Notes under the pieces: model-generated | What the model was told of the DNA's origin: nothing | Seen by the model: the letters and a program-made list of their open reading frames with translations, nothing else | The model's database searches: none | Program-made: the position numbers and the translations under genes | Assembly: GCF_004564275.1 (NCBI RefSeq) | Contig: NZ_SPDV01000009.1 | Span: 62,001-126,000 of the forward strand | From: Sphingomonas parva (ex Maeng et al. 2020) | GTDB lineage: Bacteria > Pseudomonadota > Alphaproteobacteria > Sphingomonadales > Sphingomonadaceae | DNA: 64,000 bases | Direction of reading: 5' to 3' | Shown: piece by piece, positions 1 through 64,000 of the stretch | How positions within the stretch are numbered: position 1 is the stretch's first letter | Layout of the letters: every line of letters begins with the position of its first letter

Positions 1-349
1 CGGAGCGAATGACCTGAACCAGGTCTCCGGCCGCGAACGGCGCGGCGACGAAATCGTCGGCGCCGGCCGAGAGCGCCCGGGCGGCAACGCCGGGATCGTC
101 GGTGGCGCTGACCGCGATCACCGGCCAGGAAATACCGCCGGCGCGAAGCCCGTAGAGAGTCTCCAGCCCTCCGTCGCCCGGCCCATCGACGTCGACGAGG
201 ATGCAGGCCGGCGGCGTTTCCGTGGCATGGGCGAGGAACAGCGAAAGCCTGGGATAGAAGAGCGGGTCGAAGCCGGCCGCGGAAAGAGTGAAGGAGAGGG
301 CGACGCCCGATCTTCCTGCACCATCGATGATATACACGCGCTCGTCCAA
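1..349 (-). CDS. FixJ-type response regulator, receiver domain (partial, 3' end outside window)
   Basis: The reverse strand encodes a receiver domain resembling FixJ/NodW regulators. It begins VYIIDGAGRSG, has an ACILVDVDGPG segment with the phospho-acceptor aspartate in VDVDGPG, and later VIAVSATDD and SAGADDF, matching the usual T/S and alanine-rich positions. The start is taken as TTG at 349 because GGAGG lies five bases upstream and an in-frame stop excludes a far-upstream start. The acidic pair that normally follows the first strand is reduced to a single Asp (IIDGAG), so metal binding may be altered. The DNA-binding part, if any, is beyond the window. It reads away from the phage-like genes and is probably host DNA. 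Confidence 0.6.
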   Translation of the reverse strand, partial: MDERVYIIDGAGRSGVALSFTLSAAGFDPLFYPRLSLFLAHATETPPACILVDVDGPGDGGLETLYGLRAGGISWPVIAVSATDDPGVAARALSAGADDFVAAPFAAGDLVQVIRS

Positions 350-560
350 CCGGACCTCCGCAAAAGCATACTGTGTACGGAGGGCTGCAACCGCGAATAT
401 GCTGCCCGGTTCCAGAATTAATTTTTGGCTTACAATAGTTTAAACGAGATTTACCATCTCGCGCCCGGTCGCGCCGCAGACTCAGCTCGCCGTGTCGCAG
501 CGACAATTCCTCATTTACATTCCGGCCCACCCGGGCCGGACTTTCGCGAAGGGATCCGCC

Positions 561-806
561 ATGCGCCGCGACCTGGCCGCCGCTTATTACGCGCTCGGCG
601 TCAGCTATTCGACCGGCACGGCCGGCGTGCCGCTCGACCTCGTCGAAGCGCATAAATGGTTCAACATCGCTGCGGGCAGCGGCGGCGAGGCGAGCCGCCG
701 GGCCGCGGCCGCGCGCGCGGAGATTGCCGGCGTGATGCGACCGGACGACATCGTCACGGCGCAGCGCTGCGCCCGGGCGTGGCGCGAGGCGGAGGGCGTA
801 CGCTGA
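561..806 (+). CDS. Sel1-repeat-like small protein
   Basis: An 81-residue protein that starts at the ATG after GGGATCC and ends in a TGATG overlap with the next gene. Residues of the form AAYYALGVSYSTG...DLVEAHKWFNIAAGSGGEASRRAAA resemble a single Sel1-like repeat, the helical hairpin class related to TPR. Full Sel1 proteins carry several copies, so this is a minimal or truncated form. The stop-start overlap and shared direction tie it to the phage structural genes downstream. Its role there is unknown; a helical adaptor or chaperone would be a guess. Confidence 0.6.
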   Translation: MRRDLAAAYYALGVSYSTGTAGVPLDLVEAHKWFNIAAGSGGEASRRAAAARAEIAGVMRPDDIVTAQRCARAWREAEGVR

Positions 807-1135
807 TGGCCAGGCGTCTCCTCGACGCGGACCCGCTGACCGGCCTCAGAACCTGGCACGAGCATGACGCGGAGAGCGGGCGGACCTTGATCCATTACGA
901 GGGCGACGCGGAGCCGCTGATCGCCCGCAACAAGGCGGCGGCGAACGCGGCTTCGGGCCGGCTCGGCGAAATGGCGCACGTCGCTTCGATCCCGGCCTCG
1001 GTGCAGATGAAATGGCTGGTCGAAAAGGGCGTCGACATCCTCAATCCGGACCACCGCCAGGCGGTCGCGACGCTGCTCGACGACCCCGAGTGGCGCTACC
1101 TCAAGACCCGCAACATCATCCTCGGGAGGGTATGA
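806..1135 (+). CDS. small phage protein, possibly head-completion type
   Basis: A 109-residue protein whose ATG overlaps the stop of the previous gene. The C-terminal segment (HRQAVATLLDDPEWRYLKTR...ILGRV) resembles the short motif (asparagine/aspartate-rich turn, 'LNDPxWRxLRT', terminal GRV) seen in small structural proteins that precede adaptor genes in podovirus-like clusters. This is pattern recognition only. It ends one base before the start of the phage adaptor gene, so the two are almost certainly co-translated. There is no signal peptide or membrane segment. Confidence 0.5.
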   Translation: MARRLLDADPLTGLRTWHEHDAESGRTLIHYEGDAEPLIARNKAAANAASGRLGEMAHVASIPASVQMKWLVEKGVDILNPDHRQAVATLLDDPEWRYLKTRNIILGRV

Positions 1136-1136
1136 C

Positions 1137-1781
1137 ATGGCTTCGGACCCGCAGACCTGGAGCGCGCTCCGGACCGCCGTCGGCGACTGGACCAACGAGG
1201 ACTTCACCGCCGCCCAGATCGAGCAGTTCATCGCGCTGGGCGAGCGCTTTCTCAACCGCAGCGTGTTCACGCCCGAGCGCGAGGCGCCGCTGGCGATCGT
1301 CGCGAGTGCTGCGGCGGAGGCGCTTCCGCAAGATTTCTGGGGCTTCCGCTCCGCGCCCTGGATCGACGGTGCGCCCCGAACCGTGCTGAGCCGGCTCACC
1401 CCCGGCGATCTGCGCGCAGCCTATCCCGACGCGGCGCGCGGCCGCCCGGCACATTTCGCGATCGAGGGCGCGACGCTCTTGCTGGGCCCGGCGCCGGCGG
1501 CACCGACCGCGATCTCGGGCGCCTATTGGCGGACGATTGCGCCGCTCGGTCCCGACCAGGAGAGCAACTGGCTGCTCGCCGCGCATCCCGACGTCTATCT
1601 CGCCGCCGCTCTGGTCGAGGCCTTCGCCTTCCACATGGACGAGGGCCGGATGCGCTTCTGGAGCAGCCGGCTCGACGCCAAGGTGGGGGAGATCCAGGCG
1701 GCAGGACGGCGCAGGGCTGCCAGCAGCGGCCCGCTGACCGCGGCCATCGACGTTCCCAACCTGCCGAACCTCAGGGCCTGA
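1137..1781 (+). CDS. phage adaptor / head-tail connector protein
   Basis: A 214-residue, mostly helical protein. The N-terminus (LRTAVGDWTNEDFTAAQIEQFIALGERFLNR) and the later segment ESNWLLAAHPDVYLAAALVEAFAF match the layout of SU10/T7-like adaptor proteins that join portal to tail in podoviruses. Family size is usually close to 200 residues, which fits. It lies one base from the upstream gene and one base from the tail-fibre gene. The assignment rests on motif memory and on the neighbouring tail genes; no portal gene is in view. Confidence 0.6.
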   Translation: MASDPQTWSALRTAVGDWTNEDFTAAQIEQFIALGERFLNRSVFTPEREAPLAIVASAAAEALPQDFWGFRSAPWIDGAPRTVLSRLTPGDLRAAYPDAARGRPAHFAIEGATLLLGPAPAAPTAISGAYWRTIAPLGPDQESNWLLAAHPDVYLAAALVEAFAFHMDEGRMRFWSSRLDAKVGEIQAAGRRRAASSGPLTAAIDVPNLPNLRA

Positions 1782-1782
1782 G

Positions 1783-3027
1783 ATGCGGATCTTCCGTCCT
1801 TCGGGCAGCGACGTGCCGCTCTGGCTGGAGGCGGTGCTCGGCTCGATCGAACGCCTCTGGCGCGAGATCCTCCCGGCACCGCTGCGACTGTGGCGCTCGA
1901 CGACGGCCGATCTTCCCGAGGCGGCGGACCATATGGGCGCCTTGGCCTGGGACGAGGCCACGCACCGGCCGATCTGGGCCGACGGATCGGACTGGGTCTC
2001 GCCGTCGCTCTCGACCCATGGTCATGCCGCCGCGGCGGTGACCTTCTCGCCGGCCGGGACGATCGCGGCGACCAATGTCCAGGCGGCGCTGGCCGAGCTC
2101 GATTCGGAGAAGGCGGCGACCGCCCACGGGCACGCGATCGCCGACGTCACCGGACTGCAGGCCGCGCTGGGCCTCAAGGCGCCGCTCGCCTCGCCGGCGC
2201 TGAGCGGTACGCCCACGGCGCCGACGGCGGCAGCGGGGACGAACACGACCCAGATCGCGACGACGCAATATGTGCGCAGCGCGATCACCGATCTGGTCGC
2301 CAGTTCGCCGGCGGCGCTCGATACGCTCGACGAGCTCGCCGCGGCGCTCGGCGACGATCCGAACTTCGCGACGGCGACGGCGGCCGCTCTGGGCAATCGC
2401 CTGCGCGTCGACACCAATGCCCAGGGCCTGACCGGAACGCAGCAGTCGAACGCGCGGTCGAACCTCGGGCTCGGCACCGCGGCGACGCAGGCCACGGGCA
2501 CCTCCGGCGCGACGGTGCCGCTCCTCAACGGCAACAACATTCATTCCGGCGCGAGCGACTTCTGGCAAAAGCTCGGTCTTTCGGGCGGCGCGATCCAGTT
2601 CCCGGCCATCCAGGTCCCATCGGCCGATGCGAACGCGCTGGACGATTATGAGGAAGGCACGTTCACGCCGAACCTGCTGTTCGGCGGCGCCAACACCGGA
2701 ATGACCTACACCGACCAGCTCGGCCGCTACACCAAGATCGGGCGCCTGGTCTTCGTCGAGATCCGCATCCGCCTCAGCGCCAAGGGAAGTTCGACCGGCT
2801 CCGCGACAATCGCCGGCCTGCCGTTCACGACGCCTGCGGTTCCCAATCCCGGCGGCGCCTGCGTTGCCCAGACGATGAACACGGTGGCGATGCCTGTCTA
2901 TGTCGTCACGCCGAGCTCGACGACGATCAGCCTCTACGACTTCACCGGCAGCACGCTTGCAGTGCTGAACGACACCGACTTCAACGCGACCTCGCTCGTC
3001 ATGCTCGCGTTCGCTTACTCTGTCTGA
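1783..3027 (+). CDS. phage tail fibre protein
   Basis: A 414-residue protein with the classic low-complexity tail-fibre layout. An N-terminal attachment part of about 70 residues is followed by repeats of the type HGHAxADVTGLQAALGLKAPLASPALSGTPTAPTA and a TQYVRSAI segment. A C-terminal domain contains DDYEEGTFTPNLLFGG...GMTYTDQLGRYTKIGRLVFVEIRI, which is common at the ends of fibre and spike proteins of tailed phages and prophages. The protein would trimerise and contact the host surface. It starts one base after the adaptor stop. Composition of the C-terminal half is less GC-rich than the N-terminal half, suggesting exchange of the receptor-binding end. Confidence 0.8.
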   Translation: MRIFRPSGSDVPLWLEAVLGSIERLWREILPAPLRLWRSTTADLPEAADHMGALAWDEATHRPIWADGSDWVSPSLSTHGHAAAAVTFSPAGTIAATNVQAALAELDSEKAATAHGHAIADVTGLQAALGLKAPLASPALSGTPTAPTAAAGTNTTQIATTQYVRSAITDLVASSPAALDTLDELAAALGDDPNFATATAAALGNRLRVDTNAQGLTGTQQSNARSNLGLGTAATQATGTSGATVPLLNGNNIHSGASDFWQKLGLSGGAIQFPAIQVPSADANALDDYEEGTFTPNLLFGGANTGMTYTDQLGRYTKIGRLVFVEIRIRLSAKGSSTGSATIAGLPFTTPAVPNPGGACVAQTMNTVAMPVYVVTPSSTTISLYDFTGSTLAVLNDTDFNATSLVMLAFAYSV

Positions 3028-3045
3028 CTCTGCTATTGTGACGGG

Positions 3046-3651
3046 ATGAAAATCGCTGTCCTGCTTCCGATCTATCGTTCGGCGCGATGGCAGTTCGTGG
3101 ATTCGCTGGCAAAGATGCTGGTTTTCTCATCCCGGCTCTCGATCAACTTCAGAGGAGTTGCGGGCCCGCCGGAAATCGAGGTGTTTACTGCCTCGGGCGC
3201 ACTGATCGCCTACAGTCGCAACTACCTCGCCGACCAGGCTCTCAAGTGGGGCGCTGACGGACTGCTATGGCTGGACGACGATCACGTATTCCCGGCTGAT
3301 GCGCTGGCGAGATTGTTGCGGCACGACAAGCCGATCATGGCCGCGAATTATGTCCGGCGGCAGGAAGGCGGGGCGCCGACCGCCGAGAAGAACGGGGAAC
3401 CCGTTTGGACGACGAAGGAGAAAGCCGAGGCAGGCGCCTGCGAAGAGGTCCACCTAGTGGGCATGGGCGTCTGCTTCATGGTCGCTGACGCGCTGAGGAA
3501 GATCGAGGCACCGTATTTCGGCGGCGACTACGAAGACGTGTACTTGTGCAACAAGCTGAGAGCGGCAGGCGTCCCGCTCTACATTGACCACGCCCTTTCA
3601 TGGGCCTCCAGTCACATCGGCGAGCACGGTTTCGGCTTTCAGAGCCGCTAA
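3046..3651 (+). CDS. phage-encoded family 2-like glycosyltransferase
   Basis: A 201-residue protein starting KIAVLLPIYRSARW, with ALIAYSRNYLADQAL and WLDDDHVFPADAL. The DDD is the nucleotide-sugar/metal-binding signature of GT-A folds. Later, VHLVGMGVCFMVADALR and GGDYEDVYLCNKLRAAG follow the acceptor-site pattern of this family. It probably modifies a surface sugar or a virion protein. It sits between tail fibre and tail hub genes and, like the hub gene, is visibly less GC-rich and uses more AT-ending codons than the rest of the module. It may be a moron-type insertion or part of a recently exchanged segment. Confidence 0.7.
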   Translation: MKIAVLLPIYRSARWQFVDSLAKMLVFSSRLSINFRGVAGPPEIEVFTASGALIAYSRNYLADQALKWGADGLLWLDDDHVFPADALARLLRHDKPIMAANYVRRQEGGAPTAEKNGEPVWTTKEKAEAGACEEVHLVGMGVCFMVADALRKIEAPYFGGDYEDVYLCNKLRAAGVPLYIDHALSWASSHIGEHGFGFQSR

Positions 3652-3671
3652 CCCCTTCAGGAGTTCCCTGC

Positions 3672-5138
3672 ATGAGCTATTTCGCGCTGGCCGCGCCACC
3701 CGGCATCGTGTCCGACGACACCACGTTCGCCTCCAAGGGGCGGTGGGCTGATGGGAACAATGTTCGCTTCTATCAGGGTCTGCCGCAGACGATCGGCGGC
3801 AACGTGAACGCGACGTCCGTCATCGCAACCTTCGCCGATGTAACGAAGCTCCTAGTCTACACCGTTTCGGGGACGACCAACATAGCGTGCGCGGGCCAGA
3901 CACTCACGCGCAACGTCCTCGACGTCTCGTCAACGGACATCACTCCCGCCGCTTGGACCGGCGGGGGTAGGCACTCGCTCGTGATGTGGGGCGATGTTCT
4001 CCTCGCTAGCAATAGCGGCGGCAAGCTGTTCCAGTCTATCGCGGGGGCGAGAGCGACACACGTTACGCAGGCGCCGGCAAACATCACCACACTGCTCGTC
4101 ACCGGTACGCGGCAGGTCATGGCGCTGGGCTGTAACGAGGTGGTCTCGGGGACCTTCAACAGCCGGTGCATCCGGATTTCGCACACCGAGAGCCTGACCG
4201 ACTGGACACCCTCGTCGTCAAACCTTTCGGACGAGGTCATCTTAGAGGGCCAAGAGCCGATCGTCGGGGCGACGCTCCTTGGTGAGCACGTCGTCGTTTG
4301 GACGTCAGGTGCGCTTTATCTCGGCTCGTTCACCGGCGATCCTTCGCAGCCGTGGCGATTTGGCAAGGTCGCCGATGTCGGCTTGGTCGCGCTCGATGCA
4401 TTCGCCGTGCGTGGCGCTACCGCCTATTTCATGGCACCGGATCTAAGAGTGTACGCCTATTCGATCGGGCAGGAGCCGGCGCAAATTCCATGCCCGATCA
4501 GCCGCGAGTTCATGCAGGACTGCGGCCCGGAGCAGCGAAGCAACATTTTCGCCTTTCATAACAGCAAGTTCGGCGAAGTATGGTTCTTCTACGCGGGCAA
4601 CGGCAACTCTTTCCCCACCAGCTATATCGCGTTCGCCGTCTCTGAGACGGCGGCGGCGCAGCGCCCGGTGTGGTTCAAGGGGCTGTTGGGCATAGACGCC
4701 ATCGCGGAGGACCCGCTGCTCGCCACGCCATTTTCGGCCAGTGAGACGTCCCTCGTCACGTTGCAAAGCACGGGCGGTCCCTATGGCCTCTTCCGTTTCG
4801 ATTGCGCAGGTGCGGGCGGACAAGGTGCGCAGCCTTTCTGGCACATCACGACTGCCGACCAATATTTCGACGAAAGTCAAAAGCGAGTTCTCATCCGATC
4901 GGTGCTTCCGGACCTCGAAGGGAATGGCCCTGCCGCTACTATGCACCTCTATGTGCGGGGGCGTCCGCACGAAACCCCGCTTGAAAAGGGGCCGTTAGGT
5001 CTCAACTATCAGACGGAGAAGAAGGGCTGCCGCTGCTCTGGGAAGATCGTATCGGTGAAGTTCAGCGCGGCCGGCACTGATGGATTTGTCCGCCTCGGCA
5101 AACCCCTCTTCGACGTCGTTCCTCTCGGCGAGCGGTGA
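3672..5138 (+). CDS. phage tail hub / tail-structure protein
   Basis: A 488-residue protein. Its start is set at ATG 3672 (MSYFALAAPPGI), because upstream codons lie in the preceding gene. The first part (PPGIVSDDTTFASKGRWADGNNVRFYQGLPQTIGG) resembles proteins that open podovirus tail hubs, where a segment of this kind states a point of interaction with the nozzle. It is followed by a long beta-rich region with repeated WxSG...LYLGSFTGDPSQPWRF and AVRGATAYFMAPD segments that suggest a propeller. The stop overlaps the next start (GTGATG). Base composition is lower in GC than the flanking phage genes. The exact tail role is inferred from context. Confidence 0.55.
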   Translation: MSYFALAAPPGIVSDDTTFASKGRWADGNNVRFYQGLPQTIGGNVNATSVIATFADVTKLLVYTVSGTTNIACAGQTLTRNVLDVSSTDITPAAWTGGGRHSLVMWGDVLLASNSGGKLFQSIAGARATHVTQAPANITTLLVTGTRQVMALGCNEVVSGTFNSRCIRISHTESLTDWTPSSSNLSDEVILEGQEPIVGATLLGEHVVVWTSGALYLGSFTGDPSQPWRFGKVADVGLVALDAFAVRGATAYFMAPDLRVYAYSIGQEPAQIPCPISREFMQDCGPEQRSNIFAFHNSKFGEVWFFYAGNGNSFPTSYIAFAVSETAAAQRPVWFKGLLGIDAIAEDPLLATPFSASETSLVTLQSTGGPYGLFRFDCAGAGGQGAQPFWHITTADQYFDESQKRVLIRSVLPDLEGNGPAATMHLYVRGRPHETPLEKGPLGLNYQTEKKGCRCSGKIVSVKFSAAGTDGFVRLGKPLFDVVPLGER

Positions 5139-5506
5139 TGGTTCCCGACTGGGCCGGGTACCTCCGGTTCCGCGACGCTTTCGCCGCCGTGCTCGATCCA
5201 CGGCTCTACACGATCGGCTGGCTGGATGGGGAGATCCTGAGCGGCAATTTGCTGCTGTGGGTCGGACGCGAGGCGGCGATCGTCGCGCAGATCAGGCGCT
5301 ATCCGACCGGCGCGATGGACGTCGAGGGTCTGATCGCCGCCGGCGACCTCGAGGAGATCGTGCGGGATCTGATCCCGGCCGGCGAGGCCTGGGGCCGGTC
5401 GATCGGCTGCGTCGGCGCGATCATCGAGAGCCGGGAAGGCTGGGCGCGGGTGCTCGCGCCGCACGGCTACCGGGTCCACCAGATTGCATTGAGGAAAGAG
5501 CTATGA
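5138..5506 (+). CDS. phage protein with GNAT-like C-terminus
   Basis: A 122-residue protein beginning at the ATG that overlaps the hub stop; an in-frame GTG lies just before it. The layout of short strands and helices, ending in REGWARVLAPHGYRVHQIALRKEL, resembles the last part of GNAT acetyltransferases (a helix, then 'GF' and a closing strand). Small proteins of this sort occur among the virion genes of some podovirus-like clusters. No acetyl-CoA loop (Q/RxxGxG/A) is visible, so enzymatic activity is doubtful. It overlaps the following gene by four bases. Confidence 0.45.
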   Translation: MVPDWAGYLRFRDAFAAVLDPRLYTIGWLDGEILSGNLLLWVGREAAIVAQIRRYPTGAMDVEGLIAAGDLEEIVRDLIPAGEAWGRSIGCVGAIIESREGWARVLAPHGYRVHQIALRKEL

Positions 5507-6057
5507 CGAGCTGGACGCCTTCCAAGCGGCCCGTGATCGAGTTCGGCCCCACGGCCGGCCTCGTCTACGAGAACGGGAGGTTCTTCGACCCCTCGACCGG
5601 AGAGCAGATCGATCCGGCGAACCGGCCGTCGCCGATCACCGCGCCGGCACCGGCCGCGGCGGCCGCGCCGCCGCCGTCGCGCCCGCTGGCCCCTCCGTCG
5701 CTGCCGTCGTTCGACCCGCCGGCTCCGCAGGCGGCGCCGGCGCTCGGCGGAGGAACAAGCGTTTCCTCGCTGCCATCGTTCAGCCCGCCCGCCGCGGCCT
5801 CGCCGCTGCCGACGTTCCAGGATCCTGCCGTCTCGCCGGTCGGGTTCGCGCCGCCGTCGCCACCCTTCGTCGCGGCACCCTCGGGCGGGTTGATCCTGGC
5901 GCAGGACTATACGCCGGCGCCGATCGTGCCCGGCTACGCCCAGGCGCGCAGCGGGGTGCCGTTCACAGCCCCGCAGGCCGCCGACATCGGCAATCTGTTC
6001 GCCCGCATGACCGGCGGCGCCGACCTGCTCGGCGCCGTCTACGGCCGCGGCTTCTAG
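5503..6057 (+). CDS. proline- and alanine-rich phage protein
   Basis: A 184-residue protein of unknown function. Residues 1-40 (PTAGLVYENGRFFDPSTGEQIDPANRP) look ordered. The middle, about residues 42-135, is a proline/alanine/serine-rich linker with repeated LPSF and PLPTF motifs. The last 50 residues (LAQDYTPAPIVPGYAQ...DIGNLFARMTGGADLLGAVYGRGF) look ordered again. The ATG overlaps the previous stop by four bases and the stop is 11 bases before the next gene, so it is part of the phage transcription unit. A structural linker in the virion is the simplest reading. Confidence 0.5.
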   Translation: MTSWTPSKRPVIEFGPTAGLVYENGRFFDPSTGEQIDPANRPSPITAPAPAAAAAPPPSRPLAPPSLPSFDPPAPQAAPALGGGTSVSSLPSFSPPAAASPLPTFQDPAVSPVGFAPPSPPFVAAPSGGLILAQDYTPAPIVPGYAQARSGVPFTAPQAADIGNLFARMTGGADLLGAVYGRGF

Positions 6058-6068
6058 GGAGCATCACG

Positions 6069-7778
6069 ATGGGCCTTTCGAGCTCCAAGCAGACCAGCCG
6101 ATCGAACGCGACCAGCAACCAGACCGGCACGACGATCCCGCAGAACCCGGCGTGGGTGACCGACTCGATCCAGGATTGGGTCGGTCGGATCGGCGCGGCG
6201 ATGGACGCCGACCCGAACGGCTTCGTCGCGCCCGCCTCGCCGCTGCAGCAGCAGGCCTGGAACAACAGCGGCCAGCTGAACGCGTGGAAGGGCCAGGTGC
6301 AGAGCGCATCCGATCTCGGCTTCACGGCCGCCAACCGCGGCGCGAGTCTCATCGGCGCCCCGGCGCAGGCGCAGGCGGCGCAGCGGGAGGCCTCGACCTA
6401 CGCGGCGCCGACGCTCGGACCCGCCGCCCAGGCCGCGGCGGCGGGCTACACGCCGGGCTATTACGCCCGGACCACGATCGATCCGACCCGCGAAGCACAA
6501 GCGGCAATGACCGGGCCGGCGCGGCAGGCGACGGCGACGAGCTTCGACCCGCATTTCTACGGCCGGACCACCATCGACCCGACGCGAGAGGCCCAGGCGT
6601 CGCTCGCCGCGTCAAGCGCTGCGGCGGACCATATGGCGCGCTATGCCAACCCTTATATGTCGCAGGTGGTGGACGCGACGCTTGCCGACTTCGATGCGGA
6701 GGCGGGGCGCACGCGGGCGGCACAGGCCGCGCAGGCGGCGGCGGCCGGCGCGTTCGGCGGCTCGCGCTACGGCCTCCGCGAAGCGCAGACCGAAGGCGAG
6801 CTCGCTCGCGGCCGCGCCGCCACCGCCGCCAATCTTCGCGCCCAAGGCTTCAACACCGCCGCGGCATTGGGCGCGGCGGACGCCGACCGCTTCTCCCAGA
6901 CCAGCCAGTTCAACGCCGGCTTGGGCACGCAGACCAGCCAGTTCAACGCGGACCAGGTCAACCAGCGCGCGCTCGAGCAGGCACGGCTCAACGACGCGGC
7001 GGCGCAGTTCAACGTCGGCGCGATCAACCGCGCCCGCGAGATGCTGGCGGCGGCGCAGAACGACGCCAGCCAGTTCAACGCCGGGCTGGCCGGCCAGATG
7101 GACATGGCGAACGCCGACCGATCCACCGCGACGAGCCAGTTCAACGCCGGGCAGGTCAATGCGCGCGCGATCGAGCAGGCGCGCGCCAACGATGCCGCAG
7201 CCCAGTTCAACATCGGTGCCATCAACCGCAGCCGAGAGCTTCTCGCCGATGCGCAGAACCAGGCGAGCCAGTACAATGCCGGGCAGCAGAACCAGTTCGC
7301 GCTGACCGGCGCCGGGCTGCAGGCCGATGCCGCCCGCTACGCGGCGGATGCGCGCAACGCCGCCGGCGCCGACAATCTGGCGGCGCGCAACCAGTTCGCG
7401 CTGACCAACATGGCGGCGCTGAACGACGCCGCGCGGTTCAATGCCGGACAACAGGAGGCGGCGAACGCGCGCGCGCTGCAGGGTGCGGGGCTGCTCGGCA
7501 CGCTGGCGCAGCAATATGGCGCCGGGATCCGCGAGGACCTCTCGCTCCTCGGCGGCATGGGCGACCAGCAGCGCCAGATCGAGCAGGCCTATCGGATGTC
7601 GCCGCTCGCGCAGCTCGAGATGGGCGGCAAGCTGCTCGGCGGCACGCCGTTCAGCCTGTTCAACGGGCAGCAGGTCAACACCACCGGCACGGAAAGCGGG
7701 ACCAACGTCACCAAGAGCAGCCCCAGCCTGTTCAACCAGCTGCTCGCCGCGGGGCAGCTGGCGTCGGGTTTTGCCTGA
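6069..7778 (+). CDS. phage virion protein with QFNAG repeats
   Basis: A 569-residue alanine-, glutamine- and asparagine-rich protein. The first 60 residues are polar and serine-rich, then PQNPAWVTDSIQDWVGRIGAA and LQQQAWNNSGQLNAW. A duplicated RTTIDPTREAQA motif lies near residues 137-175. Residues of about 280-460 hold eight QFNAG-type repeats. The end (LLGGTPFSLFNGQQVNTTGT) resembles C-termini of proteins of this kind in other podovirus-like clusters, where they are thought to be internal virion or ejected proteins. No membrane segment is visible. It is followed by a convergent gene and a strong hairpin, so it ends the first phage transcription unit. Confidence 0.6.
   Translation: MGLSSSKQTSRSNATSNQTGTTIPQNPAWVTDSIQDWVGRIGAAMDADPNGFVAPASPLQQQAWNNSGQLNAWKGQVQSASDLGFTAANRGASLIGAPAQAQAAQREASTYAAPTLGPAAQAAAAGYTPGYYARTTIDPTREAQAAMTGPARQATATSFDPHFYGRTTIDPTREAQASLAASSAAADHMARYANPYMSQVVDATLADFDAEAGRTRAAQAAQAAAAGAFGGSRYGLREAQTEGELARGRAATAANLRAQGFNTAAALGAADADRFSQTSQFNAGLGTQTSQFNADQVNQRALEQARLNDAAAQFNVGAINRAREMLAAAQNDASQFNAGLAGQMDMANADRSTATSQFNAGQVNARAIEQARANDAAAQFNIGAINRSRELLADAQNQASQYNAGQQNQFALTGAGLQADAARYAADARNAAGADNLAARNQFALTNMAALNDAARFNAGQQEAANARALQGAGLLGTLAQQYGAGIREDLSLLGGMGDQQRQIEQAYRMSPLAQLEMGGKLLGGTPFSLFNGQQVNTTGTESGTNVTKSSPSLFNQLLAAGQLASGFA
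6899..7449 (+). repeat. QFNAG protein repeats within the phage virion gene
   Basis: Eight degenerate copies of x(S/A)QFN(A/V)G occur in one protein: TSQFNAG, TSQFNAD, AAQFNVG, ASQFNAG, TSQFNAG, AAQFNIG, ASQYNAG and AARFNAG. They alternate with NxRAxEQARxNDAAAQFNxGAINR(A/S)RE blocks, so the true period is a longer module that has been duplicated. The pattern predicts a long regular alpha-helical rod. Confidence 0.75.
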
Positions 7779-7820
7779 CGGAGGAGCGCTCCAGGGCGGC
7801 GGCCGACGGCCTCATGAAAA

Positions 7821-7849
7821 TGCCGCCCGGTCGCGGGGACCGGGCGGCA
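7821..7849 (-). terminator. strong hairpin between convergent genes, probable terminator
   Basis: A perfect 12-bp stem (TGCCGCCCGGTC paired with GACCGGGCGGCA) with a five-base loop lies between the stop of the QFNAG gene and the stop of the convergent secreted protein. On the reverse strand the stem is followed by ATTTTC, so it best serves the reverse gene but could stop transcription both ways. Confidence 0.7.
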
Positions 7850-7911
7850 GCATTCGGTTTGCAGGCCGGATCGGCCGCGGCGGGACGACCCGCAGCGGCC
7901 GATCCGAGACG

Positions 7912-8628
7912 TCATTTCTTCGCTTTCTTGCCCTGCGCGCGCTCCGCCTTTTCACGCGCCTTGCGCTGCTTGTCGGTCTCGACCGTCATCTCGATCTTGC
8001 TCGGAACGTAGCTGGCGACGATCACCGCCGGCGCGGAATCCGCCGCGAGGGTGACCGGCACGGCATCGACGGTGCGGACGGTGAACTCCCGGCCTTCCTC
8101 GATACGGGCGTTCTTCCCCTTGACCATCAGGCCGCCGATCACGCCGACGGCCAGCGTGGCGCCGACGGCGGCGGCGCCCTTGCCGTTGCCTTCCTGGTGG
8201 TGCCTGCCGTCGACCGGAATGCGGACGCCGCCGAGATCGATGTAGCGGAAGCCGAGATCGATCTTGCCGGACTTGCCGAAGCCGCCCTTGCCGGTGCGCT
8301 GGGTGATCAGGCCGACCGCCCGCGTGCCCTGCGGAATGACGACGCGGCCCTCGACCTTCACGTCCTGGGCGACGCTCATCGAGAACTTCTCGCCCTTGCG
8401 ATGGCTGTCGCTGCTGATGATCGAATTGGCGACGAGAACGACCTCGGTGTTGGCCGGCAGAACCGCCTCGACGGCGGCGGGCGCCACCGCGATCACGGCC
8501 GGCTGCACCGCCGGCGCGCTTTCGACCGCCGGCGCCGGCTCGGCAGCCGGCGCGGGCTGCACGCCCTGCGCGTGAACGGATGCAGACGCAAAGACGCTGA
8601 CGAGCAGCGCCGTCTTCAGAATGTTCAT
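7912..8628 (-). CDS. secreted conserved hypothetical protein
   Basis: A 238-residue protein. The start is set at MNILKTALLVSVFASASVHA because a good ribosome binding site (AGGGGGC) lies just upstream and the residues form a signal peptide ending SVHA. A proline/alanine-rich linker (QPAPAAEPAPAVES...) follows, then a domain of about 130 residues (LPANTEVVLVANSIISSD...GKGGFGKSGKIDLGFRYIDLGGVRIPVDG). The end is a very basic lysine-rich tail (KAEKA/KKAKK type). The function is not known. The folded part resembles periplasmic proteins that control a stored-charge or envelope property, but no named family is certain. It lies opposite to the phage genes on both sides and may be host DNA caught between two phage parts. 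Confidence 0.6.
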   Translation of the reverse strand: MNILKTALLVSVFASASVHAQGVQPAPAAEPAPAVESAPAVQPAVIAVAPAAVEAVLPANTEVVLVANSIISSDSHRKGEKFSMSVAQDVKVEGRVVIPQGTRAVGLITQRTGKGGFGKSGKIDLGFRYIDLGGVRIPVDGRHHQEGNGKGAAAVGATLAVGVIGGLMVKGKNARIEEGREFTVRTVDAVPVTLAADSAPAVIVASYVPSKIEMTVETDKQRKAREKAERAQGKKAKK

Positions 8629-8961
8629 GATGTGCCCCCTCTTTTCGAGGCCGTGAAAGATCAACCATACGAGCGCTTTGGCAAGCCCGAAAATGCATTG
8701 GGCGAGTACTTGGCGAAGATTTTCGAATTGGTAAGAAAGCGGCGCGGGACGACGTGCTGAGCTTGCCAGCGTCGGCGGCGGCGCGTTGCTTCAGCCGGAG
8801 TCGCACCGGCTCTTCGCGTCCCTCGGCATTCACATCATTACGCGGCCGCTGCAGCCGCTGCAGCGACGCTGCGAAACTGACACGCGGACAGATCTCGATG
8901 GGCCCGGTGATCCATCTCAACACGAACAACAAAGCGCGGCACCGCCGCAGAAGGAGGGCTC
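8629..8961. other. intergenic region between divergent genes
   Basis: There is no credible gene. The part at 8660-8760 is visibly AT-richer than the surroundings and should hold the promoter of the secreted protein. A 19-bp palindrome at 8847-8865 (CGCTGCAG, spacer CCG, CTGCAGCG) could be an operator for the 715-residue phage-type gene. The ribosome binding site of that gene (AGAAGGAGG) is at 8949-8958. No tRNA or attachment-site duplication was seen. Confidence 0.5.
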
Positions 8962-11109
8962 ATGTCCATGTTCGCTGGATCATCCAGGCCGCCCAGGCAG
9001 CGCTGGTTGCCTGCCGATGTCTCTGGTGACGCGCTTGCCTATGGGATCAGGGTCGCAGCGGTCGAAGATCCGCGTGAGAGGGCGCGGCTGCTCGCAGAGT
9101 TTGAGCTCGCGGAGTTGCTGCGGGCGCTACGCGGCGGAGCGCCACAGGCATCCGCAGGTGACACACACGCAGGGTTTGGCGAGGAACAAGTCGCAACCGC
9201 CCTGGCCCAGCTACGCCCGCTTCATTCCGATACTCAGATCCCGCACGACGCGCAGTGGTCAGCGTTGCGAAATCCTGGCGGAGAACTGCCGGGAAGATTT
9301 GATGCCTCGGATGGAGAGCTTGCAAACGGCCTGATCGCTGTTGTCGAGGTCAATGACCCGAACGGAGCGGCTGAGGGAGCCTTCCTGACGGGAAAGCGAC
9401 GCGACAGAAGGGTGGCCAACCTCGATCCAGAATTGCTTTCCGCAGGCAACGTCAGCGAGCTCTTCCAGGACGTGGAAGCCTCCGATCCGCGGCGTTCGCC
9501 CCTTAATGGTCGCGAGATGCTCGAGGACGACAAAAGAAGGATCGGGTTCGACCTTCCCGAGGGCCCGCTCGACCCTGAGGGTATTGGCGACATCGGCTTC
9601 AACCAGCCCGGCGACCATCTTCCCCCCGGCGCGCAGCAGTTCCAGCGCGAGTTTCAGGATCGGATCAACGCCGGTCAGTTCGCTACGCCGGGCGAGTTAC
9701 GGGCCTTCGCCCTCGCTCGCGGCAGGGCGCTCGGCAACGCCACGGGCTTCACCGTCCAGCAGGACGACGCGACGTTGCAGAAGGTGATCGACGGAGTGCG
9801 CAAGGGCATCCCGGCATCGGCCGCCACGCCAACCTTCAAGATCGACATTTCCGGCGCACGAAAGAAGGGCGGATCCGACAATAGCGGCCAGATGGTCGAT
9901 GCGGTCGTGCGCGGCGCCGCCGACGCGCTCAGCTTCGGCATGGCCGACGAGATCGCCGCGTTCGGCAACACGCTCTTCAACGGCGGCACTTTTCGAGAGA
10001 ACCTCGCCCGCGAGCGCGCCATCGACGAGTTTGATGAGCAGAACCAGTTCGGTCCGCGTCTCGCTGGGCAGGTCGGCGGCGTTCTCTTCCTGCCGACAAG
10101 AGCACCCAATATTGTGAGGAGCACGGCGCTTGGCGCGGCGCGGCAGGGCCTTTCACGCGCGCAGGCGCTGGCGCTGGCCCGTATCGCGGGCGCGCGGCGG
10201 GCGGCCGTGGAAGGGGCCGCGTACGGGGGAGCGTACGGCTTTGGCTCGGCTGGAGGTGACTTCGGGCACCGCGTCATCAACGGGGGCGCCTCCGCGGCGG
10301 TCGGCGGAGCGGCAGGTTTTGGACTTGGGCAGGCATCTCGCCTCCTTCCTGGTAGCCGCCGGCGTGTTCCGCTCGGCGGTGGTGCTTCTCACCCAGAGCA
10401 GGTCGCAGCTGGGCGGGCGGCGCCGGACCTTGGCGTCGACCCTTCCCGGTTCATAGCCCGCAGTTCGGGCCGGCAAGGAAAAACCTCGGAGGTGAGGCAA
10501 ACTCGAAATGGCCCCAATACGATTGTTCAAGCTGGCCAGAAGCTGCGGAGCCAGTCGCGAGCCGCGGTGCGCGCCCTGGCACGGAAGCAATTCAGGCTCG
10601 AAAAGAAGATCCTCGCCAAGGTGGACCTTCCGTACTTCCTTCGCACTGAAATGGGACGGCGTGCGTGGTGGGAACAGCGCTACCCAAAACCGGTCGCGAA
10701 GGCGATGAGGCGCATCTATTCGGACGATCGGATGGGCTCACACTACTTCTCCAGATCATCGATAAATAAGCTGCTCATAGATGATCCACAGGGGGCCATC
10801 GATAGGCTTTGGAACAAGGTTCTTCTCACCTTTCGCGACAGCCGCTTCAACGTCGCCCGCGGCAAGACGTACGGCGACACCTATGTCATCCACAAATACA
10901 CGGATCCGCGCTTCTATGGAGCGCGCCTGCCCGCGACGACCGGCCGGAGAGGCTTTGCCACCCGGGACATGGGGATCGAAACCGCCGGCCCGATCGGCAG
11001 GTTCTATCATGGTGCCCCGCGGCCGCTGAAGGTGGTGGTTGGGGCACCTCCTGCCGCGGCGGCGGGGCTGTATGCAGTCAGCGGCGACGACGAGGATCCG
11101 CGGCCCTGA
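8962..11109 (+). CDS. large phage internal-virion-like protein
   Basis: A 715-residue protein with a strong ribosome binding site (AAGGAGGGCTC) before the ATG. The first 260 residues are polar. About residues 315-380 (ADALSFGMADEIAAFGNTLF...FDEQNQFGPRLAGQVGG) match a segment frequent in large phage proteins of the internal-virion or tail-tip kind. A glycine/alanine-rich stretch that may cross a membrane follows (residues about 410-460). The C-terminal 160 residues (KAMRRIYSDDRMGSHYFSRSSINKLLIDDPQGA...HKYTDPRFYGARLP) look like a separate basic domain. The gene is less GC-rich than the neighbouring chromosome. No catalytic motif of a lysozyme or peptidase is evident. Confidence 0.55.
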   Translation: MSMFAGSSRPPRQRWLPADVSGDALAYGIRVAAVEDPRERARLLAEFELAELLRALRGGAPQASAGDTHAGFGEEQVATALAQLRPLHSDTQIPHDAQWSALRNPGGELPGRFDASDGELANGLIAVVEVNDPNGAAEGAFLTGKRRDRRVANLDPELLSAGNVSELFQDVEASDPRRSPLNGREMLEDDKRRIGFDLPEGPLDPEGIGDIGFNQPGDHLPPGAQQFQREFQDRINAGQFATPGELRAFALARGRALGNATGFTVQQDDATLQKVIDGVRKGIPASAATPTFKIDISGARKKGGSDNSGQMVDAVVRGAADALSFGMADEIAAFGNTLFNGGTFRENLARERAIDEFDEQNQFGPRLAGQVGGVLFLPTRAPNIVRSTALGAARQGLSRAQALALARIAGARRAAVEGAAYGGAYGFGSAGGDFGHRVINGGASAAVGGAAGFGLGQASRLLPGSRRRVPLGGGASHPEQVAAGRAAPDLGVDPSRFIARSSGRQGKTSEVRQTRNGPNTIVQAGQKLRSQSRAAVRALARKQFRLEKKILAKVDLPYFLRTEMGRRAWWEQRYPKPVAKAMRRIYSDDRMGSHYFSRSSINKLLIDDPQGAIDRLWNKVLLTFRDSRFNVARGKTYGDTYVIHKYTDPRFYGARLPATTGRRGFATRDMGIETAGPIGRFYHGAPRPLKVVVGAPPAAAAGLYAVSGDDEDPRP

Positions 11110-11283
11110 TCCGAAAGTCACTGTTCCGAGCCGAGTTGAAGCGGGAGCGCATCAAGGAGCGCGTGCCCCGGCAGCCGCCAAAGAGGACAAGAACGCGGCG
11201 ACACTTGACCGGCGAGCCGGAACAAAGTAAGAACATGGCAGCTGTTGCGTGCGTGCTCGACGACTCTGTGATGGAGGTCTGCC

Positions 11284-12084
11284 ATGCGCTTCCCGTTCGT
11301 TCTTGCAAGCTCCGTCGCCGCCCTGTTGGCGGTCTCCTGCTCCGGCGGCGAGGAGCCGCTTGTCGGCGATGTTGCGAAGGAGCGGCCGAGAGCCTCGGCC
11401 GACCGGCGGGACTCGGCTGAGCCGCGGCGATATGCGGAGCGGGACCGAAGCCGTGCGCCGGAGCGCAGGGCAGAGCGCCGCCGCACGCGCGAAACGAACT
11501 CGGAGGGTTCGGCGCGGCGGCCGGGACGGGAGCGTGGGGCGGCGCGGCCGGACGCGCTTCAGCGGCGGGTGGAGAGAGGGCTGGAGCGCGCTTATGCCGC
11601 GGCCGACGACCGATCCGCCGTCGTTCGCCAGGTTCGCCGGACCTGGGCCAGTCAGGTCGCCCGCTGCAGCGACGACCGCTGCCGGGAAACGAGACTGCGC
11701 GATCAACTGCGGCGGCTGCGGGCCGGCGAGCAGAGGTATCTTGTGGCCATTCCGGCGGCCGGTGGACGCGGCGGGGCCGTGGCGGGCGAGATGCGGGTGC
11801 TCCCCGTCGAGAAGAACCTCATCCTGGTCGATATCTGGGCGATGGAGACGCGCAACGGCGCGACCTGCGCGGTGATGGCATCGGGGCGGCTGCGGCCCGA
11901 CGGCACCGCGGAAATGGGCGTCGTGGGCGCAGGGCAGTCGGCGCCCACGCGCTTCCTGCTTCGCCGCAACGGGCGGGAGGCGATCCGGATCGCGGCGCTT
12001 CGCTCGGAGGGCGGCGCCCAGCACGCCTGCAACGCTCCGCTGACCTTCTACGGCGACTATCGGAAAGCGCCGCGCCGGACTTGA
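11284..12084 (+). CDS. lipoprotein with arginine-rich linker
   Basis: A 266-residue protein. The N-terminus MRFPFVLASSVAALLAVSC is a lipoprotein signal with the lipobox LAVSC. It is followed by a very arginine- and glutamate-rich disordered region (about residues 30-100), then a helix with QVRRTWASQVARCSDDRCRETRLRDQLRRLRAG, where two cysteines may pair. The C-terminal part (ILVDIWAMETRNGATC...HACNAPLTFYGDY) carries two more cysteines. It has the look of lysozyme-inhibitor-like or DUF1311-like periplasmic proteins of sphingomonads, but I do not recognise the family. It starts a run of host genes after the phage module. Confidence 0.6.
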   Translation: MRFPFVLASSVAALLAVSCSGGEEPLVGDVAKERPRASADRRDSAEPRRYAERDRSRAPERRAERRRTRETNSEGSARRPGRERGAARPDALQRRVERGLERAYAAADDRSAVVRQVRRTWASQVARCSDDRCRETRLRDQLRRLRAGEQRYLVAIPAAGGRGGAVAGEMRVLPVEKNLILVDIWAMETRNGATCAVMASGRLRPDGTAEMGVVGAGQSAPTRFLLRRNGREAIRIAALRSEGGAQHACNAPLTFYGDYRKAPRRT

Positions 12085-12274
12085 GACTGCCCGAGCGGCA
12101 TGGCGGAGGCGAGGCGGACAAGCAGGGCCGACCTCGCTCGGGTCAAGGCCAGCGATCGCGGGTATGACGATCGCCGCCACCCACCGGACTTGCGTCGGAC
12201 AAGCTCTCTGGGTCTCGAGCTTGCCTGACAACCCGCTCGCGGCGTGCTAGCCGATCGAGCGGGAGAGCATCGCC

Positions 12275-12616
12275 ATGGACATCAAGCCTTCCGCCGCCGC
12301 GATCCTGCCGTGTCGAGACCTCGACGCGAGCGCCGCCTTCTGGGCCAAGCTCGGCTTCGGGACGACCTCGGACTATGGCGTGCACGGCTATCGCATCCTC
12401 CACGACGCCGCCGGGGCGAGCGTGCACCTGACGCGGGTCGACGACGGATCGGTCGACGCGGCGCGCAACGCCCATGGCGTCTATCTCTACTCGGCGGAGG
12501 TCGAGGCCCTGGCGGCGGCGTTCGGTCTCGAGGCGGAGCGCAAGCCTTGGGGCGTGCGCGAGTTCGCCGTGTCCGATCCGGACGGCACCCTGGTGCGGGT
12601 CGGCTGGCCCGGCTGA
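12275..12616 (+). CDS. VOC-family protein (bleomycin-resistance-like)
   Basis: A 113-residue single-module vicinal oxygen chelate protein. It begins with KPSAAAILPCRDLDASAAFWAKLGFG, the opening beta-alpha-beta unit of the fold. It ends with VREFAVSDPDGTLVRVGWPG, the typical 'D-P-D-G' closing strand of bleomycin resistance and glyoxalase-like proteins. Proteins of this size dimerise and bind a small ligand, often an antibiotic. The substrate cannot be read from the sequence. It stands alone between two lipoprotein genes. Confidence 0.8.
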   Translation: MDIKPSAAAILPCRDLDASAAFWAKLGFGTTSDYGVHGYRILHDAAGASVHLTRVDDGSVDAARNAHGVYLYSAEVEALAAAFGLEAERKPWGVREFAVSDPDGTLVRVGWPG

Positions 12617-12709
12617 GCCCGGCGGGGCTTCCTGCGTCCAGCAAGCCGATCGCATTGGACCCGAAACGATCTCCGGGCGTTCAGGGTGCAGAGGGAAGGA
12701 GATTCATCC

Positions 12710-12982
12710 GTGCGTATCCTGCTTGTGCTTCCGCTTCTGGCGCTCGGCGCGTGCAGCGTCGACAACGACGCCGCCAACGACCAGGTCAAGGTCGAATACA
12801 ATCAGCAGAGGATCGAGAAAGCGGCGTCGGACGCGGCGCGGACGACCAAGGAGGTCGCCTCCGGGCTCGGCAACGTCGCGAGCAGCACCGGGCGGGCGAT
12901 CAAGAACGAGGTCGGCGACATCGACGTCGACGTCGACGTGAAGCGCAACCGCGGCGACGAGGCGACCACCAACGCCCAGTGA
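12710..12982 (+). CDS. small lipoprotein
   Basis: A 90-residue protein. GTG at 12710 is chosen because AAGGAG lies nine bases upstream and the sequence then reads as a lipoprotein signal (RILLVLPLLALGACS, lipobox LGAC). The mature part is acidic and alanine-rich, with a predicted amphipathic helix (EKAASDAARTTKEVASGLGNVASSTGRAIKNE) followed by a DIDVDVDVKRN stretch. The pattern resembles small entericidin- or osmotically induced-type lipoproteins that interact with the envelope. Function is unknown. Confidence 0.65.
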   Translation: MRILLVLPLLALGACSVDNDAANDQVKVEYNQQRIEKAASDAARTTKEVASGLGNVASSTGRAIKNEVGDIDVDVDVKRNRGDEATTNAQ

Positions 12983-13131
12983 CGGACGCGCACCGCCGGC
13001 GGCTGCGGGACCGGATCGCTCCGTGCGCGGCCGCCGCGGCGCAAGGCCGTCTGCACCGTTTCTCCTTTTCGGCCGCGTCACCGCTGCAAGCGGGGCTGCT
13101 AGAACGCAGGCTCGCAAGGTGAGGAACGGTC

Positions 13132-13698
13132 ATGGGAATGGATACGAGCGTCGCGACGCGGGGGAGAGGCTGGCGGATCGGGGCCTGGAGCGCGGCGGCG
13201 GCGCTGCTGCTGGCGCCGGCGCTGGCGATGCAGATGACCGACGAGGTGCGCTGGGGCCTTGAGGATTTCGCGGTGGCGGCGGCGCTGATCCTGGCCGTCG
13301 GCGTACCGCTCGAGCTGGCGGTGCGGATGACGGCGAACGGCGCCTATCGGGTTGCGGCGGCGGTGGCGCTCGGCACCGGCTTCCTGCTGGTGTGGAGCAA
13401 CCTCGCGGTCGGTTTCATCGGAAGCGAGGACAATCCCGCCAATCTGCTGATCTTCGGGGTGGTTGGCGTGGCGATCGCCGGCGCCGTCCTCGCCCGCTTC
13501 CGCGCGCGCGGCATGGCCCTGGCGATGCTGGCGACCGCGCTCGCGCAGGCGCTGGCCGCCGGCGCCGCGGCAGCGGCCGGGTGGGCGCCGGCCGAGCCGG
13601 GCTGGCCGCGCGAGATCGCCCTGCTGACCCTCGTCTTCTGCGGCCTATGGCTGATCGCCGCCGCGCTGTTCCGGCGCGCGGCGCGCGCGCAGCGCTGA
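13132..13698 (+). CDS. integral membrane protein of unknown function
   Basis: A 188-residue protein with about five hydrophobic segments, starting after a short positively charged N-terminus (TRGRGWRIGAWSAAAALLLAPALAM). The segments lie at about residues 20-35, 45-62, 75-95, 105-120 and 125-180. The acidic segment MTDEVRWGLEDFA lies between the first two. Such proteins are common in sphingomonads and have no assigned role. The gene has its own weak ribosome binding site (GAGGAACGGTC) and no close operon partner. Confidence 0.65.
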   Translation: MGMDTSVATRGRGWRIGAWSAAAALLLAPALAMQMTDEVRWGLEDFAVAAALILAVGVPLELAVRMTANGAYRVAAAVALGTGFLLVWSNLAVGFIGSEDNPANLLIFGVVGVAIAGAVLARFRARGMALAMLATALAQALAAGAAAAAGWAPAEPGWPREIALLTLVFCGLWLIAAALFRRAARAQR

Positions 13699-13805
13699 GC
13701 CGGACCAATGCATCGGCAAAGCCGCACCCCCCGAAGCTGGGAAGGAGGCGGGGCCGCAGCTGTCGCCGCCCCCTCCGACCCTGAGCGGAGTTCGCTGTTC
13801 TGTGT

Positions 13806-14143
13806 TCAAGGCCCGGTGAACGCGACGAATCCTTCGTCCAGAGGAGACGCCCGCCCTCATCCTGCTTCCACGCCACCACCGTGAACAGTGGATATGGGCC
13901 GAAAAAGCCGTCGCCTGTCTGCCGAAAGGTGGAGGCCCAGACACCTGGGGCTCCCGGGCATTCAGTCGCTGCGGAAAAGCCTTGATGGCGAAGCGCCGCG
14001 TGCAGTGTGTCCGCGCGAGTGCCCGGAGGGAAGCTCTCCCTGAGCCTATGCATCAGCTCCGGAGATAAAGCTTCTGGCGCGCCGACGGGAGCAGCCTCCT
14101 TCTCCGGGCACCCGCCGCTCCACCGGCCACCCTCTGCCGTCAC
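13806..14143 (-). pseudogene. frameshifted small conserved protein
   Basis: The reverse strand encodes a sequence that starts at GTG 14143 or, with GGAG just upstream, at ATG 14053 (MHRLRESFPPGTRADTLHAALRHQGF). It continues GVWASTFRQTGDGFFGPYPLFTVVAWKQDEGGRLLWTK. In frame, the sequence then turns into arginine-rich nonsense that runs on into the next gene. One base away, the other frame reads GFVAFTGP and stops at 13806. A single lost G in an AAGG run would explain this. The protein looks like a short sphingomonad hypothetical; the frameshift could be real or a sequencing error. Confidence 0.5.
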
Positions 14144-14448
14144 ACCTTAGAGCAGCGGCGGGGTTTCAGGGGCCAAGTTGCAGGCGGTCGTGGAAAGGAG
14201 CGGCGCGAGGATCAATAACGCTCGCCGAACGTCGTTCCTCATCTGCTGAAGGGTAAATCAAACACCGTGGCGTTTCCATCCTCGTCGGACGTGCACCTCG
14301 TCGCCCGGGCGGAGGCTCGGTCGCGGAGCCGCCGGCCAGCGTCGAGCGCATGCCGCCGGGCATCCAGGGCAGGGGCGTTGCGGCGCTCGCCCGCGGCGTG
14401 CAAGGGTGCGCTTCGTCCTATCCCCCTAGCCTTGCTGCCGCCGAGCCG
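14144..14448. other. intergenic region without recognised features
   Basis: About 300 bases between the reverse-strand broken gene and the forward JmjC gene. The only open frame on the reverse strand is arginine-rich and has no start site support. I see no tRNA, repeat or clear promoter. Confidence 0.4.
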
Positions 14449-15468
14449 ATGAACCAATCCGTTCCCCAGCCCACGCCTGCCGCCGAATATCACGACGTCG
14501 ATCCCGCGGGTTTCGCCGAGATCGTTGCGCGCGGTGTGCCCGCGGTGTTGCGCGGCGCCGCCGCCGACTGGCCGCTGGTCGCGCAGGCGCGGCGCTCGCC
14601 CGCCGCGCTGGTCGACTATCTGATCGGCTTCGACAGCGGCGCGCTGGCGACCACCGTGGTGGCGCCGCCGGCCGCCGAGGGGCGGCTGGTCTACGAGGAG
14701 GGGCGAAAGGCGCTCAACCACCGCCACTCGCCCGAGAAGCTGCCGAACGTGCTGAAGGGCCTGCTGCGCCAGATCGACGCGCCCGAGCCGATCGCGATCT
14801 CGCTGCAGGGCCTGTCGGCGCGGGACCAGTTCCCCGGGCTGGAGGCGGAGAACGGCACCGTGCTGGTGCCGGCGGGAACGCCGCCGCGGCTGTGGATCGG
14901 CAACAAGGTGACCGTCTCGCCGCATTTCGACGCGGCCGAGAACCTCGCCTTCGTCGTCGCGGGCCGGCGGCGCTTCACCCTCTTCCCGCCCGACCAGGTC
15001 GCGAACCTCTATCCCGGCCCCTTCGACCTGACGCCGGCCGGCGTGCCGATCGCCATGCCGGCGCACGACGCGCCGGACCTCGCGCGCGTCCCGCGCTTCG
15101 CGGAGGCGCTGGCGGCGGCGTTCGTCGCCGACCTCGCGCCAGGCGACGCCGTCTACGTGCCCTATCTCTGGTGGCACGGCGTGCAGTCGCTCGACCGGTT
15201 CAACATGCTGGTCAATTACTGGTGGTACAGCGACCCGGTCGCGGCCGAGCATCCCAACGGCGCGGTGCTGCGGGCCGCGTTCGAGCTCTTCCGCGTCATG
15301 CCCGATGCGCACCGACGCGCGTGGAAGCCGCTGTTCGATTTCTGGGTGTTCGGGAGCGAGGGCGATCCGATGGCGCACCTGCCGCCGGACCTGCGCACCG
15401 CCGAGCCGGCGCTCGACGCCGAGAAGATCGCCCGATTCCGCGACGCGGTGAACGCGCTGCTCAAGTAA
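14449..15468 (+). CDS. cupin-like JmjC-domain protein
   Basis: A 339-residue protein of the cupin_8/JmjC class, start at MNQSVPQPTP. The N-terminal part has GVPAVLRGAAADWPLV, which is the common opening of these Fe(II)/2-oxoglutarate-dependent hydroxylases. The iron site is seen in SPHFDAAENLAFVVAGRRRFTLFPP, where H-x-D supplies two ligands. The third histidine is in PYLWWHGVQSL. YLWWHGV and NMLVNYWW are also typical. Bacterial members hydroxylate proteins or small molecules, but the substrate here is not indicated. It is a single gene followed by a small secreted protein. Confidence 0.8.
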   Translation: MNQSVPQPTPAAEYHDVDPAGFAEIVARGVPAVLRGAAADWPLVAQARRSPAALVDYLIGFDSGALATTVVAPPAAEGRLVYEEGRKALNHRHSPEKLPNVLKGLLRQIDAPEPIAISLQGLSARDQFPGLEAENGTVLVPAGTPPRLWIGNKVTVSPHFDAAENLAFVVAGRRRFTLFPPDQVANLYPGPFDLTPAGVPIAMPAHDAPDLARVPRFAEALAAAFVADLAPGDAVYVPYLWWHGVQSLDRFNMLVNYWWYSDPVAAEHPNGAVLRAAFELFRVMPDAHRRAWKPLFDFWVFGSEGDPMAHLPPDLRTAEPALDAEKIARFRDAVNALLK

Positions 15469-15511
15469 GCGGCGACTTGCGCGCCGGGCGGCGTCGAGCA
15501 AAGCTCAGACG

Positions 15512-15946
15512 ATGCGATTGCTCACTCTGCCGCTTGCCTTGTGCCTCCTCTCGGCCCCGGCCTTCGGATCGGTCCCCGACCTGGATCCTGTCTCGAGGTC
15601 GGAGCGGCAGACGATTGTCTGCCGGGACGGCAGGACGGTCATCGCCGAGTTTTCGGACGATCGCGACGGCGTCCACCTCGTGACGTTGCAGGCACCCTCC
15701 CGGGCGCTGTCCGCCGCCGATCGCGCCGCCATCGAAGCCGCGGTGCAAGAGCTCGGCGCTCTCGGCAGGATCGAGGTGGCGTGCAACGGCAGCGGCGGCC
15801 AAATCGTCGTCTCGGTCGGTGGGACGCTGGTCGAGCAGGAGGGGCGGATGTGGCAAAGGCTACTGACCATCGTCTGGGACGCGAACGGCGTTCGCGGCAC
15901 CGGCCGGCGAGCGAGGCCCGCGGTCGAGCTGGTGCCGTGGCGCTAG
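15512..15946 (+). CDS. small secreted hypothetical protein
   Basis: A 144-residue protein with a signal peptide (MRLLTLPLALCLLSAPAFGS). The mature part holds two cysteines (TIVCRDGR and VACNGSGG), probably joined, and beta-strand-like sequence up to the basic tail RRARPAVELVPWR. The function is unknown. It lies 43 bases after the JmjC gene and 13 bases before the next lipoprotein gene, both forward, so the three may be one operon. Confidence 0.55.
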   Translation: MRLLTLPLALCLLSAPAFGSVPDLDPVSRSERQTIVCRDGRTVIAEFSDDRDGVHLVTLQAPSRALSAADRAAIEAAVQELGALGRIEVACNGSGGQIVVSVGGTLVEQEGRMWQRLLTIVWDANGVRGTGRRARPAVELVPWR

Positions 15947-15959
15947 CACCTGCCTGCTC

Positions 15960-16625
15960 GTGAGGCGCGGCCGGGCAGCAGCGTATTTGTTGTTGCTCTG
16001 CCCAGCTGCGTGCGAGCGAGACGGGGATCCTCCGGCAGAGATGAACATTGTCGCAGCGTCGCAGGTGCCCGAGGCGCAGGCGGATCGATCACCGCCCGAT
16101 CCTGCCTGTAGCCCAGAGGAAGAGGGGCGTTTTGCGACCCACGGGAACCGCTGGGCCCGGTATGGCGAGCTCTGCATCGACCGCGTCGAAGCGAGCTTCG
16201 AGGCCTTTCCCGACCCGTCTCTCAGCTTCACGATCAGCTCCGATCGCTGCCCGGCGGTCGGACGCTTCGGCCGTTTCTGCCAGCCGGCTGATTTCTTCGA
16301 GAGGCCGGTGCCCGAGCAGATCGACCTGCTCAGGACCGCCATGACCGGCGACCTGCGCGCGTTCGCGGACCGATGCGGGATCGCGCTCGATCCGGCGCCG
16401 TTCGTGGATGCAAGGTTCGACGAATTCTACGCCGCGTTCGGCGACGGCTGGTGGTTCGACCGCGTCGACGGCGATTTCCGGCTGACTGCCAAAGGCACGT
16501 CCGATGCGGCGGGCACGAGGAAGAACTGGCGTCTCGCGGTGCGGGACCATCGCCGAGAGCGTCGCATCCCGCGCGGTCCGGACGTTCAGGGCGCCGGCGC
16601 CTCCGGTTCGTCGCCCAGCAGGTAG
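15960..16625 (+). CDS. lipoprotein of unknown function
   Basis: A 221-residue protein starting at GTG 15960 (RRGRAAAYLLLLCPAACERDGD), whose lipobox is probably CPAAC. The mature part has paired cysteine segments (DPACSPEEEGRF, GELCIDRVEASF, SDRCPAVGRFGRFCQPADFF, ADRCGIAL), suggesting several disulfides and a periplasmic place. A WWFDRVDGDFRLTAKG segment ends the ordered part. The last 13 codons overlap the convergent soxR gene by 40 bases, which suggests the real end is as shown but that the tail is not functionally constrained. Confidence 0.5.
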   Translation: MRRGRAAAYLLLLCPAACERDGDPPAEMNIVAASQVPEAQADRSPPDPACSPEEEGRFATHGNRWARYGELCIDRVEASFEAFPDPSLSFTISSDRCPAVGRFGRFCQPADFFERPVPEQIDLLRTAMTGDLRAFADRCGIALDPAPFVDARFDEFYAAFGDGWWFDRVDGDFRLTAKGTSDAAGTRKNWRLAVRDHRRERRIPRGPDVQGAGASGSSPSR

Positions 16626-17044
16626 CGCGGGCCCGGGCCGTTGGCGGCGGCGCGATCGTCCGGATTGTAGAGGGCGCAGCGATCGAGCGAGAGGCAGCCG
16701 CAGCCGATGCAGCCGTCGAGCCGGTCGCGGGTGCGCTGGAGGAGGGTGATGCGCGCGTCGAGGCGGTCGCGGATGCGGGCGCTGAGGGCCTGCCAGTCTT
16801 CGCGGGTCGGCGCGCGGCCGAGCGGAAGGCGGGCGAGCTCGGCCTCGATATCCCGCACGCTGAGACCGAGCTTCTGGGCAATCAGGGCGAACGACAGGCG
16901 GCGGATGTCCGAGGGCAGGAAGCGGCGCTGGTTGCCGCCGGTGCGGATCGGACTGAGCAGGCCGCGCGCCTCGTAGAAGCGGATCGCCGAGACCGAGACT
17001 CCCGTTCGCCGCGCCATGTCCCCGATCGTCAGCAAACGCGCCAT
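16586..17044 (-). CDS. soxR: redox-sensitive transcriptional activator SoxR
   Basis: A 152-residue MerR-family protein, start at MARLLTIGDMARRTG. The HTH-wing segment is at residues 4-45 (TIGDMARRTGVSVSAIRFYEARGLL), the dimerisation helix is about residues 80-110. A [2Fe-2S] cluster site follows as CIGCGCLSLDRC, cysteines 112, 115, 117 and 123, the exact SoxR spacing. The cluster senses redox-cycling compounds by oxidation. In non-enteric bacteria SoxR controls small sets of genes beside it, and here an 18-bp SoxR-like box faces a VOC gene in the divergent gap. The tail of the gene overlaps the neighbouring lipoprotein gene. Confidence 0.93.
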   Translation of the reverse strand: MARLLTIGDMARRTGVSVSAIRFYEARGLLSPIRTGGNQRRFLPSDIRRLSFALIAQKLGLSVRDIEAELARLPLGRAPTREDWQALSARIRDRLDARITLLQRTRDRLDGCIGCGCLSLDRCALYNPDDRAAANGPGPRYLLGDEPEAPAP

Positions 17045-17062
17045 GCCCGTCCTCCCGCTTGA

Positions 17063-17080
17063 CCTCAACCTAAGTCGAGG
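17063..17080. promoter_or_regulatory. SoxR operator
   Basis: CCTCAACCTAAGTCGAGG, an 18-bp near-palindrome (seven of nine positions match between the halves), lies between the start codons of soxR and the divergent VOC gene. It closely follows the known SoxR box (CCTCAAGTTAACTTGAGG in enterics). It begins four bases into a TTGACC -35-like element at 17059, reading toward the VOC gene. Confidence 0.8.
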
Positions 17081-17118
17081 TTGCACGACTCGGCAATCGG
17101 TTGAGACAGGAGGATCGA

Positions 17119-17517
17119 ATGGCGGCACGACTGGAGCATGTGAACGTGACGGTGAGCGACGCGGAGCGGACGGCGGCGCTGCTCGGCCGGTTGTTCGGCT
17201 GGCGGGTGCGCTGGTCCGGCTGCGCGATGGCGGGCGGACGCAGCGTCCATGTCGGCAGCGACGACCAATATCTGGCGCTCTACACCCCGCCGAACGGCGG
17301 CGGCACGCGCTGGCCCAAGGGCACGCCGCTCAACCATGTTGCCGTGCTGGTCGACGATCTCGACGAGACGGAGGCGCGGGTTGCCGAGGCCGGGCTGACG
17401 CCGTTCAACCACGGCGATTACGCGCCCGGCCGCCGCTTCTACTTCCTCGACGGCGACGGCATCGAGTTCGAGGTGGTGAGCTACGCCGCCGGCGCCCGAT
17501 CGGACGTATCGGCCTAG
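17119..17517 (+). CDS. VOC-family protein, probable SoxR target
   Basis: A 132-residue single-domain glyoxalase/bleomycin-resistance-fold protein. The start at ATG 17119 is supported by AGGAGG six bases upstream. It opens with RLEHVNVTVSDAERTAALLGRLFGW and has TPLNHVAVLVDDLDETEARV and a C-terminal YFLDGDGIEFEVVSY, with H and E in metal-ligand positions. The divergent position behind a SoxR box suggests induction by redox-cycling drugs. A role in handling quinones, phenazines or their products would fit but is inference. It overlaps the convergent peroxiredoxin gene by four bases. Confidence 0.85.
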   Translation: MAARLEHVNVTVSDAERTAALLGRLFGWRVRWSGCAMAGGRSVHVGSDDQYLALYTPPNGGGTRWPKGTPLNHVAVLVDDLDETEARVAEAGLTPFNHGDYAPGRRFYFLDGDGIEFEVVSYAAGARSDVSA

Positions 17518-18041
17518 ACCTCGGCCTCGACGCTGCCGCGACCAGGGCCGTCGACATGCGGCGGCAGGTCGCGCGGGCGGGTGCAGGTGATGACGGTGAG
17601 CGACGGCTCAACGGCGAGGTGGGCGATGCGCCCGTCGGCGACCGTCATCAGGTAACGATCGTTGCTGTGCCCGAGGTAATAGTCCGGATGGCGCGCGGCG
17701 AGCCCGAGCGCCCGCGCCAGCTCGCCATTGCCGTCCGAGAGGAAAACCAGCTCGCCCTCGGGATCGACCTGGCGGCTCCAGGCGTGCAGCGTGAATGGAT
17801 CGTTCGGCGCTACGCAGACCAGAAGCTCGTAGCCAGAGCGGCGCAGGGCCGCGGCATTGGCGACGAAATCGGGCACATGCTCGTGGGTGCAGACCGGCGT
17901 GAAGGCGCCGGGGACGCCGAAGACGAGCGCGCGGCGTCTGGCGACGAGAGCGTCGAGCCGCAGGGGCTCGATGGCGTCGGCGCTTGCACGGGCGAGCGCG
18001 ACGCGGGGAAGCGGGTGCCCAACCCGCGGATGCTTGTTCAT
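17514..18041 (-). CDS. peroxiredoxin/redoxin-family protein (Prx5-like)
   Basis: A 175-residue thioredoxin-fold protein. PGAFTPVCTHEHVPDF carries the PxxxT/SxxC active site of the Prx5 group, with the peroxidatic cysteine in PVC. The downstream part YELLVCVAPNDPFTLHAWSRQV and VFLSDGNGELARALGL match Prx5 helices, and the C-terminal region contains TVITCTRPRDL. It would reduce hydroperoxides. It lies beside soxR and its target gene, so this looks like a small oxidative-stress island, though it reads from the other strand and its own promoter is not obvious. Confidence 0.85.
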   Translation of the reverse strand: MNKHPRVGHPLPRVALARASADAIEPLRLDALVARRRALVFGVPGAFTPVCTHEHVPDFVANAAALRRSGYELLVCVAPNDPFTLHAWSRQVDPEGELVFLSDGNGELARALGLAARHPDYYLGHSNDRYLMTVADGRIAHLAVEPSLTVITCTRPRDLPPHVDGPGRGSVEAEV

Positions 18042-18127
18042 GCGCCGCCGTTTGGCGGCAAAGGCTTAACCCGGTCTTGCGACCGGACCCGGCGAAGTCA
18101 CGGGGCGCAGGCGCGCCGCGGAGCAGG

Positions 18128-18442
18128 TCAGGCCGCGACCCGGGCGGCGCCGGGTTCGGCCGGCAGCCAGGCAGCGGCGAACAGCGCCGCTTCCTCCTCC
18201 AGCGCGAAGGTCATGCGGAAGACGTAGCGGCCCTGGTGCGGCTCGGTGGGCGAGAAGCGGACGCCGAGGCGGCGCTCGCGCACCCATTGCGCGGCGGGCG
18301 TGCTTTCCATCGACTCGAACAGGCGGCGGCGCTGGTCGGCGCCGAAGGCGCCGTCGGAGACGGCCTGCGCCGCGCCGGCCGCGCGCGGCAGGCCGGGATA
18401 TTCGACGAGGAACAGCAGGGTATCGATCTGGTGGACGGCCAC
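18128..18442 (-). CDS. hypothetical protein
   Basis: About 104 residues from GTG 18442 (VAVHQIDTLLFLVEYPGL); a TTG at 18496 would lengthen it. The sequence has ERRLGVRFSPTEPHQGRYVFRMTFALEEEAALFAAAWL, which has a beta-strand character and codon use like the neighbours. I do not recognise a family. Just upstream, in another frame, is a CPVCGRPF zinc-ribbon motif, so the N-terminus might be wrong or a frameshift might exist. Confidence 0.35.
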   Translation of the reverse strand: MAVHQIDTLLFLVEYPGLPRAAGAAQAVSDGAFGADQRRRLFESMESTPAAQWVRERRLGVRFSPTEPHQGRYVFRMTFALEEEAALFAAAWLPAEPGAARVAA

Positions 18443-18647
18443 TTCTTCTCGCTCCGGTGCGGCCGGTGCGTGAAGGGCCGGCCGCAGACCGGGCAATCTG
18501 GGGCGGCGAGGCTGAACCGGCCATTTCGGAAAACTACTATGGCGGCACGTTTCGTGCCCCTGCGCCGGTGCGCGCGGCGCCTCGCCGCTTCGACGCCGCT
18601 CAGCACAGGCCCTTCGGCGCCGTTCAGGCCAGGCCCTTCGTCTCCGC

Positions 18648-18749
18648 TCAGGAGAGTCCCGGCCAGTCGTAGGCGGTGGCGGCGAGGAGCAGTGCGACGA
18701 AAACGCCTGCCGCGCAGGTGCCGAGGTAACGAAGCCGGTCCGCCGTCAT
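18648..18749 (-). CDS. very small membrane protein (33 residues)
   Basis: The ATG at 18749 is preceded by GGGAGAGACCC. The product reads MTADRLRYLGTCAAG..., then a hydrophobic helix of about 18 residues ending in AYDWPGLS. Single-span proteins of this size are common in this group. Evidence is the open frame, ribosome binding site and membrane helix only. Confidence 0.4.
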   Translation of the reverse strand: MTADRLRYLGTCAAGVFVALLLAATAYDWPGLS

Positions 18750-18887
18750 GGGTCTCTCCCGAGTCGCTTTCGAGAGTATGACGCCGCCGAAGGGGCGAGT
18801 CCGCACATGAAACGCTGCCGGAACAGCTTCGTAGCTGCCGGAGCGATCCCGGACCCCCGCGGGGGCGACCGATCATTGGAGAAGTCC

Positions 18888-19247
18888 ATGGACGACGGCC
18901 ATTTCAGCGGGCGGGTCGATCGGCTCGAGCGCGACGTCGGCGAACTGCGCGCCGACTTCGCCTCGGTGAAGGCGACGCTGGCGAGCTTCGGCGGCGTGCT
19001 CGGCGAGATCAAGGCGACGCTTTCGAGCGCCCGCCCGGCCTGGTACGTGGTCGTGCCGATGCTGCTCGCCGCGGTCCTGGCGATCGCCAGCGCGGTACTC
19101 GCCTTCGGCAGCCTGCGCGCCGACCAGGTCCGCGCCGACGCCCTCGCCGCGGTGCGCGAGCGCCAGCTCGAGGCGCTCGCCGGGCGGCTCGACCGGATCG
19201 AGCAGCGCCAATGGGCGGCGGCGCCGGAGCGGGAGCCAGGGCGATGA
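18888..19247 (+). CDS. coiled-coil membrane-anchored protein
   Basis: A 119-residue protein starting at MDDGHFSGRVDRLERDVGELRADFASVK. The first 45 residues form a heptad coiled coil. One transmembrane helix follows (WYVVVPMLLAAVLAIASAVLAF, about residues 53-74), then a second coiled region (EALAGRLDRIEQRQW). The layout resembles small phage holin-like or DUF1640-like coiled-coil membrane proteins. The stop overlaps the next short gene by four bases. Whether it belongs to the phage remnant or to the host is unclear. Confidence 0.6.
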   Translation: MDDGHFSGRVDRLERDVGELRADFASVKATLASFGGVLGEIKATLSSARPAWYVVVPMLLAAVLAIASAVLAFGSLRADQVRADALAAVRERQLEALAGRLDRIEQRQWAAAPEREPGR

Positions 19248-19405
19248 GAGCGCACGTCCTGGCGGAGGTGGAGCGGGCGCTCGCGCTGGTCGAACCCTTC
19301 CGCGCGCCGCCGGCCGCACCGGCTTCGATACCGAGGATGACTCGCGCTCCGACGAACGAGGCGCCGCCGGCGCGCGGCGCGCTGCGGCGCGAGCTCCAAC
19401 CCTGA
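19244..19405 (+). CDS. short hypothetical protein
   Basis: A 53-residue frame starting at an ATG that overlaps the coiled-coil gene stop (GATGAG). The first 18 residues (RAHVLAEVERALALVEPF) look helical; the rest is proline/alanine/arginine-rich. The evidence is coupling and frame only; the product may not be made. Confidence 0.35.
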   Translation: MRAHVLAEVERALALVEPFRAPPAAPASIPRMTRAPTNEAPPARGALRRELQP

Positions 19406-19450
19406 TCCAGAGCGACGGCAGACCCGGCCCGGCCGGGCGAAGGAGGAGAA

Positions 19451-19870
19451 ATGGGACTGTTCGGCGGTTTCAGGAAGCGCCTGAAGGACGGGCGGATCGG
19501 CGAAGGCCTGGCCGCGGCGCAGGCGGCGCTGAACGGCGACTATGCCTCCGCCCTGCAGGTGCAGGCGGCGGGGCGCGAGCGCCGCGAGCAGGCGAGGAGA
19601 GAGAGCCACTTGCTCGACATGATGCGGACGGACACGGAGGTGGACGCGCGGCTGCGGCCGATCTTCGAGACGTACCCGGCCCTCTACTCCCAATGGAAGT
19701 TGCAGAAGGTGCTGGCTGGTAGCGCCGCCCAGGCGCCGACGGGCACCGAGGCCGTGGCGCAGTCCACCGCGACCCACGGCCTTGGCTTTGCGCCCCCGTT
19801 CAGCCCGGAGCTCGAGGGCTATGGCGTTCCAAGATATCGGACGAACGGACCGACCAACTTCGGATCCTGA
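19451..19870 (+). CDS. hypothetical protein, phage-like
   Basis: A 139-residue protein with GAAGGAGGAG as ribosome binding site right before the ATG. The first half (GLFGGFRKRLKDGRIGEGLAAAQAALNGDYASALQVQAAG) is a helical repeat-like unit, similar to a segment found in short proteins next to phage-derived genes of sphingomonads. The second half is polar. No function is known. It is on the same strand as the coiled-coil gene and may share its transcript. Confidence 0.55.
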   Translation: MGLFGGFRKRLKDGRIGEGLAAAQAALNGDYASALQVQAAGRERREQARRESHLLDMMRTDTEVDARLRPIFETYPALYSQWKLQKVLAGSAAQAPTGTEAVAQSTATHGLGFAPPFSPELEGYGVPRYRTNGPTNFGS

Positions 19871-19997
19871 GGAGCCCCGCGGCTGCCACGACTGCGGCGT
19901 GTATCCCTCCGGAGCAACCGTCTGTGGGCGAAGAGTCGACTCCTCGGGGGAAATATGGCAGGAACACAAGAGGAACGTCTGCCGTGGGGGAAACGTC

Positions 19998-20381
19998 ATG
20001 TTCAGGAGCATTGCCGCCACCTGCCATCTGCCCGAGGGCGAGTGGATCATGGACGAGGACGAGGAGACCGTCCTGCAGCCGGGCGGCCGCGCCGGAGCCG
20101 AAGCGGTGGCGGAGCTGGCCCGAGGCCTTGGCTTCGAGACGGAGCAGATCGAGGCCGACACCGAGCACAACAGCTGGACGTTCGCCGCGCGGAAAGACGC
20201 GGCCTACATCCACACCAATGTCTTCCACATGGATGACGAATTCTACGTGTCGATGGACAATCTGCCCGGCTGCATTCCCTTGGGCGGGCGCCGTGCCGAC
20301 TATGTCGCCTTCACCGAGGACCTGTTCGCGGCGATGGCGCGGGATGCGCGGTTCAGCGACGTCCGCTGGGAGCGGCGGTAG
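19998..20381 (+). CDS. hypothetical protein (immunity-like size)
   Basis: A 127-residue acidic protein. ATG 19998 (MFRSIAATCHLPEGEW) is taken because GTGGGGGAAACGTC precedes it; MDEDEE at 20049 is an alternative. The sequence TEHNSWTFAARKDAAYIHTNVFHMDDEFYVSMDNLPGCIPL resembles small alpha/beta proteins of unknown function that act as immunity or stress proteins, but no toxin gene is next to it. The gene ends about 100 bases before tRNA-Val. Confidence 0.5.
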   Translation: MFRSIAATCHLPEGEWIMDEDEETVLQPGGRAGAEAVAELARGLGFETEQIEADTEHNSWTFAARKDAAYIHTNVFHMDDEFYVSMDNLPGCIPLGGRRADYVAFTEDLFAAMARDARFSDVRWERR

Positions 20382-20488
20382 CGGCTCGCTCTGAAGCCGA
20401 GCGCGGAAGCGGGCAGGCAGCCAGCGGCGTCAGGCACGGCGGATCGGCTTGACCCAGGATGCGACTTCCCGCAGAGGCGGGACCGCGC

Positions 20489-20564
20489 GGGCGCTTAGCT
20501 CAGTTGGTAGAGCATCTCGTTTACACCGAGAGGGTCGGCGGTTCGAGCCCGTCAGCGCCCACCA
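20489..20564 (+). tRNA. tRNA-Val (anticodon TAC)
   Basis: The 76-base sequence folds as a tRNA. The acceptor stem is GGGCGCT, the D-arm contains AGCTCAGTTGGTAGAGC, and the anticodon stem TCTCG/CGAGA holds the loop TTTACAC with anticodon TAC. The T-loop contains GTTCGAGCC and the gene ends CACCA, so the CCA is encoded. Confidence 0.95.
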
Positions 20565-20686
20565 ATTCCCCGAGCGTGAAGTGCGCTCCCAGATCGTTCA
20601 GACCGGATCCGCGCGTCCTGCCCGGTCGAGCCGGACGCCGCAAACTCCGGATCGGCCGGGAGCGGCGAACCGCCCCCGGCACGACA

Positions 20687-21238
20687 TCATTGCGCGGCAG
20701 GGGCCGCGGCTGCGGCCTCGAGCTGGGCGGCCGTCAGGCTGGTGACGAGGCCCGCCTGACCGAGGCCGACCGCGGTGCGCGGCAGGCGCACCGACTTGCC
20801 CGACGCCAGCTTCAACGTCACGGTCTCGGCATCGGCGGCCTCGATCGTGCCGGCCGTCTGGCCGGCCGCGCCGAGCACGGCCGCACCCGGCTTGATCGCG
20901 GCGTCGCGATCGGCGTTCTGCTTCTCGACCGCGGCATTCAGCTCCTCGCGCGTCAGCGCGAACAGCAACGCACCCTGATACGGCGTGACCGAGGTGCGCG
21001 GGATCGGCACCTCGTATTTGTCGGTCTTGACGATCAGGATGTCGCCCTCAACGCGGACGACCGTCCCGACCTCGCTGCCCTTGTCGTGCTTGACGACCGT
21101 GCCGGCTGCGATCGCAGCGCCCGGCTGGGCCGGCTGGGCCGGCTGGGCCGGCTGGGCCGGCTGGGCCGGCTGCTGCGCGGCAACAGGGGCGGCCGCGACG
21201 AGGCCGAGCACGAGCAGCGGAAGCGTGGATTTGTTCAC
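20687..21238 (-). CDS. secreted protein with PAQ repeats and PRC-like strands
   Basis: A 183-residue protein with a signal peptide (MNKSTLPLLVLGLVAAAPVAAQ), followed by (PAQ)-type tripeptide repeats encoded by a 9-bp tandem DNA repeat. The mature domain alternates two halves, GTVVKHDKGSEVGTVVRVEGDILIVKTDKYEVPIPRTSV and AAGQTAGTIEAADAETVTLKLASGKSVRLPRTAV. Each is a small beta barrel like those of PRC-barrel or 'preprotein translocase YajC-like' small strands. Similar proteins are common in sphingomonads. No function is known. Confidence 0.65.
   Translation of the reverse strand: MNKSTLPLLVLGLVAAAPVAAQQPAQPAQPAQPAQPAQPGAAIAAGTVVKHDKGSEVGTVVRVEGDILIVKTDKYEVPIPRTSVTPYQGALLFALTREELNAAVEKQNADRDAAIKPGAAVLGAAGQTAGTIEAADAETVTLKLASGKSVRLPRTAVGLGQAGLVTSLTAAQLEAAAAAPAAQ
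21123..21172. repeat. 9-bp tandem repeat GGCTGGGCC
   Basis: Five perfect copies of GGCTGGGCC plus a partial one, encoding the proline-alanine-glutamine repeats right after the signal peptide of the secreted protein. Such a repeat can change copy number by slippage without breaking the reading frame. Confidence 0.85.
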
Positions 21239-21414
21239 TCATCAATCTCCAAAGAGAGGCCGCGCCGCCGGCGCCGCCCGAAGGACCCTGTTTGCCCACC
21301 GCGCCGGACCGGGCGGCAGCAGGTCGGTACAGGCTGGAGCGGGCCCTGCGGCGAGGCCAAGCGACTGGCGGCGAGCCGGGGCGTGGCAGCGACGGATCGT
21401 TGTGCGGCCGGGGC

Positions 21415-21519
21415 TCAGACCTGCAGCCAGCCGAGCAGCCAGAGCAGGACGAGGCTGCCGATGGCGGTGACGAGGAGCGAGGTGCCGCAGCCGAGCCGAT
21501 TGGAAAAGAAGAAGAACAA
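21415..21519 (-). CDS. very small membrane protein (34 residues)
   Basis: The frame starts at TTG 21519 with GGGAGAGTG upstream. The product is FFFFSNRLGCGTSLLV... and then a hydrophobic helix ending in LLWLLGWLQV. Short proteins of the type FFFSNRLGCxxSLLVS are widely seen in sphingomonads, so the frame is likely real although it is short. Confidence 0.5.
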   Translation of the reverse strand: MFFFFSNRLGCGTSLLVTAIGSLVLLWLLGWLQV

Positions 21520-21585
21520 GGCACTCTCCCGCTGGACGTGAGGGAGCAAACCGACGAGACCGCATTCCGCTGCGCGCCGAGATGA

Positions 21586-22149
21586 TCAGAGCGCGCGGAT
21601 CAGGGTGACGGCGACGGCGGCCCAGTCCGGGTTGGCCACGACCAGCTGGCGCTGGCCGGCGCCGAGCGGGAGGATGTGGAGCCGATCCCGGTCGCGGCCG
21701 ATCAGCCGCCCGAAGAGCAGCCGTCCGCCGGGTCGCGGCACCAGGACGTCGCGGTTCAGCGCGTTGCCGAGCGCTTCGGGGGCCACCGGGGTCAGCCATA
21801 TCTCGTCGCCGGCGCGATAGTCGCCGATCCCGGCGGAAACGACGATCGCCATCGCACCGGCGGCGGCGCGCGGGGGCAGCGACACGCGGTCGGCGCGCGG
21901 CGCGACCACGCCGGCGGCATCGAGCAGAGCCGCGACCGGCACGTCCTCGGCGCCTGCGAGGCGGACGAGATCGCCCGGCGCGACATCGAGTGCGGCGGCG
22001 ATCCGATTCAGCCAGCCTACCGAGACGGTGCGCGTCCCGGTCTCCAGCCGCCCGATCGTCTGGGGGGTCGTGGGCGGATCGCAGCGGCTGGCGACGTCCT
22101 CGAGCGTCAGCCTGCGGGCGCGGCGAACCTCACGGATGCGGGTGATCAT
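21586..22149 (-). CDS. XRE-family regulator, LexA/S24-like C-terminus without clear catalytic dyad
   Basis: A 187-residue protein from ATG 22149 (MITRIREVRRARRLTLEDVA). Residues 3-60 form a Cro/C1-type HTH (QTIGRLETGTRTVSVGWLNRIAAALDVAPGDLVRLAG). Residues 100-187 (AMAIVVSAGIGDYRAGDEIWLTPVAPEALGNALNRDVLVPRPGGRLLFGRLIG) resemble the beta-rich S24 fold of phage repressors. A serine-lysine dyad is not clear, so it may not self-cleave. The divergent region has three inverted repeats that are candidate operators. It faces a metallophosphoesterase gene. Confidence 0.7.
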   Translation of the reverse strand: MITRIREVRRARRLTLEDVASRCDPPTTPQTIGRLETGTRTVSVGWLNRIAAALDVAPGDLVRLAGAEDVPVAALLDAAGVVAPRADRVSLPPRAAAGAMAIVVSAGIGDYRAGDEIWLTPVAPEALGNALNRDVLVPRPGGRLLFGRLIGRDRDRLHILPLGAGQRQLVVANPDWAAVAVTLIRAL

Positions 22150-22160
22150 AAGCGGCGCTC

Positions 22161-22283
22161 CGAACCTGCAGGGTTCGTGACAGTGCCGGAATAGTGCCGT
22201 TCCGGCAAGAGAAGCGGGCAGGGCGCGCAACCCGGCGCGCCGAGGAGAAAAACTCCTGTGTCACCTGGAGGTGACCTGTCACC
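22161..22283. promoter_or_regulatory. cluster of inverted repeats, candidate operators
   Basis: Three structures lie between the XRE regulator and the divergent metallophosphoesterase. At 22161-22177, CGAACC-TGCAG-GGTTCG starts 11 bases upstream of the regulator's start codon. At 22184-22207 are arms TGCCGGAA and TTCCGGCA with an 8-base spacer. At 22260-22283 three alternating GTCACC half-sites form GTCACCT/AGGTGAC and GGTGAC/GTCACC. Autoregulation by the XRE protein is the simplest inference. Confidence 0.5.
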
Positions 22284-22354
22284 CGGGCTTCCCCTTGCGG
22301 CGACCGTGCACCCTTGGCGGCGGCACTGCATCCGGCATTGCGCGTTGGCGTGCG

Positions 22355-22846
22355 ATGCTGTTCTTCACCTCCGACAGCCATTTCGGCGACCATCGGACGA
22401 TCAACATCCACAAGCGGCCGTTCGCGAGCGTCGGCGAGATGGATGCGACGCTCGAGGCGGCGTGGAACGCGGCGGTGGGGCCGGACGACGAGGTCTGGCA
22501 CCTCGGCGATTTCGCCCGCCGGGCGGCCGACGTGCCCGCGCTGCTGGCGCGGCTGAACGGGACCAAGCATCTGGTGCGCGGCAACAACGACCCGCCCGGC
22601 ACGGCCGCTGCGCAGGGCTGGGCGAGCGTCCACGACTATGCCGAGATCGAGGCGGACGGGGCGAAGCTGATCCTGTGCCATTATCCGTTCAGGAGCTGGA
22701 ACGGGATGGGGAGAGGCGCGATCAACCTTCACGGCCACAGCCACGGCAAGCTGAAGCCGATCCCCCGGCAAATCGACGTCGGAGTCGATCCCTGGAGCTG
22801 GCGCCCGGCGGGGCTGGCCGAGATAATGGCCCGCGCCCGCCGCTGA
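22355..22846 (+). CDS. calcineurin-like metallophosphoesterase
   Basis: A 163-residue protein starting at MLFFTSDSHFGDHRTI. The five metal-site blocks of a compact metallophosphatase are visible: SDSHFGD (D-x-H), WHLGDF (GD), VRGNND (GNND), CHYP (H) and LHGHSHG (GHxH). This short form is like the YfcE/phage-type calcineurin phosphoesterases. The substrate is unknown. It is divergently placed from the XRE regulator and may be controlled by it. Confidence 0.85.
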   Translation: MLFFTSDSHFGDHRTINIHKRPFASVGEMDATLEAAWNAAVGPDDEVWHLGDFARRAADVPALLARLNGTKHLVRGNNDPPGTAAAQGWASVHDYAEIEADGAKLILCHYPFRSWNGMGRGAINLHGHSHGKLKPIPRQIDVGVDPWSWRPAGLAEIMARARR

Positions 22847-22916
22847 CCCCGCGCGTCCGGCTTGTACGGGCGGGCGGCCGGGCCTACCCTCGGGGCGATC
22901 AGCAGGGAGAGGGGTC

Positions 22917-23564
22917 ATGATCGTCTATGGATCGTCGCTTTCGCCGTTCGTGCGCAAGGTGCTGGCGTTCGCTGCCGAGAAGGGCCTCGAGGTCGAGCTG
23001 AAGCCGTCCGGCCTCGGCTCCCAGGACCCGGAATTCGTGGAGACGAGCCCGTTCCGCAAGATGCCCGGCTTTCGCGATGGCGACTTCTGCATCTCCGATT
23101 CCAGCGCGATCGTCACCTATCTGGAGGCGCTCCAGCCGGAGCCGGCGCTGATCCCCGCCGAGCCGCGGGCGCGGGCGCGAACGATCTGGTACGACGAGTT
23201 CGCCGACACGATCCTGATGGACTGCGGGCGGACGATGTTCTTCAACCGCCTGGTCGCGCCCCGCTTCCTCGGCAGGCCCGGCGACCTCGCCGCCGCCGAC
23301 CGTGCCGAGACCGAGCAGTTGCCGCCGATCCTCGACTATCTCGAGACGGTGATCCCGGAGAGCGGCTTTCTGGTCGAGGACCGGCTGACCCTGGCCGATC
23401 TCGCCGTCGCCGCGCCGTTCGTGAACCTCGAGCATGTCGGCGTGCCGCTCGATCCGACGCGCCACCCGCGCACCAAGGCCTATGTCGACGCGATCCTGGC
23501 GCGCCCGAGCTTCGCCGGCTGGATCGCGCGTGAACGCGCGTTCCTCGAGCGCACCGCCGCCTGA
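22917..23564 (+). CDS. glutathione S-transferase family protein
   Basis: A 215-residue protein with an N-terminal thioredoxin-like domain (MIVYGSSLSPFVRKVLAFAAEKGLEVELKP, SPF at the active-site position), the conserved cis-proline PFRKMPGF and DSSAIVTYLE for glutathione contact. The C-terminal helical domain holds VEDRLTLADLAVAAPFVNLEHVGVPL, the usual 'N-capping box' region. A ribosome binding site (GGGAGAGGGGTC) precedes the ATG. The serine in SPF suggests a transferase or stress role. It reads into an OsmC gene 21 bases on. Confidence 0.85.
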   Translation: MIVYGSSLSPFVRKVLAFAAEKGLEVELKPSGLGSQDPEFVETSPFRKMPGFRDGDFCISDSSAIVTYLEALQPEPALIPAEPRARARTIWYDEFADTILMDCGRTMFFNRLVAPRFLGRPGDLAAADRAETEQLPPILDYLETVIPESGFLVEDRLTLADLAVAAPFVNLEHVGVPLDPTRHPRTKAYVDAILARPSFAGWIARERAFLERTAA

Positions 23565-23585
23565 GGTCGAGAGGTCGGGAGGAGG

Positions 23586-24038
23586 ATGAGCGAGCACCTC
23601 GCCACGATCGTGTGGGTCCGCGACGGGGACTTCGCGGCCAATCGTTACGGCCGCGGCCATGCCTGGCGTTTCGACGGCGGCGCGGAGGTTCGCGCCTCGT
23701 CCTCGCCGCACATCGTGGCGCCGCCGCTGTCCGACCCGGCGGGCGTCGACCCGGAGGAAGCGCTCGTCGCCTCGGCCTCGTCGTGCCACATGCTCTGGTT
23801 CCTCGATCTCGCCCGCCAGGCCGGATTCGCGGTGGAGCGCTATCGCGATGCGGCGCAGGGAACGATGGGACGCGACGCCGAGGGGCGGACCGCGATGCTG
23901 CGGATCACGCTGAGGCCGGAGATAGAATTCTCCGGGCCGGCGCCGGACGCGGCGCGCCTCGCCGCGCTGCACGAGGCGGCGCATGCGCGCTGCTTCATCG
24001 CCAATTCGCTCAGGACCGAGGTGGTGGTGGAGCGCTGA
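23586..24038 (+). CDS. OsmC/Ohr-family protein
   Basis: A 150-residue protein. SASSCHMLWFLDLARQAGF holds the first reactive cysteine of the OsmC fold and HARCFIANSLRTEVVVER the second, the right spacing for a thiol peroxidase of the OsmC class. The start ATG follows GGGAGGAGG. It is 21 bases behind the glutathione S-transferase gene and most likely in its operon, pointing to hydroperoxide or electrophile detoxification. OsmC-type proteins use dithiol electron donors rather than glutathione in known cases. Confidence 0.85.
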   Translation: MSEHLATIVWVRDGDFAANRYGRGHAWRFDGGAEVRASSSPHIVAPPLSDPAGVDPEEALVASASSCHMLWFLDLARQAGFAVERYRDAAQGTMGRDAEGRTAMLRITLRPEIEFSGPAPDAARLAALHEAAHARCFIANSLRTEVVVER

Positions 24039-24041
24039 GGC

Positions 24042-24185
24042 TCAGCGGGCGCGCTCGACCTCCGCGCGCGCCCAGCCGCAGCGTGGGCAGGTCTCGCGCA
24101 CCAGAGCGGAATGGATGCCCCACGGCGTGCGCGGCGAGCAGGTGACGGGCCGCAGCGCGGCGGGGGCCGCAGCGAGGGTAGCCAT
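24042..24185 (-). CDS. small cysteine-containing protein
   Basis: A 47-residue frame from ATG 24185, with a good ribosome binding site (GGGAGGCGCTTTG). The product MATLAAAPAALRPVTCSPRTPWGIHSALVRETCPRCGWARAEVERAR has three cysteines, including CPRC, and a basic/acidic end. It resembles short zinc-ribbon-type hypothetical proteins of sphingomonads. Three bases separate its stop from the stop of the convergent OsmC gene. Confidence 0.45.
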   Translation of the reverse strand: MATLAAAPAALRPVTCSPRTPWGIHSALVRETCPRCGWARAEVERAR

Positions 24186-24312
24186 CAAAGCGCCTCCCGG
24201 ACATGCGCGAAATCTGGTGCCATGGTCGGACTCCCATGCTGCGACGCAGCAAAGGTGAAGGCAGGGGGCGCCGCGGTCAAGCATCGGCGGGCGAGAGGCG
24301 AAGATTTCGCCT

Positions 24313-24411
24313 TCAGCGGCGGCGATAGCGGCGGCGAAAGCCGCTGATGCGCAACCAGGTGAAGGCTGCGCTGAGCAGCAGGAACAGCAGAAGATACGCC
24401 AAGACCGGCAT
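24313..24411 (-). CDS. very small membrane protein (32 residues)
   Basis: The frame from ATG 24411 gives MPVLAYLLLFLLLSAAFTWL followed by RISGFRRRYRRR. That is one hydrophobic helix and a strongly basic cytoplasmic tail. An open frame with a weak upstream AAAGGACATTCGAG leader. No family is known. Confidence 0.4.
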   Translation of the reverse strand: MPVLAYLLLFLLLSAAFTWLRISGFRRRYRRR

Positions 24412-24541
24412 CTCGAATGTCCTTTCGGGGAGAATGCGCGGTGCCAACGTCCCGCCGCGCCCGCCCGTTTCGGCCGCTTCACACGGCGTTCAGCAGCGCG
24501 CGACGTCTCGTGCTGCGCCGGGGATGGGGCGTTGATCTGAA

Positions 24542-25417
24542 TCAGTCGGCGGACTGTCCGCCTTCCGCCGCGCGATCGTAAAGATAGGCCGATCGGGACC
24601 AGCCGAGCCGCCGAAAGAAGTCCGGCGCTGCGCCGAGCTCGATCTCGGCCGGCGCCTCGAGACGGCCGCAGCCGGTTTCGATGAGGCGAGCCTCCGCCTC
24701 CTCGACCAGGGCGCGGCCGATACCGCGCCGCCGCGCCGCGGGCGCCACCATCAGGAACGTGATGCGGCCGAGCGGCGCCGCGTGCTGGAGGAGCGGCACG
24801 ACGTGGAAAGCAGCGCAGCCGACGATGACGCCGCCTTCGTCCGCGACCAGCGGCGGCTCCCCCGCCTTGCGCAGAGCGGCGAGCCGGCCGGCGACGCCGT
24901 CCTCGCCGACGAGGGCGGCGAGACCGGCCGCATCCGCCGGACGCGCCTCGCGGATCTTGAGGATCGGACGCGCCGGTGCGGGAGCGGGAGGAGGAGGCGG
25001 AGGTGTAGGCGACAGGGGCTCGGCTTCACGGCCGACGATGCGCAGCGCCGGCCTGTTGCGCGGCGGAGGCGCGGGCGAGTTCGTCCTGCCTCGCGACCGG
25101 GCCGCCGGGGCGGCTTGCTCCGGCTCGGACCTTTCGGGGCCGCGGGAGCGGCGCGACGGTCGGGCGGGGGCGGCGACGTCGAGCGAGCTCTTCCAGTCCG
25201 ACACCAGGCCCTTGCGCAGGAACGCCTCGACCTCTTCGGGAGTCGCGGTGAGGCCGTCGCCGGAGATGCCGAATACATCCGCGCCGGACGCTGCGTCGCG
25301 CAGGCCGTAACGGCCGTAATCGCCGACGCCCGGCGTGCGACGGCGCGACTTGACGAGGCGGCAGCCGCGGTTGGCCGCCATGTCACGGAGCATGGCGTCA
25401 CGATCCGCGTCAGCCAT
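24542..25417 (-). CDS. GNAT acetyltransferase fused to a small N-terminal domain
   Basis: A 291-residue protein. Residues 1-75 (RGCRLVKSRRRTPGVGDYGRYGLRDAASGADVFGISGDGLTATPEEVEAFLRKGL) form a small unit seen as a separate protein in sphingomonads. A proline-rich linker of about 70 residues follows. The C-terminal 140 residues are a GNAT domain: ILKIREARPADAAGLAALVG, FLMVAPAARRRGIGRALVEEAEARL (acetyl-CoA loop R-R-R-G-I-G) and a C-terminal YLYDR. The substrate is unknown. The fusion suggests the small domain targets or regulates the enzyme. ATG 25417 is preferred; a GTG lies just upstream. Confidence 0.75.
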   Translation of the reverse strand: MADADRDAMLRDMAANRGCRLVKSRRRTPGVGDYGRYGLRDAASGADVFGISGDGLTATPEEVEAFLRKGLVSDWKSSLDVAAPARPSRRSRGPERSEPEQAAPAARSRGRTNSPAPPPRNRPALRIVGREAEPLSPTPPPPPPAPAPARPILKIREARPADAAGLAALVGEDGVAGRLAALRKAGEPPLVADEGGVIVGCAAFHVVPLLQHAAPLGRITFLMVAPAARRRGIGRALVEEAEARLIETGCGRLEAPAEIELGAAPDFFRRLGWSRSAYLYDRAAEGGQSAD

Positions 25418-25539
25418 CACAGCCCCCGATGGAGGGCGCAGGCGGTTCGGCGAGGCTCACCAAGAACATTGCGCAGCGGTGCGCGAGGGGTCGGAGCCGC
25501 GGGTGCCGGCGACGCCGAGGCGTCGCCGGGCGGGTCCGG

Positions 25540-25809
25540 TCAGGCCGGCTGCTTCGACTTCTTCGACTTGCCGGCATTGGCCGTCTCGCCGGAGGCCTTG
25601 CGCCCGCGGACCAGCGGTATGGCGGCGGCAGCGGCGAGGCCGGCGACGACGGCTGCGCCCGCGGCAATCGCCGTCTTCGGGTTGCCGCGCGCGAGCTCCG
25701 CAACCTTGCCGGCCTGAGCGCCGAGGCCGCTCTTGCGGCTGGTCTGCTGCTCTTCGTTGCTGTGCTTGGGCGCGGCGTGGGGCATGGCCGAATTCGGAAT
25801 GTGCGACAT
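25540..25809 (-). CDS. hypothetical membrane-anchored protein with basic tail
   Basis: An 89-residue protein. The N-terminal half is polar (SHIPNSAMPHAAPKHSNEEQQTSRKSGLGAQAGKVAELARGNPK), then one hydrophobic helix (TAIAAGAAVVAGLAAAAAIPLV, about residues 46-67) and a basic tail with KSKKSKQPA. The start is chosen at the ATG with the leader GACCGGAGTAATCAG upstream. Function unknown. Confidence 0.5.
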   Translation of the reverse strand: MSHIPNSAMPHAAPKHSNEEQQTSRKSGLGAQAGKVAELARGNPKTAIAAGAAVVAGLAAAAAIPLVRGRKASGETANAGKSKKSKQPA

Positions 25810-26000
25810 CTGATTACTCCGGTCTCGCTGGAAAAGGGACGGGGAGGCAACGGGAGTGGCCGCCTTCCGGTTCCGATCAATCTTGCGCTGCAACATGGCG
25901 GACATCGGCGCCGGTGCTGCGCGCCACCGCGCTGTCGTGCGCGTGCGGCCTGGCCATCAGCAGATCTCAGGCGCGTTCCGGAGGGGAAACCAACGGCGGA

Positions 26001-26534
26001 TCAGCTCGGCGGGGCGGGTTGCGCAGGGGCAGGCCCAGTCCGGGAGGAGACGCATTGCCAGATCGCCTCTACGCGCTGAACGGTGGCGTCCTTGCCGTTG
26101 CCGATGCTGGCGGTGGCCGGCGCCGGCGGCTCGCCGGTCTGGGCGCGCGGCGCAATCTGGCGTCCAACGCTGATCGTGACTCCGGGCGCCTCGAAGAAGC
26201 CCCCCGTCGGGCCGACCGGACCGGCGATCGCCAGGCGGAGCAGGCGGCCATCGATGCGAGCGACGGCGCCGCCCGCGGCGACGTGCAGCAGGCGCTTGCC
26301 GTCTCGGGAGAGGGTGCAAGTGCGCCCCTCGCGGAGATCGGGTGGCACGTCGCCGAGCGCCAGGAAGCCGATGCGGGCGGGGGCCGCGTCCTCCGCAGGC
26401 TTCAGCTCGCGCGCCGCCTCGATACGGTTGTAGAGCTCGTCGGCCGTGAGGTTGGACGCGCGTGCCCCTTCCTCCTCTTCTCCGCAGCCGGACGCGAAAA
26501 GGACGATGGCGAGGCAGACGATCACTCTTCCCAC
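26001..26534 (-). CDS. lipoprotein of unknown function
   Basis: A 177-residue protein. GTG 26534 is taken as the start because AAGGAG lies seven bases upstream, and the sequence then opens with a lipoprotein signal (GRVIVCLAIVLFASGCGEEEE, lipobox FASGC). The mature part has an acidic N-terminus, then segments LTADELYNRIEAARELKP, REGRTCTLSRDGKRLLHVA and AVARIDGRLLRLAIAG, and ends with WQCVSSRTG. Cysteines in TCTL and QCVS may pair. Sphingomonads hold many such proteins; no function is known. Confidence 0.6.
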   Translation of the reverse strand: MGRVIVCLAIVLFASGCGEEEEGARASNLTADELYNRIEAARELKPAEDAAPARIGFLALGDVPPDLREGRTCTLSRDGKRLLHVAAGGAVARIDGRLLRLAIAGPVGPTGGFFEAPGVTISVGRQIAPRAQTGEPPAPATASIGNGKDATVQRVEAIWQCVSSRTGPAPAQPAPPS

Positions 26535-26807
26535 GAACAGCTCCTTCCCTTCCGGCGCGCGAACGAAACGAGCAAGGGGAGGGCCGGTTGCCACGGCGCC
26601 GATCGCCTGCGCCACGCGCCGATCTCTGGATGGCTTGCGGGCAAAGACCCGTCCGGTGCGGTGCGCAGAGATGGCGCGGCAGCTCCAGATTCTCTTTCAG
26701 CTGCGCGGCGCAGCGGCCCGAACGCCTTTGCCGGGACGCAGGGCGCTTGATCTTCACGCCGGTTTCGCGTCACTCAGCGCGCCCGTGGCGGTGAAGGAGC
26801 GTTCGGA

Positions 26808-27839
26808 ATGAAGAGGCTGCGGATCGCCGCCGCGTGCGGTCTGATGGGAGCCGCGCTTGCGGCGGGAGGGTGCATGAGCGTCGATCCGATCCGATACGAA
26901 ACGGTGGGGCGAATCGACGGCGCGACGCCTGCGCTCGCCGCGCTGATCGCGCCCGATGCGCCCATCGAAAAGCTCGCGGAGGGCTTCCGCTGGAGCGAGG
27001 GGCCGGTGTGGATCCGGGACGGCGCCTACCTGCTGCTCAGCGACGTGCCCGGCAACAAGATGTACCGCTGGTCCGAGGAGGACGGTCTCTCCGTGTTTCT
27101 CGATCCGTCCGGCTATGACGGCCAGGATCCGGCGGCCTTTCGGGAGCCCGGCTCAAACGGCCTGATCCCCGGGCCGGGCAACACCATCCTGATGGCGGAT
27201 CACGGCAACCGCGCCGTGGCCCGGCTCGATCTCGCGACCAAGACGAAGACGTTCCTGGCGACCCGGTTCGAGGGCAAGCGGTTCAATTCGCCGAACGATC
27301 TCGTCCGGGCCTCGAACGGCGCGATCTACTTCACCGATCCGCCCTACGGCCTCGAAGGCCTGAACGAATCGCCGCTGAAGGAGCAGGCGTGGAACGGCGT
27401 GTACCGGCTCGACCCGGATGGCAGGGTGGCGCTGGTCGAGCGCGGGCTGAGCTTTCCGAACGGTGTCATTCTCTCGCCCGACGAGCGGACCCTCTACGTA
27501 TCGAATTCGGATCCGGCGCGGGCGGTGGTGATGGCCTTTCCGCGGCGCGAGGACGGATCGCTCGGCGAAGGGCGAGTTTTTGCCGACATGACCGATCTGG
27601 CGCAATCTGGAATGCCAGGGCTGCCGGACGGCATGGCGATCGACCGAAACGGAAATCTTTTCGCGACGGGCCCCGGCGGAGTCCACGTCTTTACTCCGGA
27701 AGGACAAAGGCTTGGCCGAATCGATACGGGCACTGCAATCGCCAATTGCGCATTCGGCGAGGATGGGCGTACCCTCTTTCTTGCGTCAAACAATTACCTC
27801 GCGCGAATACGTATGCGCACAATTGGGCTTGGCTATTGA
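26808..27839 (+). CDS. SMP-30/gluconolactonase-like lipoprotein
   Basis: A 343-residue protein with a lipoprotein signal (GLMGAALAAGGCMS, lipobox AAGGC) and an SMP-30 propeller. Key segments are AEGFRWSEGPVWIRDGAYLLLSDVPGNKMYRW (the metal-binding glutamate in SEGP), SNGLIPGPGNTILMADHGNRAV, SPNDLVRASNGAIYFTDPPYGL (N and D metal ligands) and LPDGMAIDRNGNLFATGPGGVHVF (D ligand). The family hydrolyses lactones or organophosphates in a calcium-dependent way. The substrate here is likely a sugar lactone. AAGGAGCG lies before the ATG. The gene runs toward mucR with a 98-base gap. Confidence 0.9.
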   Translation: MKRLRIAAACGLMGAALAAGGCMSVDPIRYETVGRIDGATPALAALIAPDAPIEKLAEGFRWSEGPVWIRDGAYLLLSDVPGNKMYRWSEEDGLSVFLDPSGYDGQDPAAFREPGSNGLIPGPGNTILMADHGNRAVARLDLATKTKTFLATRFEGKRFNSPNDLVRASNGAIYFTDPPYGLEGLNESPLKEQAWNGVYRLDPDGRVALVERGLSFPNGVILSPDERTLYVSNSDPARAVVMAFPRREDGSLGEGRVFADMTDLAQSGMPGLPDGMAIDRNGNLFATGPGGVHVFTPEGQRLGRIDTGTAIANCAFGEDGRTLFLASNNYLARIRMRTIGLGY

Positions 27840-27937
27840 CGCGAAGTGGACGAGTAGCGGCGCAAAGCGAATCAAACCCACTGAGCGCGCTTCGGTGCGC
27901 CGGCATTTGAACCGCTCGGGTCACCACGGAGGGTGCA

Positions 27938-28417
27938 ATGGAAAATGAACAGCTCGTCCAGCTAACTGCGGACATCGTCGCTGCGCACGTGGCGAACAAC
28001 AATGTCGCGGTCGGCGACGTCGGTAATCTCGTGCAGCGCGTCTACGAAGCGCTGTCGGCGCTGGAAAAGCCCTCGGCGGAAGCGCAGCAGGAGGAAAAGA
28101 CCCCGGTCGTTTCCGTCCGCGCATCGATCAAGCCCGACTTCATCGTGTGCATGGAATGCGGGGCCAAGCAGCGCATGCTGAAGCGCCACCTGATGACCGC
28201 GCACCACATGACGCCGGAACAGTATCGCTCCGATTACGGCCTGCCGCGCGATTATCCGATGGTGGCACCGAACTATTCGGAGCAGCGCCGCGCGCTCGCC
28301 CATTCGATCGGCCTCGGCCGCAAGAAGGGCGGCGACGAAGGCGGCGCCGGCGGCGAAAGCGGCAGCAAGGGCGGCCGTGGCCGGGGTCGGCCGCGCAAGG
28401 GCGCCTCGGAAGCCTGA
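27938..28417 (+). CDS. mucR: MucR/Ros-family zinc-finger transcriptional regulator
   Basis: A 159-residue protein. The N-terminal helix bundle (residues 1-45) is followed by IKPDFIVCMECGAKQRMLKRHLMTAHHMTPEQYRSDYGLPRDYPMVAPNYSEQRRALAHSIGLG. The MucR zinc-binding cysteines are 71 and 74 and histidines 84 and 89, a C2H2 finger with nine-residue loop. The last 30 residues are glycine/lysine-rich and end with GRGRGRPRKG, an AT-hook-like sequence that is not in all MucR proteins. MucR is a nucleoid-associated, AT-tract-binding silencer and activator of surface polysaccharide and virulence genes in alphaproteobacteria. A strong terminator follows. Confidence 0.92.
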   Translation: MENEQLVQLTADIVAAHVANNNVAVGDVGNLVQRVYEALSALEKPSAEAQQEEKTPVVSVRASIKPDFIVCMECGAKQRMLKRHLMTAHHMTPEQYRSDYGLPRDYPMVAPNYSEQRRALAHSIGLGRKKGGDEGGAGGESGSKGGRGRGRPRKGASEA

Positions 28418-28440
28418 TCCCGAGCTTCGGAACGATCATC

Positions 28441-28480
28441 GCGTCCGCTCCGGTTCGACCGGGGCGGACGCTGTTTTTTT
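28441..28480 (+). terminator. rho-independent terminator after mucR
   Basis: Bases 28441-28471 form a 14-bp stem with one G-T pair (GCGTCCGCTCCGGT with ACCGGGGCGGACGC) and a three-base loop, followed by CTG and seven Ts at 28474-28480. It is an ideal intrinsic terminator for mucR. Confidence 0.92.
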
Positions 28481-28505
28481 ATGTGCAGCCGGTGCGGACG
28501 CCGCG

Positions 28506-29687
28506 ATGAGCAAGATTGAGCGGTTCGACGCGATCGTCCTGGGCGCGGGCGGGGCCGGCCTGATGTGCGCGGCGGTGGCGGGGCAGCGCGGCCGGCGGTT
28601 GCTGGTCCTCGATCACGCCGATGCGCCGGGCAAGAAGATCCTCATCTCCGGCGGCGGGCGCTGCAATTTCACCAATCTCAACGCCGGGGCGGACCGCTAC
28701 CTCTCGGCCAATCCACATTTCGCGAAATCGGCGCTCGGCCGATATCGTGCAGAGGATTTTATCGCCTTGGTCGACCGCCATGGCATTGCCTGGCACGAGA
28801 AGACGCTCGGCCAATTGTTCTGCGACGGATCGTCGCGCCAGATCGTCGCCATGCTCCTCGACGAGTGCGACAAAGGCGAGGTGACACTGCGCCTGGGGGA
28901 GCCGGTGCGGGGCGTCGAGCACGGCGACGGGCTGTTCCGGGTCGCCTGGGGCGACAGCGAGGCGACGGCACCGTCGCTGGTCATCGCCACCGGCGGACCG
29001 TCCATTCCCAAGCTGGGGGCGACCGGTTTCGCCTATGAGCTGGCGCGGCGGTTCGGGCTCAAGGTGGTCGAGCCGCGGCCGGCGCTGGTTCCGCTGACGC
29101 TGAGCGGCGAGGAGGCCTTGTTCCGCTCGCTCTCGGGAGTCTCGGCGGAAGTTGTTGCCCGCGCCGGCAAGACCCATTTCCGCGAGGCCGCCTTGTTCAC
29201 GCACAAGGGGCTGTCCGGACCGGCGATCCTTCAGATCTCCTCCTATTGGCGGCACGGAGAGCAAATCGGGGTGAACTTCTTTCCGGATGCGGCTCCGGAC
29301 TGGTTGATCGAGGCGAAACGGGCGCGGCCGCGCGCGACCTTGAGGGCGACGCTTGCCCGCGTGATTCCGGAACGGCTGGCCGAGGCGCTGGCGGAGCGGA
29401 TCGGCCTCGGCAGCGAACTCGCCAACCTTCCCGACCGCGCCCTGCTCGAGGCAGGGCGCCGGCTCGCCGACTGGCGCTTCTCTCCCAACGGCACCGAAGG
29501 CTTCGCCAAAGCGGAGGTAACCGTTGGCGGGATCGCGACCGCCGGACTCTCGTCGCAGACGATGGAGGCGCGGAGCGTTCCGGGCCTCTACGCCATCGGC
29601 GAGGCTGTGGACGTCACCGGGTGGCTGGGCGGTTATAATTTCCAATGGGCCTGGGCGAGCGGATGGGCGGCCGCCCAGGCTCTCTGA
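28506..29687 (+). CDS. HI0933/BaiN-family NAD(P)/FAD-dependent oxidoreductase
   Basis: A 393-residue flavoprotein of the HI0933 family. The N-terminal Rossmann site is FDAIVLGAGGAGLMCAAVAGQRGRRLLVLDHAD; ISGGGRCNFTN is the family signature; then VIATGGPSIPKLGATG and, at the end, YAIGEAVDVTGWLGGYNFQWAWASG. Known members reduce double bonds or have no certain substrate, and some contribute to bile-acid or aminoglycoside-related reactions. The start at ATG 28506 falls 26 bases past the mucR terminator. The length matches the family (about 390-410). Confidence 0.88.
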   Translation: MSKIERFDAIVLGAGGAGLMCAAVAGQRGRRLLVLDHADAPGKKILISGGGRCNFTNLNAGADRYLSANPHFAKSALGRYRAEDFIALVDRHGIAWHEKTLGQLFCDGSSRQIVAMLLDECDKGEVTLRLGEPVRGVEHGDGLFRVAWGDSEATAPSLVIATGGPSIPKLGATGFAYELARRFGLKVVEPRPALVPLTLSGEEALFRSLSGVSAEVVARAGKTHFREAALFTHKGLSGPAILQISSYWRHGEQIGVNFFPDAAPDWLIEAKRARPRATLRATLARVIPERLAEALAERIGLGSELANLPDRALLEAGRRLADWRFSPNGTEGFAKAEVTVGGIATAGLSSQTMEARSVPGLYAIGEAVDVTGWLGGYNFQWAWASGWAAAQAL

Positions 29688-29780
29688 ACGAGCTGCGCCG
29701 AGAGCCTGGGATCGGTCATCGCCTGCGTTGCCCGCCGCCTGCGGACTGACATAGATGCAGCGCACCAGAAGGAGATGCGC

Positions 29781-31247
29781 GTGACCGGACGAATGTTCGC
29801 GGCGGTAGTCGCCTGTGCGATGCTGATGGCGGCTGCTCCGCCGGTCGCCGTCGAGGGAGGGTGGCTGCAGGGCGGCGAGGACAATGGGGCGCTGATCTTC
29901 CGCGGCATCCCGTTCGCGGCTCCTCCAACCGAGGTTCGGCGCTGGAAAGCGCCTGCTGCCGTGATCCCCTGGACGGGTGTTCGCGACGCCACGAAGCCCG
30001 CGGCCGCATGCGTCCAGAACGACCAGGGCTGGAATCGCGAGGACTTCATTTCCGGGCGCGAGGATTGCCTCACGCTCGACATCCGCACACCGGCGCTCGC
30101 CGGGAAGCGCCCGGTGCTGGTGTGGATCCACGGCGGCAGCAATCGCGCCGGTTCGCCGGGCGACATGATCCGCTCGCGCTTCGGCGGTGGCGAGGTGGTG
30201 CTCGTCGCCATCCGCTACCGGCTCGGCATCTTCGGCTTCCTCTCGCACCGCGGCCTTGCGCGGGAAGCGGGAGGCGCCTCCGGCAATTACGGGCTGATGG
30301 ACCAGATCGCGGCGCTCGCCTGGGTTCAGCGCAACATCGCGCGCCTCGGCGGCGATCCCCGGAGGGTCACCATTGCCGGGGAATCCGCGGGTGCCCAGGA
30401 CGTCGGGCTGCTCCTCGCCGCACCGGCCGCGCGGTCGCTTTTCGCGCAAGCGGTGCTGGAGAGCGGGACTCCCGGGTTCGGCCTGCCGTGGCGCAGCCGC
30501 GAGCAGGCGGAACGCATCGGTGATCAGGCCGATGCCCTGCTGGATACCGGCGGCGAGGTCGCAAAGCTGCGTGCCGCTTCCGTGCCGGCCCTGCTCCAGG
30601 CGGATCTCCGCCTGCACGACGAAGCGCTCGAGGCCGACGATTACATGTGGCTGCGGACGACGATCGATGGTGCGGTCCTCTCCCGAAGCCCGCGCGAACA
30701 TCTCGAGGAGGGGCCCGCCAAGCCGGTGATCGTCGGCAGCAACCGGCTGGAGCTGGATCTCCCTGGAGGACGGCCGCATCGGGATGCCTTCCTCGCGCGC
30801 GCGTTCGGGGCCCGCGAGGCCGAGGCACGCGCCTTTTACCGGCTGGACCAGCCGGAGCCCGCGGCGGATCCGCGGCTCGGCACATTGGACCAGCAGATCG
30901 CCACCGACGTGACCTTCCGCTGCCCTGCGGAAGAGATGGCGATGATCATGGCGCGCAAAGGCGCGCCGACATGGCGGTACGATTTCGATCTCTCCCCCGA
31001 AGGCGATCGGACAAGCCACGCGGCGGAACTCGGCTACGTGTTCGGCGACCTGCGGTTCGCCGGGACGCTGTCGCTGTCCGACTATTGGACCCGGTTCGTC
31101 GTCGCCGGGGATCCCAACGGGACGGGCCTGCCGGCGTGGCCGCGCTACACCGTCGACACCCGCCGGCATCTGGCCTTCGAGCCGACCGGAGCCATTCAGG
31201 GCAGCCGCCTGCGTGAGGAGATCTGCCGTCTCACCGACCGACTCTGA
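29781..31247 (+). CDS. secreted type-B carboxylesterase
   Basis: A 488-residue alpha/beta hydrolase of the carboxylesterase type-B family. The start is placed at GTG 29781 because AAGGAG (29769-29774) directly abuts the ATG at 29775. A signal peptide (RMFAAVVACAMLMAAAPPVA) follows. The core has EDCLTLDIRTP, PVLVWIHGGSNRAGS (oxyanion hole) and VTIAGESAGAQDVG with the nucleophile serine in GESAG. The acid and histidine are expected near RLGTLDQQ and VFGDLRFAG. It would cleave a carboxylic ester in the periplasm or outside the cell. The substrate is unknown. Confidence 0.85.
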   Translation: MTGRMFAAVVACAMLMAAAPPVAVEGGWLQGGEDNGALIFRGIPFAAPPTEVRRWKAPAAVIPWTGVRDATKPAAACVQNDQGWNREDFISGREDCLTLDIRTPALAGKRPVLVWIHGGSNRAGSPGDMIRSRFGGGEVVLVAIRYRLGIFGFLSHRGLAREAGGASGNYGLMDQIAALAWVQRNIARLGGDPRRVTIAGESAGAQDVGLLLAAPAARSLFAQAVLESGTPGFGLPWRSREQAERIGDQADALLDTGGEVAKLRAASVPALLQADLRLHDEALEADDYMWLRTTIDGAVLSRSPREHLEEGPAKPVIVGSNRLELDLPGGRPHRDAFLARAFGAREAEARAFYRLDQPEPAADPRLGTLDQQIATDVTFRCPAEEMAMIMARKGAPTWRYDFDLSPEGDRTSHAAELGYVFGDLRFAGTLSLSDYWTRFVVAGDPNGTGLPAWPRYTVDTRRHLAFEPTGAIQGSRLREEICRLTDRL

Positions 31248-31259
31248 GCGGGACGAGGC

Positions 31260-32219
31260 TCAGCCCCGACGCGGCGGCTCCGGCTGGAAGCGCCAGCTCT
31301 CGCCGCCGCTGCACAGCACCCCGGCGAGAGTGACCGTAGCGCCCGTGCGCAGCTGCTCGATCAGACTGCCCAGCTGATCGCCGCGCGGGGCGGCGTCCGG
31401 CGCGACATGGCGCAGGCCGCGCGCCACCAGCCGGCGGAGCAGGGCAGGCGGGACGCCGTCGGGACGAAGCTGCGCCCAGCCATCGCCGGTGGCGAGGCGC
31501 TCGGCGGCGAGATCGTGCGCCAATATCTCGAGCGCGTCGTCGGCTTCGGCCAGGGCAGCGGCGCTTCGGGCGAGCGCGACGGGATCGATCCACGCCGTAT
31601 CGGCCAGCTGGCGCCGCATCCGTGCCCGATCGAAGCGCTCGTCGCTGTTGCTGGGATCGGCGACCGGCTGCAGGCCGGCCGCGGCGACGATCGCGGCAAG
31701 CTCGGCGCGGCGCCAGCCGAGCAGCGGCCGGCAGAGCATCAGAGACTCGGAAAGTGCGATGTGCGGCCGGATCCCGGCGAGCCCGGCCACGCCCGATCCG
31801 CGGAGCAGCCGCATCATCAGCGTCTCCGCCTGATCGTCTGCATGGTGGCCTGTGAGGAGCATTGCGATGCCTTCCGCCGTGGCCCAGCTGGTGAGCGCCG
31901 CATAGCGTGCCGCACGCGCTCGAGCCTGGACACTGCCTCCGCGCGGCAATGTGACGGCCAGAATCTGGTGGGGGACGCCCAGCCGGTGGCAGGCGGCAGC
32001 GGCGGCGGCCGCTTCGGCGGCGCTCTCCGGGCGAAGCCGATGGTCCACCGTCGCGGCCGCCACGTCTCCCGGAAACGCGGCCACCGCGAGCAGGAGAAGC
32101 GCCAGACTGTCGGGTCCGCCGGAGAGGGCGATGCCGATACGGCCCTGTCCCGACGCAACCACGGCAAGATCGCGTCGAAAGCGTTGGACGAGCTCAGGAC
32201 CGGGCGGGGCAGGCGGCAT
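31260..32219 (-). CDS. tilS: tRNA(Ile)-lysidine synthase TilS
   Basis: A 319-residue N-type ATP pyrophosphatase. GRIGIALSGGPDSLALLLLAVA carries the SGGxDS PP-loop, VDHRLRPESAAEA and TGHHADDQAETLMMRLLRGSGVAGLAG (HHxDDxxET) the family's second motif, and RPLLGWRRAEL and DPSNSDERFDRARMR follow as in the TilS core. The enzyme modifies the wobble C of tRNA-Ile(CAU) to lysidine and is essential. The C-terminal part is short, as in many alphaproteobacterial forms. Start at 32219 ATG; a GTG lies just upstream. The gene ends 12 bases from the end of the convergent esterase gene. Confidence 0.92.
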   Translation of the reverse strand: MPPAPPGPELVQRFRRDLAVVASGQGRIGIALSGGPDSLALLLLAVAAFPGDVAAATVDHRLRPESAAEAAAAAAACHRLGVPHQILAVTLPRGGSVQARARAARYAALTSWATAEGIAMLLTGHHADDQAETLMMRLLRGSGVAGLAGIRPHIALSESLMLCRPLLGWRRAELAAIVAAAGLQPVADPSNSDERFDRARMRRQLADTAWIDPVALARSAAALAEADDALEILAHDLAAERLATGDGWAQLRPDGVPPALLRRLVARGLRHVAPDAAPRGDQLGSLIEQLRTGATVTLAGVLCSGGESWRFQPEPPRRG

Positions 32220-32432
32220 CACGCCTCTCTAGAAGAAGGGCGTAGGACGAAGAAGCGCGCATCGGTGGCGCACGCATTTCTGCGCCGGCGAGATCATCTG
32301 CCGGCGGAGCGTCGACGTCCATCGGATATGGTCTCGCGCCGCACGCCTGCCATGCACCTTGCCGAACCTCCCGCGCGCGCGGGCAAAACCCGGCAGCGCG
32401 CGCGGTGACCGTTCCCGCTGCCGGTCTCGTCC

Positions 32433-33644
32433 TCAGTTGCCGAGGATCTTGCCCAATCCGCGCTTGAGGCGCGATTTCGTATTTTCCGGCCGCGCGGGCG
32501 CCGCGTTCTCTTCCCGCTCGCCGCCGTCGCGGCCCATCATCTCGTCCATGCTCATGCCCAGCAGCCCGCTGTGCGTGGACTTGGTGCGAAGCTTGACCGT
32601 CCAGTCGGGACGCCAGGAGGCCGGCGCCCGCGCCGGACGGGCCGGATGGCTGAAATTGGCCTCGCCCCCGAACGCGGTGAGCATCAGCATCGACTGCGGC
32701 GCCGCCCTTGCGACCTCGACGGGAACCGTGCAGCTCGTCGCGGTCGCCGGCATCAGCACCTTCGCTGCGGTAAGGCGTCGGATTTCCTCCGGAGCGAGAT
32801 AGTCGCTGGCCATCGCCATGGCCTGAGTCTCGCTGGAGCTCCACATCACGAAATCGCTATTCTGGCCGGAGCCCATGGTCGCGGCGAGCCAAGCCTGCGA
32901 TCCCGGCACGGCCGCCCAGCTGAGCGGCACTGATCCCGACGCTCCCGGTGCGTTGCTGGTCAGGCGCACCGGCGCCAGAAAATCCTGGCCCGGAGCAAGG
33001 CTGAAGTCGATTTGCGGCGTGTAATTGCCTTTCACGACGTGCGCACCGACCAGCGAGCCGCCGGCGGGCACGTGAGTCCTGGAGCGGTCGTTCGGCCACT
33101 CGCCATAGGTCGTGCTGCTCGATGCCGACGGCGGGTTCATCATCTTGAACACGGTGTTGGCGAAGGCCGGCGGAACCTTGCCCGCCGCCATGGCGGCGAA
33201 ATCGACGATCAAAGGCTGGCCGGGCCGCGCGCGCTCGCCGCAGCCCCAATAGATCAGCATTCGGCCCTTGGGCTTGCCCATGTTCTGCCAGGGCTGAACC
33301 GAACCGGTCGCCGGCTGGCTGCGGGGCGTCACCAGGGGCAGGCTCGCGCCGGCCTTCAAGCCCGCCGGCGGGAGATGTTCGGCGCTAGGCTCACCCTGCG
33401 GACGCTGACCGGTGCCGAGCTGAAGGGTGAGATTGTGGGCATAGCCCGGTCCGCGGCCGCCCATCATGGCGGCCGCCATTCCCCTGGTCCCGCCGGCGCT
33501 CATCGCGCCCATTCCAGAGGCGGTTTCCGCGCTCATCCAGTAGGTCGCTGTCGTCCCGGCCTTCTGCTGTCCGTGCGCCGTGCCGAAGCTCAGGGCGCCC
33601 GCCGCCGTGCAGGCCGCGAGCAGCAGGTAACGCGTCGTCTTCAT
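32433..33644 (-). CDS. secreted protein of unknown function
   Basis: A 403-residue protein with signal peptide (MKTTRYLLLAACTAAGALSFGTAHG). The mature part is rich in methionine and glycine near residues 45-70 (GMGAMSAGGTRGMAAAMMGGRG). It has MLIYWGCGERARPGQPLIVDF, HVVKGNYTPQIDF, SQAWLAATMGSGQNSDFVMWSSSET and a polar, basic tail (KSRLKRGLGKILGN). This looks like a conserved sphingomonad protein of beta-rich fold whose function is unknown. The repeated methionines suggest metal or oxidation sensitivity, but this is only a remark. Confidence 0.65.
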   Translation of the reverse strand: MKTTRYLLLAACTAAGALSFGTAHGQQKAGTTATYWMSAETASGMGAMSAGGTRGMAAAMMGGRGPGYAHNLTLQLGTGQRPQGEPSAEHLPPAGLKAGASLPLVTPRSQPATGSVQPWQNMGKPKGRMLIYWGCGERARPGQPLIVDFAAMAAGKVPPAFANTVFKMMNPPSASSSTTYGEWPNDRSRTHVPAGGSLVGAHVVKGNYTPQIDFSLAPGQDFLAPVRLTSNAPGASGSVPLSWAAVPGSQAWLAATMGSGQNSDFVMWSSSETQAMAMASDYLAPEEIRRLTAAKVLMPATATSCTVPVEVARAAPQSMLMLTAFGGEANFSHPARPARAPASWRPDWTVKLRTKSTHSGLLGMSMDEMMGRDGGEREENAAPARPENTKSRLKRGLGKILGN

Positions 33645-33806
33645 AGCAATTTCCCCGTTGGTCCCCTCCCGCGCAGAATAAGGGAATCGGCGCCGAGCGG
33701 CAAACCGGGATCGAGGAAGGCAGCAGGACGCGCGACGAAAACGTCGTCCGTCAACAGGTCGTGAGGCGCGGCCGGAAGCGATGCTCCTCTGGCGCCTCGA
33801 CGGCGA

Positions 33807-34682
33807 TCAGGCGCACTTGGCGTCGGCGCGGGCGCGGGGCAGGCGCTGCTTCAGATAGTCGCGGATCGAGTCGCCATAGACCTCGCGAAGCTCGTCATAG
33901 GCCTTGCACGCGTGAGTCGGCTTGCCGAGTGCAACCAGCGCCTGGCCAAGGAAGAACAGGCTGTCTGCGGCCCGCTCGCCTTTGGGATTGCCCTGGTAGT
34001 TGGCAAGGAGAACCTTGGCCGCGGCCGCGGGCTTGCCGTCGTCCAGATAGGCCCGCCCGGCCAGGTTCGCCGCCCAGCTCGCGTAGCGATGCTTCGGCCA
34101 TTTCTTCGACACGGCCTCGAGCGCCTGCTGCGCCTCGGCGTATTTTTTCTGTTCCCACAGGCGATAGCCGGCATTGTAGGCGGCCTCGGCATCGCTGGCC
34201 GCCGCAACTGCGGCTGGTTGTGCCGCCGGGCTGTCGTCGCGGCTGCTCGTCTGCGGTTCCACCGCTCCATCGTCGGCCGGCGCGGAGGACGCAGCGCCGG
34301 CGGGCTTCTCAAGGGCATCGAGCCGCGTGCCCGTGCTGTCGCGAAGGGTAGCGAAGGCCGACTCGAGCTGCCGCAGCCGGTTGCCGTTCTGCTCGATCTG
34401 GCCGGTCAGCGCCCTCAGCTGTGCTTCCACCGCATCGACGCGCGCGGTGAGGTCAGCGACCGCGTTGCCCGCGGGGACGCCCTGCTGCTCGATGGTCGGC
34501 CTCGTCTCCTGGATCTCGGCGCCGACGATCGGAACGTTCGCGCCAGGGAAGACCTTGCGCTGTACCGCGCGCATCTCCTGCTCGAGACGATCGACGCGAC
34601 GATCGAGGCGATCGGCCTGCTGCGCGCCGGCCGGCATGGCGACGGAGGCCAGCAGGACCAGCCCAAGAAGATGAAAACGCAT
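33807..34682 (-). CDS. cpoB: Tol-Pal system protein CpoB (YbgF)
   Basis: A 291-residue periplasmic protein. A signal peptide (MRFHLLGLVLLASVAMPAGA) is followed by a coiled coil (DRLDRRVDRLEQEMRAVQRKVFP, then LTARVDAVEAQLRALTGQIEQNGNRLRQLESAF), an alanine/proline-rich linker and three TPR-like repeats (AYNAGYRLWEQKKYAEAQQALEAV, HRYASWAANLAGRAYL, ERAADSLFFLGQALVALGK). This matches CpoB, which coordinates outer-membrane constriction with peptidoglycan synthesis at division. No tol or pal gene lies next to it; a rodZ-like gene is upstream on the same strand. Confidence 0.88.
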   Translation of the reverse strand: MRFHLLGLVLLASVAMPAGAQQADRLDRRVDRLEQEMRAVQRKVFPGANVPIVGAEIQETRPTIEQQGVPAGNAVADLTARVDAVEAQLRALTGQIEQNGNRLRQLESAFATLRDSTGTRLDALEKPAGAASSAPADDGAVEPQTSSRDDSPAAQPAAVAAASDAEAAYNAGYRLWEQKKYAEAQQALEAVSKKWPKHRYASWAANLAGRAYLDDGKPAAAAKVLLANYQGNPKGERAADSLFFLGQALVALGKPTHACKAYDELREVYGDSIRDYLKQRLPRARADAKCA

Positions 34683-34759
34683 GATCTTTCCCCGCTACTC
34701 CACTCTTCCCGCTTTTACTAAGCAGGCGAGGATGTCGCCAGCATTAAGCGCAGCGCGGG

Positions 34760-35623
34760 CTAGCGTGCCGGCACCTGTCCCGGCGCCGCCGCCACCGGCC
34801 CGGCGGCCGGAGCCATGGCACCACCGGCCGGCGCGCTTCCCTGCGCGCGCGCGATGAGATCCGCGGCGCGGAGGCTGACCCTGGAGATCGTCCGATCGGG
34901 ATCACCAAGCGGCGGTATGATCGTCTGGCCGACCGTCACCCGCAGGGATTGCGGACGGCCGGTACGGATCTGCGGTGCCGGCGCAGCCGCCGGAACCTCG
35001 TATCGCTCGCCCGCCTTGAGAGTGCCCTGGTAGAGCGCGGGACCGCCATTCGCATTGTCGATGCGCATCCACACGTCCTCGGTCGCGGTGAGCACAACGG
35101 GGCCATTGGCCGCGATCGGCGCCTGAGGCTGCTGGGCGCGCGGAGCCGCCGCCTTCGGAGCGGGCGCGGGTGCCTCCAAGATCTGAGGCTCCGGCGTCGG
35201 ATCGTCCACTGCGTTGCTCCGCCAGATGATGAAGGCGATGATCAGCACGACCGCAATTCCGGCAGCGATCAGCGCGATCGAGCGAGGCGGCACCCGGGCG
35301 GGATCGGCCGGCTCGTACTGAGCGGTGACCGGGCCGGTCGCCGACCGAGACATGCCGAGCTGCTGACGGACCTCGCCGCCGACGTCAGAAGGGTCAAGTC
35401 CAACGGCCTGGGCGTAGGAGCGGGCGAAACCGACGCTATAGGTCGCCGCCGGGAGCGAATCCCACTCGCCTCGTTCGATATGCTCGAGATGGCGGATCGG
35501 AATGCGCGTCTGGAGCGCCAGCTCCTGCAGGGTCAGGCCCTTGCCCTCGCGTGCGACGCGGAGGCGATCGCCGACGGTCCGGCCGTGAGTCTTTCCCTCG
35601 AGCGTATCCGCCACCAATGCCAT
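34760..35623 (-). CDS. RodZ-like HTH membrane protein
   Basis: A 287-residue protein. Residues 15-85 form the HTH_25 domain (VGDRLRVAREGKGLTLQELALQTRIPIRHLEHIERGEWDSLPAATYSVGFARSYA), typical of RodZ. One transmembrane helix lies at about residues 113-132 (SIALIAAGIAVVLIIAFIIW). The rest is a periplasmic proline/alanine-rich linker and a small beta domain (ATEDVWMRIDNANGGPALYQGTLKAGERYEVP), which matches DUF4115. RodZ links MreB to the cell-wall machinery; the sphingomonad form is shorter and not proven equal. It reads toward cpoB with a 77-base gap, so the two may form a cell-shape pair. Confidence 0.8.
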   Translation of the reverse strand: MALVADTLEGKTHGRTVGDRLRVAREGKGLTLQELALQTRIPIRHLEHIERGEWDSLPAATYSVGFARSYAQAVGLDPSDVGGEVRQQLGMSRSATGPVTAQYEPADPARVPPRSIALIAAGIAVVLIIAFIIWRSNAVDDPTPEPQILEAPAPAPKAAAPRAQQPQAPIAANGPVVLTATEDVWMRIDNANGGPALYQGTLKAGERYEVPAAAPAPQIRTGRPQSLRVTVGQTIIPPLGDPDRTISRVSLRAADLIARAQGSAPAGGAMAPAAGPVAAAPGQVPAR

Positions 35624-35703
35624 TACTCCTCGCTACAAGTCATCCGGCGCGGCCAATGACAGCCGAGCGGAGGTTTGATGTCAACGCCGACCGCCCAAGT
35701 CGT

Positions 35704-37980
35704 TCAGCCGACGAAGACATCGTTCTCCTCCGCCCAGCGGCTGAGCGCCCCACGGATGTCCGAAGGCGGCTGGGCGAGGATTTGTTCCAACGCTTGGATC
35801 AGCGCGCCGCGATCGACGGAGCGGATCATCGCCTTGATCGGCCCGACTGCGACCGGCGTGATAGAGAAGCGCTCCACTCCGATCCCCATCAACGCCATCG
35901 CCTCGAGAGTCCGGCCCCCCATTTCACCGCACACGCCGACCGGGACGCCGGCGGCGGAAGCCTCCCGCACGATGCGGCGAAGGAAGCGCAGGATCGCAGG
36001 AGACAGCCAGTCGTAGCGTTCTGCGAGTTTCGGATGGGCCCGATCGGCGGCGAACAGGAACTGGGTGAGATCGTTGGTGCCGATAGACAGAAAGTCGATC
36101 TTCGGCAGAAGGATGTCCAATGTCTCGGCGAGCGCCGGGACTTCCAGCATCGCCCCGTAGGAGATCTTCGCCGGCAGCAGCTTCCGGCGCTCGGCCAGCC
36201 AGCTGCGCTGCTGCTCGACGATGTCGCGCGCGGCGTCAAATTCCCATGGCTCCGAAACCATCGGGAACATGATGTTGAGGTCGCGGCCCGCGGCGGCTTC
36301 GAGCAGCGCTCGCGCCTGCGCCTTCAGCAGGCCGTCGCGGTCGAGGGCGAGGCGCAGCGCGCGCCAGCCCATCGCGGGGTTTTCCTCCTGTTCGTCCCCG
36401 TCACCGGTCTGGAGATAGGGAAGGGCCTTGTCCCCGCCGACGTCGAGCGTCCGAAAGATCACGGGCTTGTCCCCGGCGGCCTCCAACACCGAGCGATACA
36501 GACGCTGCTGGCTCTCGCGGCGCGGCAATGCGGCGGAGACGAGGAACTGAAATTCCGTGCGGAACAGGCCGATCCCGTCGGCGCCCACCATGTGGATCGC
36601 TTCGGCGTCGTCGCGCAGCCCGGCATTGACCATCAGCGTGACGCGGGTGCCGTCCCGGGTCACCGGCGGCACGTCGCGCAATGCGGCGAACTCGGCGCGC
36701 TTCTTCTGGGTCGCCGCAAGCTTGGCCTTGAAAGCTTCCTCGACCGGGCCGGACGGCCGCACGAACGCGGCGCCCTCAGTCCCGTCGAGGAGGATGTGAT
36801 CGCCCTCGTAGACCGCCTGGCGGACATTGCGAAGGCGGCCGAGCATCGGAATGCCCATGGCCCGGGCGACGATCGTCACATGGGCGGTGAGCGAGCCTTC
36901 CTCGAGAATGACGCCCTTCAACCGGCGGCGATCGTATTCCAGCAGCTCGGCGGGGCCGAGGTTGCGTGCGACCAGGATCGCGTCGCCGCGCAGCCCCATC
37001 TGCGCGGCCGTGCCGAGCTGGCCGGAGACGATGCGCAGCAGCCGGTTCGAAAGGTCATCGAGATCGTGCATCCGCTCCTGAAGCAGAGGATCGTCGATGT
37101 CCCGCATCCGCGTCTGCATGCGTTGGCGGACGCGCTCGATCGCCGCTTCCGCGGTCAGGCCGCTGTCGATCGCCTCGTTGATCCGGCGCGACCATCCCTC
37201 GTCATAGGCGAACATCTTGTACGTCTCGAGGATGTCGTGATGCTCGCCCGCGGTGCCGAACTCGGCGAGGCTGGTCATGCTGTCGATCTGCTCGCGCATC
37301 TTGCGAAACGCGGAATAGACGCGGTGGCGCTCCGCTTCGATGTCCTCGGCAACGGTATGCTCGATCGTGACGCGCGGCTGGTGGAAGACGGCGACGCCCA
37401 CGGCCATCCCGGTGACGAGCCGCAGCCCGGAGAGTCGAACCGAGCCCTGATCGCGTGCGTTTGCCGAGGCCGAGGAGGCGCGATCGGCAAGGCCCGCGTT
37501 AGCGATCAGTTCCGAGAGAACCATCGCCACGGTCTGCAGCGCCTCGATTTCCAGCTCGTCATAGGCGCGCGGATCCGCATGCTGAACGCAGAGCACGCCG
37601 ATGGCGCGCTCGCGCCGGACGATCGGCACGCCGGCGAAGCTGTGAAACAGTTCCTCCCCGGTCTCGGGCCGATAGGCGAATTCTGGATGGCTGGCGGCTT
37701 CCGCCAGGTTGAGGACGGAGACCTGCTTGGCGATCGTGCCGACCAGACCCTCGCCCAGGCCGAGCTTGGTGACATGTACGGCGCTCTGGTTGAGGCCGAC
37801 CGTCGCGAACAGCTCGAGCACGCCGTCGCGCAGCAGGTAGATCGAGCAGACCTCGCTCGCCATCGCCTCGGCGATGATCTTCACGACCTTGTTGAGCTTC
37901 GCCTGCGCGCCGGAGCGCGAGGCCATGACATCGTGAAGTCCGGTCAGGATCTCGCGGGCGGAAGCGGCGGAAGCGGGCAT
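35704..37980 (-). CDS. ptsP: phosphoenolpyruvate-protein phosphotransferase PtsP (EI-Ntr)
   Basis: A 758-residue protein. An N-terminal GAF domain (residues about 20-165; SIYLLRDGVLELFATVGLN...GVPIVRRERAIGVLCVQH) precedes the EI part. The phospho-histidine is in GSLTAHVTIVARAMGIPML. The PEP-binding barrel holds GIGLFRTEFQFL, ALPYLQTGDGDEQEENPAMGWRALRLAL, MFPMVSEPWEFDAARDI and FLSIGTNDLTQFLFAADR, and the C-terminal part CGEMGGRTLEAMALMGIGVERFS. The enzyme starts the nitrogen PTS by phosphorylating NPr, and through EIIA-Ntr tunes potassium, carbon and nitrogen balance. The gene lies between rodZ-like and nitronate monooxygenase/lysC genes, a common alphaproteobacterial arrangement with lysC. 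Confidence 0.95.
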   Translation of the reverse strand: MPASAASAREILTGLHDVMASRSGAQAKLNKVVKIIAEAMASEVCSIYLLRDGVLELFATVGLNQSAVHVTKLGLGEGLVGTIAKQVSVLNLAEAASHPEFAYRPETGEELFHSFAGVPIVRRERAIGVLCVQHADPRAYDELEIEALQTVAMVLSELIANAGLADRASSASANARDQGSVRLSGLRLVTGMAVGVAVFHQPRVTIEHTVAEDIEAERHRVYSAFRKMREQIDSMTSLAEFGTAGEHHDILETYKMFAYDEGWSRRINEAIDSGLTAEAAIERVRQRMQTRMRDIDDPLLQERMHDLDDLSNRLLRIVSGQLGTAAQMGLRGDAILVARNLGPAELLEYDRRRLKGVILEEGSLTAHVTIVARAMGIPMLGRLRNVRQAVYEGDHILLDGTEGAAFVRPSGPVEEAFKAKLAATQKKRAEFAALRDVPPVTRDGTRVTLMVNAGLRDDAEAIHMVGADGIGLFRTEFQFLVSAALPRRESQQRLYRSVLEAAGDKPVIFRTLDVGGDKALPYLQTGDGDEQEENPAMGWRALRLALDRDGLLKAQARALLEAAAGRDLNIMFPMVSEPWEFDAARDIVEQQRSWLAERRKLLPAKISYGAMLEVPALAETLDILLPKIDFLSIGTNDLTQFLFAADRAHPKLAERYDWLSPAILRFLRRIVREASAAGVPVGVCGEMGGRTLEAMALMGIGVERFSITPVAVGPIKAMIRSVDRGALIQALEQILAQPPSDIRGALSRWAEENDVFVG

Positions 37981-38066
37981 GTCGCAGCAGCGCTAACAGA
38001 ATGCGTCGCCGGAAGCCAAGGCCGATAGGGTGAAGATATGACCCTTTCGGAGCTCGTTCCGGGCCG

Positions 38067-39116
38067 TCAGACGGAACGCCGCTCCAGAGCGTGCGCTGCC
38101 TGATCGACGAGCTGCCGGAGGATCTCCGCGGCCGGCGCTTCTTCCCGGACCATCCCGACCGACTGGCCCGCCATTACCGATCCGCTCTCGACGTCGCCGT
38201 CGATCACAGCGCGGCGGAGCGCGCCCGCCCAATAATGCTCGATCTGGAGCTGCGCCTCGGCCATCTCGACCCCGCCTTTATCGAGGAGATCGGCAACTTC
38301 GCGCTGCTTGGCGGCGAAGCTCTCCATCTCGCGGTTCTTCAGGGCGCGGACGGGAATCACCGGCAGGCGCGGATCGATCTGGACGCTAGTCACCGCATCG
38401 CGGGCCGAAGCGCGGATGAACGCCTTCTTGAAATTCGGATGCGCGATGCACTCGTGCGCGCAGACGAAGCGGGTGCCGAGCTGGACACCGACCGCGCCCA
38501 TTTCGAGATAGCCCGCGATCAGCCCGCCATGGCCGATACCGCCGGCGACGAAGATCGGCACCTCGGCAGCCAGCGGCGGCAGGATCTCCTGGGCAAGCAC
38601 CGACGTGGAGACCGGGCCGATGTGACCGCCCGCCTCCATGCCCTCGATGACGAGCGCATCGACGCCGGACCGGACGAGCTTCTTCGCGAGCGCAAGGGCG
38701 GGTGCGAAGCAGATCAGCTTCGCGCCATTGCCCTTGATCCGCTCGATCGAGCCGGGCGGCGGCAGCCCGCCGGCAAGCACAACATGGCTCACTCCATGCT
38801 TCGCGCATACGTCGATCAGCTCCGAGAGCTGCGGGTGCATGGTGATGAGGTTGACGCCGAAGGGCCGGTCGGTTCGCTTCTTCGTCTCGGCGATCTCGGT
38901 GTCGAGAAGTGCGGGCGTCATCGCTCCGCAGGCGATCACCCCGAAGGCGCCCGCATTGGACAGAGCGGAGACGAGATTGCGCTCGGAAATCCAGCTCATC
39001 GCGCCGCCGAGCACCGCAACCTCGCAGCCGAGGAAGTCGGTGCCGCGTTTCATCAGCCGGCGCAGGCGGTCGTGGCCGATGTCGGCGGCTGTGGACAGAT
39101 CGACTGCCTGGTTCAC
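38067..39116 (-). CDS. nitronate monooxygenase / 2-nitropropane dioxygenase family
   Basis: A 349-residue FMN-binding TIM-barrel protein. The start ATG overlaps the lysC stop by four bases. Segments are VAVLGGAMSWISERNLVSALSNAGAFGVIACG, PFGVNLITMHPQL, HVVLAGGLPPPGSIERIKGNG, ALVIEGMEAGGHIGPVSTSVL, PIFVAGGIGHGGLIAGYLEMGAVGVQLGTRFV. The glycine-rich phosphate-binding parts are typical of class NMOs and FabK-like enzymes. The flavin oxidises a small toxic nitronate or related compound. Close linkage with lysC suggests co-transcription rather than a common pathway. Confidence 0.85.
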   Translation of the reverse strand: MNQAVDLSTAADIGHDRLRRLMKRGTDFLGCEVAVLGGAMSWISERNLVSALSNAGAFGVIACGAMTPALLDTEIAETKKRTDRPFGVNLITMHPQLSELIDVCAKHGVSHVVLAGGLPPPGSIERIKGNGAKLICFAPALALAKKLVRSGVDALVIEGMEAGGHIGPVSTSVLAQEILPPLAAEVPIFVAGGIGHGGLIAGYLEMGAVGVQLGTRFVCAHECIAHPNFKKAFIRASARDAVTSVQIDPRLPVIPVRALKNREMESFAAKQREVADLLDKGGVEMAEAQLQIEHYWAGALRRAVIDGDVESGSVMAGQSVGMVREEAPAAEILRQLVDQAAHALERRSV

Positions 39117-40351
39117 GCTTCCGCCTCCTGATCGAGGCCGTAGGTGCTGTGAAGGACGCGCACGGCCAATTCGGTATATTCCTCCGCAATGAGGACCGAC
39201 ACCTTGATCTCCGATGTCGTGATGGCGAGGATGTTGATGTTCCTCTGCGCCAGCGCCTCGAACATCTGGGCGGCGACGCCCGCATTCGACCGCATGCCGA
39301 CGCCGACCGCGCTCACCTTCACGACATTGGTGTCGGTGACGAAATTGTCGAACCCGATCTTCTCGCGAACCTGCTCCAGCACCGCACGGGTCTGCGGCAG
39401 CGAGGCCGCCGGCACGGTGAAGGTGAGATCGCTCTTCGAGCCGGGCTGAGGCACGCTCTGCACGATCATGTCGACGTTGATGCTCGCCTCAGCGAGCGGC
39501 CCGAAGATGCCGGCGACGGTACCGGGCTTGTCGGGCAGGCCGGTGAGCGTGACCATCGCCTCGTTCTTGTCGTAGGCGATGCCGGTGATCAGTTGGCGTT
39601 CCATATTGTATTCCTCGAGAGCCTCGTCGGCGACCACCATCGTGCCGGGCCGATCGTCGAACGAGGACAGGACACGCAACGGCATGTTCTCCCGCATCGC
39701 CAAACCGACCGAGCGGGTCTGCAGCACCTTGGCGCCGACCGACGCGAGCTCCAGCATCTCTTCGTAGGTGATAACCGGCAGCTTGCGCGCGCGCGGCACG
39801 ATGCGCGGATCGGTCGTGTAGACACCGTCGACATCGGTATAGATGTCGCAGCGGTCGGCCTTCATGGCGGCGGCGAGCGCGACCGCCGAGGTGTCCGAAC
39901 CACCGCGCCCCAAGGTCGAGACGTCACCGGCCTCGGTGACGCCCTGGAAGCCCGGGATCACCGCGATTCCGCCTTCCGAGAAGACCCGGTCGAGCACGGC
40001 GGCGTCGATGCCCTCGATCAAACCGGCGGTATGGCCGCTGGTGAGGATCGGCAGCTGCCAGCCCATGTAGGAGCGGGCGTTCAGTCCCATGCCCTGGAGA
40101 GTGATCGCGAGGAGTCCACTCGTCACCTGCTCTCCGGAGGCGACAACGACGTCATATTCGCGCGGATCGTAGAGCGAGGCGGCCTCGCGGCAGAGCTGGA
40201 CCAGGCGGTCAGTCTCGCCCGCCATCGCCGAGACGACGACCGCGAGCTCGTTGCCCGCCTCGACTTCGCGTTTCACAAGGCTGGCGACATGACGGATGCG
40301 CTCGATGCCCGCCATCGAGGTGCCGCCGAATTTCATCACGATGCGCGCCAT
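39113..40351 (-). CDS. lysC: aspartate kinase
   Basis: A 412-residue enzyme. The kinase part (residues 1-250) has MKFGGTSMAGIERI, VSAMAGETDRLVQL, EYDVVVASGEQVTSGLLA and TLGRGGSDTSAVALAAAMKADRCDIYTDVDGVYTTDPRIV. Two ACT domains follow (ITGIAYDKNEAMVTLTGLPDKPGTVAGIFGPLAEASINVDMIVQ and VSAVGVGMRSNAGVAAQMFEALAQRNINILAITTSEI). The enzyme phosphorylates aspartate at the head of lysine, threonine and methionine synthesis and is controlled by lysine and threonine through the ACT domains. MARIVMKFGG is taken as the start. It overlaps the nitronate monooxygenase gene and lies near lysA. Confidence 0.97.
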   Translation of the reverse strand: MARIVMKFGGTSMAGIERIRHVASLVKREVEAGNELAVVVSAMAGETDRLVQLCREAASLYDPREYDVVVASGEQVTSGLLAITLQGMGLNARSYMGWQLPILTSGHTAGLIEGIDAAVLDRVFSEGGIAVIPGFQGVTEAGDVSTLGRGGSDTSAVALAAAMKADRCDIYTDVDGVYTTDPRIVPRARKLPVITYEEMLELASVGAKVLQTRSVGLAMRENMPLRVLSSFDDRPGTMVVADEALEEYNMERQLITGIAYDKNEAMVTLTGLPDKPGTVAGIFGPLAEASINVDMIVQSVPQPGSKSDLTFTVPAASLPQTRAVLEQVREKIGFDNFVTDTNVVKVSAVGVGMRSNAGVAAQMFEALAQRNINILAITTSEIKVSVLIAEEYTELAVRVLHSTYGLDQEAEA

Positions 40352-40397
40352 CGGGCCGGCTCTTAGCGGCTGCCGCCGCACATGCAAGGAGGCGAGC

Positions 40398-41678
40398 TCA
40401 CGCGCTGCGCTCGCTGCCTGCGAGCCAGCTGGGGATTCTGTCTGCGGCGATCAACCGGTCGATGTCGATCCGTTCGCGCACCACCGCCATTTCGGATCCA
40501 CGAACGAGAACCTCCGGCGTCAGGGGTCGTGAATTGTAGGTGCTGGACATCGCCGCGGCATAGGCACCGGCGGTGCGGAAGATGACGAGGTCTCCGGCTT
40601 GAACAGTGTCCATTTCCCGGCCGGTCGCGAAGGTGTCGCCGGTCTCGCACACCGGCCCGACCACGTTCAATGTGCTGCGGCCGCCGTGCGGCGCCACCGC
40701 CTCGATTGCATGCCAGGCGTCGTAGAGGGTGGGACGCATCAGATCGTTCATCGCCGCGTCCAGGACGACGAACGGGTGCGCCACGCCCGGCTTGACGCGG
40801 ATCACGCGCGCCAGGAGCACGCCGGCATTGCCGACGATCAGCCGGCCCGGTTCGAACACAAGGCGCACTCCCCAGTGCTTGGCGACGCGGCAGACCATGT
40901 CGCCATAGTCCTCGGGAGAGGGAGGCGGCGGCAGGGCGGGATCGTAGGTGATGCCAAGACCACCGCCGAGATCCGCCACTTCGATCACGTGGCCGGCGGC
41001 GCGAAGCTCGCCGATCAGGGCACCGACCTTGCGGAACGCGCTCTCCAGGGGCGCGAGGCTGGTGAGCTGGCTGCCGATGTGCACGGCAACGCCCTGTACA
41101 CGAAGGCCGGGAAGCTCGGCCGCGCGGGCGTAAGCGGCCATCACGTCGCCTGCCGGCACGCCGAACTTGTTCTCGGCGGATCCGGTCGAGATCTTCGCAT
41201 GCGTGCCGGCGGCCACGTCGGGATTGACGCGGAAGCCGATCGGCGCGGTGCGGCCGAGGCGGGATGCAACCTCGGACAGCATTTCCGCTTCCTCGACCGA
41301 TTCCAGGTTGAACTGGAACAGGCCACCCTCGAGCGCCAGCGCCATCTCTTCCGCAGTCTTCCCGACGCCCGAGAATACGATCTTCTCCGGCAAGACTCCG
41401 GCCGCCACCGCACGGCGGTACTCGCCGCCCGAGACGACGTCCGCTCCCAGACCCTGCGCGGCGAGTGTGGCGAGAACCGCCGCATTCGGATTGGCCTTTA
41501 CCGCATAAGCGATCAGCGGATTGCCGAGCGGCGCCAGTGCGTCCTTCAGCACCTCAGCGTGGCGCACCATCGTGGCGCTCGAATAGACGTAGACGGGCGT
41601 GCCGACGCGCTCCGCGATCTCGGGCAGAGGCAGATCCTCGCAATGAAGGACGCCGTCGCGGTGGGAAAAATGATCCAT
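40398..41678 (-). CDS. lysA: diaminopimelate decarboxylase
   Basis: A 426-residue PLP enzyme. YAVKANPN carries the Schiff-base lysine. HIGSQLTSLAPLESAF, EVADLGGGLGITYDP and EPGRLIVGNAGVLLARV follow as in the fold-III alanine-racemase-like barrel. The substrate-contact segment is VCETGDTFATGREMD, and the C-terminal barrel has GDLVIFRTAGAYAAAMSSTYNSRPLTPEVLVRG. It makes L-lysine from meso-diaminopimelate. MDHFSHRDGVL is taken as the start. It lies 46 bases upstream of lysC on the same strand, so the two share a lysine operon. Confidence 0.97.
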   Translation of the reverse strand: MDHFSHRDGVLHCEDLPLPEIAERVGTPVYVYSSATMVRHAEVLKDALAPLGNPLIAYAVKANPNAAVLATLAAQGLGADVVSGGEYRRAVAAGVLPEKIVFSGVGKTAEEMALALEGGLFQFNLESVEEAEMLSEVASRLGRTAPIGFRVNPDVAAGTHAKISTGSAENKFGVPAGDVMAAYARAAELPGLRVQGVAVHIGSQLTSLAPLESAFRKVGALIGELRAAGHVIEVADLGGGLGITYDPALPPPPSPEDYGDMVCRVAKHWGVRLVFEPGRLIVGNAGVLLARVIRVKPGVAHPFVVLDAAMNDLMRPTLYDAWHAIEAVAPHGGRSTLNVVGPVCETGDTFATGREMDTVQAGDLVIFRTAGAYAAAMSSTYNSRPLTPEVLVRGSEMAVVRERIDIDRLIAADRIPSWLAGSERSA

Positions 41679-41782
41679 CGAGCCTTCGCCTGCGAGGAGG
41701 GGAACGAGGCTGCGCCTCTCGGATTTCAGCCTGGGCCCGTTTGGCCTTGGGAAAGCGGGCGGCGTCCTGATAGGGAGCAGGC

Positions 41783-42526
41783 ATGAGCATGGCAAGCGAT
41801 CCCACCGGCACCACCACGATCGACCCGCGCGAAGCGGCGCATTTCGGACGGATGGCCGCCGATTGGTGGGATCCCAAGGGCTCTTCGGCGATGCTTCATC
41901 AGCTCAATCCGGTGCGGCTCGCCTATATTCGCGACCGCCTGGACCAGGACTGGAGCCTTGACGAATGCGACCTGCGGCCTCTCAGCGGCCGCAAGGCTGC
42001 GGACGTCGGCTGCGGCGCCGGGCTGCTGGCGGAGCCGCTTGCCCGGCTTGGTGCCGAGGTCACCGGGGTAGACCCGGCGCCCGAGAACATCGCAGCCGCG
42101 CGCGACCACGCCCTCGGTCAAGGACTGACGATCGATTACCGGGTCGGCAGTGTCGAGGCGCTCACCGGGCCGTACGACCTGATTACGTCCCTCGAAGTTG
42201 TCGAGCATGTCGCCGACGTGCGGGCGTATCTGCAGGGGCTGGCCGATGCGCTCGCCCCGGAGGGGCTCCTGATCCTCTCGACGCCGAACCGCACGGGGCT
42301 TTCGCGGCTGGCGCTGATCACCGTCGCCGAAGGGACGGGGCAGATTCCCCGCGGCACGCACGACTGGAACAAGTTCCTGACGCCGGACGAGTTGCTCGCG
42401 CTCGTCCGCGATGCAGGCCTGGAGCCGGTCGACTGCTCCGGCCTGGCATGGGGACCGGCACGGGGATTCCACATCTCCGAGAACAAGTCGCTCGATTATT
42501 TCGTGACCGCCAGGCGCGCCCGATAG
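41783..42526 (+). CDS. ubiG: ubiquinone biosynthesis O-methyltransferase
   Basis: A 247-residue SAM methyltransferase. The start at ATG 41783 follows GGGAGCAGGC. The UbiG-specific N-terminus (IDPREAAHFGRMAADWWDPKGSSAMLHQLNPVRLAYI) is followed by KAADVGCGAGLLAEPLARLGAEVTGVDPAPENI (SAM motif I), ITSLEVVEHVADVRAYLQGLADAL and LILSTPNRTGLSRLALITVAEG. It makes both O-methylations of ubiquinone synthesis. The gene is read divergently from lysA with about 100 bases between. Confidence 0.95.
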   Translation: MSMASDPTGTTTIDPREAAHFGRMAADWWDPKGSSAMLHQLNPVRLAYIRDRLDQDWSLDECDLRPLSGRKAADVGCGAGLLAEPLARLGAEVTGVDPAPENIAAARDHALGQGLTIDYRVGSVEALTGPYDLITSLEVVEHVADVRAYLQGLADALAPEGLLILSTPNRTGLSRLALITVAEGTGQIPRGTHDWNKFLTPDELLALVRDAGLEPVDCSGLAWGPARGFHISENKSLDYFVTARRAR

Positions 42527-42574
42527 GGTGCTGCGCCGTCGGTAATCGCGGCGGCGGGGCTGCGTCCCAGACAA

Positions 42575-43249
42575 TCAGAAGAAGTCGACCTTGTCGTAAT
42601 GCGTCGGCGGAACGATCACTTCCATCCGCTCGCCGAGCAGGGTGCGGAAGCTGGGGCGGGATTTCATTACTGAATACCAGTCGGTCGTCTGCTTGTGGCC
42701 GCGCCAGTCGATCCCGCCGAGATAATCGGCAACGGAGAGATGCGCTGCTGCGGTGAGATCGGCCAGGCTCAGCACGGGCCCGCCGAGCCAGCGGCGATGG
42801 TCGAGCAGGTAATCGATATAGTCGAGGTGAGCGTTGGCGGTCTTCATCGCCTCGCGAAGGATGCGCGTGTCGGGCGCATCGCGACTGACGAGACGCTTCT
42901 TCATCCGCTCGTCCATCATCGGCTTGACGACGTCGCCATACAGCCGCTCGTCGAACCAGGCGACCAGCCTGCGGACCTCGGCGCGCGCCGCCGCGCCGCC
43001 CGCCAGCATGGGCGCCCGATCGACCGTCTCCTCGAAATATTCGCAGATCGCGTTCGAATCGATCAGCACGAGACCTTTTGATTCCTCGACCAGGACCGGG
43101 GTCTGCCCGGCCGGGTTGAGGTCGAGGAACTCGTCACGATTGGCCCATGGATTTTCGCGCACGAGCTCATGGGCAATGCCCTTTTCGCCGAGCATCAGCC
43201 GCACCTTGCGCGAAAACGGGCAAAGCGGAAATTGGTAGAGCTGCCACAT
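42575..43249 (-). CDS. glutathione S-transferase family protein
   Basis: A 224-residue protein with the N-terminal thioredoxin fold (MWQLYQFPLCPFSRKVRLMLGEKGIAHELVREN). CPF holds a cysteine at the active-site position, which points to the beta/omega/zeta-like side. NPAGQTPVLVEES gives the cis-proline. The C-terminal domain has WLGGPVLSLADLTAAAHLSVADYLGGI, with the N-capping box. FtsZ-like or stress function is not indicated. The start ATG is preceded directly by a hairpin, and no Shine-Dalgarno sequence is visible. Confidence 0.85.
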   Translation of the reverse strand: MWQLYQFPLCPFSRKVRLMLGEKGIAHELVRENPWANRDEFLDLNPAGQTPVLVEESKGLVLIDSNAICEYFEETVDRAPMLAGGAAARAEVRRLVAWFDERLYGDVVKPMMDERMKKRLVSRDAPDTRILREAMKTANAHLDYIDYLLDHRRWLGGPVLSLADLTAAAHLSVADYLGGIDWRGHKQTTDWYSVMKSRPSFRTLLGERMEVIVPPTHYDKVDFF

Positions 43250-43250
43250 G

Positions 43251-43273
43251 GCGGCCGTCTTAGCGACGGCCGC
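43251..43273 (-). promoter_or_regulatory. hairpin abutting the glutathione S-transferase start codon
   Basis: GCGGCCGTC and GACGGCCGC form a perfect 9-bp stem with a five-base loop. On the reverse strand the stem ends two bases before the ATG of the transferase gene. If transcribed, it would hide the initiation region; alternatively the message is leaderless and the palindrome is an operator. Confidence 0.4.
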
Positions 43274-43367
43274 ACGGGAAGACTAGCGGGCGGGGAGACC
43301 GCTCCGCTCTTTTCGGAGCTCGTGTGCGATCCGGCCGATCAGCGGGATTCAGCGGCCCGCGAAAGGC

Positions 43368-43823
43368 TCAGTCGCGCGGATCGTACCGATCGTCGTAGCG
43401 GCGGCCGCGGCGGTGCTCGATCGCGTCCTCCATTCGGCGCGCAGCGTCCTCGATCGAACGACGCAGCACGGGCGCGACGACGGCGAATTGCTCGACGGCG
43501 GCACCGAGACCCGCCGTGGCGGCCGCAACCTCATCGCGGACACGTTCGCGCGCATAGGGATCGTCGCGACTGGCCACGTCGCCGAGCGTTTCTTCGCGCT
43601 CGCGCCGATCAAGCCGGCGTCCTTCCACGGCTTCACGGAGCGGCCCAACAGGCGTGTCGAGGATCGCTTCCGCGACCGCGCCGACCCGATCGCCCAGTTC
43701 TTCGACTTCGCCGGGCGCCGGCAGGCTGCGGACGATCTCTTCGTCACGCGGATCCGGATAGGTTTGAGCGGCGAGGGGAGCGGCGAAGGCGAGCGCGCTC
43801 GCGGCGAGTACCAGTTTACGCAT
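43368..43823 (-). CDS. secreted alanine-rich hypothetical protein
   Basis: A 151-residue protein with signal peptide (MRKLVLAASALAFAAPLAAQ). The mature part has YPDPRDEEIVRSLPAPGEVEELGDRVGAVAEAILDTPVGPLREAVEG, a helical segment seen in sphingomonad hypothetical proteins, then helices (RVRDEVAAATAGLGAAVEQFAVVAPVLRRSIEDAARRMEDA) and a basic/acidic tail (HRRGRRYDDRYDPRD). The start is taken at the ATG with AGGAGGCC upstream. Function is unknown. Confidence 0.65.
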   Translation of the reverse strand: MRKLVLAASALAFAAPLAAQTYPDPRDEEIVRSLPAPGEVEELGDRVGAVAEAILDTPVGPLREAVEGRRLDRREREETLGDVASRDDPYARERVRDEVAAATAGLGAAVEQFAVVAPVLRRSIEDAARRMEDAIEHRRGRRYDDRYDPRD

Positions 43824-43960
43824 CGGACAGGCCTCCTCAAGTCCTTGGCGGCACGGGGAAAACGCGTCCTCGTGCGAATCGGTTGCTCGTCCTGCCCGAA
43901 GAACGATGAGCCGCGCCTGAATGAGGACCGGCAGCGCCGCTGCCGAGCCAGGCGGTGACG

Positions 43961-44764
43961 CTAGCGGGCGAGCAGCCACCCGGCCGCGAGCGTGCCGGCA
44001 ACGATGCGATACCAGGCGAACGGCGCGAAGCCATAGCGGGTCACGATGTTGATGAACCAGCGGATGACGACCAGCGCGACCACGAACGAGACGACGAAGC
44101 CGAGCGCGATCGTTCCCCAGGCGCCGCTGTCGAGCGTCGCACCGGTCTTGTAGAGGTCATAGCCCGAAGCTGCGAGCATCGTCGGGACTGCGAGGAAGAA
44201 GCTGAACTCCGCTGCCGTCTTGCGCTCCACGCCGAGTGAAAGGGCGCCGAGGATCGTCGCGCCCGACCGGCTTACGCCCGGTATCATCGAGAGGCACTGG
44301 ATGAAGCCGATGCCAAGCGCGACGCGCCAGCTCATGGCTTCGACGCTGTCGATCCGCGGGTTCTTCAGCAGCCGCTCGAGGACGAGGATGGCGATACCGC
44401 CGAGAACCAGCGCCACGGCAACCGTCATGGGGCTGTCGAGCAGCGCCTTTACCCCGTCGTAGACGATCAATCCGATGACCGCCGAGGGCAGAAAGCCGAG
44501 CAGGATGTTGCGCGTGAAGGCGAGGGCGCCCGGATCGAGCCGGAACAGCCCCATGGCAACGTCGAAGAATCGCCTCCAGTAGAGAACCAGCACGGCGAGG
44601 ATGGCGCCGAGCTGGATGACGATCTCGAACGTGCCCTGGGCCTCGCTCTCGAAGCCGAGCAATTCGGCGGCGAGCACCAGATGGCCCGTCGAAGAGACGG
44701 GAATGAATTCGGTCACGCCTTCGACGATGCCGAGCAGGATGATGGTCAGAAGGGATGCGTCCAT
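43961..44764 (-). CDS. uppP: undecaprenyl-diphosphate phosphatase UppP (BacA)
   Basis: A 267-residue polytopic membrane enzyme. GIVEGVTEFIPVSSTGHLVLAAELLGF holds the family's first motif with E-x-x-E-F-x-P-x-S-S-T-G-H, and MIPGVSRSGATILGALSLG the second (PGxSRSGxT). About eight hydrophobic segments are visible. It recycles the lipid carrier for peptidoglycan and gives bacitracin resistance. The length matches the family (about 265-275). It is read toward the alanine-rich protein gene, and its upstream neighbour is the NDUFA9-like gene. Confidence 0.95.
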   Translation of the reverse strand: MDASLLTIILLGIVEGVTEFIPVSSTGHLVLAAELLGFESEAQGTFEIVIQLGAILAVLVLYWRRFFDVAMGLFRLDPGALAFTRNILLGFLPSAVIGLIVYDGVKALLDSPMTVAVALVLGGIAILVLERLLKNPRIDSVEAMSWRVALGIGFIQCLSMIPGVSRSGATILGALSLGVERKTAAEFSFFLAVPTMLAASGYDLYKTGATLDSGAWGTIALGFVVSFVVALVVIRWFINIVTRYGFAPFAWYRIVAGTLAAGWLLAR

Positions 44765-44837
44765 GATTACCCGCTATCGGTGAACGGCTCTCGCCGGCGT
44801 GGAGAAAGGGCGGTGCGGCAGAATCGCGCCGCAGCGA

Positions 44838-45770
44838 TCAGTAAGGAGATTTGGCGGCGAAGCGGCCGTGACGGCGGTAGGCGGTAAGCCAGCCTTCGGA
44901 AACCGCCGCCAGCGGCGTTCCCGAGATACCGAAGGCCTCGAGCCCAGCGCCACCCTCGGCGACGATGTCCTTCTGCAGCATCAGCCACTGTTCCCAGGTG
45001 AGCGGCGCACCAGGAAGCCACCCGGTGAGCCGTGCGGCCGCCGCTGCGGCCGCATCAGGTATCTCGACGAGGCTCCTGTTGTGGCCGGTGGCCTTGCAGA
45101 CCAGCTCCATCAGCTCGCGCATGGTCATCACCTGCGGACCGCCGAGCTCGTAGGTCTTGCCCGAATGCTCACCCGGCACGTTCGCCGCGGCCGCGACCGC
45201 ACGACCTACGTCGGCCGCATAAACCGGCTGCATGCGCGTTGCACCGCGGATCACCGGCAGGACAGGGGCCAATCGGGCGAGGCCGGCAAACCGATTCACG
45301 AAATTGTCCTCGCGCCCGAACAGGACGGCTGGGCGAAGGATCGTCGCCGCCGGAAAGGCGTCGCGCACCGCTTGCTCGCCTTCAGCCTTGGTACGGTAAT
45401 AAGTGGATTCGGACCTCGTATCGCCGCCGATGGCGGAGACGTGGACCAGCGTCTCGGCGCCGGCGGCCGCGGCGGCCTCGGCGATGTTGCGCGCGCCGGT
45501 CACGTGGATGCCGTCGAAATCGCCGTTCAGCGTGCCGACGAGGTTGATCACGGCGTCGCTGCCCTCGATCGCGGCACGAACCCGCGCCGCATCGCGGATG
45601 TCGCAGGCGACGAACTGGCTCTGTCCAACGGTGCCGAGCGGCTTCAGGAAGAAGGCGCTGCGAGGATCGCGCTGTGCGATCCGCACCCGCGCGCCGGTCC
45701 TGAACAATGGCTGGGCGACGTAGCGGCCGAGAAAACCGCCGCCTCCGAACACAGTGACCACGCGGTCCAT
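44838..45770 (-). CDS. complex I NDUFA9-family / NAD(P)-binding epimerase-like protein
   Basis: A 310-residue Rossmann-fold protein. RVVTVFGGGGFLGRYVAQPLFRTGARVRIAQRDP is the NAD(P)-binding loop (GGGGFLG). Later, FVACDIRDAARVRAAIEGSDAVINLVGTLNGDFDGIHVTGARNIAEAAAAAG, LVHVSAIGGDTRSESTYYRTKAEGEQAVRDAFP and RPAVLFGREDNFVNRFAGLARLAPVLPVIRG follow as in NDUFA9-like SDRs. Some alphaproteobacteria have this protein as a respiratory complex I subunit. The catalytic Tyr/Lys pair in SDRs is present as YYRTK. It lies next to uppP, with no nuo genes. Confidence 0.88.
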   Translation of the reverse strand: MDRVVTVFGGGGFLGRYVAQPLFRTGARVRIAQRDPRSAFFLKPLGTVGQSQFVACDIRDAARVRAAIEGSDAVINLVGTLNGDFDGIHVTGARNIAEAAAAAGAETLVHVSAIGGDTRSESTYYRTKAEGEQAVRDAFPAATILRPAVLFGREDNFVNRFAGLARLAPVLPVIRGATRMQPVYAADVGRAVAAAANVPGEHSGKTYELGGPQVMTMRELMELVCKATGHNRSLVEIPDAAAAAAARLTGWLPGAPLTWEQWLMLQKDIVAEGGAGLEAFGISGTPLAAVSEGWLTAYRRHGRFAAKSPY

Positions 45771-45877
45771 CGAAAAAGTCCCTTACCTCAGGAGAAGAAG
45801 TCAGGCGCCCCATTGCCCGCTCGCCGGCACGTTGACAAGCGCGCGGAGGCCCCCTAGTTGCCCCGCCACTACCCCGT

Positions 45878-45964
45878 GCCCAGGTGGCGGAATTGGTAGA
45901 CGCACCAGCTTCAGGTGCTGGCGCTCGCAAGGGCGTGGAGGTTCGAGTCCTCTCCTGGGCACCA
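45878..45964 (+). tRNA. tRNA-Leu (anticodon CAG)
   Basis: An 87-base tRNA with the acceptor stem GCCCAGG/CCTGGGC, D-arm GGTGGCGGAATTGGTAGAC, anticodon stem CCAGC/GCTGG with loop TTCAGGT (anticodon CAG), a long variable arm as in tRNA-Leu, T-loop GTTCGAGTCC and encoded ACCA. A short CCCCTT/AAGGGG palindrome follows at 45967-45979. Confidence 0.95.
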
Positions 45965-46103
45965 CTCCCCCTTCAAGGGGTTGAGTTCAGCGCAGCTTTG
46001 GCGACAGCAAGGCCGGGACGGCTCTCCGGCCGCTCGCTGGCACCGCTCGAAGGATCCCGGCCATAGCAGCCGGCGGCGTTGATCCCTCCCATCCAAACGC
46101 GGA

Positions 46104-46135
46104 TCTTCCGCGCCGGAATGTTCCGGCGCGGAAGA
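46104..46135. repeat. perfect 15-bp inverted repeat
   Basis: TCTTCCGCGCCGGAA, then TG, then its exact reverse complement TTCCGGCGCGGAAGA. It lies 46 bases past the end of the reverse-strand GGDEF-EAL gene. There is no T-run, so it is a poor classical terminator, but a hairpin of this strength would still stall or stabilise the 3' end of that message. Confidence 0.7.
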
Positions 46136-46181
46136 CCGCGTCCCTCGATGAAGGCGATTCGGGCCTTGCCCGATCGAAGGC

Positions 46182-48770
46182 TCAGGCGACGAGGCGGTCG
46201 CAGACCTCGCTCGAATCCGCCTCGGGCATACCGATCAGATAGCCCTGCAGCTGCGTGCAGCCGAGCTTGCTGACCAGAGCCTTTTCCGCCTCGGTTTCCA
46301 CACCTTCGGCGGTGGTCTTCATGCCGAGGCTGCGAGCGAGGGCGACGATCGCCTGGATGATCGCCAGGCTCTCCTGGCATCCCGAGGCAGCCGACTGGAC
46401 GAACGAACGGTCGATCTTGATCTTGTTGAACTCGGTGCGCTGCAGATAGCCGAGCGACGAGTAGCCGGTGCCGAAGTCATCGAGGGCGAGGCTGACGCCG
46501 AGGGCGCGCAGCTGGTCGAGGGTTGCCTTGGTCCGTGCGCCCTGGCGCAGGAAGACGGTCTCGGTAACCTCGAATTCCAGCCGCTCGGCAGCCAGGCCGG
46601 TGGCGGCCAGAGCATGGAGGACGGTGCCGACCAGCCCCTCGGCCTCGACCTGGACAGCGGAGAGATTGATTGCGACCTTGACGCTCGGGTCCCACTTCAT
46701 CGCTTCGCTACAGGCCGAACGGATGACCCACTCGCCGATCTGGCGAATGATTCCCGCCTCCTCGGCGATCATGATGAACTCCGACGGCGGGATGTTGCCG
46801 CGGGTCGGGTGCTCCCAGCGCAGCAGGGCCTCGAAGGCGACCAGGGCGCCGTCCTCGGCCGAGACGATCGGCTGATAGACGAGCGAGAACTGGTCTTCGG
46901 CAAGCGCGTGCTTGAGGTCGGCCTCGAGCTCCCGGCGGGCATTCGCCTCGGCCGTCATCCAGGCCTGATAGACGCTGTGGCGGCCACGGCCGGTCGATTT
47001 CGAATGGTAGAGGGCGAGATCGCCGTTGCGCGTCAGCTCCTCCACGTTGGCGCCATGCAGGCCGCCGACGGCGATTCCAACCGATGCGCCGACCCGGACC
47101 TGCGTTCCGCCCAACGCAATGGGGGCGCTCAGCAGGCCAATCAGCTTCTCGGAGAGGATCGAAAGCACATCGACGTCGCCGACCGGTACCACCGCGCCGA
47201 ACTCGTCGCCGCCGAGGCGGGCGGCGTGCGAGCCGTCGGGCAGTGCCTCGCGCAGCCGCTGGCCGATGACGCGCAGCACTTCGTCGCCCGCCCAGTGCCC
47301 GAGGGTGTCGTTGACTTCCTTGAACCGGTCGAGATCGATCAGCATCAGCGCCGCCGGGGCGTTCCGCTGATCGAGCCGCTCGCGCAGCAGCTCGCGGATG
47401 TAGGAGCGGTTGACGAGGCCGGTCAGCGCATCGTGGCGGGCAGCGTAGGTGAGCTGTACGTTCGCAGCCTTGACCTTGTTGCGGCTACGCCGGATTGCCA
47501 CGAACGCGGTCGCCATGGCGCCGAAGATGACGAGCAGAGCGCCGATCGCGAGCCCGCCGAACAGGAGGGTGCGCTCGAAACGAGCCTGAGACCGCGCGAT
47601 CTCCTTGTCACGCTCAAGCTGCTGCGCCTTCAGCTTGGCGATGCGCAGCTGCTGGTTGGCGGCGTCGAAACGGGCTGCAAGCAGCGCTGAGCCGGTCGTC
47701 GCGGCAAGCTCGCGCGCGTCGTTCTCGAGCCGCTTGGCCGCCGACAGATGAGCGAGAGCGGCAGGATAGTCGCCGAGCGCCTGATAGATACGGTTGGCGG
47801 TGTCGTGCAACTCGCGAAACCCGATCGTTGAGGTCGCGAGATCGACGCCGGCAAACGTCCTTTCGATATAGGTCTTCGCCGAGAGAAGGTCGCGGCGGGC
47901 AAGCGCGACCTGGGCGCGGACGCCCCACAATTGCGGCTGCCATTCCGCGTCGGCGCCGACGGCGAGCTTGAGCCCGGCGCGGGCGGTCGCGTCAGCCTGG
48001 TCGACCTTGCCTGCGGCCAGTTCCGCCGACGAGATGTTGCTGAGGATCCGTGCCTGCAGGCTCTTGCTCCCAATGTCCCGGGCAAGCGCGAGCGCCTTGC
48101 GGAACTCAGCCTCCGCTTCGGGAAGGCGTCCCAGCTCCTTCAAAGCGATACCACGGTTGTTGTGGTTGGCGACCGAAAGCGCCGGATCGTGACGATAGGC
48201 CTCGGCCGACTGGCCATAATATTCGAGCGCCTTCTCGAAATCCTGCGCCTCCTGATAAAGGCCGCCGATCTGCTGAAGCACAACGGCCTGGCTGCGGCCC
48301 TCGCCGAGCTTTCGAAAAAGATCGTGCGCGGCGACGAGCTTCTCGAGCGCGAAAGCCGATTGTCCGGTGACCAGGGCGGCGCCGGCACGCGCCTTCAGCA
48401 GATCGCCGTGCAGCTTGGTGCCGGGCGCGTGCCGGGCGACGCGGACGAGCGCCGCCTCGAGCACCGGGGCCGCATCCAGCGGCCTGTTCACGCGAACCAG
48501 CGCCTCACCCTCCAGCCAGCGGCCGGTCAGCTCGGCGGTGACCCGCTCCGCCGGCGACGGCCGGGTCGTGCTCAGCTGGACCGCAGCGCGAGCATGGGTC
48601 AGGGCTGCGCCGGGATTGGCCATCATCGCTGCCTTGGCGGCTGCGATTTCGGCGTCCAGGCGGCTGGCGCCGGCAAGCGCCGCCGGGTTGGTCGTCTGGG
48701 CAGCGGCCGCGCCGACCGGCGCCACGCTGGCCAACAGAAGGCCGATCATCAGGTTTCTGGTCTTGCTCAT
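46182..48770 (-). CDS. membrane TPR-GGDEF-EAL dual-domain signalling protein
   Basis: An 862-residue protein with signal peptide (MSKTRNLMIGLLLASVAPVGAAAAQ). About residues 30-370 hold TPR units (EKALEYYGQSAEAYRHDPAL, NNRGIALKELGRLPEAEAEFRKALALA). Then come one transmembrane helix (TLLFGGLAIGALLVIFGAMATAFVAI), a GGDEF domain (ARLGGDEFGAVV) and an EAL domain (AFEALLRWEHP...AINLSAVQ...EVTETVFL...LALDDFGTGYSSLGYL...KIKIDRSFV...TTAEGVETE). All PDE residues are present, as is the intact GGDEF loop, so it may both make and break c-di-GMP. The TPR part may bind a periplasmic signal, and the neighbouring secreted-peptide system lies directly upstream. Confidence 0.9.
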   Translation of the reverse strand: MSKTRNLMIGLLLASVAPVGAAAAQTTNPAALAGASRLDAEIAAAKAAMMANPGAALTHARAAVQLSTTRPSPAERVTAELTGRWLEGEALVRVNRPLDAAPVLEAALVRVARHAPGTKLHGDLLKARAGAALVTGQSAFALEKLVAAHDLFRKLGEGRSQAVVLQQIGGLYQEAQDFEKALEYYGQSAEAYRHDPALSVANHNNRGIALKELGRLPEAEAEFRKALALARDIGSKSLQARILSNISSAELAAGKVDQADATARAGLKLAVGADAEWQPQLWGVRAQVALARRDLLSAKTYIERTFAGVDLATSTIGFRELHDTANRIYQALGDYPAALAHLSAAKRLENDARELAATTGSALLAARFDAANQQLRIAKLKAQQLERDKEIARSQARFERTLLFGGLAIGALLVIFGAMATAFVAIRRSRNKVKAANVQLTYAARHDALTGLVNRSYIRELLRERLDQRNAPAALMLIDLDRFKEVNDTLGHWAGDEVLRVIGQRLREALPDGSHAARLGGDEFGAVVPVGDVDVLSILSEKLIGLLSAPIALGGTQVRVGASVGIAVGGLHGANVEELTRNGDLALYHSKSTGRGRHSVYQAWMTAEANARRELEADLKHALAEDQFSLVYQPIVSAEDGALVAFEALLRWEHPTRGNIPPSEFIMIAEEAGIIRQIGEWVIRSACSEAMKWDPSVKVAINLSAVQVEAEGLVGTVLHALAATGLAAERLEFEVTETVFLRQGARTKATLDQLRALGVSLALDDFGTGYSSLGYLQRTEFNKIKIDRSFVQSAASGCQESLAIIQAIVALARSLGMKTTAEGVETEAEKALVSKLGCTQLQGYLIGMPEADSSEVCDRLVA

Positions 48771-48850
48771 ATCATCCCCCTGGCAAGCGGCGTCCCTATC
48801 TCGCCGCTACCGATTTCGCGTCAGAGCATATCGTTAGGCTGGGCGTTCCC

Positions 48851-51817
48851 TCAGAAGTCGAACCCGATCCGTCCGCCGAGGACGAAGTGGTCCTGGTCCT
48901 GCGGACCGCTGTTGAGCTCGGCACGCCCGAACAGCCCGAGCTCGCCGCCCGCCGCGAGGGGGGTGGCGTAGAGCATCTCGCCGCTCAGTGGCCGCTTGCG
49001 GCCCGAGAGGCTGAACGTCTGCTCGGCGAGGCCGAGGCTGCCGGTCTCCCGATCGATCACCTGCACGGAGGTGTAGGAGAGCGAACCGCGCTCGACGTGC
49101 AGCGGCTGCGACACGGAGAGGCGCAGGGCGTCAGCCTCGCCGAAGATCGAACGCTTGCTCAGCGCGGCGGCGAACGCGGTGCTGAGCACGCCGTCGCCGC
49201 TGGTCGCCAGGCCCTGCTCGCCGACCATGCCCGAACGCGTGCGTCCGCCGGTGGCAGAGAGAGCGAGAGTGACGTGGCGGCCGATCTCAGCCGATGCCCC
49301 GAACGTGATCGTGTCGCTCACCGCGCCCTGATCGAGGTCGCTCTCGTAGCGCGACTGCACGCCGAGAAGGCCGTTCGCCTCGTTAACCCGGGCATAAGCG
49401 GCGCTGACGGTGAGTCCGGGAGCTGCCTTGTGGGCAATGCGCACGTTCAGTGCCTTGGCCTTGAACGGATCAACCCCGTCGAAGGCAAGCCGCTCCTCGT
49501 CCGAGCGCCATCTACGCCGATGGTCGAGATGCTGGCTGGTCCAGCCGAACGAGACGGTGGTGCCGGCGCCCAGCGTCGCGTCGACGGCCGCGAACGGTCC
49601 GCCCGAAGCGAGGCCGAGCAGCGGGTTGACGCCGCCGGCGGTTCCGTAATCCGAGCTCAGGCCGAGCCCGTTCATCCCGTTCATCGCCATGCCGCCCTGG
49701 CCGAAGCCGGCGCTGAAGCCGAAGCGCTGCTCCGGGCTGGTCAGGCGCAGCCACGACTGGGCCATGGGCGAATAGCCCTGGCGGATGAGGTTCGCATCGG
49801 GGCTCAGCGAGGCAATGCCCGCCTGCCAGCCGCCGCGATCCGGGCTGGAAAGCATCGCGACGTCGGTGAAGCCGCTGCCGCCCTTGATCCAGTCCTTCAT
49901 CCGCTGCTCTACGAAGCGCTGGAAATATTCCGAGGCGCCCGTGAGCGTGCCGACCTTGCCGACCAGTGCGCTGGACAGCGGCACCGCGAAGTCGCGGAAG
50001 GTGCCGCCGATCGGCTCGTACAGGTGGTAGTAGACGCCGTCGGCTTCCCAGGTGGTCTGGACGCCGGCCGCGCGCACCTGGGCTGCCAGCATCTCGGTTT
50101 TAACGCCGCCCTTCATCTCGAAGAAACGGAGCGTGTTGAAGTCGAGCGGCGACTGGGATGCGGTGACGTCCAGCATGCCGTGGCCGTAGACCGGGTCGAC
50201 GCCGGGAGCGCCGAGGTCGCGGGCCGAGCGCAGCATGATGTCGACCGTTTCCTTCGGATAATTGGCGAGCCACGGCCAGCGATCGTGGAGCAGGGTGATC
50301 GCTCCCGAGACGAGCGGCGCTGCGAACGAGGTGCCGCTACGACGGATGAAACCGCCGTCGCCGTCCGGAAGCAGGATCAACTCACCCGGCGCGACCATGA
50401 AATTGTTCATCAGCGTGTCGCGACAGAGCAGGCCATTGGTGAAGCACGCGGTTCCGGGCCGGTTCGAGAAACTGGAGATGTTCCCGGAGGGATCGACCGA
50501 TCCCACGACGATCATCGCGGGCGCGTTCTTCAGATCCCAGGTGATGTTGGTCAGCTGGGTCGAGCCGTCGTTGCCGGCGGCGATCACGAAGACCATCTTC
50601 GTGCCGGCGCTGGCCGGATCGGAGAAGGCGGCAACCTGCGGATCGGCGAAGACGTTCTTCCATTCCGGATGCAGCGTGAAGCCCGGCACGCCCAGCGACA
50701 TGTTGATGACGCTCGCGCCGCGCGCACCGAGAGCGACGATGCCGTCCCTCACCGTCGCGAACGACGTGGTATTGCTCGCGTCATACGGATTGAACGCGAC
50801 GACGCTGGCGTTCGGCGCAATTCCCATCACGCCCTGGCCGTCGTGCGCCGCCACCATCAGGCTCGCCACGCCGACGCCGTGGCCGCCGACCACGGCGGAG
50901 CCGCCGCCGGAATAGGCGATGTTGTCGGCAAGGTCCGGGTCGCCCGAAGCCGTGGCGTCGATAAGCCCGATGATGCTGTCCGCGCCGGAGCCCTGCTGCT
51001 GGGTGATCGCCGGAGTCCAGCGCACGGCGGGCATCCAGTGATCGACCCGGTCGATCCCCGTGTAGCCCATCAGCGTGTCGTACCAGTCCAGCACGAACTT
51101 GGCGCGCTCGGACGCAGTCAAGCGCTGGAGCGTGGCGCCATCGGTCGGATCGATGCCGTAGCGGGCGAACAGCGGGGCCGCGAAAGCCTCGTCGAACGAC
51201 TTGCCGGTCGCCTTGCCGATCGATGCACCCCAGGCAAGCTCGGTCTGCGACATCATCTCGTTGAGCTTCGACTCCAGCGTCGGGGCCGCGAGCGGATCGG
51301 CGAGCAACGGCGTGGTCTCGCGCCAGAAGATCCCGAAATTCGTCCAATAGTGACCGATATGGGAGAGAGACTGGGCGCTCCCGTCGAACGGCTGGATCAC
51401 GTCGCCGAACGGCTCGCCGCCGATGAACGGCTGGATGACATCACCGTCTTCCCCGCCGGTGCCGGCGAAAGGCTGGATGACATCGCCGAACGCGTCGCCC
51501 CAGAATTCCATGACGTTGCCGGTGAACGGCTGGATGACGTCGCCGAAGGCTTCGCCGCTGCCCGCAAAGGGCTGGATGACGTCGCCGTCTTCCCTTCCGG
51601 TTCCAACGAACGGCTGGATCACGTCGCCGAATGCGTCGGCCGTGTTCCAGAAGGGCTGGAGGATCTCGCTGTGCGGCTTCAGTACCGGCGCGGTCGAAGG
51701 CGCTGCCGGCTTCGGCGTCAGTTTGATCGACACCAACTGTGCGTTGGCGGCCGTTCCGACCGACAAGCTGCTCAGAGCTGCCCCCGTCAGCAGGAGCGTA
51801 GCGAGTTGTTTGCGCAT
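48851..51817 (-). CDS. S8 autotransporter serine protease with GDVIQPF repeats
   Basis: A 988-residue protein. The signal peptide is MRKQLATLLLTGAALSSLSVGTAANA (start ATG 51817 preceded by GGGGGAATGGGACT). Residues 51-144 carry repeats of GDVIQPF. The subtilisin domain has the catalytic Asp287 (IGLIDATASGDPDL), His313 (GGHGVGVASLM) and Ser497 (RRSGTSFAAPLVSGAI), with an AAGNDG segment between. The C-terminal 260 residues form an autotransporter beta-barrel ending with the strand HFVLGGRIGFDF, whose last residue is aromatic. The passenger would be exposed or released at the cell surface. It lies divergent from the double-glycine peptide gene, with 480 bases between, and may process or defend against the peptide. 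Confidence 0.9.
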   Translation of the reverse strand: MRKQLATLLLTGAALSSLSVGTAANAQLVSIKLTPKPAAPSTAPVLKPHSEILQPFWNTADAFGDVIQPFVGTGREDGDVIQPFAGSGEAFGDVIQPFTGNVMEFWGDAFGDVIQPFAGTGGEDGDVIQPFIGGEPFGDVIQPFDGSAQSLSHIGHYWTNFGIFWRETTPLLADPLAAPTLESKLNEMMSQTELAWGASIGKATGKSFDEAFAAPLFARYGIDPTDGATLQRLTASERAKFVLDWYDTLMGYTGIDRVDHWMPAVRWTPAITQQQGSGADSIIGLIDATASGDPDLADNIAYSGGGSAVVGGHGVGVASLMVAAHDGQGVMGIAPNASVVAFNPYDASNTTSFATVRDGIVALGARGASVINMSLGVPGFTLHPEWKNVFADPQVAAFSDPASAGTKMVFVIAAGNDGSTQLTNITWDLKNAPAMIVVGSVDPSGNISSFSNRPGTACFTNGLLCRDTLMNNFMVAPGELILLPDGDGGFIRRSGTSFAAPLVSGAITLLHDRWPWLANYPKETVDIMLRSARDLGAPGVDPVYGHGMLDVTASQSPLDFNTLRFFEMKGGVKTEMLAAQVRAAGVQTTWEADGVYYHLYEPIGGTFRDFAVPLSSALVGKVGTLTGASEYFQRFVEQRMKDWIKGGSGFTDVAMLSSPDRGGWQAGIASLSPDANLIRQGYSPMAQSWLRLTSPEQRFGFSAGFGQGGMAMNGMNGLGLSSDYGTAGGVNPLLGLASGGPFAAVDATLGAGTTVSFGWTSQHLDHRRRWRSDEERLAFDGVDPFKAKALNVRIAHKAAPGLTVSAAYARVNEANGLLGVQSRYESDLDQGAVSDTITFGASAEIGRHVTLALSATGGRTRSGMVGEQGLATSGDGVLSTAFAAALSKRSIFGEADALRLSVSQPLHVERGSLSYTSVQVIDRETGSLGLAEQTFSLSGRKRPLSGEMLYATPLAAGGELGLFGRAELNSGPQDQDHFVLGGRIGFDF
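51386..51667 (-). repeat. GDVIQPF protein repeats at the N-terminus of the S8 autotransporter
   Basis: Six copies of GDVIQPF and one EILQPF occur in 94 residues, separated by 8-18 residues of two kinds (GxGxExxx- and FxGEAFGD-like). The alternation of FGDVIQPF and EDGDVIQPF blocks shows duplication of a two-part module. No known ligand- or calcium-binding motif matches. Confidence 0.85.
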
Positions 51818-52297
51818 AGTCCCATTCCCCCGAAATATTGGGTCCGAAATGGACGATGCGCCGCTAAGCAATTCTAATCTGTGCTGGTTAATCGATTTCG
51901 ACTCGGGATCGCCGCAGTCCTTTTTCACCAGACGTTTACCATGAAGCCGCGGAAAGTATTTTTTGGCGCTTTTCCTGCGTTTGCAGGCTAGTGAATCCGC
52001 GGCTTTTCCTCAAAAGCTTTTGTTAACCACGGGAAAGTGGCCGATCGAGGTGCGTTCCCGCTCGGGAAAAAGCGTTCATTACCGCCGATACGAGCGGCCC
52101 GGCATCAACCTTTCCGCTGCTTGTTTCATCGGACGAGCCCATCCGGACAGCGTCCTTCCGCCAGCCCAACGGGAAGCTCGCGAAACGTCCCACTTCGGTA
52201 CGCTCAAAAATGACCCCTAGGCATCTTCGACGCGAATCATAGGCTCCTGCAGCGGCGCATGAGACAGAGAGCGCCAGATGCGAACGGGAGACGTCAG
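51818..52297. other. AT-richer divergent intergenic region
   Basis: 480 bases between the S8 autotransporter (reverse) and the leader-peptide gene (forward). It is visibly AT-richer than the coding DNA, with T-runs (51959-51964), the perfect palindrome CAAAAGCTTTTG at 52011-52022 and two copies of GCTTTTCCT. A short frame at 51963-52220 has no good start and I do not call it. The region must hold promoters in both directions and is a plausible target for MucR-like AT-tract binders. The ribosome binding site of the peptide gene is GGGAG at 52286. Confidence 0.5.
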
Positions 52298-52474
52298 ATG
52301 CGTGATCTTACGACAGCAGAAATCGGGCACGTCTACGGAGCCGGCGGCAAGGGCCGCAGCAGCTGCAAGCCCAGCCCCTGCAAGGGCTCGCGCAGCAAGG
52401 GCTCGAAGAGCAAGGGCTCCAAGAGCAAGGGGTCCAAGAGCAAGGGCTCGCGCAGCAAGGGCCGCTGCTACTGA
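52298..52474 (+). CDS. double-glycine leader peptide with a cationic KGSKS-repeat core (microcin-like)
   Basis: A 58-residue peptide. The ATG has GGGAG seven bases upstream. The leader MRDLTTAEIGHVYGAGG is 17 residues, matches the pattern of class II microcin and colicin-V type leaders (M-R-x-L-T-x-x-E-I...V-x-GG), and ends in GG as the C39 peptidase cleavage site. The core, 41 residues, begins KGRSSCKPSPC, then has period-five units of KGSKS/KGSRS and ends KGRCY. It holds 11 lysines, four arginines, no acidic residue and three cysteines (core positions 6, 11, 40). A C39 exporter lies in the same cluster. I do not recognise the core from any described bacteriocin. Confidence 0.8.
   Translation: MRDLTTAEIGHVYGAGGKGRSSCKPSPCKGSRSKGSKSKGSKSKGSKSKGSRSKGRCY
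52382..52456 (+). repeat. 15-bp tandem repeat encoding KGS(K/R)S
   Basis: Five consecutive 15-base units (AAGGGCTCGCGCAGC, AAGGGCTCGAAGAGC, AAGGGCTCCAAGAGC, AAGGGGTCCAAGAGC, AAGGGCTCGCGCAGC) and a partial sixth. The first and fifth units are identical, and the others differ mostly at synonymous positions or at K/R. Copy number could vary between strains without changing the frame. Confidence 0.9.
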
Positions 52475-52592
52475 GCAAGTCGTGCCGCCCGCTCGTCCGG
52501 CCGCGCCGCGCCGGGCGGGTGGCGCAGCTTAAGGGAATGACAATTCCGGCCGCTTATCCTCTGCGTCGCTCGAAACCAACGGGAGCGGGCTC

Positions 52593-53558
52593 TTGAAGAA
52601 AAGCAGTTCGGAGCTGGCGCGCGGCGGCGAGCCGCCACTCGATGCGGTCCAAGCCGGCGAATGGCTCGTCTGGCTCCTCGGCCAGCCGCATCTCTCCGAC
52701 TATCTGAACTTCGTGCGCGACAAGGTGATCGACGGCGATCGCATCAGTCCGCGGCTCCTCGCCGACGAATGGCGCCTGGCTAACGACCTCTATTATGAAC
52801 TCGAGCAGGGGGAAGCCGGCGCTGCGGACGGGGCGGAGTGCCTTCCGATCGGTCCCGATCTCGCAACACTGCAGCGTTCGGTCCTCGAGGATCGCTATTT
52901 CCTCGAGAGCTTCGACACGCTTCCGGTGGAAATCCGGATGGTGGAACTCTCCCGGCTCGTCGTGTCCCAGTCGAATATCGGCTGCGACTTTGCCGAGGGC
53001 CTGCAGAGGACCTTGCCCGATCCACGCGACGCCGAAGCCCTGTTCCGCTTCTGCCTGCCGCTGGACCGCTCCCAGGCGCCGGTCCGGGTTCGCAGGAGCG
53101 GCAAGGACCGTTATGTCTTCACTTCGCCGTCCACCGACTTCCGCCTTCACCCTGCGGCCATTCTCGAGGCTGGCCAGGTAACGGGTCTGAAGTCGTTCGG
53201 ACCGGTCGCGTCGATCCTCGCCTTTCCGGTCGGCTTCGGCTCCAATTTTCTCTCGGTGGTCCGCAGCGAGGAGCGCCTGCTGTTGCAGAACGGCTACCAT
53301 CGCGCCTTCGCCTTGCTCTCCGCCGGGGTTACGCATGCGCCCGCTGTCGTGCAGACGGTGACTCGCAAGGACGAGCTGCGCCTCGCGGCCAGTGACGATG
53401 TCTGCGAGGACCCGGCATTCTATTTCCGTGCCGCGCGACCGCCGCTACTGCGTGATTTCCTCGACCCGCGGCTAGGGAAGAGGCTGCGCGTCCGGCCGAT
53501 GGAGACGACCATCGAGATCGAGTTCAAGACCCGCAGCTCCAGCGGCGCGTTGATCTGA
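52593..53558 (+). CDS. protein with ParB/sulfiredoxin-like motif, possible peptide-system partner
   Basis: A 321-residue protein. TTG 52593 is the start, since no ATG lies near and GGGAG is eight bases upstream. The N-terminal half is helical (WLLGQPHLSDYLNFVRDKV, ADEWRLANDLYYELEQGEAG). The middle contains VEIRMVELSRLVVSQSNIGCDFAEGLQ. Residues about 225-255 read LLLQNGYHRAFALLSAGVTHAPAVVQTV, which fits the 'DGxHRxxALxxxGxxxxPxxV' box of ParB/sulfiredoxin-fold proteins. That fold includes nucleases and serine or cysteine-sulfinate kinases. The gene lies 118 bases past the leader peptide and ends nine bases before the convergent transporter. Its role in maturing or immunising is inferred from position only. 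Confidence 0.6.
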   Translation: MKKSSSELARGGEPPLDAVQAGEWLVWLLGQPHLSDYLNFVRDKVIDGDRISPRLLADEWRLANDLYYELEQGEAGAADGAECLPIGPDLATLQRSVLEDRYFLESFDTLPVEIRMVELSRLVVSQSNIGCDFAEGLQRTLPDPRDAEALFRFCLPLDRSQAPVRVRRSGKDRYVFTSPSTDFRLHPAAILEAGQVTGLKSFGPVASILAFPVGFGSNFLSVVRSEERLLLQNGYHRAFALLSAGVTHAPAVVQTVTRKDELRLAASDDVCEDPAFYFRAARPPLLRDFLDPRLGKRLRVRPMETTIEIEFKTRSSSGALI

Positions 53559-53567
53559 CACGCCGCG

Positions 53568-55706
53568 TCAGGCCGTGCGCAGGGCTTCCGGTCGCCTGAC
53601 GCGGCGATCCTCCACCAGCGCCATCCGACCGTCGATCAGTCGGAAGACGATCTCCGCCCGCTCGACCAGGATCGGGCGGTGGGAGATCACGACACGCGTG
53701 GCCGAGAGTCCGGCGAGCATGTCGGCGATCGCCTGCTCGTTCTCCTCGTCGAGGTTGGCGGTGCCCTCGTCGAGGAACAACGCATCGGGATCGCGGTAGA
53801 GCGCCCGCGCGAGCATCACGCGCTGACGCTGGCCGGACGACAAAGCGGCGCCCATGTCTCCGATCAGGCTCTGGTAGCCCATCGGCATCGCCTCGATCGT
53901 ATCGTGGATCCGCGCGAGCTTCGCGACCTGCTCTATCGCCCGCTGGTCGGGCGCCGGATCGAAGAAGGCGATGTTGTCGGCGAGGGTGCCGGTGAGCAGC
54001 TGATCGTCCTGCAGCACGGCGGCGATGCGGGCGCGCCAGTTGGATACGGTCGCCGGCGTCAGGGGCTTGCCGTCCACCAGCAGGCGGCCGCCGGTCGGCG
54101 TCAGCAGGCCGAGCATGATCCGCATCAAGGTGGTCTTGCCGGCACCCGAAGCGCCGACAATGGCGACGTAGCTGCCGGCGGGAATGTGGAACGACATGTC
54201 GCGCAGCACAGGCGCCTCATCGGGGCCGTAGGCGAAGGTCAGGCCCTCGGCGCGGATCCCCGGCGCGGGGAGTATCTCCGTCCGCGGGGAAGCCGGCAGC
54301 ACGTTCTCACGCGGTTCGGCGACGATGTCGGATAGCCGATCGAGATGAAGGTGGAGCAGCCGCCATCTCTCGGCATGGTCTATCAGAGACGTCGCGCTGC
54401 TCATGAAGCTCGATCGGTAGGACAGGAAGGCGAGCATCAGGCCGACCGTCATCTCGCCGGCGATGATGGCGAGCGCGGCGACGTAGACGACGAACAGGAT
54501 TTGGCCGGCGTAGAGGATGCTCTCCACGAGGCGGCTGGCAATCTTGTAGATCTGGCTGCGGTAGCGGGCCGAGACAACGTCGGCATAACGGTTGCGCCAT
54601 CCGCTCTCCCGCCGCGCCTCGTGCACGTGGAGCTTGATCGCGCGCATGGCGCGGATGCTCTCGAGCAGGAAGGTCTCCTCGTTCGCCCGGGCGAGGATCT
54701 CCTCCTCGGTGCGCCGTCGCAGGGCCGGATAGATGGCGAAGCGGAACGCGATGTATAGGCCTGTGAAGAGCAGCACGAGCAGCATCAGCTTGACGCTGAT
54801 CAGGGCCATGACGACCAGCGTGGTCACGGCGAGGAGTGCGTCGATCAGCGCGTTGACCAACCCTTCGGTAAGGATGGACTGGATCGGCTGGGTCGATCCT
54901 ATGCGCGACATCAGATCGCCGACGTGGCGGCTCTCGAAATAGTTCATCGGCAGGCGCACCAGGTGTCGGAACACGTTGCCGATCAGCTGGAACGACATCG
55001 ATTGGCCGAGCGTCAGCACCACCCAGGCGCGGAGCGCCTGGATGACGGCGTTCAGCGCGTAGACGATCCCGAACCCGACGACGAGCAGCCCCATCAGGCC
55101 TGCATCACCCTGGGCTATTGCCTCGTCGACGCTCAGCTGCAGGAAGAAGGGCAGGGCAAGCGCAGTCGCTTGCAGCAGCAGGGATAGGACGATCAGCTGC
55201 AGGATGGCGCCGCCATAGCCGGACATGCGCGTCCAAAGATCGGCGAGGCGGGTGCGCACCCGCGCATCGACCGGCCGGAAGACTGCGGTCGGGCTGAGCT
55301 CCAGCGCAACGCCGGTGAAGTGTCGGCTCAGCTGCGGGAGGCCGAGCGTGCGTCGGCCGACCGCGGGATCGAGGATCGTCGCGCGTTCGCCCGCAACCTG
55401 CTCGAGGACGACGAAGTGGTTCAGGTCCCAGTGCAGGATCGCCGGCAGCTGCAGCTTGCCCAATTCGTCGAGGTCGAGGCGGAGCGCACGAGGTGCCAGC
55501 TCCAGCTCGGCGGCGACGTCGATCAGCTGCGCCAGCGTGGCACCCTTCATCGATGTGGGAAATTTACGGCGCAGCCCGCCGACATTGACACGGTGGCCGT
55601 GATGCGCGGCGACCATGGCGATGCAGGTCAGGCCGCACTCCGCGGCCTCGGATTGCAGCATCGGCCGAACCCGGCTCGACCAGGGCCAATCGATGCCGCC
55701 GCTCAT
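53568..55706 (-). CDS. C39-peptidase ABC exporter (bacteriocin-type, CvaB/LagD-like)
   Basis: A 712-residue protein with three domains. The C39 peptidase (residues 1-130) has MLQSEAAECGLTCIAM with catalytic Cys24, WDLNHFVVLE with His97 and TILDPAVG with Asp113, so the triad is complete. Six transmembrane helices follow (about residues 165-430). The ATPase has Walker A GASGAGKTT, signature LSSGQRQRV, Walker B ALFLDEGTANLD and the switch histidine in VVISHRPI. Such exporters cut double-glycine leaders and pump the core. The stop of the upstream adaptor gene overlaps the start by four bases. The leader peptide at 52298 is the evident substrate. Confidence 0.93.
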   Translation of the reverse strand: MSGGIDWPWSSRVRPMLQSEAAECGLTCIAMVAAHHGHRVNVGGLRRKFPTSMKGATLAQLIDVAAELELAPRALRLDLDELGKLQLPAILHWDLNHFVVLEQVAGERATILDPAVGRRTLGLPQLSRHFTGVALELSPTAVFRPVDARVRTRLADLWTRMSGYGGAILQLIVLSLLLQATALALPFFLQLSVDEAIAQGDAGLMGLLVVGFGIVYALNAVIQALRAWVVLTLGQSMSFQLIGNVFRHLVRLPMNYFESRHVGDLMSRIGSTQPIQSILTEGLVNALIDALLAVTTLVVMALISVKLMLLVLLFTGLYIAFRFAIYPALRRRTEEEILARANEETFLLESIRAMRAIKLHVHEARRESGWRNRYADVVSARYRSQIYKIASRLVESILYAGQILFVVYVAALAIIAGEMTVGLMLAFLSYRSSFMSSATSLIDHAERWRLLHLHLDRLSDIVAEPRENVLPASPRTEILPAPGIRAEGLTFAYGPDEAPVLRDMSFHIPAGSYVAIVGASGAGKTTLMRIMLGLLTPTGGRLLVDGKPLTPATVSNWRARIAAVLQDDQLLTGTLADNIAFFDPAPDQRAIEQVAKLARIHDTIEAMPMGYQSLIGDMGAALSSGQRQRVMLARALYRDPDALFLDEGTANLDEENEQAIADMLAGLSATRVVISHRPILVERAEIVFRLIDGRMALVEDRRVRRPEALRTA

Positions 55707-56950
55707 TTTCGCATCGCCCGCAGAACCGGATCGAGGAACACTTCCCAGAGGCGTCGGCGCTCCAGCAGCAGATTCGCCGAAAGCGTCATCCCGGGTCGCA
55801 ACGCCTGCTCCGCGGCGCCGCCGCCGGAGGCGGGCCCCTGCTGGAGATCGACGCGGATGCGGAACACCGGCTCTGTGATGCCGAGGCCGGGATCGAGCGA
55901 GCGGGGATCGATCGGAACCTCCGAGACCCAGCGAACGACGCCGCGGCCGGCGCCGTAGCGCTGGTAGGGAAAGGCGTCGAACATCAGCCGCACGTCCTGG
56001 CCGGGCTTGACGAAGCCGATCGCGCGCGAGGGGGCGTAGAGCTGGACCTCGGTCCTGCCGGCGGGCGGGCGAATGGTGACCAGCGGAGCGCCGGCCTCCG
56101 CGCTTTGCCCCGTTCGCGCGGCAATGTCCCCGACGACACCGCCGACCGGGGCGGTGAGGACGAGACGGTCGAGGCGAAGCAGGGCGGCGCGCTGATCGGC
56201 AAGCGCGGCACGCTGCGCGACGATTTCCGCCTGCGACTGCTCGGAATCGATCCGCCGCGACGCGATCTGCGTGTCGAGCCCGCGCAGCGTCTCGCGCTGG
56301 GTCGCCAGCCGCTCGGCGAGCCGCTCCAGCTCCAGCCGCTGCGAAAGGAGCTCGCCGCGGCTCTCCTCGACCTGACGCTGCGTACCGGCGCCTTCCTCGG
56401 CGAGACGGACGGCCCGCCGATGATTGGCCTCGGCAAGGGCGATCTGGCCGCTGACCAGGCTGCGCTGACGTTCGAGCGAGGTGATCGACGCGATCAAGCC
56501 GGTCTTCTGCTGGGCGATCCCGCTTGCATCGGAGGCGCCGAGGCTGGAGGCGAGCGCCTGCTGGCGGGCGAGGGCAGCGTCCTGCCGTTCGAGCTCGGCG
56601 AGCCTGCCGGAGAGGCCTTCTCCTCCCGCGTCGCGACCGACGGCGAGCGAGAGCGCGACCAACGGTGCGCCCGCCGCGACCTCAGCGCCCTCCTCGACAT
56701 AGACTTCGCGGACCAGACCGGGTGATGGGGCGGCGACATGGGCGATGCCGCTTGCCTGCGCGACGACGCCCTTCACCTGCACGCGACTGGCATATTGACC
56801 GAGGGCGAGCAGCACGATCAGCAGGGCCGCGGCCCCGGCAAGCACGGCCGTGTACAGACGCGAGCCGGGCGGCACGGCCGCGACGACCGTGCCGGTGAGC
56901 CGATCGCGTCCCGCTTCGATCACCTCCTGCCGGAAGAGCCTGGTCGTCAT
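55703..56950 (-). CDS. HlyD-family periplasmic adaptor (membrane fusion protein)
   Basis: A 415-residue protein from MTTRLFRQEVIEAGRDRL, with one N-terminal transmembrane helix (YTAVLAGAAALLIVLLALG, about residues 33-51). A biotinyl-lipoyl part is split (VAQASGIAHVAAPSPGLVREVYVEEGAEVAAGAPLVAL and LVLTAPVGGVVGDIAARTGQSAEAGAPLVTI), with a long coiled coil between (about residues 115-265). The end is a beta-barrel domain. This is the CvaA/HlyD layout that links an ABC exporter with an outer-membrane channel. It overlaps the exporter gene by four bases (ATGA), so the pair is translationally coupled. Confidence 0.93.
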   Translation of the reverse strand: MTTRLFRQEVIEAGRDRLTGTVVAAVPPGSRLYTAVLAGAAALLIVLLALGQYASRVQVKGVVAQASGIAHVAAPSPGLVREVYVEEGAEVAAGAPLVALSLAVGRDAGGEGLSGRLAELERQDAALARQQALASSLGASDASGIAQQKTGLIASITSLERQRSLVSGQIALAEANHRRAVRLAEEGAGTQRQVEESRGELLSQRLELERLAERLATQRETLRGLDTQIASRRIDSEQSQAEIVAQRAALADQRAALLRLDRLVLTAPVGGVVGDIAARTGQSAEAGAPLVTIRPPAGRTEVQLYAPSRAIGFVKPGQDVRLMFDAFPYQRYGAGRGVVRWVSEVPIDPRSLDPGLGITEPVFRIRVDLQQGPASGGGAAEQALRPGMTLSANLLLERRRLWEVFLDPVLRAMRK

Positions 56951-57074
56951 TCCCCGTTGCAACCGCCGTCGCTGTCTCGCGGAAATCTCTAGAGGCTAAT
57001 CCTCAAGGCGCGGTTAAGGCGGCCGAAACCAGCGCTTTCGCTCATTCTTTACCGCCGCCGGTTATGGAAGGCCG

Positions 57075-58427
57075 ATGATCCGCCTCCGCCCGACGATTGC
57101 GCTGCCGCTCGCCTGCGTCGCCTGCGCGCCGACGCCGCAGCTCGCGATCGCACCGAACATCCTTTCTCAGGAGTGGCAACAGGCGCCGCCACCGTTGGCC
57201 GGAGAGGCTGCGGACTCGTGGGAGGATTTCGCATCGCCGGAGCTGGCCACACTCGTCGCCCAGGCGCGCGACAGGAACGTAGACATCGCCATCGCTCGCG
57301 CCCGCATCGTGCAGGCGCGAGGCGAGCTGAGGCTGGCGCGCGCAGCGGCCCTGCCAATGCTCTCCGCCAGTGCTGCTGGCTTGACGGGGGAGCGAAGCGG
57401 CGGCGGGACGGCAGGACCGTTGAACGACATCCTGTCCGTCGGCCCCGAGATCAGTTGGGAAGCCGACCTCTTCGGCGGCGCAGCGGCCGGCAGAAAGGCG
57501 GCGCGCGCGCGGCTCGCGGCGGCCGTCTTCGATCGTGACGCGATCGCCCTGCTCGTCGAGGCGGAGGTTGCGCGCGCCTTTTTCGATCATGCCGCGCTCG
57601 GCGATCGTATCGCTCTCGTCGATCGCTCGCTCGACAACGCGCGCGAGCTCGAGCGGATCATCCTCGTCCGGGTTCGAGAGGGCGCAGCGACGCAGGTCGA
57701 CGCGGGCCGCCAGAGCGTCGAGGTTCGGCGCATCGAAGCGCAGCGATCGGAGCTGGTCGAGGCCCGGCGTCACACGGCCAACGCGCTGGCCGCGCTCACC
57801 GGTGAGGAAGCGCCTCGCTTCGCCGCGCCGCGTGCCGCGCTCGGTGATCTGGTCTTGCCGTCCTTTGCCCCGGGTCAGCCGAGCGACCTGTTGCTCCGCC
57901 GGCCGGACGTGCGGGCCGCCGAGGCCCGCATCGCGGCAGCGGAAGGCAATGTCAGCCAGGCCCGCGCCGCCTTCCTGCCACGCCTGACCCTGTCGGGCAG
58001 CTCGATGATCGAGGCTGCAGCCGGCCCGGTGCAGCTGGTCACCACCCTCGGGGCAAATCTGCTTGCGCCGATCTTCGACGGTGGCCGGAACAAGGGACGG
58101 CTGCTCGTCGCGGAAGGGGCGCAGCACGAGGCGGTGGAGACGTACCGTGGTACCTTGCTCACCGCGCTGCGCGACGCAGAGGATGCGCTCGCCGCGTCCG
58201 AGGAAGCCGAGCGGCGGCGACAGCTTCTCGCCGCCACGCTGGAGGAGGCGCGGCGCACCGCCAGCCTGGCCAGGCGCCAGTTCGTGGAAGGGGCGGCGGA
58301 CCTCCAGACCGTGCTCGATGCCGAGAGGTCTTTGCTTGACGTCGAGCAGGAGCACGCCCTTGCCGTCCGCGATCGCCTGGCTGCGATCGTGACTCTGGTG
58401 ACCGCGATGGGCGGCTGGCCGGTCTGA
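57075..58427 (+). CDS. TolC/NodT-family outer-membrane efflux lipoprotein
   Basis: A 450-residue protein with a lipoprotein signal (MIRLRPTIALPLACVACAPTP, lipobox VAC). The two repeats of the outer-membrane efflux fold are visible: residues about 55-240 (SPELATLVAQARDRNVDIAIARARIVQARGELRLARAAALPMLSASAAGL) and about 260-450 (LLRRPDVRAAEARIAAAEGNVSQARAAFLPRLTLSGSSMIEAAAG). The end LDVEQEHALAVRDRLAAIVTLVTAMGGWPV is the family's usual closing helix and GGWP. It is divergent from the adaptor gene with 124 bases between, and provides the third part of the tripartite type I exporter. Confidence 0.92.
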   Translation: MIRLRPTIALPLACVACAPTPQLAIAPNILSQEWQQAPPPLAGEAADSWEDFASPELATLVAQARDRNVDIAIARARIVQARGELRLARAAALPMLSASAAGLTGERSGGGTAGPLNDILSVGPEISWEADLFGGAAAGRKAARARLAAAVFDRDAIALLVEAEVARAFFDHAALGDRIALVDRSLDNARELERIILVRVREGAATQVDAGRQSVEVRRIEAQRSELVEARRHTANALAALTGEEAPRFAAPRAALGDLVLPSFAPGQPSDLLLRRPDVRAAEARIAAAEGNVSQARAAFLPRLTLSGSSMIEAAAGPVQLVTTLGANLLAPIFDGGRNKGRLLVAEGAQHEAVETYRGTLLTALRDAEDALAASEEAERRRQLLAATLEEARRTASLARRQFVEGAADLQTVLDAERSLLDVEQEHALAVRDRLAAIVTLVTAMGGWPV

Positions 58428-58587
58428 AATCGGGCAAGCGCAATTCCCGGCTTTTTACCGCCACGTCGCTGAAAGCTTGGCACTAAAGTCCCTTACCTGC
58501 GTTAAGCAGGCAAGAAAGATCGGGCGTCAGACAGTCTGTCGCGTGGCTTTCCAAAACATATCGTAATCGAGTTGCTTGGAGTGGCTT

Positions 58588-59169
58588 ATGTTGCGCACGC
58601 CTGCGTGGGTCGTGCGGGGGACGGCCTTTGCTTTTGTTCTTTGTCTTGCGCCTTTGTCCGGGGTCTCGGCGCAGAGCTTGTCTGGAATCGAGCAAAGTCA
58701 GGCGCTCGATCCAGGCCGTTACGTCTGGCAGCCGGAACGCGCGGCCGACGGTCCAGTGGAGATCGTCGTCAGCCTGCCCCTCCAGCTCGCCTATGTCTAT
58801 CGCGGCGGAACGCTGATCGCGGTCTCGACCGTTTCGACGGGCAAACCGGGACATGAAACCCCGACCGGCACGTTCGAGATCCTCCAGAAAAAGCGCGATC
58901 ACCGATCCAATCTCTACAATGACGCGCCGATGCCGTTCATGCAGCGGCTGACGTGGGACGGGATCGCGCTCCACGCGGGCGCCAGTCCCGGCACCCCCGC
59001 CTCGCACGGCTGCGTCCGGCTGCCGCACGCCTTCGCGCAGAAGCTGTTCGGCATCACCCAGCTTGGTGCGTCCGTCCACATCATCGACGAAGCGCCATCG
59101 AGCCCTGAGGACGCGCTCGCCATGGTCGGCGGCGCATTGCCTTCGCTGGAGACGATCGGAACGCGCTGA
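58588..59169 (+). CDS. L,D-transpeptidase (YkuD family)
   Basis: A 193-residue protein with a signal peptide (VRGTAFAFVLCLAPLSGVSAQ). The catalytic domain has VEIVVSLPLQLAYVYRGGTLIAVSTVSTGKPGHETPTGTFEIL and the active-site box HAGASPGTPASHGCVRLPHAFAQKLF, with catalytic Cys in SHGCVR and the helper histidine. Enzymes of this kind make 3-3 crosslinks in peptidoglycan or attach lipoproteins. It follows the TolC-like gene by 160 bases on the same strand. It may just be a neighbour or may protect the cell wall from the peptide. Confidence 0.9.
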   Translation: MLRTPAWVVRGTAFAFVLCLAPLSGVSAQSLSGIEQSQALDPGRYVWQPERAADGPVEIVVSLPLQLAYVYRGGTLIAVSTVSTGKPGHETPTGTFEILQKKRDHRSNLYNDAPMPFMQRLTWDGIALHAGASPGTPASHGCVRLPHAFAQKLFGITQLGASVHIIDEAPSSPEDALAMVGGALPSLETIGTR

Positions 59170-59173
59170 GCGA

Positions 59174-60019
59174 TCAGCGTTGCTCGAGCAGGCAGGCGAG
59201 TCTCGGCGCGATCATCGGAACGTGGTTGCGGCCAACGACCACGAACGGCCGCTCGCCCGCTGCCGCCGCCTGGGCGAATTGCGCGGCCATGTGCCGGTTG
59301 CGGTTTGTGCTGTCGGCGCGATTGATCGCGGCGGCGAAGACTCCGCCGGTGACGCGATCGTCTGCGCTTGGCGAGAACCATGAAGCGTCGGCGCTTCTCC
59401 AGTCGCGTCCCGGCCAATAGCGCTCGGACGCGGCCTGGAGGCCGGCAATATCGGCGAAGGGTAGGGGGCTCGAAGCCGCGCCGGGCAGGGATGCCGCCCG
59501 TTGGAGCAGGCTGGTGACCTTGTCGTCGAGCGCCGCGCCGGAGAGGCCTTCCCTCTCGCGCAGCCGGGCCGCTTCCCTCAGCACCAAGAAGAGCAGGACC
59601 TGATCGGCTGGAAATTGGGCGAGCAACGCCTTGATCTGCTCGCTCGGCGAGGGCTCCAGCGATCGTGTCTTGATTCCCGCCTGCGTCGCCAGGAAGCGGA
59701 CATAGCCGGACTCGCCGGAGGTTCGGATCGCTTCCTCCGCGTTCGTGGCTGTCCCTCGGTCCGGTCCTTCGAAGAAGACCAATCCGGGTCGCGCGTCGCG
59801 GAATGCCGCCCTAATCCTCCCGAACTGCTCATGCGCGGGATCGCGCGAGTGGATCGCGCCGATGACGGTGAGCGTGTCCGAGTGGAAATCCCATTGCTGA
59901 TCGGGTGCCTCGCGCCAGGCTGCGTATTCCGCGACTGACGGGCAGCGGTCCACGAGGGGCGCCGCGGCTGGCACCGGAAGCAGAACCGCGGACGCGACGA
60001 ATTCGATCAGAAATGCCAT
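59174..60019 (-). CDS. TraB/GumN-like secreted protein
   Basis: A 281-residue protein with a signal peptide (MAFLIEFVASAVLLPVPAAA). The sequence TLTVIGAIHSRDPAHEQFGRIRAAFRDARPGLVFFEGPDRG and, at the end, RPFVVVGRNHVPMIAPRLACLLEQR match the two conserved blocks (GxxHxxxP and E; G-x-x-H) of the TraB/PrgY/GumN fold, whose erythromycin-esterase-like core uses His and Glu. The function in bacteria is poorly known. The promoter region has a strong 11-bp palindrome, so expression is likely repressed by an unseen regulator. Dodecin is upstream on the same strand. Confidence 0.7.
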   Translation of the reverse strand: MAFLIEFVASAVLLPVPAAAPLVDRCPSVAEYAAWREAPDQQWDFHSDTLTVIGAIHSRDPAHEQFGRIRAAFRDARPGLVFFEGPDRGTATNAEEAIRTSGESGYVRFLATQAGIKTRSLEPSPSEQIKALLAQFPADQVLLFLVLREAARLREREGLSGAALDDKVTSLLQRAASLPGAASSPLPFADIAGLQAASERYWPGRDWRSADASWFSPSADDRVTGGVFAAAINRADSTNRNRHMAAQFAQAAAAGERPFVVVGRNHVPMIAPRLACLLEQR

Positions 60020-60030
60020 GTCACCCCCTC

Positions 60031-60058
60031 CACTGTGTTACCAGCATAACACAGTGGC
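60031..60058. promoter_or_regulatory. strong operator-like palindrome upstream of the TraB-like gene
   Basis: CCACTGTGTTA and TAACACAGTGG form a perfect 11-bp inverted repeat with a 6-base spacer, 11 bases upstream of the start codon. On the reverse strand it contains TATGCT, a possible -10 element, so a repressor bound here would block the promoter. No regulator gene is adjacent. Confidence 0.75.
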
Positions 60059-60082
60059 TGAGAGACGGCAATGGTGTGCGCC

Positions 60083-60292
60083 TCAGCCGTCGAGCGTGAA
60101 GCCGATCCGCAGCGTCACCTGGTAATGGGCTACCCGCCCGTCTTCCACATGACCGCGCGTTTCCTTCACCTCGAACCACCTGATGTCGCGCAGGGTCGAT
60201 GCGGCCCGGGTGATCGCTTTCTCGATCGCGTCCTCGATGCCCGTCGTCGAGCTGCCGACGATCTCGACGATCTTGTAGACATTGTCGCTCAT
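60083..60292 (-). CDS. dodecin (flavin storage protein)
   Basis: A 69-residue protein that fits the dodecin family end to end: [65 protein letters not shown]. The tryptophan that stacks on the flavin is in DIRWFEV, and the glutamine in YQVTLRI is conserved. Dodecins form hollow dodecamers that bind riboflavin, FMN or lumichrome. The gene is a single small unit on the reverse strand, 63 bases from the TraB-like gene. Confidence 0.93.
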
Positions 60293-60397
60293 GGTCTTGC
60301 TCCATTGTTTTGCACGGCAACGGCCGGAGCGGGGGGATCGTTTCGCTTTTCACGCATCGGCGGCTAGACAGGGGGCGTTTTCCCTTGGAGAGACCGA

Positions 60398-62146
60398 ATG
60401 CCTCGCTTCGCCGTCGCCCTTGCCGCCGCCCTCGCCGTGTCCGTGCCTGTCGCGGCAGCCCCCTCCGACGATTTCCGCCAGCTGCTGACCGATCATTATG
60501 CCTGGCTGCTGAAGGAGAGCCCCACCTACGCCACCGCCCTGGGCGTTCGCGACTACGACGATCGTATCGAGGATCTCAGTCTCGCTGCCTCCGATCGGCG
60601 CGCTGCCGAGGCGGCGGCGTTTCTCGCGCGTCTGGAGAAGATCCCGGACGCGGGGCTCACCGCCCCGGAGCGGACGAGCCGCGCAATCCTCAGGCGCTCC
60701 CTCATGGAGACGGTCGAAGCGAACAGGTTCGGCCAGCGGACGATGCTGTTCACCACTTATGCCGGATGGCACCAGAACTTCGCCGGCATGGCCAGCGGAC
60801 TGCCGTTTCGGACCCGCCGCGATTTCGAGAGCTATCTCGCCCGTCTCGAGCAATATCCCCGGATGAACGACGAGGCGCTTGCCATCACGGGCGAGGCGGT
60901 TCGCGGCGGCTACGTTCTTCCCTGCTCGGTGCTCGCCAATAGCGAGAAGTCGATCACGGGTGTGATCGCTCAGGATCCGAAGCAGTCGCGCTTCTACGAG
61001 CCGTTCGCCGGCAGCCGTCCTGCCGATGTCGGCGAAGAGGAGTGGAGCGGCCTGCAGGCACGTGCGCAGCGCATCATTCGGGAGGTGCTGAACCCTGCTT
61101 ATGCGAAGCACGCTCAATTCTACCGGACCGTCTACGCGCCCCGCTGCGCTCGCTCCGACAGCATCTCGGCCCAGCCTGGTGGGCGTGATTATTATGCGTT
61201 TCGCGTGCGCCAGGAGACGACGACGGACCTGACGCCGGATGCAATCCACGCTTTGGGGCTCCGCGAGGCGACGCGGATCAATGCGGAGATGGACACGGTG
61301 GCCAGGCAGGCGGGCTTTGCCAGCCGCCAGGCGTTCATCCAGGATCTCAGGACCAATCCGGAATATTATGCGAAGACTCCCGAGGAGCTGATGCGGGCGA
61401 GCGCGCGCGTCACCAAGATGATCGACGGCAAGATGCCGGGTCTGTTCCGCACCCTGCCGCGCCTCCCCTATGGAATCCGCGAGATCCCCGCCGAGACCGC
61501 CGAAGGCACCACGACCGCTTACTACGGGCAGGGCGCGCCGGAGAGCGGCATCGCCGGCACCTATTATGTCAACACCTCGAAGCTCGATCAGCGCCCGTTC
61601 TGGGAGATACCAGCCCTGAGCCTTCATGAGGCGGTACCCGGCCATCATCATCAGATCGCCCTGCAGCAGGAGCTGGAGCTGCCGCCGTTCCGGCGCAACT
61701 TCACCTTCTTCACCGCCTTCACCGAAGGCTGGGGGCTTTATGCGGAGAGCCTGGGGGAGGAGATGGGCCTCTACGATACGCCGGCAAAGAAGATGGGGCA
61801 GCTCTCCTACCAAGCGTGGCGCGCAGCGCGGCTGGTGGTCGACACCGGCATTCATGCGAAGGGCTGGGACAAGGCCCGGGCTGTGGCGTTCATGCGCGAG
61901 AACACGGCCCTGTCCGACGCGAACATCGACGCCGAAGTGAACCGTTACATCAGCTGGCCCGGGCAGGCGCTCGGCTACAAGGTCGGCGAGCTCAAGATCA
62001 AGGAGCTGCGCGCGCGGGCGGAGAAGGCGCTTGGCGCCAGGTTCGACCTGCGCCGCTTCCACGACGCGGTGCTGCTCCAGGGCTCGGTACCGCTCGACGT
62101 GCTCGAGGCGCAGGTCGACGCCTGGATCGCAGCGGAGAAGGGCTGA
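60398..62146 (+). CDS. DUF885-family secreted zinc-type protein
   Basis: A 582-residue protein with a signal peptide (MPRFAVALAAALAVSVPVAAA). The metal site of the family is in ALSLHEAVPGHHHQIALQQE (HEAVPGHH), and later FTEGWGLYAESLGEEMGLYD supplies the next ligand. Other family blocks are DYYAFRVRQETTTDLTPDAIHALGLREATRI and YPRMNDEALAITGEAVRGGYVLP. DUF885 proteins are thought to be periplasmic carboxypeptidases or related zinc hydrolases. The length is as usual (about 580-600). It is an isolated gene. Confidence 0.88.
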   Translation: MPRFAVALAAALAVSVPVAAAPSDDFRQLLTDHYAWLLKESPTYATALGVRDYDDRIEDLSLAASDRRAAEAAAFLARLEKIPDAGLTAPERTSRAILRRSLMETVEANRFGQRTMLFTTYAGWHQNFAGMASGLPFRTRRDFESYLARLEQYPRMNDEALAITGEAVRGGYVLPCSVLANSEKSITGVIAQDPKQSRFYEPFAGSRPADVGEEEWSGLQARAQRIIREVLNPAYAKHAQFYRTVYAPRCARSDSISAQPGGRDYYAFRVRQETTTDLTPDAIHALGLREATRINAEMDTVARQAGFASRQAFIQDLRTNPEYYAKTPEELMRASARVTKMIDGKMPGLFRTLPRLPYGIREIPAETAEGTTTAYYGQGAPESGIAGTYYVNTSKLDQRPFWEIPALSLHEAVPGHHHQIALQQELELPPFRRNFTFFTAFTEGWGLYAESLGEEMGLYDTPAKKMGQLSYQAWRAARLVVDTGIHAKGWDKARAVAFMRENTALSDANIDAEVNRYISWPGQALGYKVGELKIKELRARAEKALGARFDLRRFHDAVLLQGSVPLDVLEAQVDAWIAAEKG

Positions 62147-62159
62147 TGCCTCCCGGTCG

Positions 62160-62558
62160 CTAGTCGGGCTGGCTGGAATCGGGCTGGCGGCGGTCGGAGC
62201 GCCAGGCGCGCATCATCTCGGCCCAGCATCCGCTGGCGCCGCCGGGACCGGTCGTCGAGCAGCTCTGAATGCCGCCCCGGCCGACATATTCGAGGCTCTC
62301 GGCCTTGGCAGCCCAGCTCGTGCTCTCGGGATCGTCCGCCGTCACCTCGTCGCGAAGCTCCCGCGGGACGCGATAGCGCTCGCCGTCGGGCCGGCGGGCG
62401 CAGACGACGATTTCTCCGTCAGGTCCCTGGGGGCAGGGATCGCTGCCGTAGACGACGACGCGGCTGATCCGCTCCCTCGAATTCGTCTGAGCCTGTGCGG
62501 GCGCAAGGAGCGCCAGCGCGGCGGTTCCGGCGGCGATGGCGGACAGGGCAGCTTTCAT
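62160..62558 (-). CDS. small secreted protein, paralogue of the next gene
   Basis: A 132-residue protein with signal peptide (MKAALSAIAAGTAALALLAPAQA). The conserved core RVVVYGSDPCPQGPDGEIVVCARRPDGERYRVP and ESLEYVGRGGIQSCSTTGPGGASGCWAEMMRAW carries four cysteines that likely pair. The same pattern occurs in the gene at 62671-63150. The family is widespread in sphingomonads (periplasmic, CxxxxxE[IV]xVCAR motif) and has no known function. Confidence 0.8.
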   Translation of the reverse strand: MKAALSAIAAGTAALALLAPAQAQTNSRERISRVVVYGSDPCPQGPDGEIVVCARRPDGERYRVPRELRDEVTADDPESTSWAAKAESLEYVGRGGIQSCSTTGPGGASGCWAEMMRAWRSDRRQPDSSQPD

Positions 62559-62670
62559 CTTCGCTTCCTCCTCGAGCCGGCGCCGCAAAGGCCGGCTCCT
62601 CAAGGTTGGTGCTCGATGAAAAGACCCGCAGGGGCTGCCCTTGGTTCCCGCCTCGCCGGCGGCTCGTCCC

Positions 62671-63150
62671 TTAGCGGCGGTTGTCCGCCTGTTCCGCCTC
62701 GACTGCGGCGGCATCGGCGTCGATGCGGCCAAGCCGCTCCTGCCGCGCTTCCTCGATCAGCCGGTTCCAGTTGACCGAGTCTCGCGTCGCACGCTCGGCC
62801 CGGGCCTGCCGAACCAGGTCGTTGAAGCAGCCGATCATGCCGCCGGGTCCGCTGGTCGAGCAGCTGCCGATGCCGCTGCGCCCGACATATTGCAGCTCGC
62901 TGGCGCGGACCGCCCAGGCGTCGTTGGCCGGATCATTGGGATTGCCGCGAAGGGCCTCGGGGATCCGAAAGCGCTCGCCCTCGGATTTGCGGGCACAGAC
63001 GGTGATTTCTTGATCGGTACTCGGCGGGCAGGGGTCGTCGCCATAGACGATCAGCTGGTTGATCCTTTCGCCGCCGGGCGCAGCTGGCTGGGCGGCGGCG
63101 GGAGCGGTGAAGGCGGCGAGCGCGCCGGCGGCGATGACCAGATATTTCAT
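62671..63150 (-). CDS. small secreted protein, paralogue of the previous gene
   Basis: A 159-residue protein with signal peptide (MKYLVIAAGALAAFTAPAAAQ). The core INQLIVYGDDPCPPSTDQEITVCARKSEGERFRIPEALRG and ASELQYVGRSGIGSCSTSGPGGMIGCFNDLVRQARAERATRD matches the neighbouring protein, with a longer C-terminal helix (EARQERLGRIDADAAAVEAEQADN). The two genes lie in tandem on one strand and are a duplication. Start at ATG 63150, one base before the Coq7 gene ends. Confidence 0.8.
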   Translation of the reverse strand: MKYLVIAAGALAAFTAPAAAQPAAPGGERINQLIVYGDDPCPPSTDQEITVCARKSEGERFRIPEALRGNPNDPANDAWAVRASELQYVGRSGIGSCSTSGPGGMIGCFNDLVRQARAERATRDSVNWNRLIEEARQERLGRIDADAAAVEAEQADNRR

Positions 63151-63151
63151 C

Positions 63152-63727
63152 TCAGATCCTCTTGGAGAGTTCGATCGCCGCGCGGCACCCGGCGCGGATG
63201 AGGCCAGACAGTATTGGGTAGCCGAAGGTTTCCTCGGCACCGGCTGCGATGGCTGTGTCGCGGTGCTCGAGCTCTTCGGCCTGGAACTCACGAATCGTCC
63301 CGGCAAGGTCGGGATCGTCGACACCCAGGCTGCGGACCTGGTCCTCATAATGCTTGTCGATTTCGGTCTCCACCGCGGCGGTGCAGGCCATGGCGGCGCT
63401 CGGCCCGAGCAAGGCCGTGGCGGCACCGAGGGCGTGACCGGCGACGTTCCAGAACGGCTGGACAAGGGTGGGGCGCACGCCGCGATCGACCACCATCTCG
63501 TCGAAATGGCGCAGATGCCGCTCCTCCTGGCTCTGCATGCGGGCGATCACGCGGGCGGCAGGGTGGCGGCTGCCGAGGACGGCGAGCTGGCCGGCATAGA
63601 TGCGGGTGGCGCCATATTCCCCCGCCTGATCCACGCGTACCATCGAACGGATGTCGGGCCGCGGATCGCCGGGGCGCCAGCGCGGCCGAATCGCCATGCT
63701 CGTCTGGTCGGCTCGCTCGTCGGTCAT
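63152..63727 (-). CDS. coq7: 3-demethoxyubiquinol 3-hydroxylase (Coq7/UbiF-type)
   Basis: A 191-residue di-iron protein. The four-helix bundle has MVRVDQAGEYGATRIYAGQLAVL (E ligand), RMQSQEERHLRHFDEMVV (ExxH), TAAVETEIDKHYEDQVRSL (E) and REFQAEELEHRDTAI (ExxH). These are the two EXnExxH sets of Coq7. The enzyme makes the last ring hydroxylation in ubiquinone synthesis, complementing UbiG at 41.8 kb. Its start overlaps the stop of the upstream dsbB gene by four bases. Confidence 0.93.
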   Translation of the reverse strand: MTDERADQTSMAIRPRWRPGDPRPDIRSMVRVDQAGEYGATRIYAGQLAVLGSRHPAARVIARMQSQEERHLRHFDEMVVDRGVRPTLVQPFWNVAGHALGAATALLGPSAAMACTAAVETEIDKHYEDQVRSLGVDDPDLAGTIREFQAEELEHRDTAIAAGAEETFGYPILSGLIRAGCRAAIELSKRI

Positions 63728-64000
63728 GCGCTCCTCTTCGGCTTGCGGAGACTCAGCCACAGGATCACCAGACCGAACCCGATCGAAAAGATCGCGTTCC
63801 ATCCTGCCATGGAAATGCCGAGGAACTCGAACTGGACCTGATCGCAGCGGACGAGCGGTGCGCTGAGGATGCTCTTCAGCAGGTCTTCGGCGGAGCCTGT
63901 GGCCGTGCTCGTGCACTGGGTGAAGCCTTCGAAGATGCCCGCTTCGACACCGGCGTGATAGGCGCCGATGCCGCCACTCGTCAGAATTCCGAGCGCGGAC
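63724..64000 (-). CDS. dsbB: disulfide bond formation protein B (partial, N-terminus outside window)
   Basis: The last 91 codons of a DsbB-type membrane protein are visible on the reverse strand, up to the TGA that overlaps the Coq7 start. GIGAYHAGVEAGIFEGFTQC holds the first cysteine of the second periplasmic loop, and LSAPLVRCDQVQFEFLGISMAGWNAIFS the second, as in DsbB of alphaproteobacteria. The last transmembrane helix (AIFSIGFGLVILWLSL) is followed by a basic tail. It re-oxidises DsbA with quinone; the start lies beyond base 64000. Confidence 0.85.
   Translation of the reverse strand, partial: SALGILTSGGIGAYHAGVEAGIFEGFTQCTSTATGSAEDLLKSILSAPLVRCDQVQFEFLGISMAGWNAIFSIGFGLVILWLSLRKPKRSA

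Follow-up and report, generated by a model that had tools for sequence, protein, structure and literature searches.

The described systems closest to the locus analysed here are the class II microcins and double-glycine bacteriocins, which share with it a double-glycine (GG) leader, a C39-peptidase ABC exporter, an HlyD adaptor, and an outer-membrane channel. Unlike class II microcins, the locus encodes a hydrophilic KGS-repeat core and a partner protein, designated P0002, and no immunity gene was recognized among the ORFs near it. In Synechococcus elongatus, the small GG-motif proteins EbfG1-4 and the C39 exporter PteB serve biofilm development rather than killing; a P0002 partner is absent from the accessible part of that description, and the likeness is drawn from that description (PMC4997328).

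Peptide Ser kinases tailor lasso peptides, including one from Sphingobium, in an established layout that places the tailoring kinase beside the ribosomal precursor; according to the sections available, these kinases carry a His-Lys-Asp-Asp motif, and P0002 is likened to them by gene arrangement (PMC9266682). The ParB fold, as covered in the available portion of a recent survey, includes serine kinases and sulfiredoxin, and P0002 resembles SerK, SbnI, and sulfiredoxin in having a segment with a GxxR-type motif, here NGxHR (PMC12704722). It differs from ParB-fold phosphotransferases in lacking a Pfam ParB_N match. Diatom silaffins, in the part of the literature consulted, combine Lys/Ser-rich repeats and KXXK spacing with Ser phosphates and hydroxylated Lys, and the core studied here contains KGSK three times (PMC4557024). 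Silaffin modifications would call for a phosphotransferase and a 2OG oxygenase as enzyme kinds. Silaffins are diatom proteins with a different leader and export route, and the likeness is a sequence resemblance (KXXK) for which no homology is claimed. Searches of the open-licence literature found no KGSKS-type peptide and no double-glycine Ser-rich peptide with an oxygenase in alphaproteobacteria; among the matches listed, there was neither a pairing of a ParB-like protein with a RiPP precursor nor a bacterial silaffin-like peptide of this kind.

Gene content and export machinery

The window, a 64-kb stretch of DNA from a draft genome of 4.49 Mb, contains a locus comprising a 58-aa double-glycine precursor, P0002, a C39 ABC exporter, an HlyD adaptor, and a NodT-type channel, and the coordinates assigned to it in the first-pass annotation all hold. 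The exporter (712 aa; 53568..55706, minus strand) matches Pfam C39 (1.2e-32), ABC_membrane (6.5e-34), and ABC_tran (1.5e-30) and retains Cys24, His97, Asp113, Gln18, one Walker A, and an SSGQR signature, which together identify it as a C39 peptidase-containing ABC exporter. It scored below the cut-off of TIGR03796, the equivalog model for NHLP/proteusin bacteriocin export (450 bits vs 853). The gene for the HlyD-type periplasmic adaptor (55703..56962, minus strand) overlaps the exporter gene by 4 bp (ATGA), and a TolC/NodT-type outer-membrane channel is encoded at 57075..58427 (plus strand), where the NodT model scored 247 bits (cut-off, 210); both components were assigned by Pfam/NCBIfam search. 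The exporter, adaptor, and channel thus form a tripartite type I secretion set. Domain searches and intact catalytic residues bear out the earlier proposal that the type I export set is complete and comes with a double-glycine cargo, as well as the Cys24-His97-Asp113 triad, the ATGA coupling of the HlyD gene, and the channel type. On this sequence evidence, it is very likely that the core is exported through this channel. A second GG precursor is encoded elsewhere in the same genome (G000:C29), and the exporter may therefore handle other substrates as well.

Features of the precursor peptide

The precursor ORF occupies 52298-52474 (plus strand); a longer in-frame alternative starts at 52259, while the MRDL start is the one common to homologues. 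It encodes a leader, MRDLTTAEIGHVYGAGG (52298..52348, plus strand), of the type common to all nine loci at which P0002 was found, followed by a 41-aa core (52349..52471, plus strand) with KGSKS repeats, a net charge of +15, no acidic residues, 13 Ser, five KGS units, and three Cys at core positions 6, 11, and 40. The length, charge, lack of acidic residues, Cys count, and KGSKS repeats of the core agree with the first-pass annotation. The precursor matched no Pfam or NCBIfam model and no PDB sequence at E 10. The nine leaders follow an MR(D/E)L...GAG(G/S) pattern (four end in GG and five in GS); they are short, adjoin a C39 exporter, and are kept in relatives, as expected of double-glycine leaders.

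The KGSKS array is encoded by a 15/30-bp tandem repeat (52380..52462, plus strand); with a 15-bp unit repeated in tandem in the DNA, the regularity of the core may partly originate at that level. Homologous cores nevertheless keep the composition, though built from other units (KS, SN): across the nine, net charge ranges from +11 to +16 and Ser from 7 to 13 (7 and 9 in the two Rhodobacterales cores), with at most three hydrophobic residues each. In the closest precursor pair (L022/L084), 12 synonymous and 5 non-synonymous codon differences were counted, 7 and 1 of them in the leader and 5 and 4 in the core, which indicates that constraint on the core sequence is weak in this pair.

Core composition also bears on the earlier classification as microcin-like, which was not supported, given the scarcity of hydrophobic residues. 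A cationic antibacterial peptide acting on the anionic envelope of competitors, with P0002 as an immunity protein or maturation aid, would fit the strong positive charge of the core, the usual bacteriocin pairing of a GG leader with a C39 exporter, and the plasmid location of four of the nine loci, plasmids being a common location of bacteriocin genes. The window core, however, has no A, V, I, L, M, F, or W at all, and P0002 has no recognized immunity-type features. With no more than three hydrophobic residues in any core, a membrane pore is unlikely, and the antibacterial alternative as a whole has perhaps one chance in four, rather improbable as an account of the locus. GG peptides located by regular expression beside three related exporters (L076, L079, and L080) are hydrophobic and Gly/Ala-rich; others located in this way (L081 and L082, for example) are not, so the contrast with the cores at P0002 loci is partial.

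Conservation of the precursor-P0002 pair

Homologues of P0002 at ≥44% identity define nine loci: the window, two genomes from the same family, two MAGs of alphaproteobacteria, and four plasmids (from Methylobacterium nodulans, Blastomonas, Paracoccus, and Rhodobacter). By record taxonomy, the named plasmids span three orders. A single basic, Ser-rich GG precursor lies just upstream of P0002 in 9/9 loci and in 0/16 inspected exporter loci lacking P0002, under thresholds that were chosen after the positives were known. The first-pass annotation had held that a lack of homologous precursors beside C39 exporters in related genomes would count against the system; they are present at all nine. The pair accompanies two exporter clades, and the conserved unit is the precursor together with P0002, carried by two exporter lineages. 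In G207, with an exporter 64% identical, neither P0002 nor the KS precursor is present; another GG precursor is encoded there instead, along with a Stealth protein. Two distant relatives of P0002, G328 (29%) and G497 (19%), had no exporter match at E 1 and no basic Ser-rich GG precursor in the stretches examined.

These data also address whether the precursor might be a chance low-complexity frame, with the exporter serving another peptide such as the GG precursor at G000:C29. The existence of that second precursor, the tandem-repeat origin of the window core, and the codon differences in the L022/L084 core are consistent with such a view, but the same leader recurs in the same place at every P0002 locus and, on named plasmids, in three orders. 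A chance frame is accordingly very improbable; by its homology at these loci, the precursor is genuine. That a peptide of this kind recurs beside this partner in other bacteria and on plasmids suggests a real export system, with a product unlike the usual bacterial toxins.

A precursor search of 296 genomes gave 8 weak matches, spread over 7 of them: two are known members (G000:C9 and G218), one is the second precursor at G000:C29, and five (L033-L037) were rejected because their translations contained no leader-core ORF. Eight Nitrospira candidate relatives of P0002 (8/10 loci of one seed search) were dropped as seed false positives; in the seven that were translated (all except L019), the seed NIGCDFAE lies within another protein, which we take to be of the HDOD type. 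Among viral contigs, 40 stretches fit the search pattern and none was a relative.

The gap between precursor and P0002 contains a long hairpin in 9/9 loci, located at 52477..52530 (plus strand) in the window and a possible attenuator. Its z score is -1.51 in the window and -1.66 to -5.43 at the other loci; a terminator scan did not flag the hairpin of the window. Four of the nine loci also carry a 2OG-Fe(II) oxygenase. The window locus has none adjacent, and its genome yielded no match to oxygenase P0006 or to PF13661. A different oxygenase, P0007 (from L012), has four weaker matches in this genome, on other contigs (best 35% identity), so a distant oxygenase could act in trans.

Motif likeness of P0002 to ParB and sulfiredoxin

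P0002 (321 aa, TTG start; 52593..53558, plus strand) matched no Pfam or NCBIfam model. In all 11 aligned homologues, E118, Q126, C154, R228, N233, H236, and R237 are invariant, and GxHR, corresponding to the GxxR (P motif) of ParB and sulfiredoxin, is kept within the NGYHR segment (residues 233-237). When this 11-member alignment was compared with the ParB GxxR motif, hhalign gave a score of 34.1, against a best of 21.2 for 120 column shuffles and 17.7 for 11 unrelated blocks; the match spanned 45 columns, with a probability of 48%. The nine closer members gave a weaker match (27.8; 14%), which one of eight shuffles approached at 24.5. The earlier description of P0002 as a ParB/sulfiredoxin-motif partner thus gains support from the 11-member alignment, for which none of the 120 shuffles did as well.

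Other searches delimit this likeness. None of the 11 members matched ParB_N (PF02195) above the gathering score in a Pfam search, and P0002 was not among the PF02195 matches in its own genome. The best hit of the P0002 profile among PDB sequences was an unrelated deacylase (E 0.42). Strands precede NGxHR in the predicted structure, a low-confidence model (mean pLDDT 32). PF23719 (VapB-like) matched 3/11 members over GxHR, below the cut-off (best 0.00065), and was set aside as motif resemblance.

P0002 could be a regulator or an immunity factor. As a ParB-like regulator (a nucleotide switch) rather than an enzyme, it would accompany an unmodified adhesive, matrix, or signal peptide. The ParB fold has been surveyed, in the portion available, as a versatile NTP-binding module (PMC12704722), and the accessible text on Synechococcus describes C39-exported GG-motif proteins as needed for its biofilm (PMC4997328). 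Pfam, however, finds no DNA-binding domain in P0002, and the protein tracks the precursor across two exporter lineages as a peptide partner would, a pattern that a gene regulator would also give. Overall, the regulator alternative appears unlikely, somewhat more so than the antibacterial one. For P0002 as a dedicated modifier of the peptide, the odds inferred from sequence are about even; its acting as a phosphoryl transferase is a more doubtful proposition.

Proposed function of the system

The preferred reading, with a probability of roughly 0.4, is a dedicated secretion system in which a short, basic, Ser-rich peptide is matured by P0002, exported by the C39 transporter, and deployed as a surface or matrix polycation. 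The sequence itself shows which genes are present, that the catalytic residues are intact, that precursor and P0002 are conserved as a pair, and how the core is composed; we infer the maturation, the order of steps, the phosphoryl transfer, and the surface role. The precursor would probably be made in excess; the intergenic hairpin may damp expression of the downstream gene. Its leader would bring it first to P0002, a putative cytoplasmic maturase and possible nucleotide-dependent phosphotransferase that would target the Ser residues of the repeats. The leader would next deliver the peptide to the exporter's C39 domain, for cleavage after GG (or GS). The HlyD adaptor and NodT-type channel would take the core outside, where, polycationic or, if phosphorylated, zwitterionic, it may bind or condense anionic polymers on the surface of the cell or within the matrix. 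Chances are evenly split on whether the role is at the surface or matrix rather than in killing.

By analogy with silaffins, a bolder conjecture, to be regarded as improbable, is that P0002 might be the founder of a group of ParB/sulfiredoxin-fold enzymes that phosphorylate the numerous Ser of a secreted Lys-Gly-Ser repeat peptide whose Lys is, at some loci, hydroxylated by the 2OG oxygenase. The product would be zwitterionic and self-assembling, a bacterial, plasmid-carried counterpart of silaffins in function, condensing on or mineralizing with silica, phosphate, or anionic polysaccharide.

Implications

The locus presents a cargo and a partner that are conserved together with C39 type I exporters, and because this cargo lacks both hydrophobicity and any obvious likeness to bacteriocins, it widens the known cargo range of these exporters. 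If P0002 modifies the peptide, the enzymes that tailor ribosomal peptides would come to include a new fold, in a directly testable system of one short gene, one partner, and one exporter. Should the product condense on mineral or polysaccharide, bacteria would make a silaffin-like material by genetically simple means.

A precursor-partner pair in the window

Every element named by the first-pass annotation, which had described a double-glycine precursor beside a complete export system, is present where it had been placed. The 58-aa precursor (52298-52474) is followed by a 321-aa partner protein, P0002 (52593-53558), a C39 ABC exporter (53568-55706, minus strand), an HlyD adaptor (55703-56962, minus strand) joined to the exporter by an ATGA overlap, and a NodT-type channel (57075-58427). 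The 41-aa core has a net charge of +15, with 13 Ser, three Cys, no acidic residue and no A, V, I, L, M, F or W. Of 28 matches in the organism's own draft genome (4,487,171 bases, 111 contigs; relatives suggest Sphingomonadales), the window exporter alone aligns over the full query; the second-best, on contig C15, begins at query residue 57, past the catalytic Cys, at 30% identity.

To assess whether the precursor is real, homologues were searched for with P0002 as bait. P0002 is rare: it was found in three of 298 genomes of the family (the organism's own included), with a five-member profile in four of 396 of the order (two of them distant relatives) and one of 289 of the class (the organism's own), and in one of nine in the genus of genome G281. 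The genome contigs collection yielded two true relatives (L012 and L013), eight further matches being rejected as seed artefacts, and 72,556 plasmid records yielded four. At P0002 identities of at least 44%, nine loci were compared: the window, L012, L013, L022 (G281), L023 (G218), L083 (M. nodulans pMNOD02), L084 (Blastomonas sp. RAC04 pBSY18_3), L085 (Paracoccus liaowanqingii) and L086 (Rhodobacter sp. CZR27).

Each of the nine has a short ORF immediately upstream of P0002, with a leader of the form MR(D/E)L...GAG(G/S) and a basic core (net charge +11 to +16, 7 to 13 Ser, at most three hydrophobic residues); at the cleavage site, four leaders end in GG and five in GS. Four cores (window, L012, L022, L084) have KGSKS repeats and two (L013, L023) mix KGS with KS; that of M. 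nodulans has KS/KH runs, and those of Paracoccus and Rhodobacter have an Arg/Lys block and then SN repeats. Six cores carry Cys within the last two residues or directly before the final aromatic, and both Rhodobacterales cores are devoid of Cys. A second type of double-glycine precursor, MRTLTDLEVRHVSGAGG with an NNNGYGNG...PPPGNSG core of net charge 0, occurs elsewhere in the organism's genome (G000:C29:80144-80248; L038:1387-1605, minus strand), and the second ORF at the Blastomonas plasmid locus (L084:3516-3698) is of the same type.

A long predicted hairpin separates precursor and P0002 at each of the nine loci (z between -1.51, the window value, and -5.43, that of L022) and was not flagged by the terminator scan. 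Per 200 shuffles, 15, 1, 0, 6, 9, 8, 8, 7 and 0 folded equally well; since GC-rich sequence folds well by itself, only the L012, L013 and L022 hairpins are individually distinct.

The window also encodes a 1025-aa S8 subtilase-domain protein (PF00082; 48851-51928, minus strand) with N-terminal GDVIQPF repeats in tandem arrays at 51386-51638 and 51524-51660, and carries a 9-bp perfect tandem repeat, CCGGCTGGG, in 5.8 copies at 21121-21172.

Pairing independent of the exporter

A filter on core composition (K/R/S/G/N content of 70% or more, net charge +8 or higher, six or more Ser, no more than four hydrophobic residues) passed exactly one ORF at each of the nine P0002 loci, whereas none passed at 16 exporter loci lacking P0002, the fetched subset of 26 such matches from an exporter search (29 matches overall, spread over 28 genomes out of 298). 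This contrast is strong but is not a calibrated probability, because the filter was defined after the positives were known and L022 and L084 are close relatives. G281, which carries P0002 at L022, has a second exporter at L068.

In a midpoint-rooted tree of 24 exporters, eight with the pair (the cut-off L012 exporter was left out), presence of the pair requires three changes. One clade holds the window, L013, L022, L023 and L084 together with L067, which lacks the pair; another holds the three plasmid copies L083, L085 and L086. As the pair spans separate exporter clades, the conserved unit is precursor plus P0002, not the exporter. The L067 exporter, from genome G207, is nested in the first clade at 64% identity; searches found no P0002 in this genome, and the filter found no KS precursor at L067. 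Instead of the KGS peptide and P0002, the exporter has beside it a Stealth-type phosphotransferase (L067:6445-7458, minus strand; PF11380, 7e-30) and a different GG-type ORF (L067:8003-8158, plus strand), in which MRELTPAETTEVSGG precedes a core with KHPAPP repeats at its end.

Other neighbors vary: a FemAB-type protein lies directly 3′ of the M. nodulans exporter (L083:14805-15836), and a histidine kinase/ATP-binding protein with a response regulator lies 3′ of those of Paracoccus (L085:14314-16570) and Rhodobacter (L086:14442-16549).

Nature of the partner protein

P0002 matched no Pfam or NCBIfam model; ParB_N matched none of 11 members (two of them distant, at 29% and 19% identity to the window protein), and a ParB_N search of the organism's genome listed other loci and not P0002. 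E118, Q126, C154, R228, N233, H236 and R237 are invariant in all 11. Aligned with the ParB GERR motif, the NGYHR segment of the 11-member set scored 34.1 over 45 columns (probability 48%), against 21.2 for the best of 120 column shuffles, 11.5 reversed and 17.7 for the highest-scoring among 11 unrelated blocks. Restricting the alignment to the nine closer members weakened the match (27.8, 14%), with one of eight shuffles at 24.5. An AlphaFold2 model from three sequences was not usable (pLDDT 32). A ParB/sulfiredoxin-type fold is judged likely, though unproven. PF23719 (VapB antitoxin-like) weakly matches the GxHR region in the homologues at L030:8639-9472 (minus strand), L083 and L085. A 2025 survey (PMC12704722) counts sulfiredoxin, the serine kinase SerK and its homologue SbnI among the members of the ParB/sulfiredoxin fold and describes the fold as binding a range of nucleotides.

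Proposed mechanism and role

The exporter and leader are of known kind; for the cargo family and its partner, no family model was found, nor any description in the open-licence literature searched. Given the intact parts and conserved leader, the precursor would be cleaved by the C39 domain and its core exported through HlyD and the NodT-type channel (probability roughly 0.85). The strict co-occurrence of P0002 with the precursor suggests, at about even odds, that it acts on the peptide. Phosphoryl transfer to Ser is a more tentative candidate chemistry, suggested by the putative fold and the Ser-rich substrate; lasso-peptide Ser kinases offer a precedent in kind (PMC9266682).

Silaffins, described as Lys/Ser-rich peptides with KXXK clusters, phosphorylated Ser and hydroxylated trimethylated Lys (PMC4557024), bear a likeness: the window core contains three KGSK units, and P0002 loci carry a candidate phosphotransferase, four of nine with a 2OG-Fe(II) oxygenase as well. 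That oxygenase is PF13661-type in L022, L023 and L084 and of a different type, with a Sel1 repeat, in L012. None adjoins the window locus; the organism's genome gave no PF13661-type match and only distant L012-type matches, elsewhere than this locus. The resemblance is one of analogy and not of homology, and a silaffin-like system is improbable.

As the core lacks hydrophobic residues, a surface or matrix role for the exported peptide, itself an evenly balanced proposition, is favored over membrane killing. EbfG/PteB of Synechococcus, in which C39-exported GG proteins serve biofilm, provides a precedent (PMC4997328).
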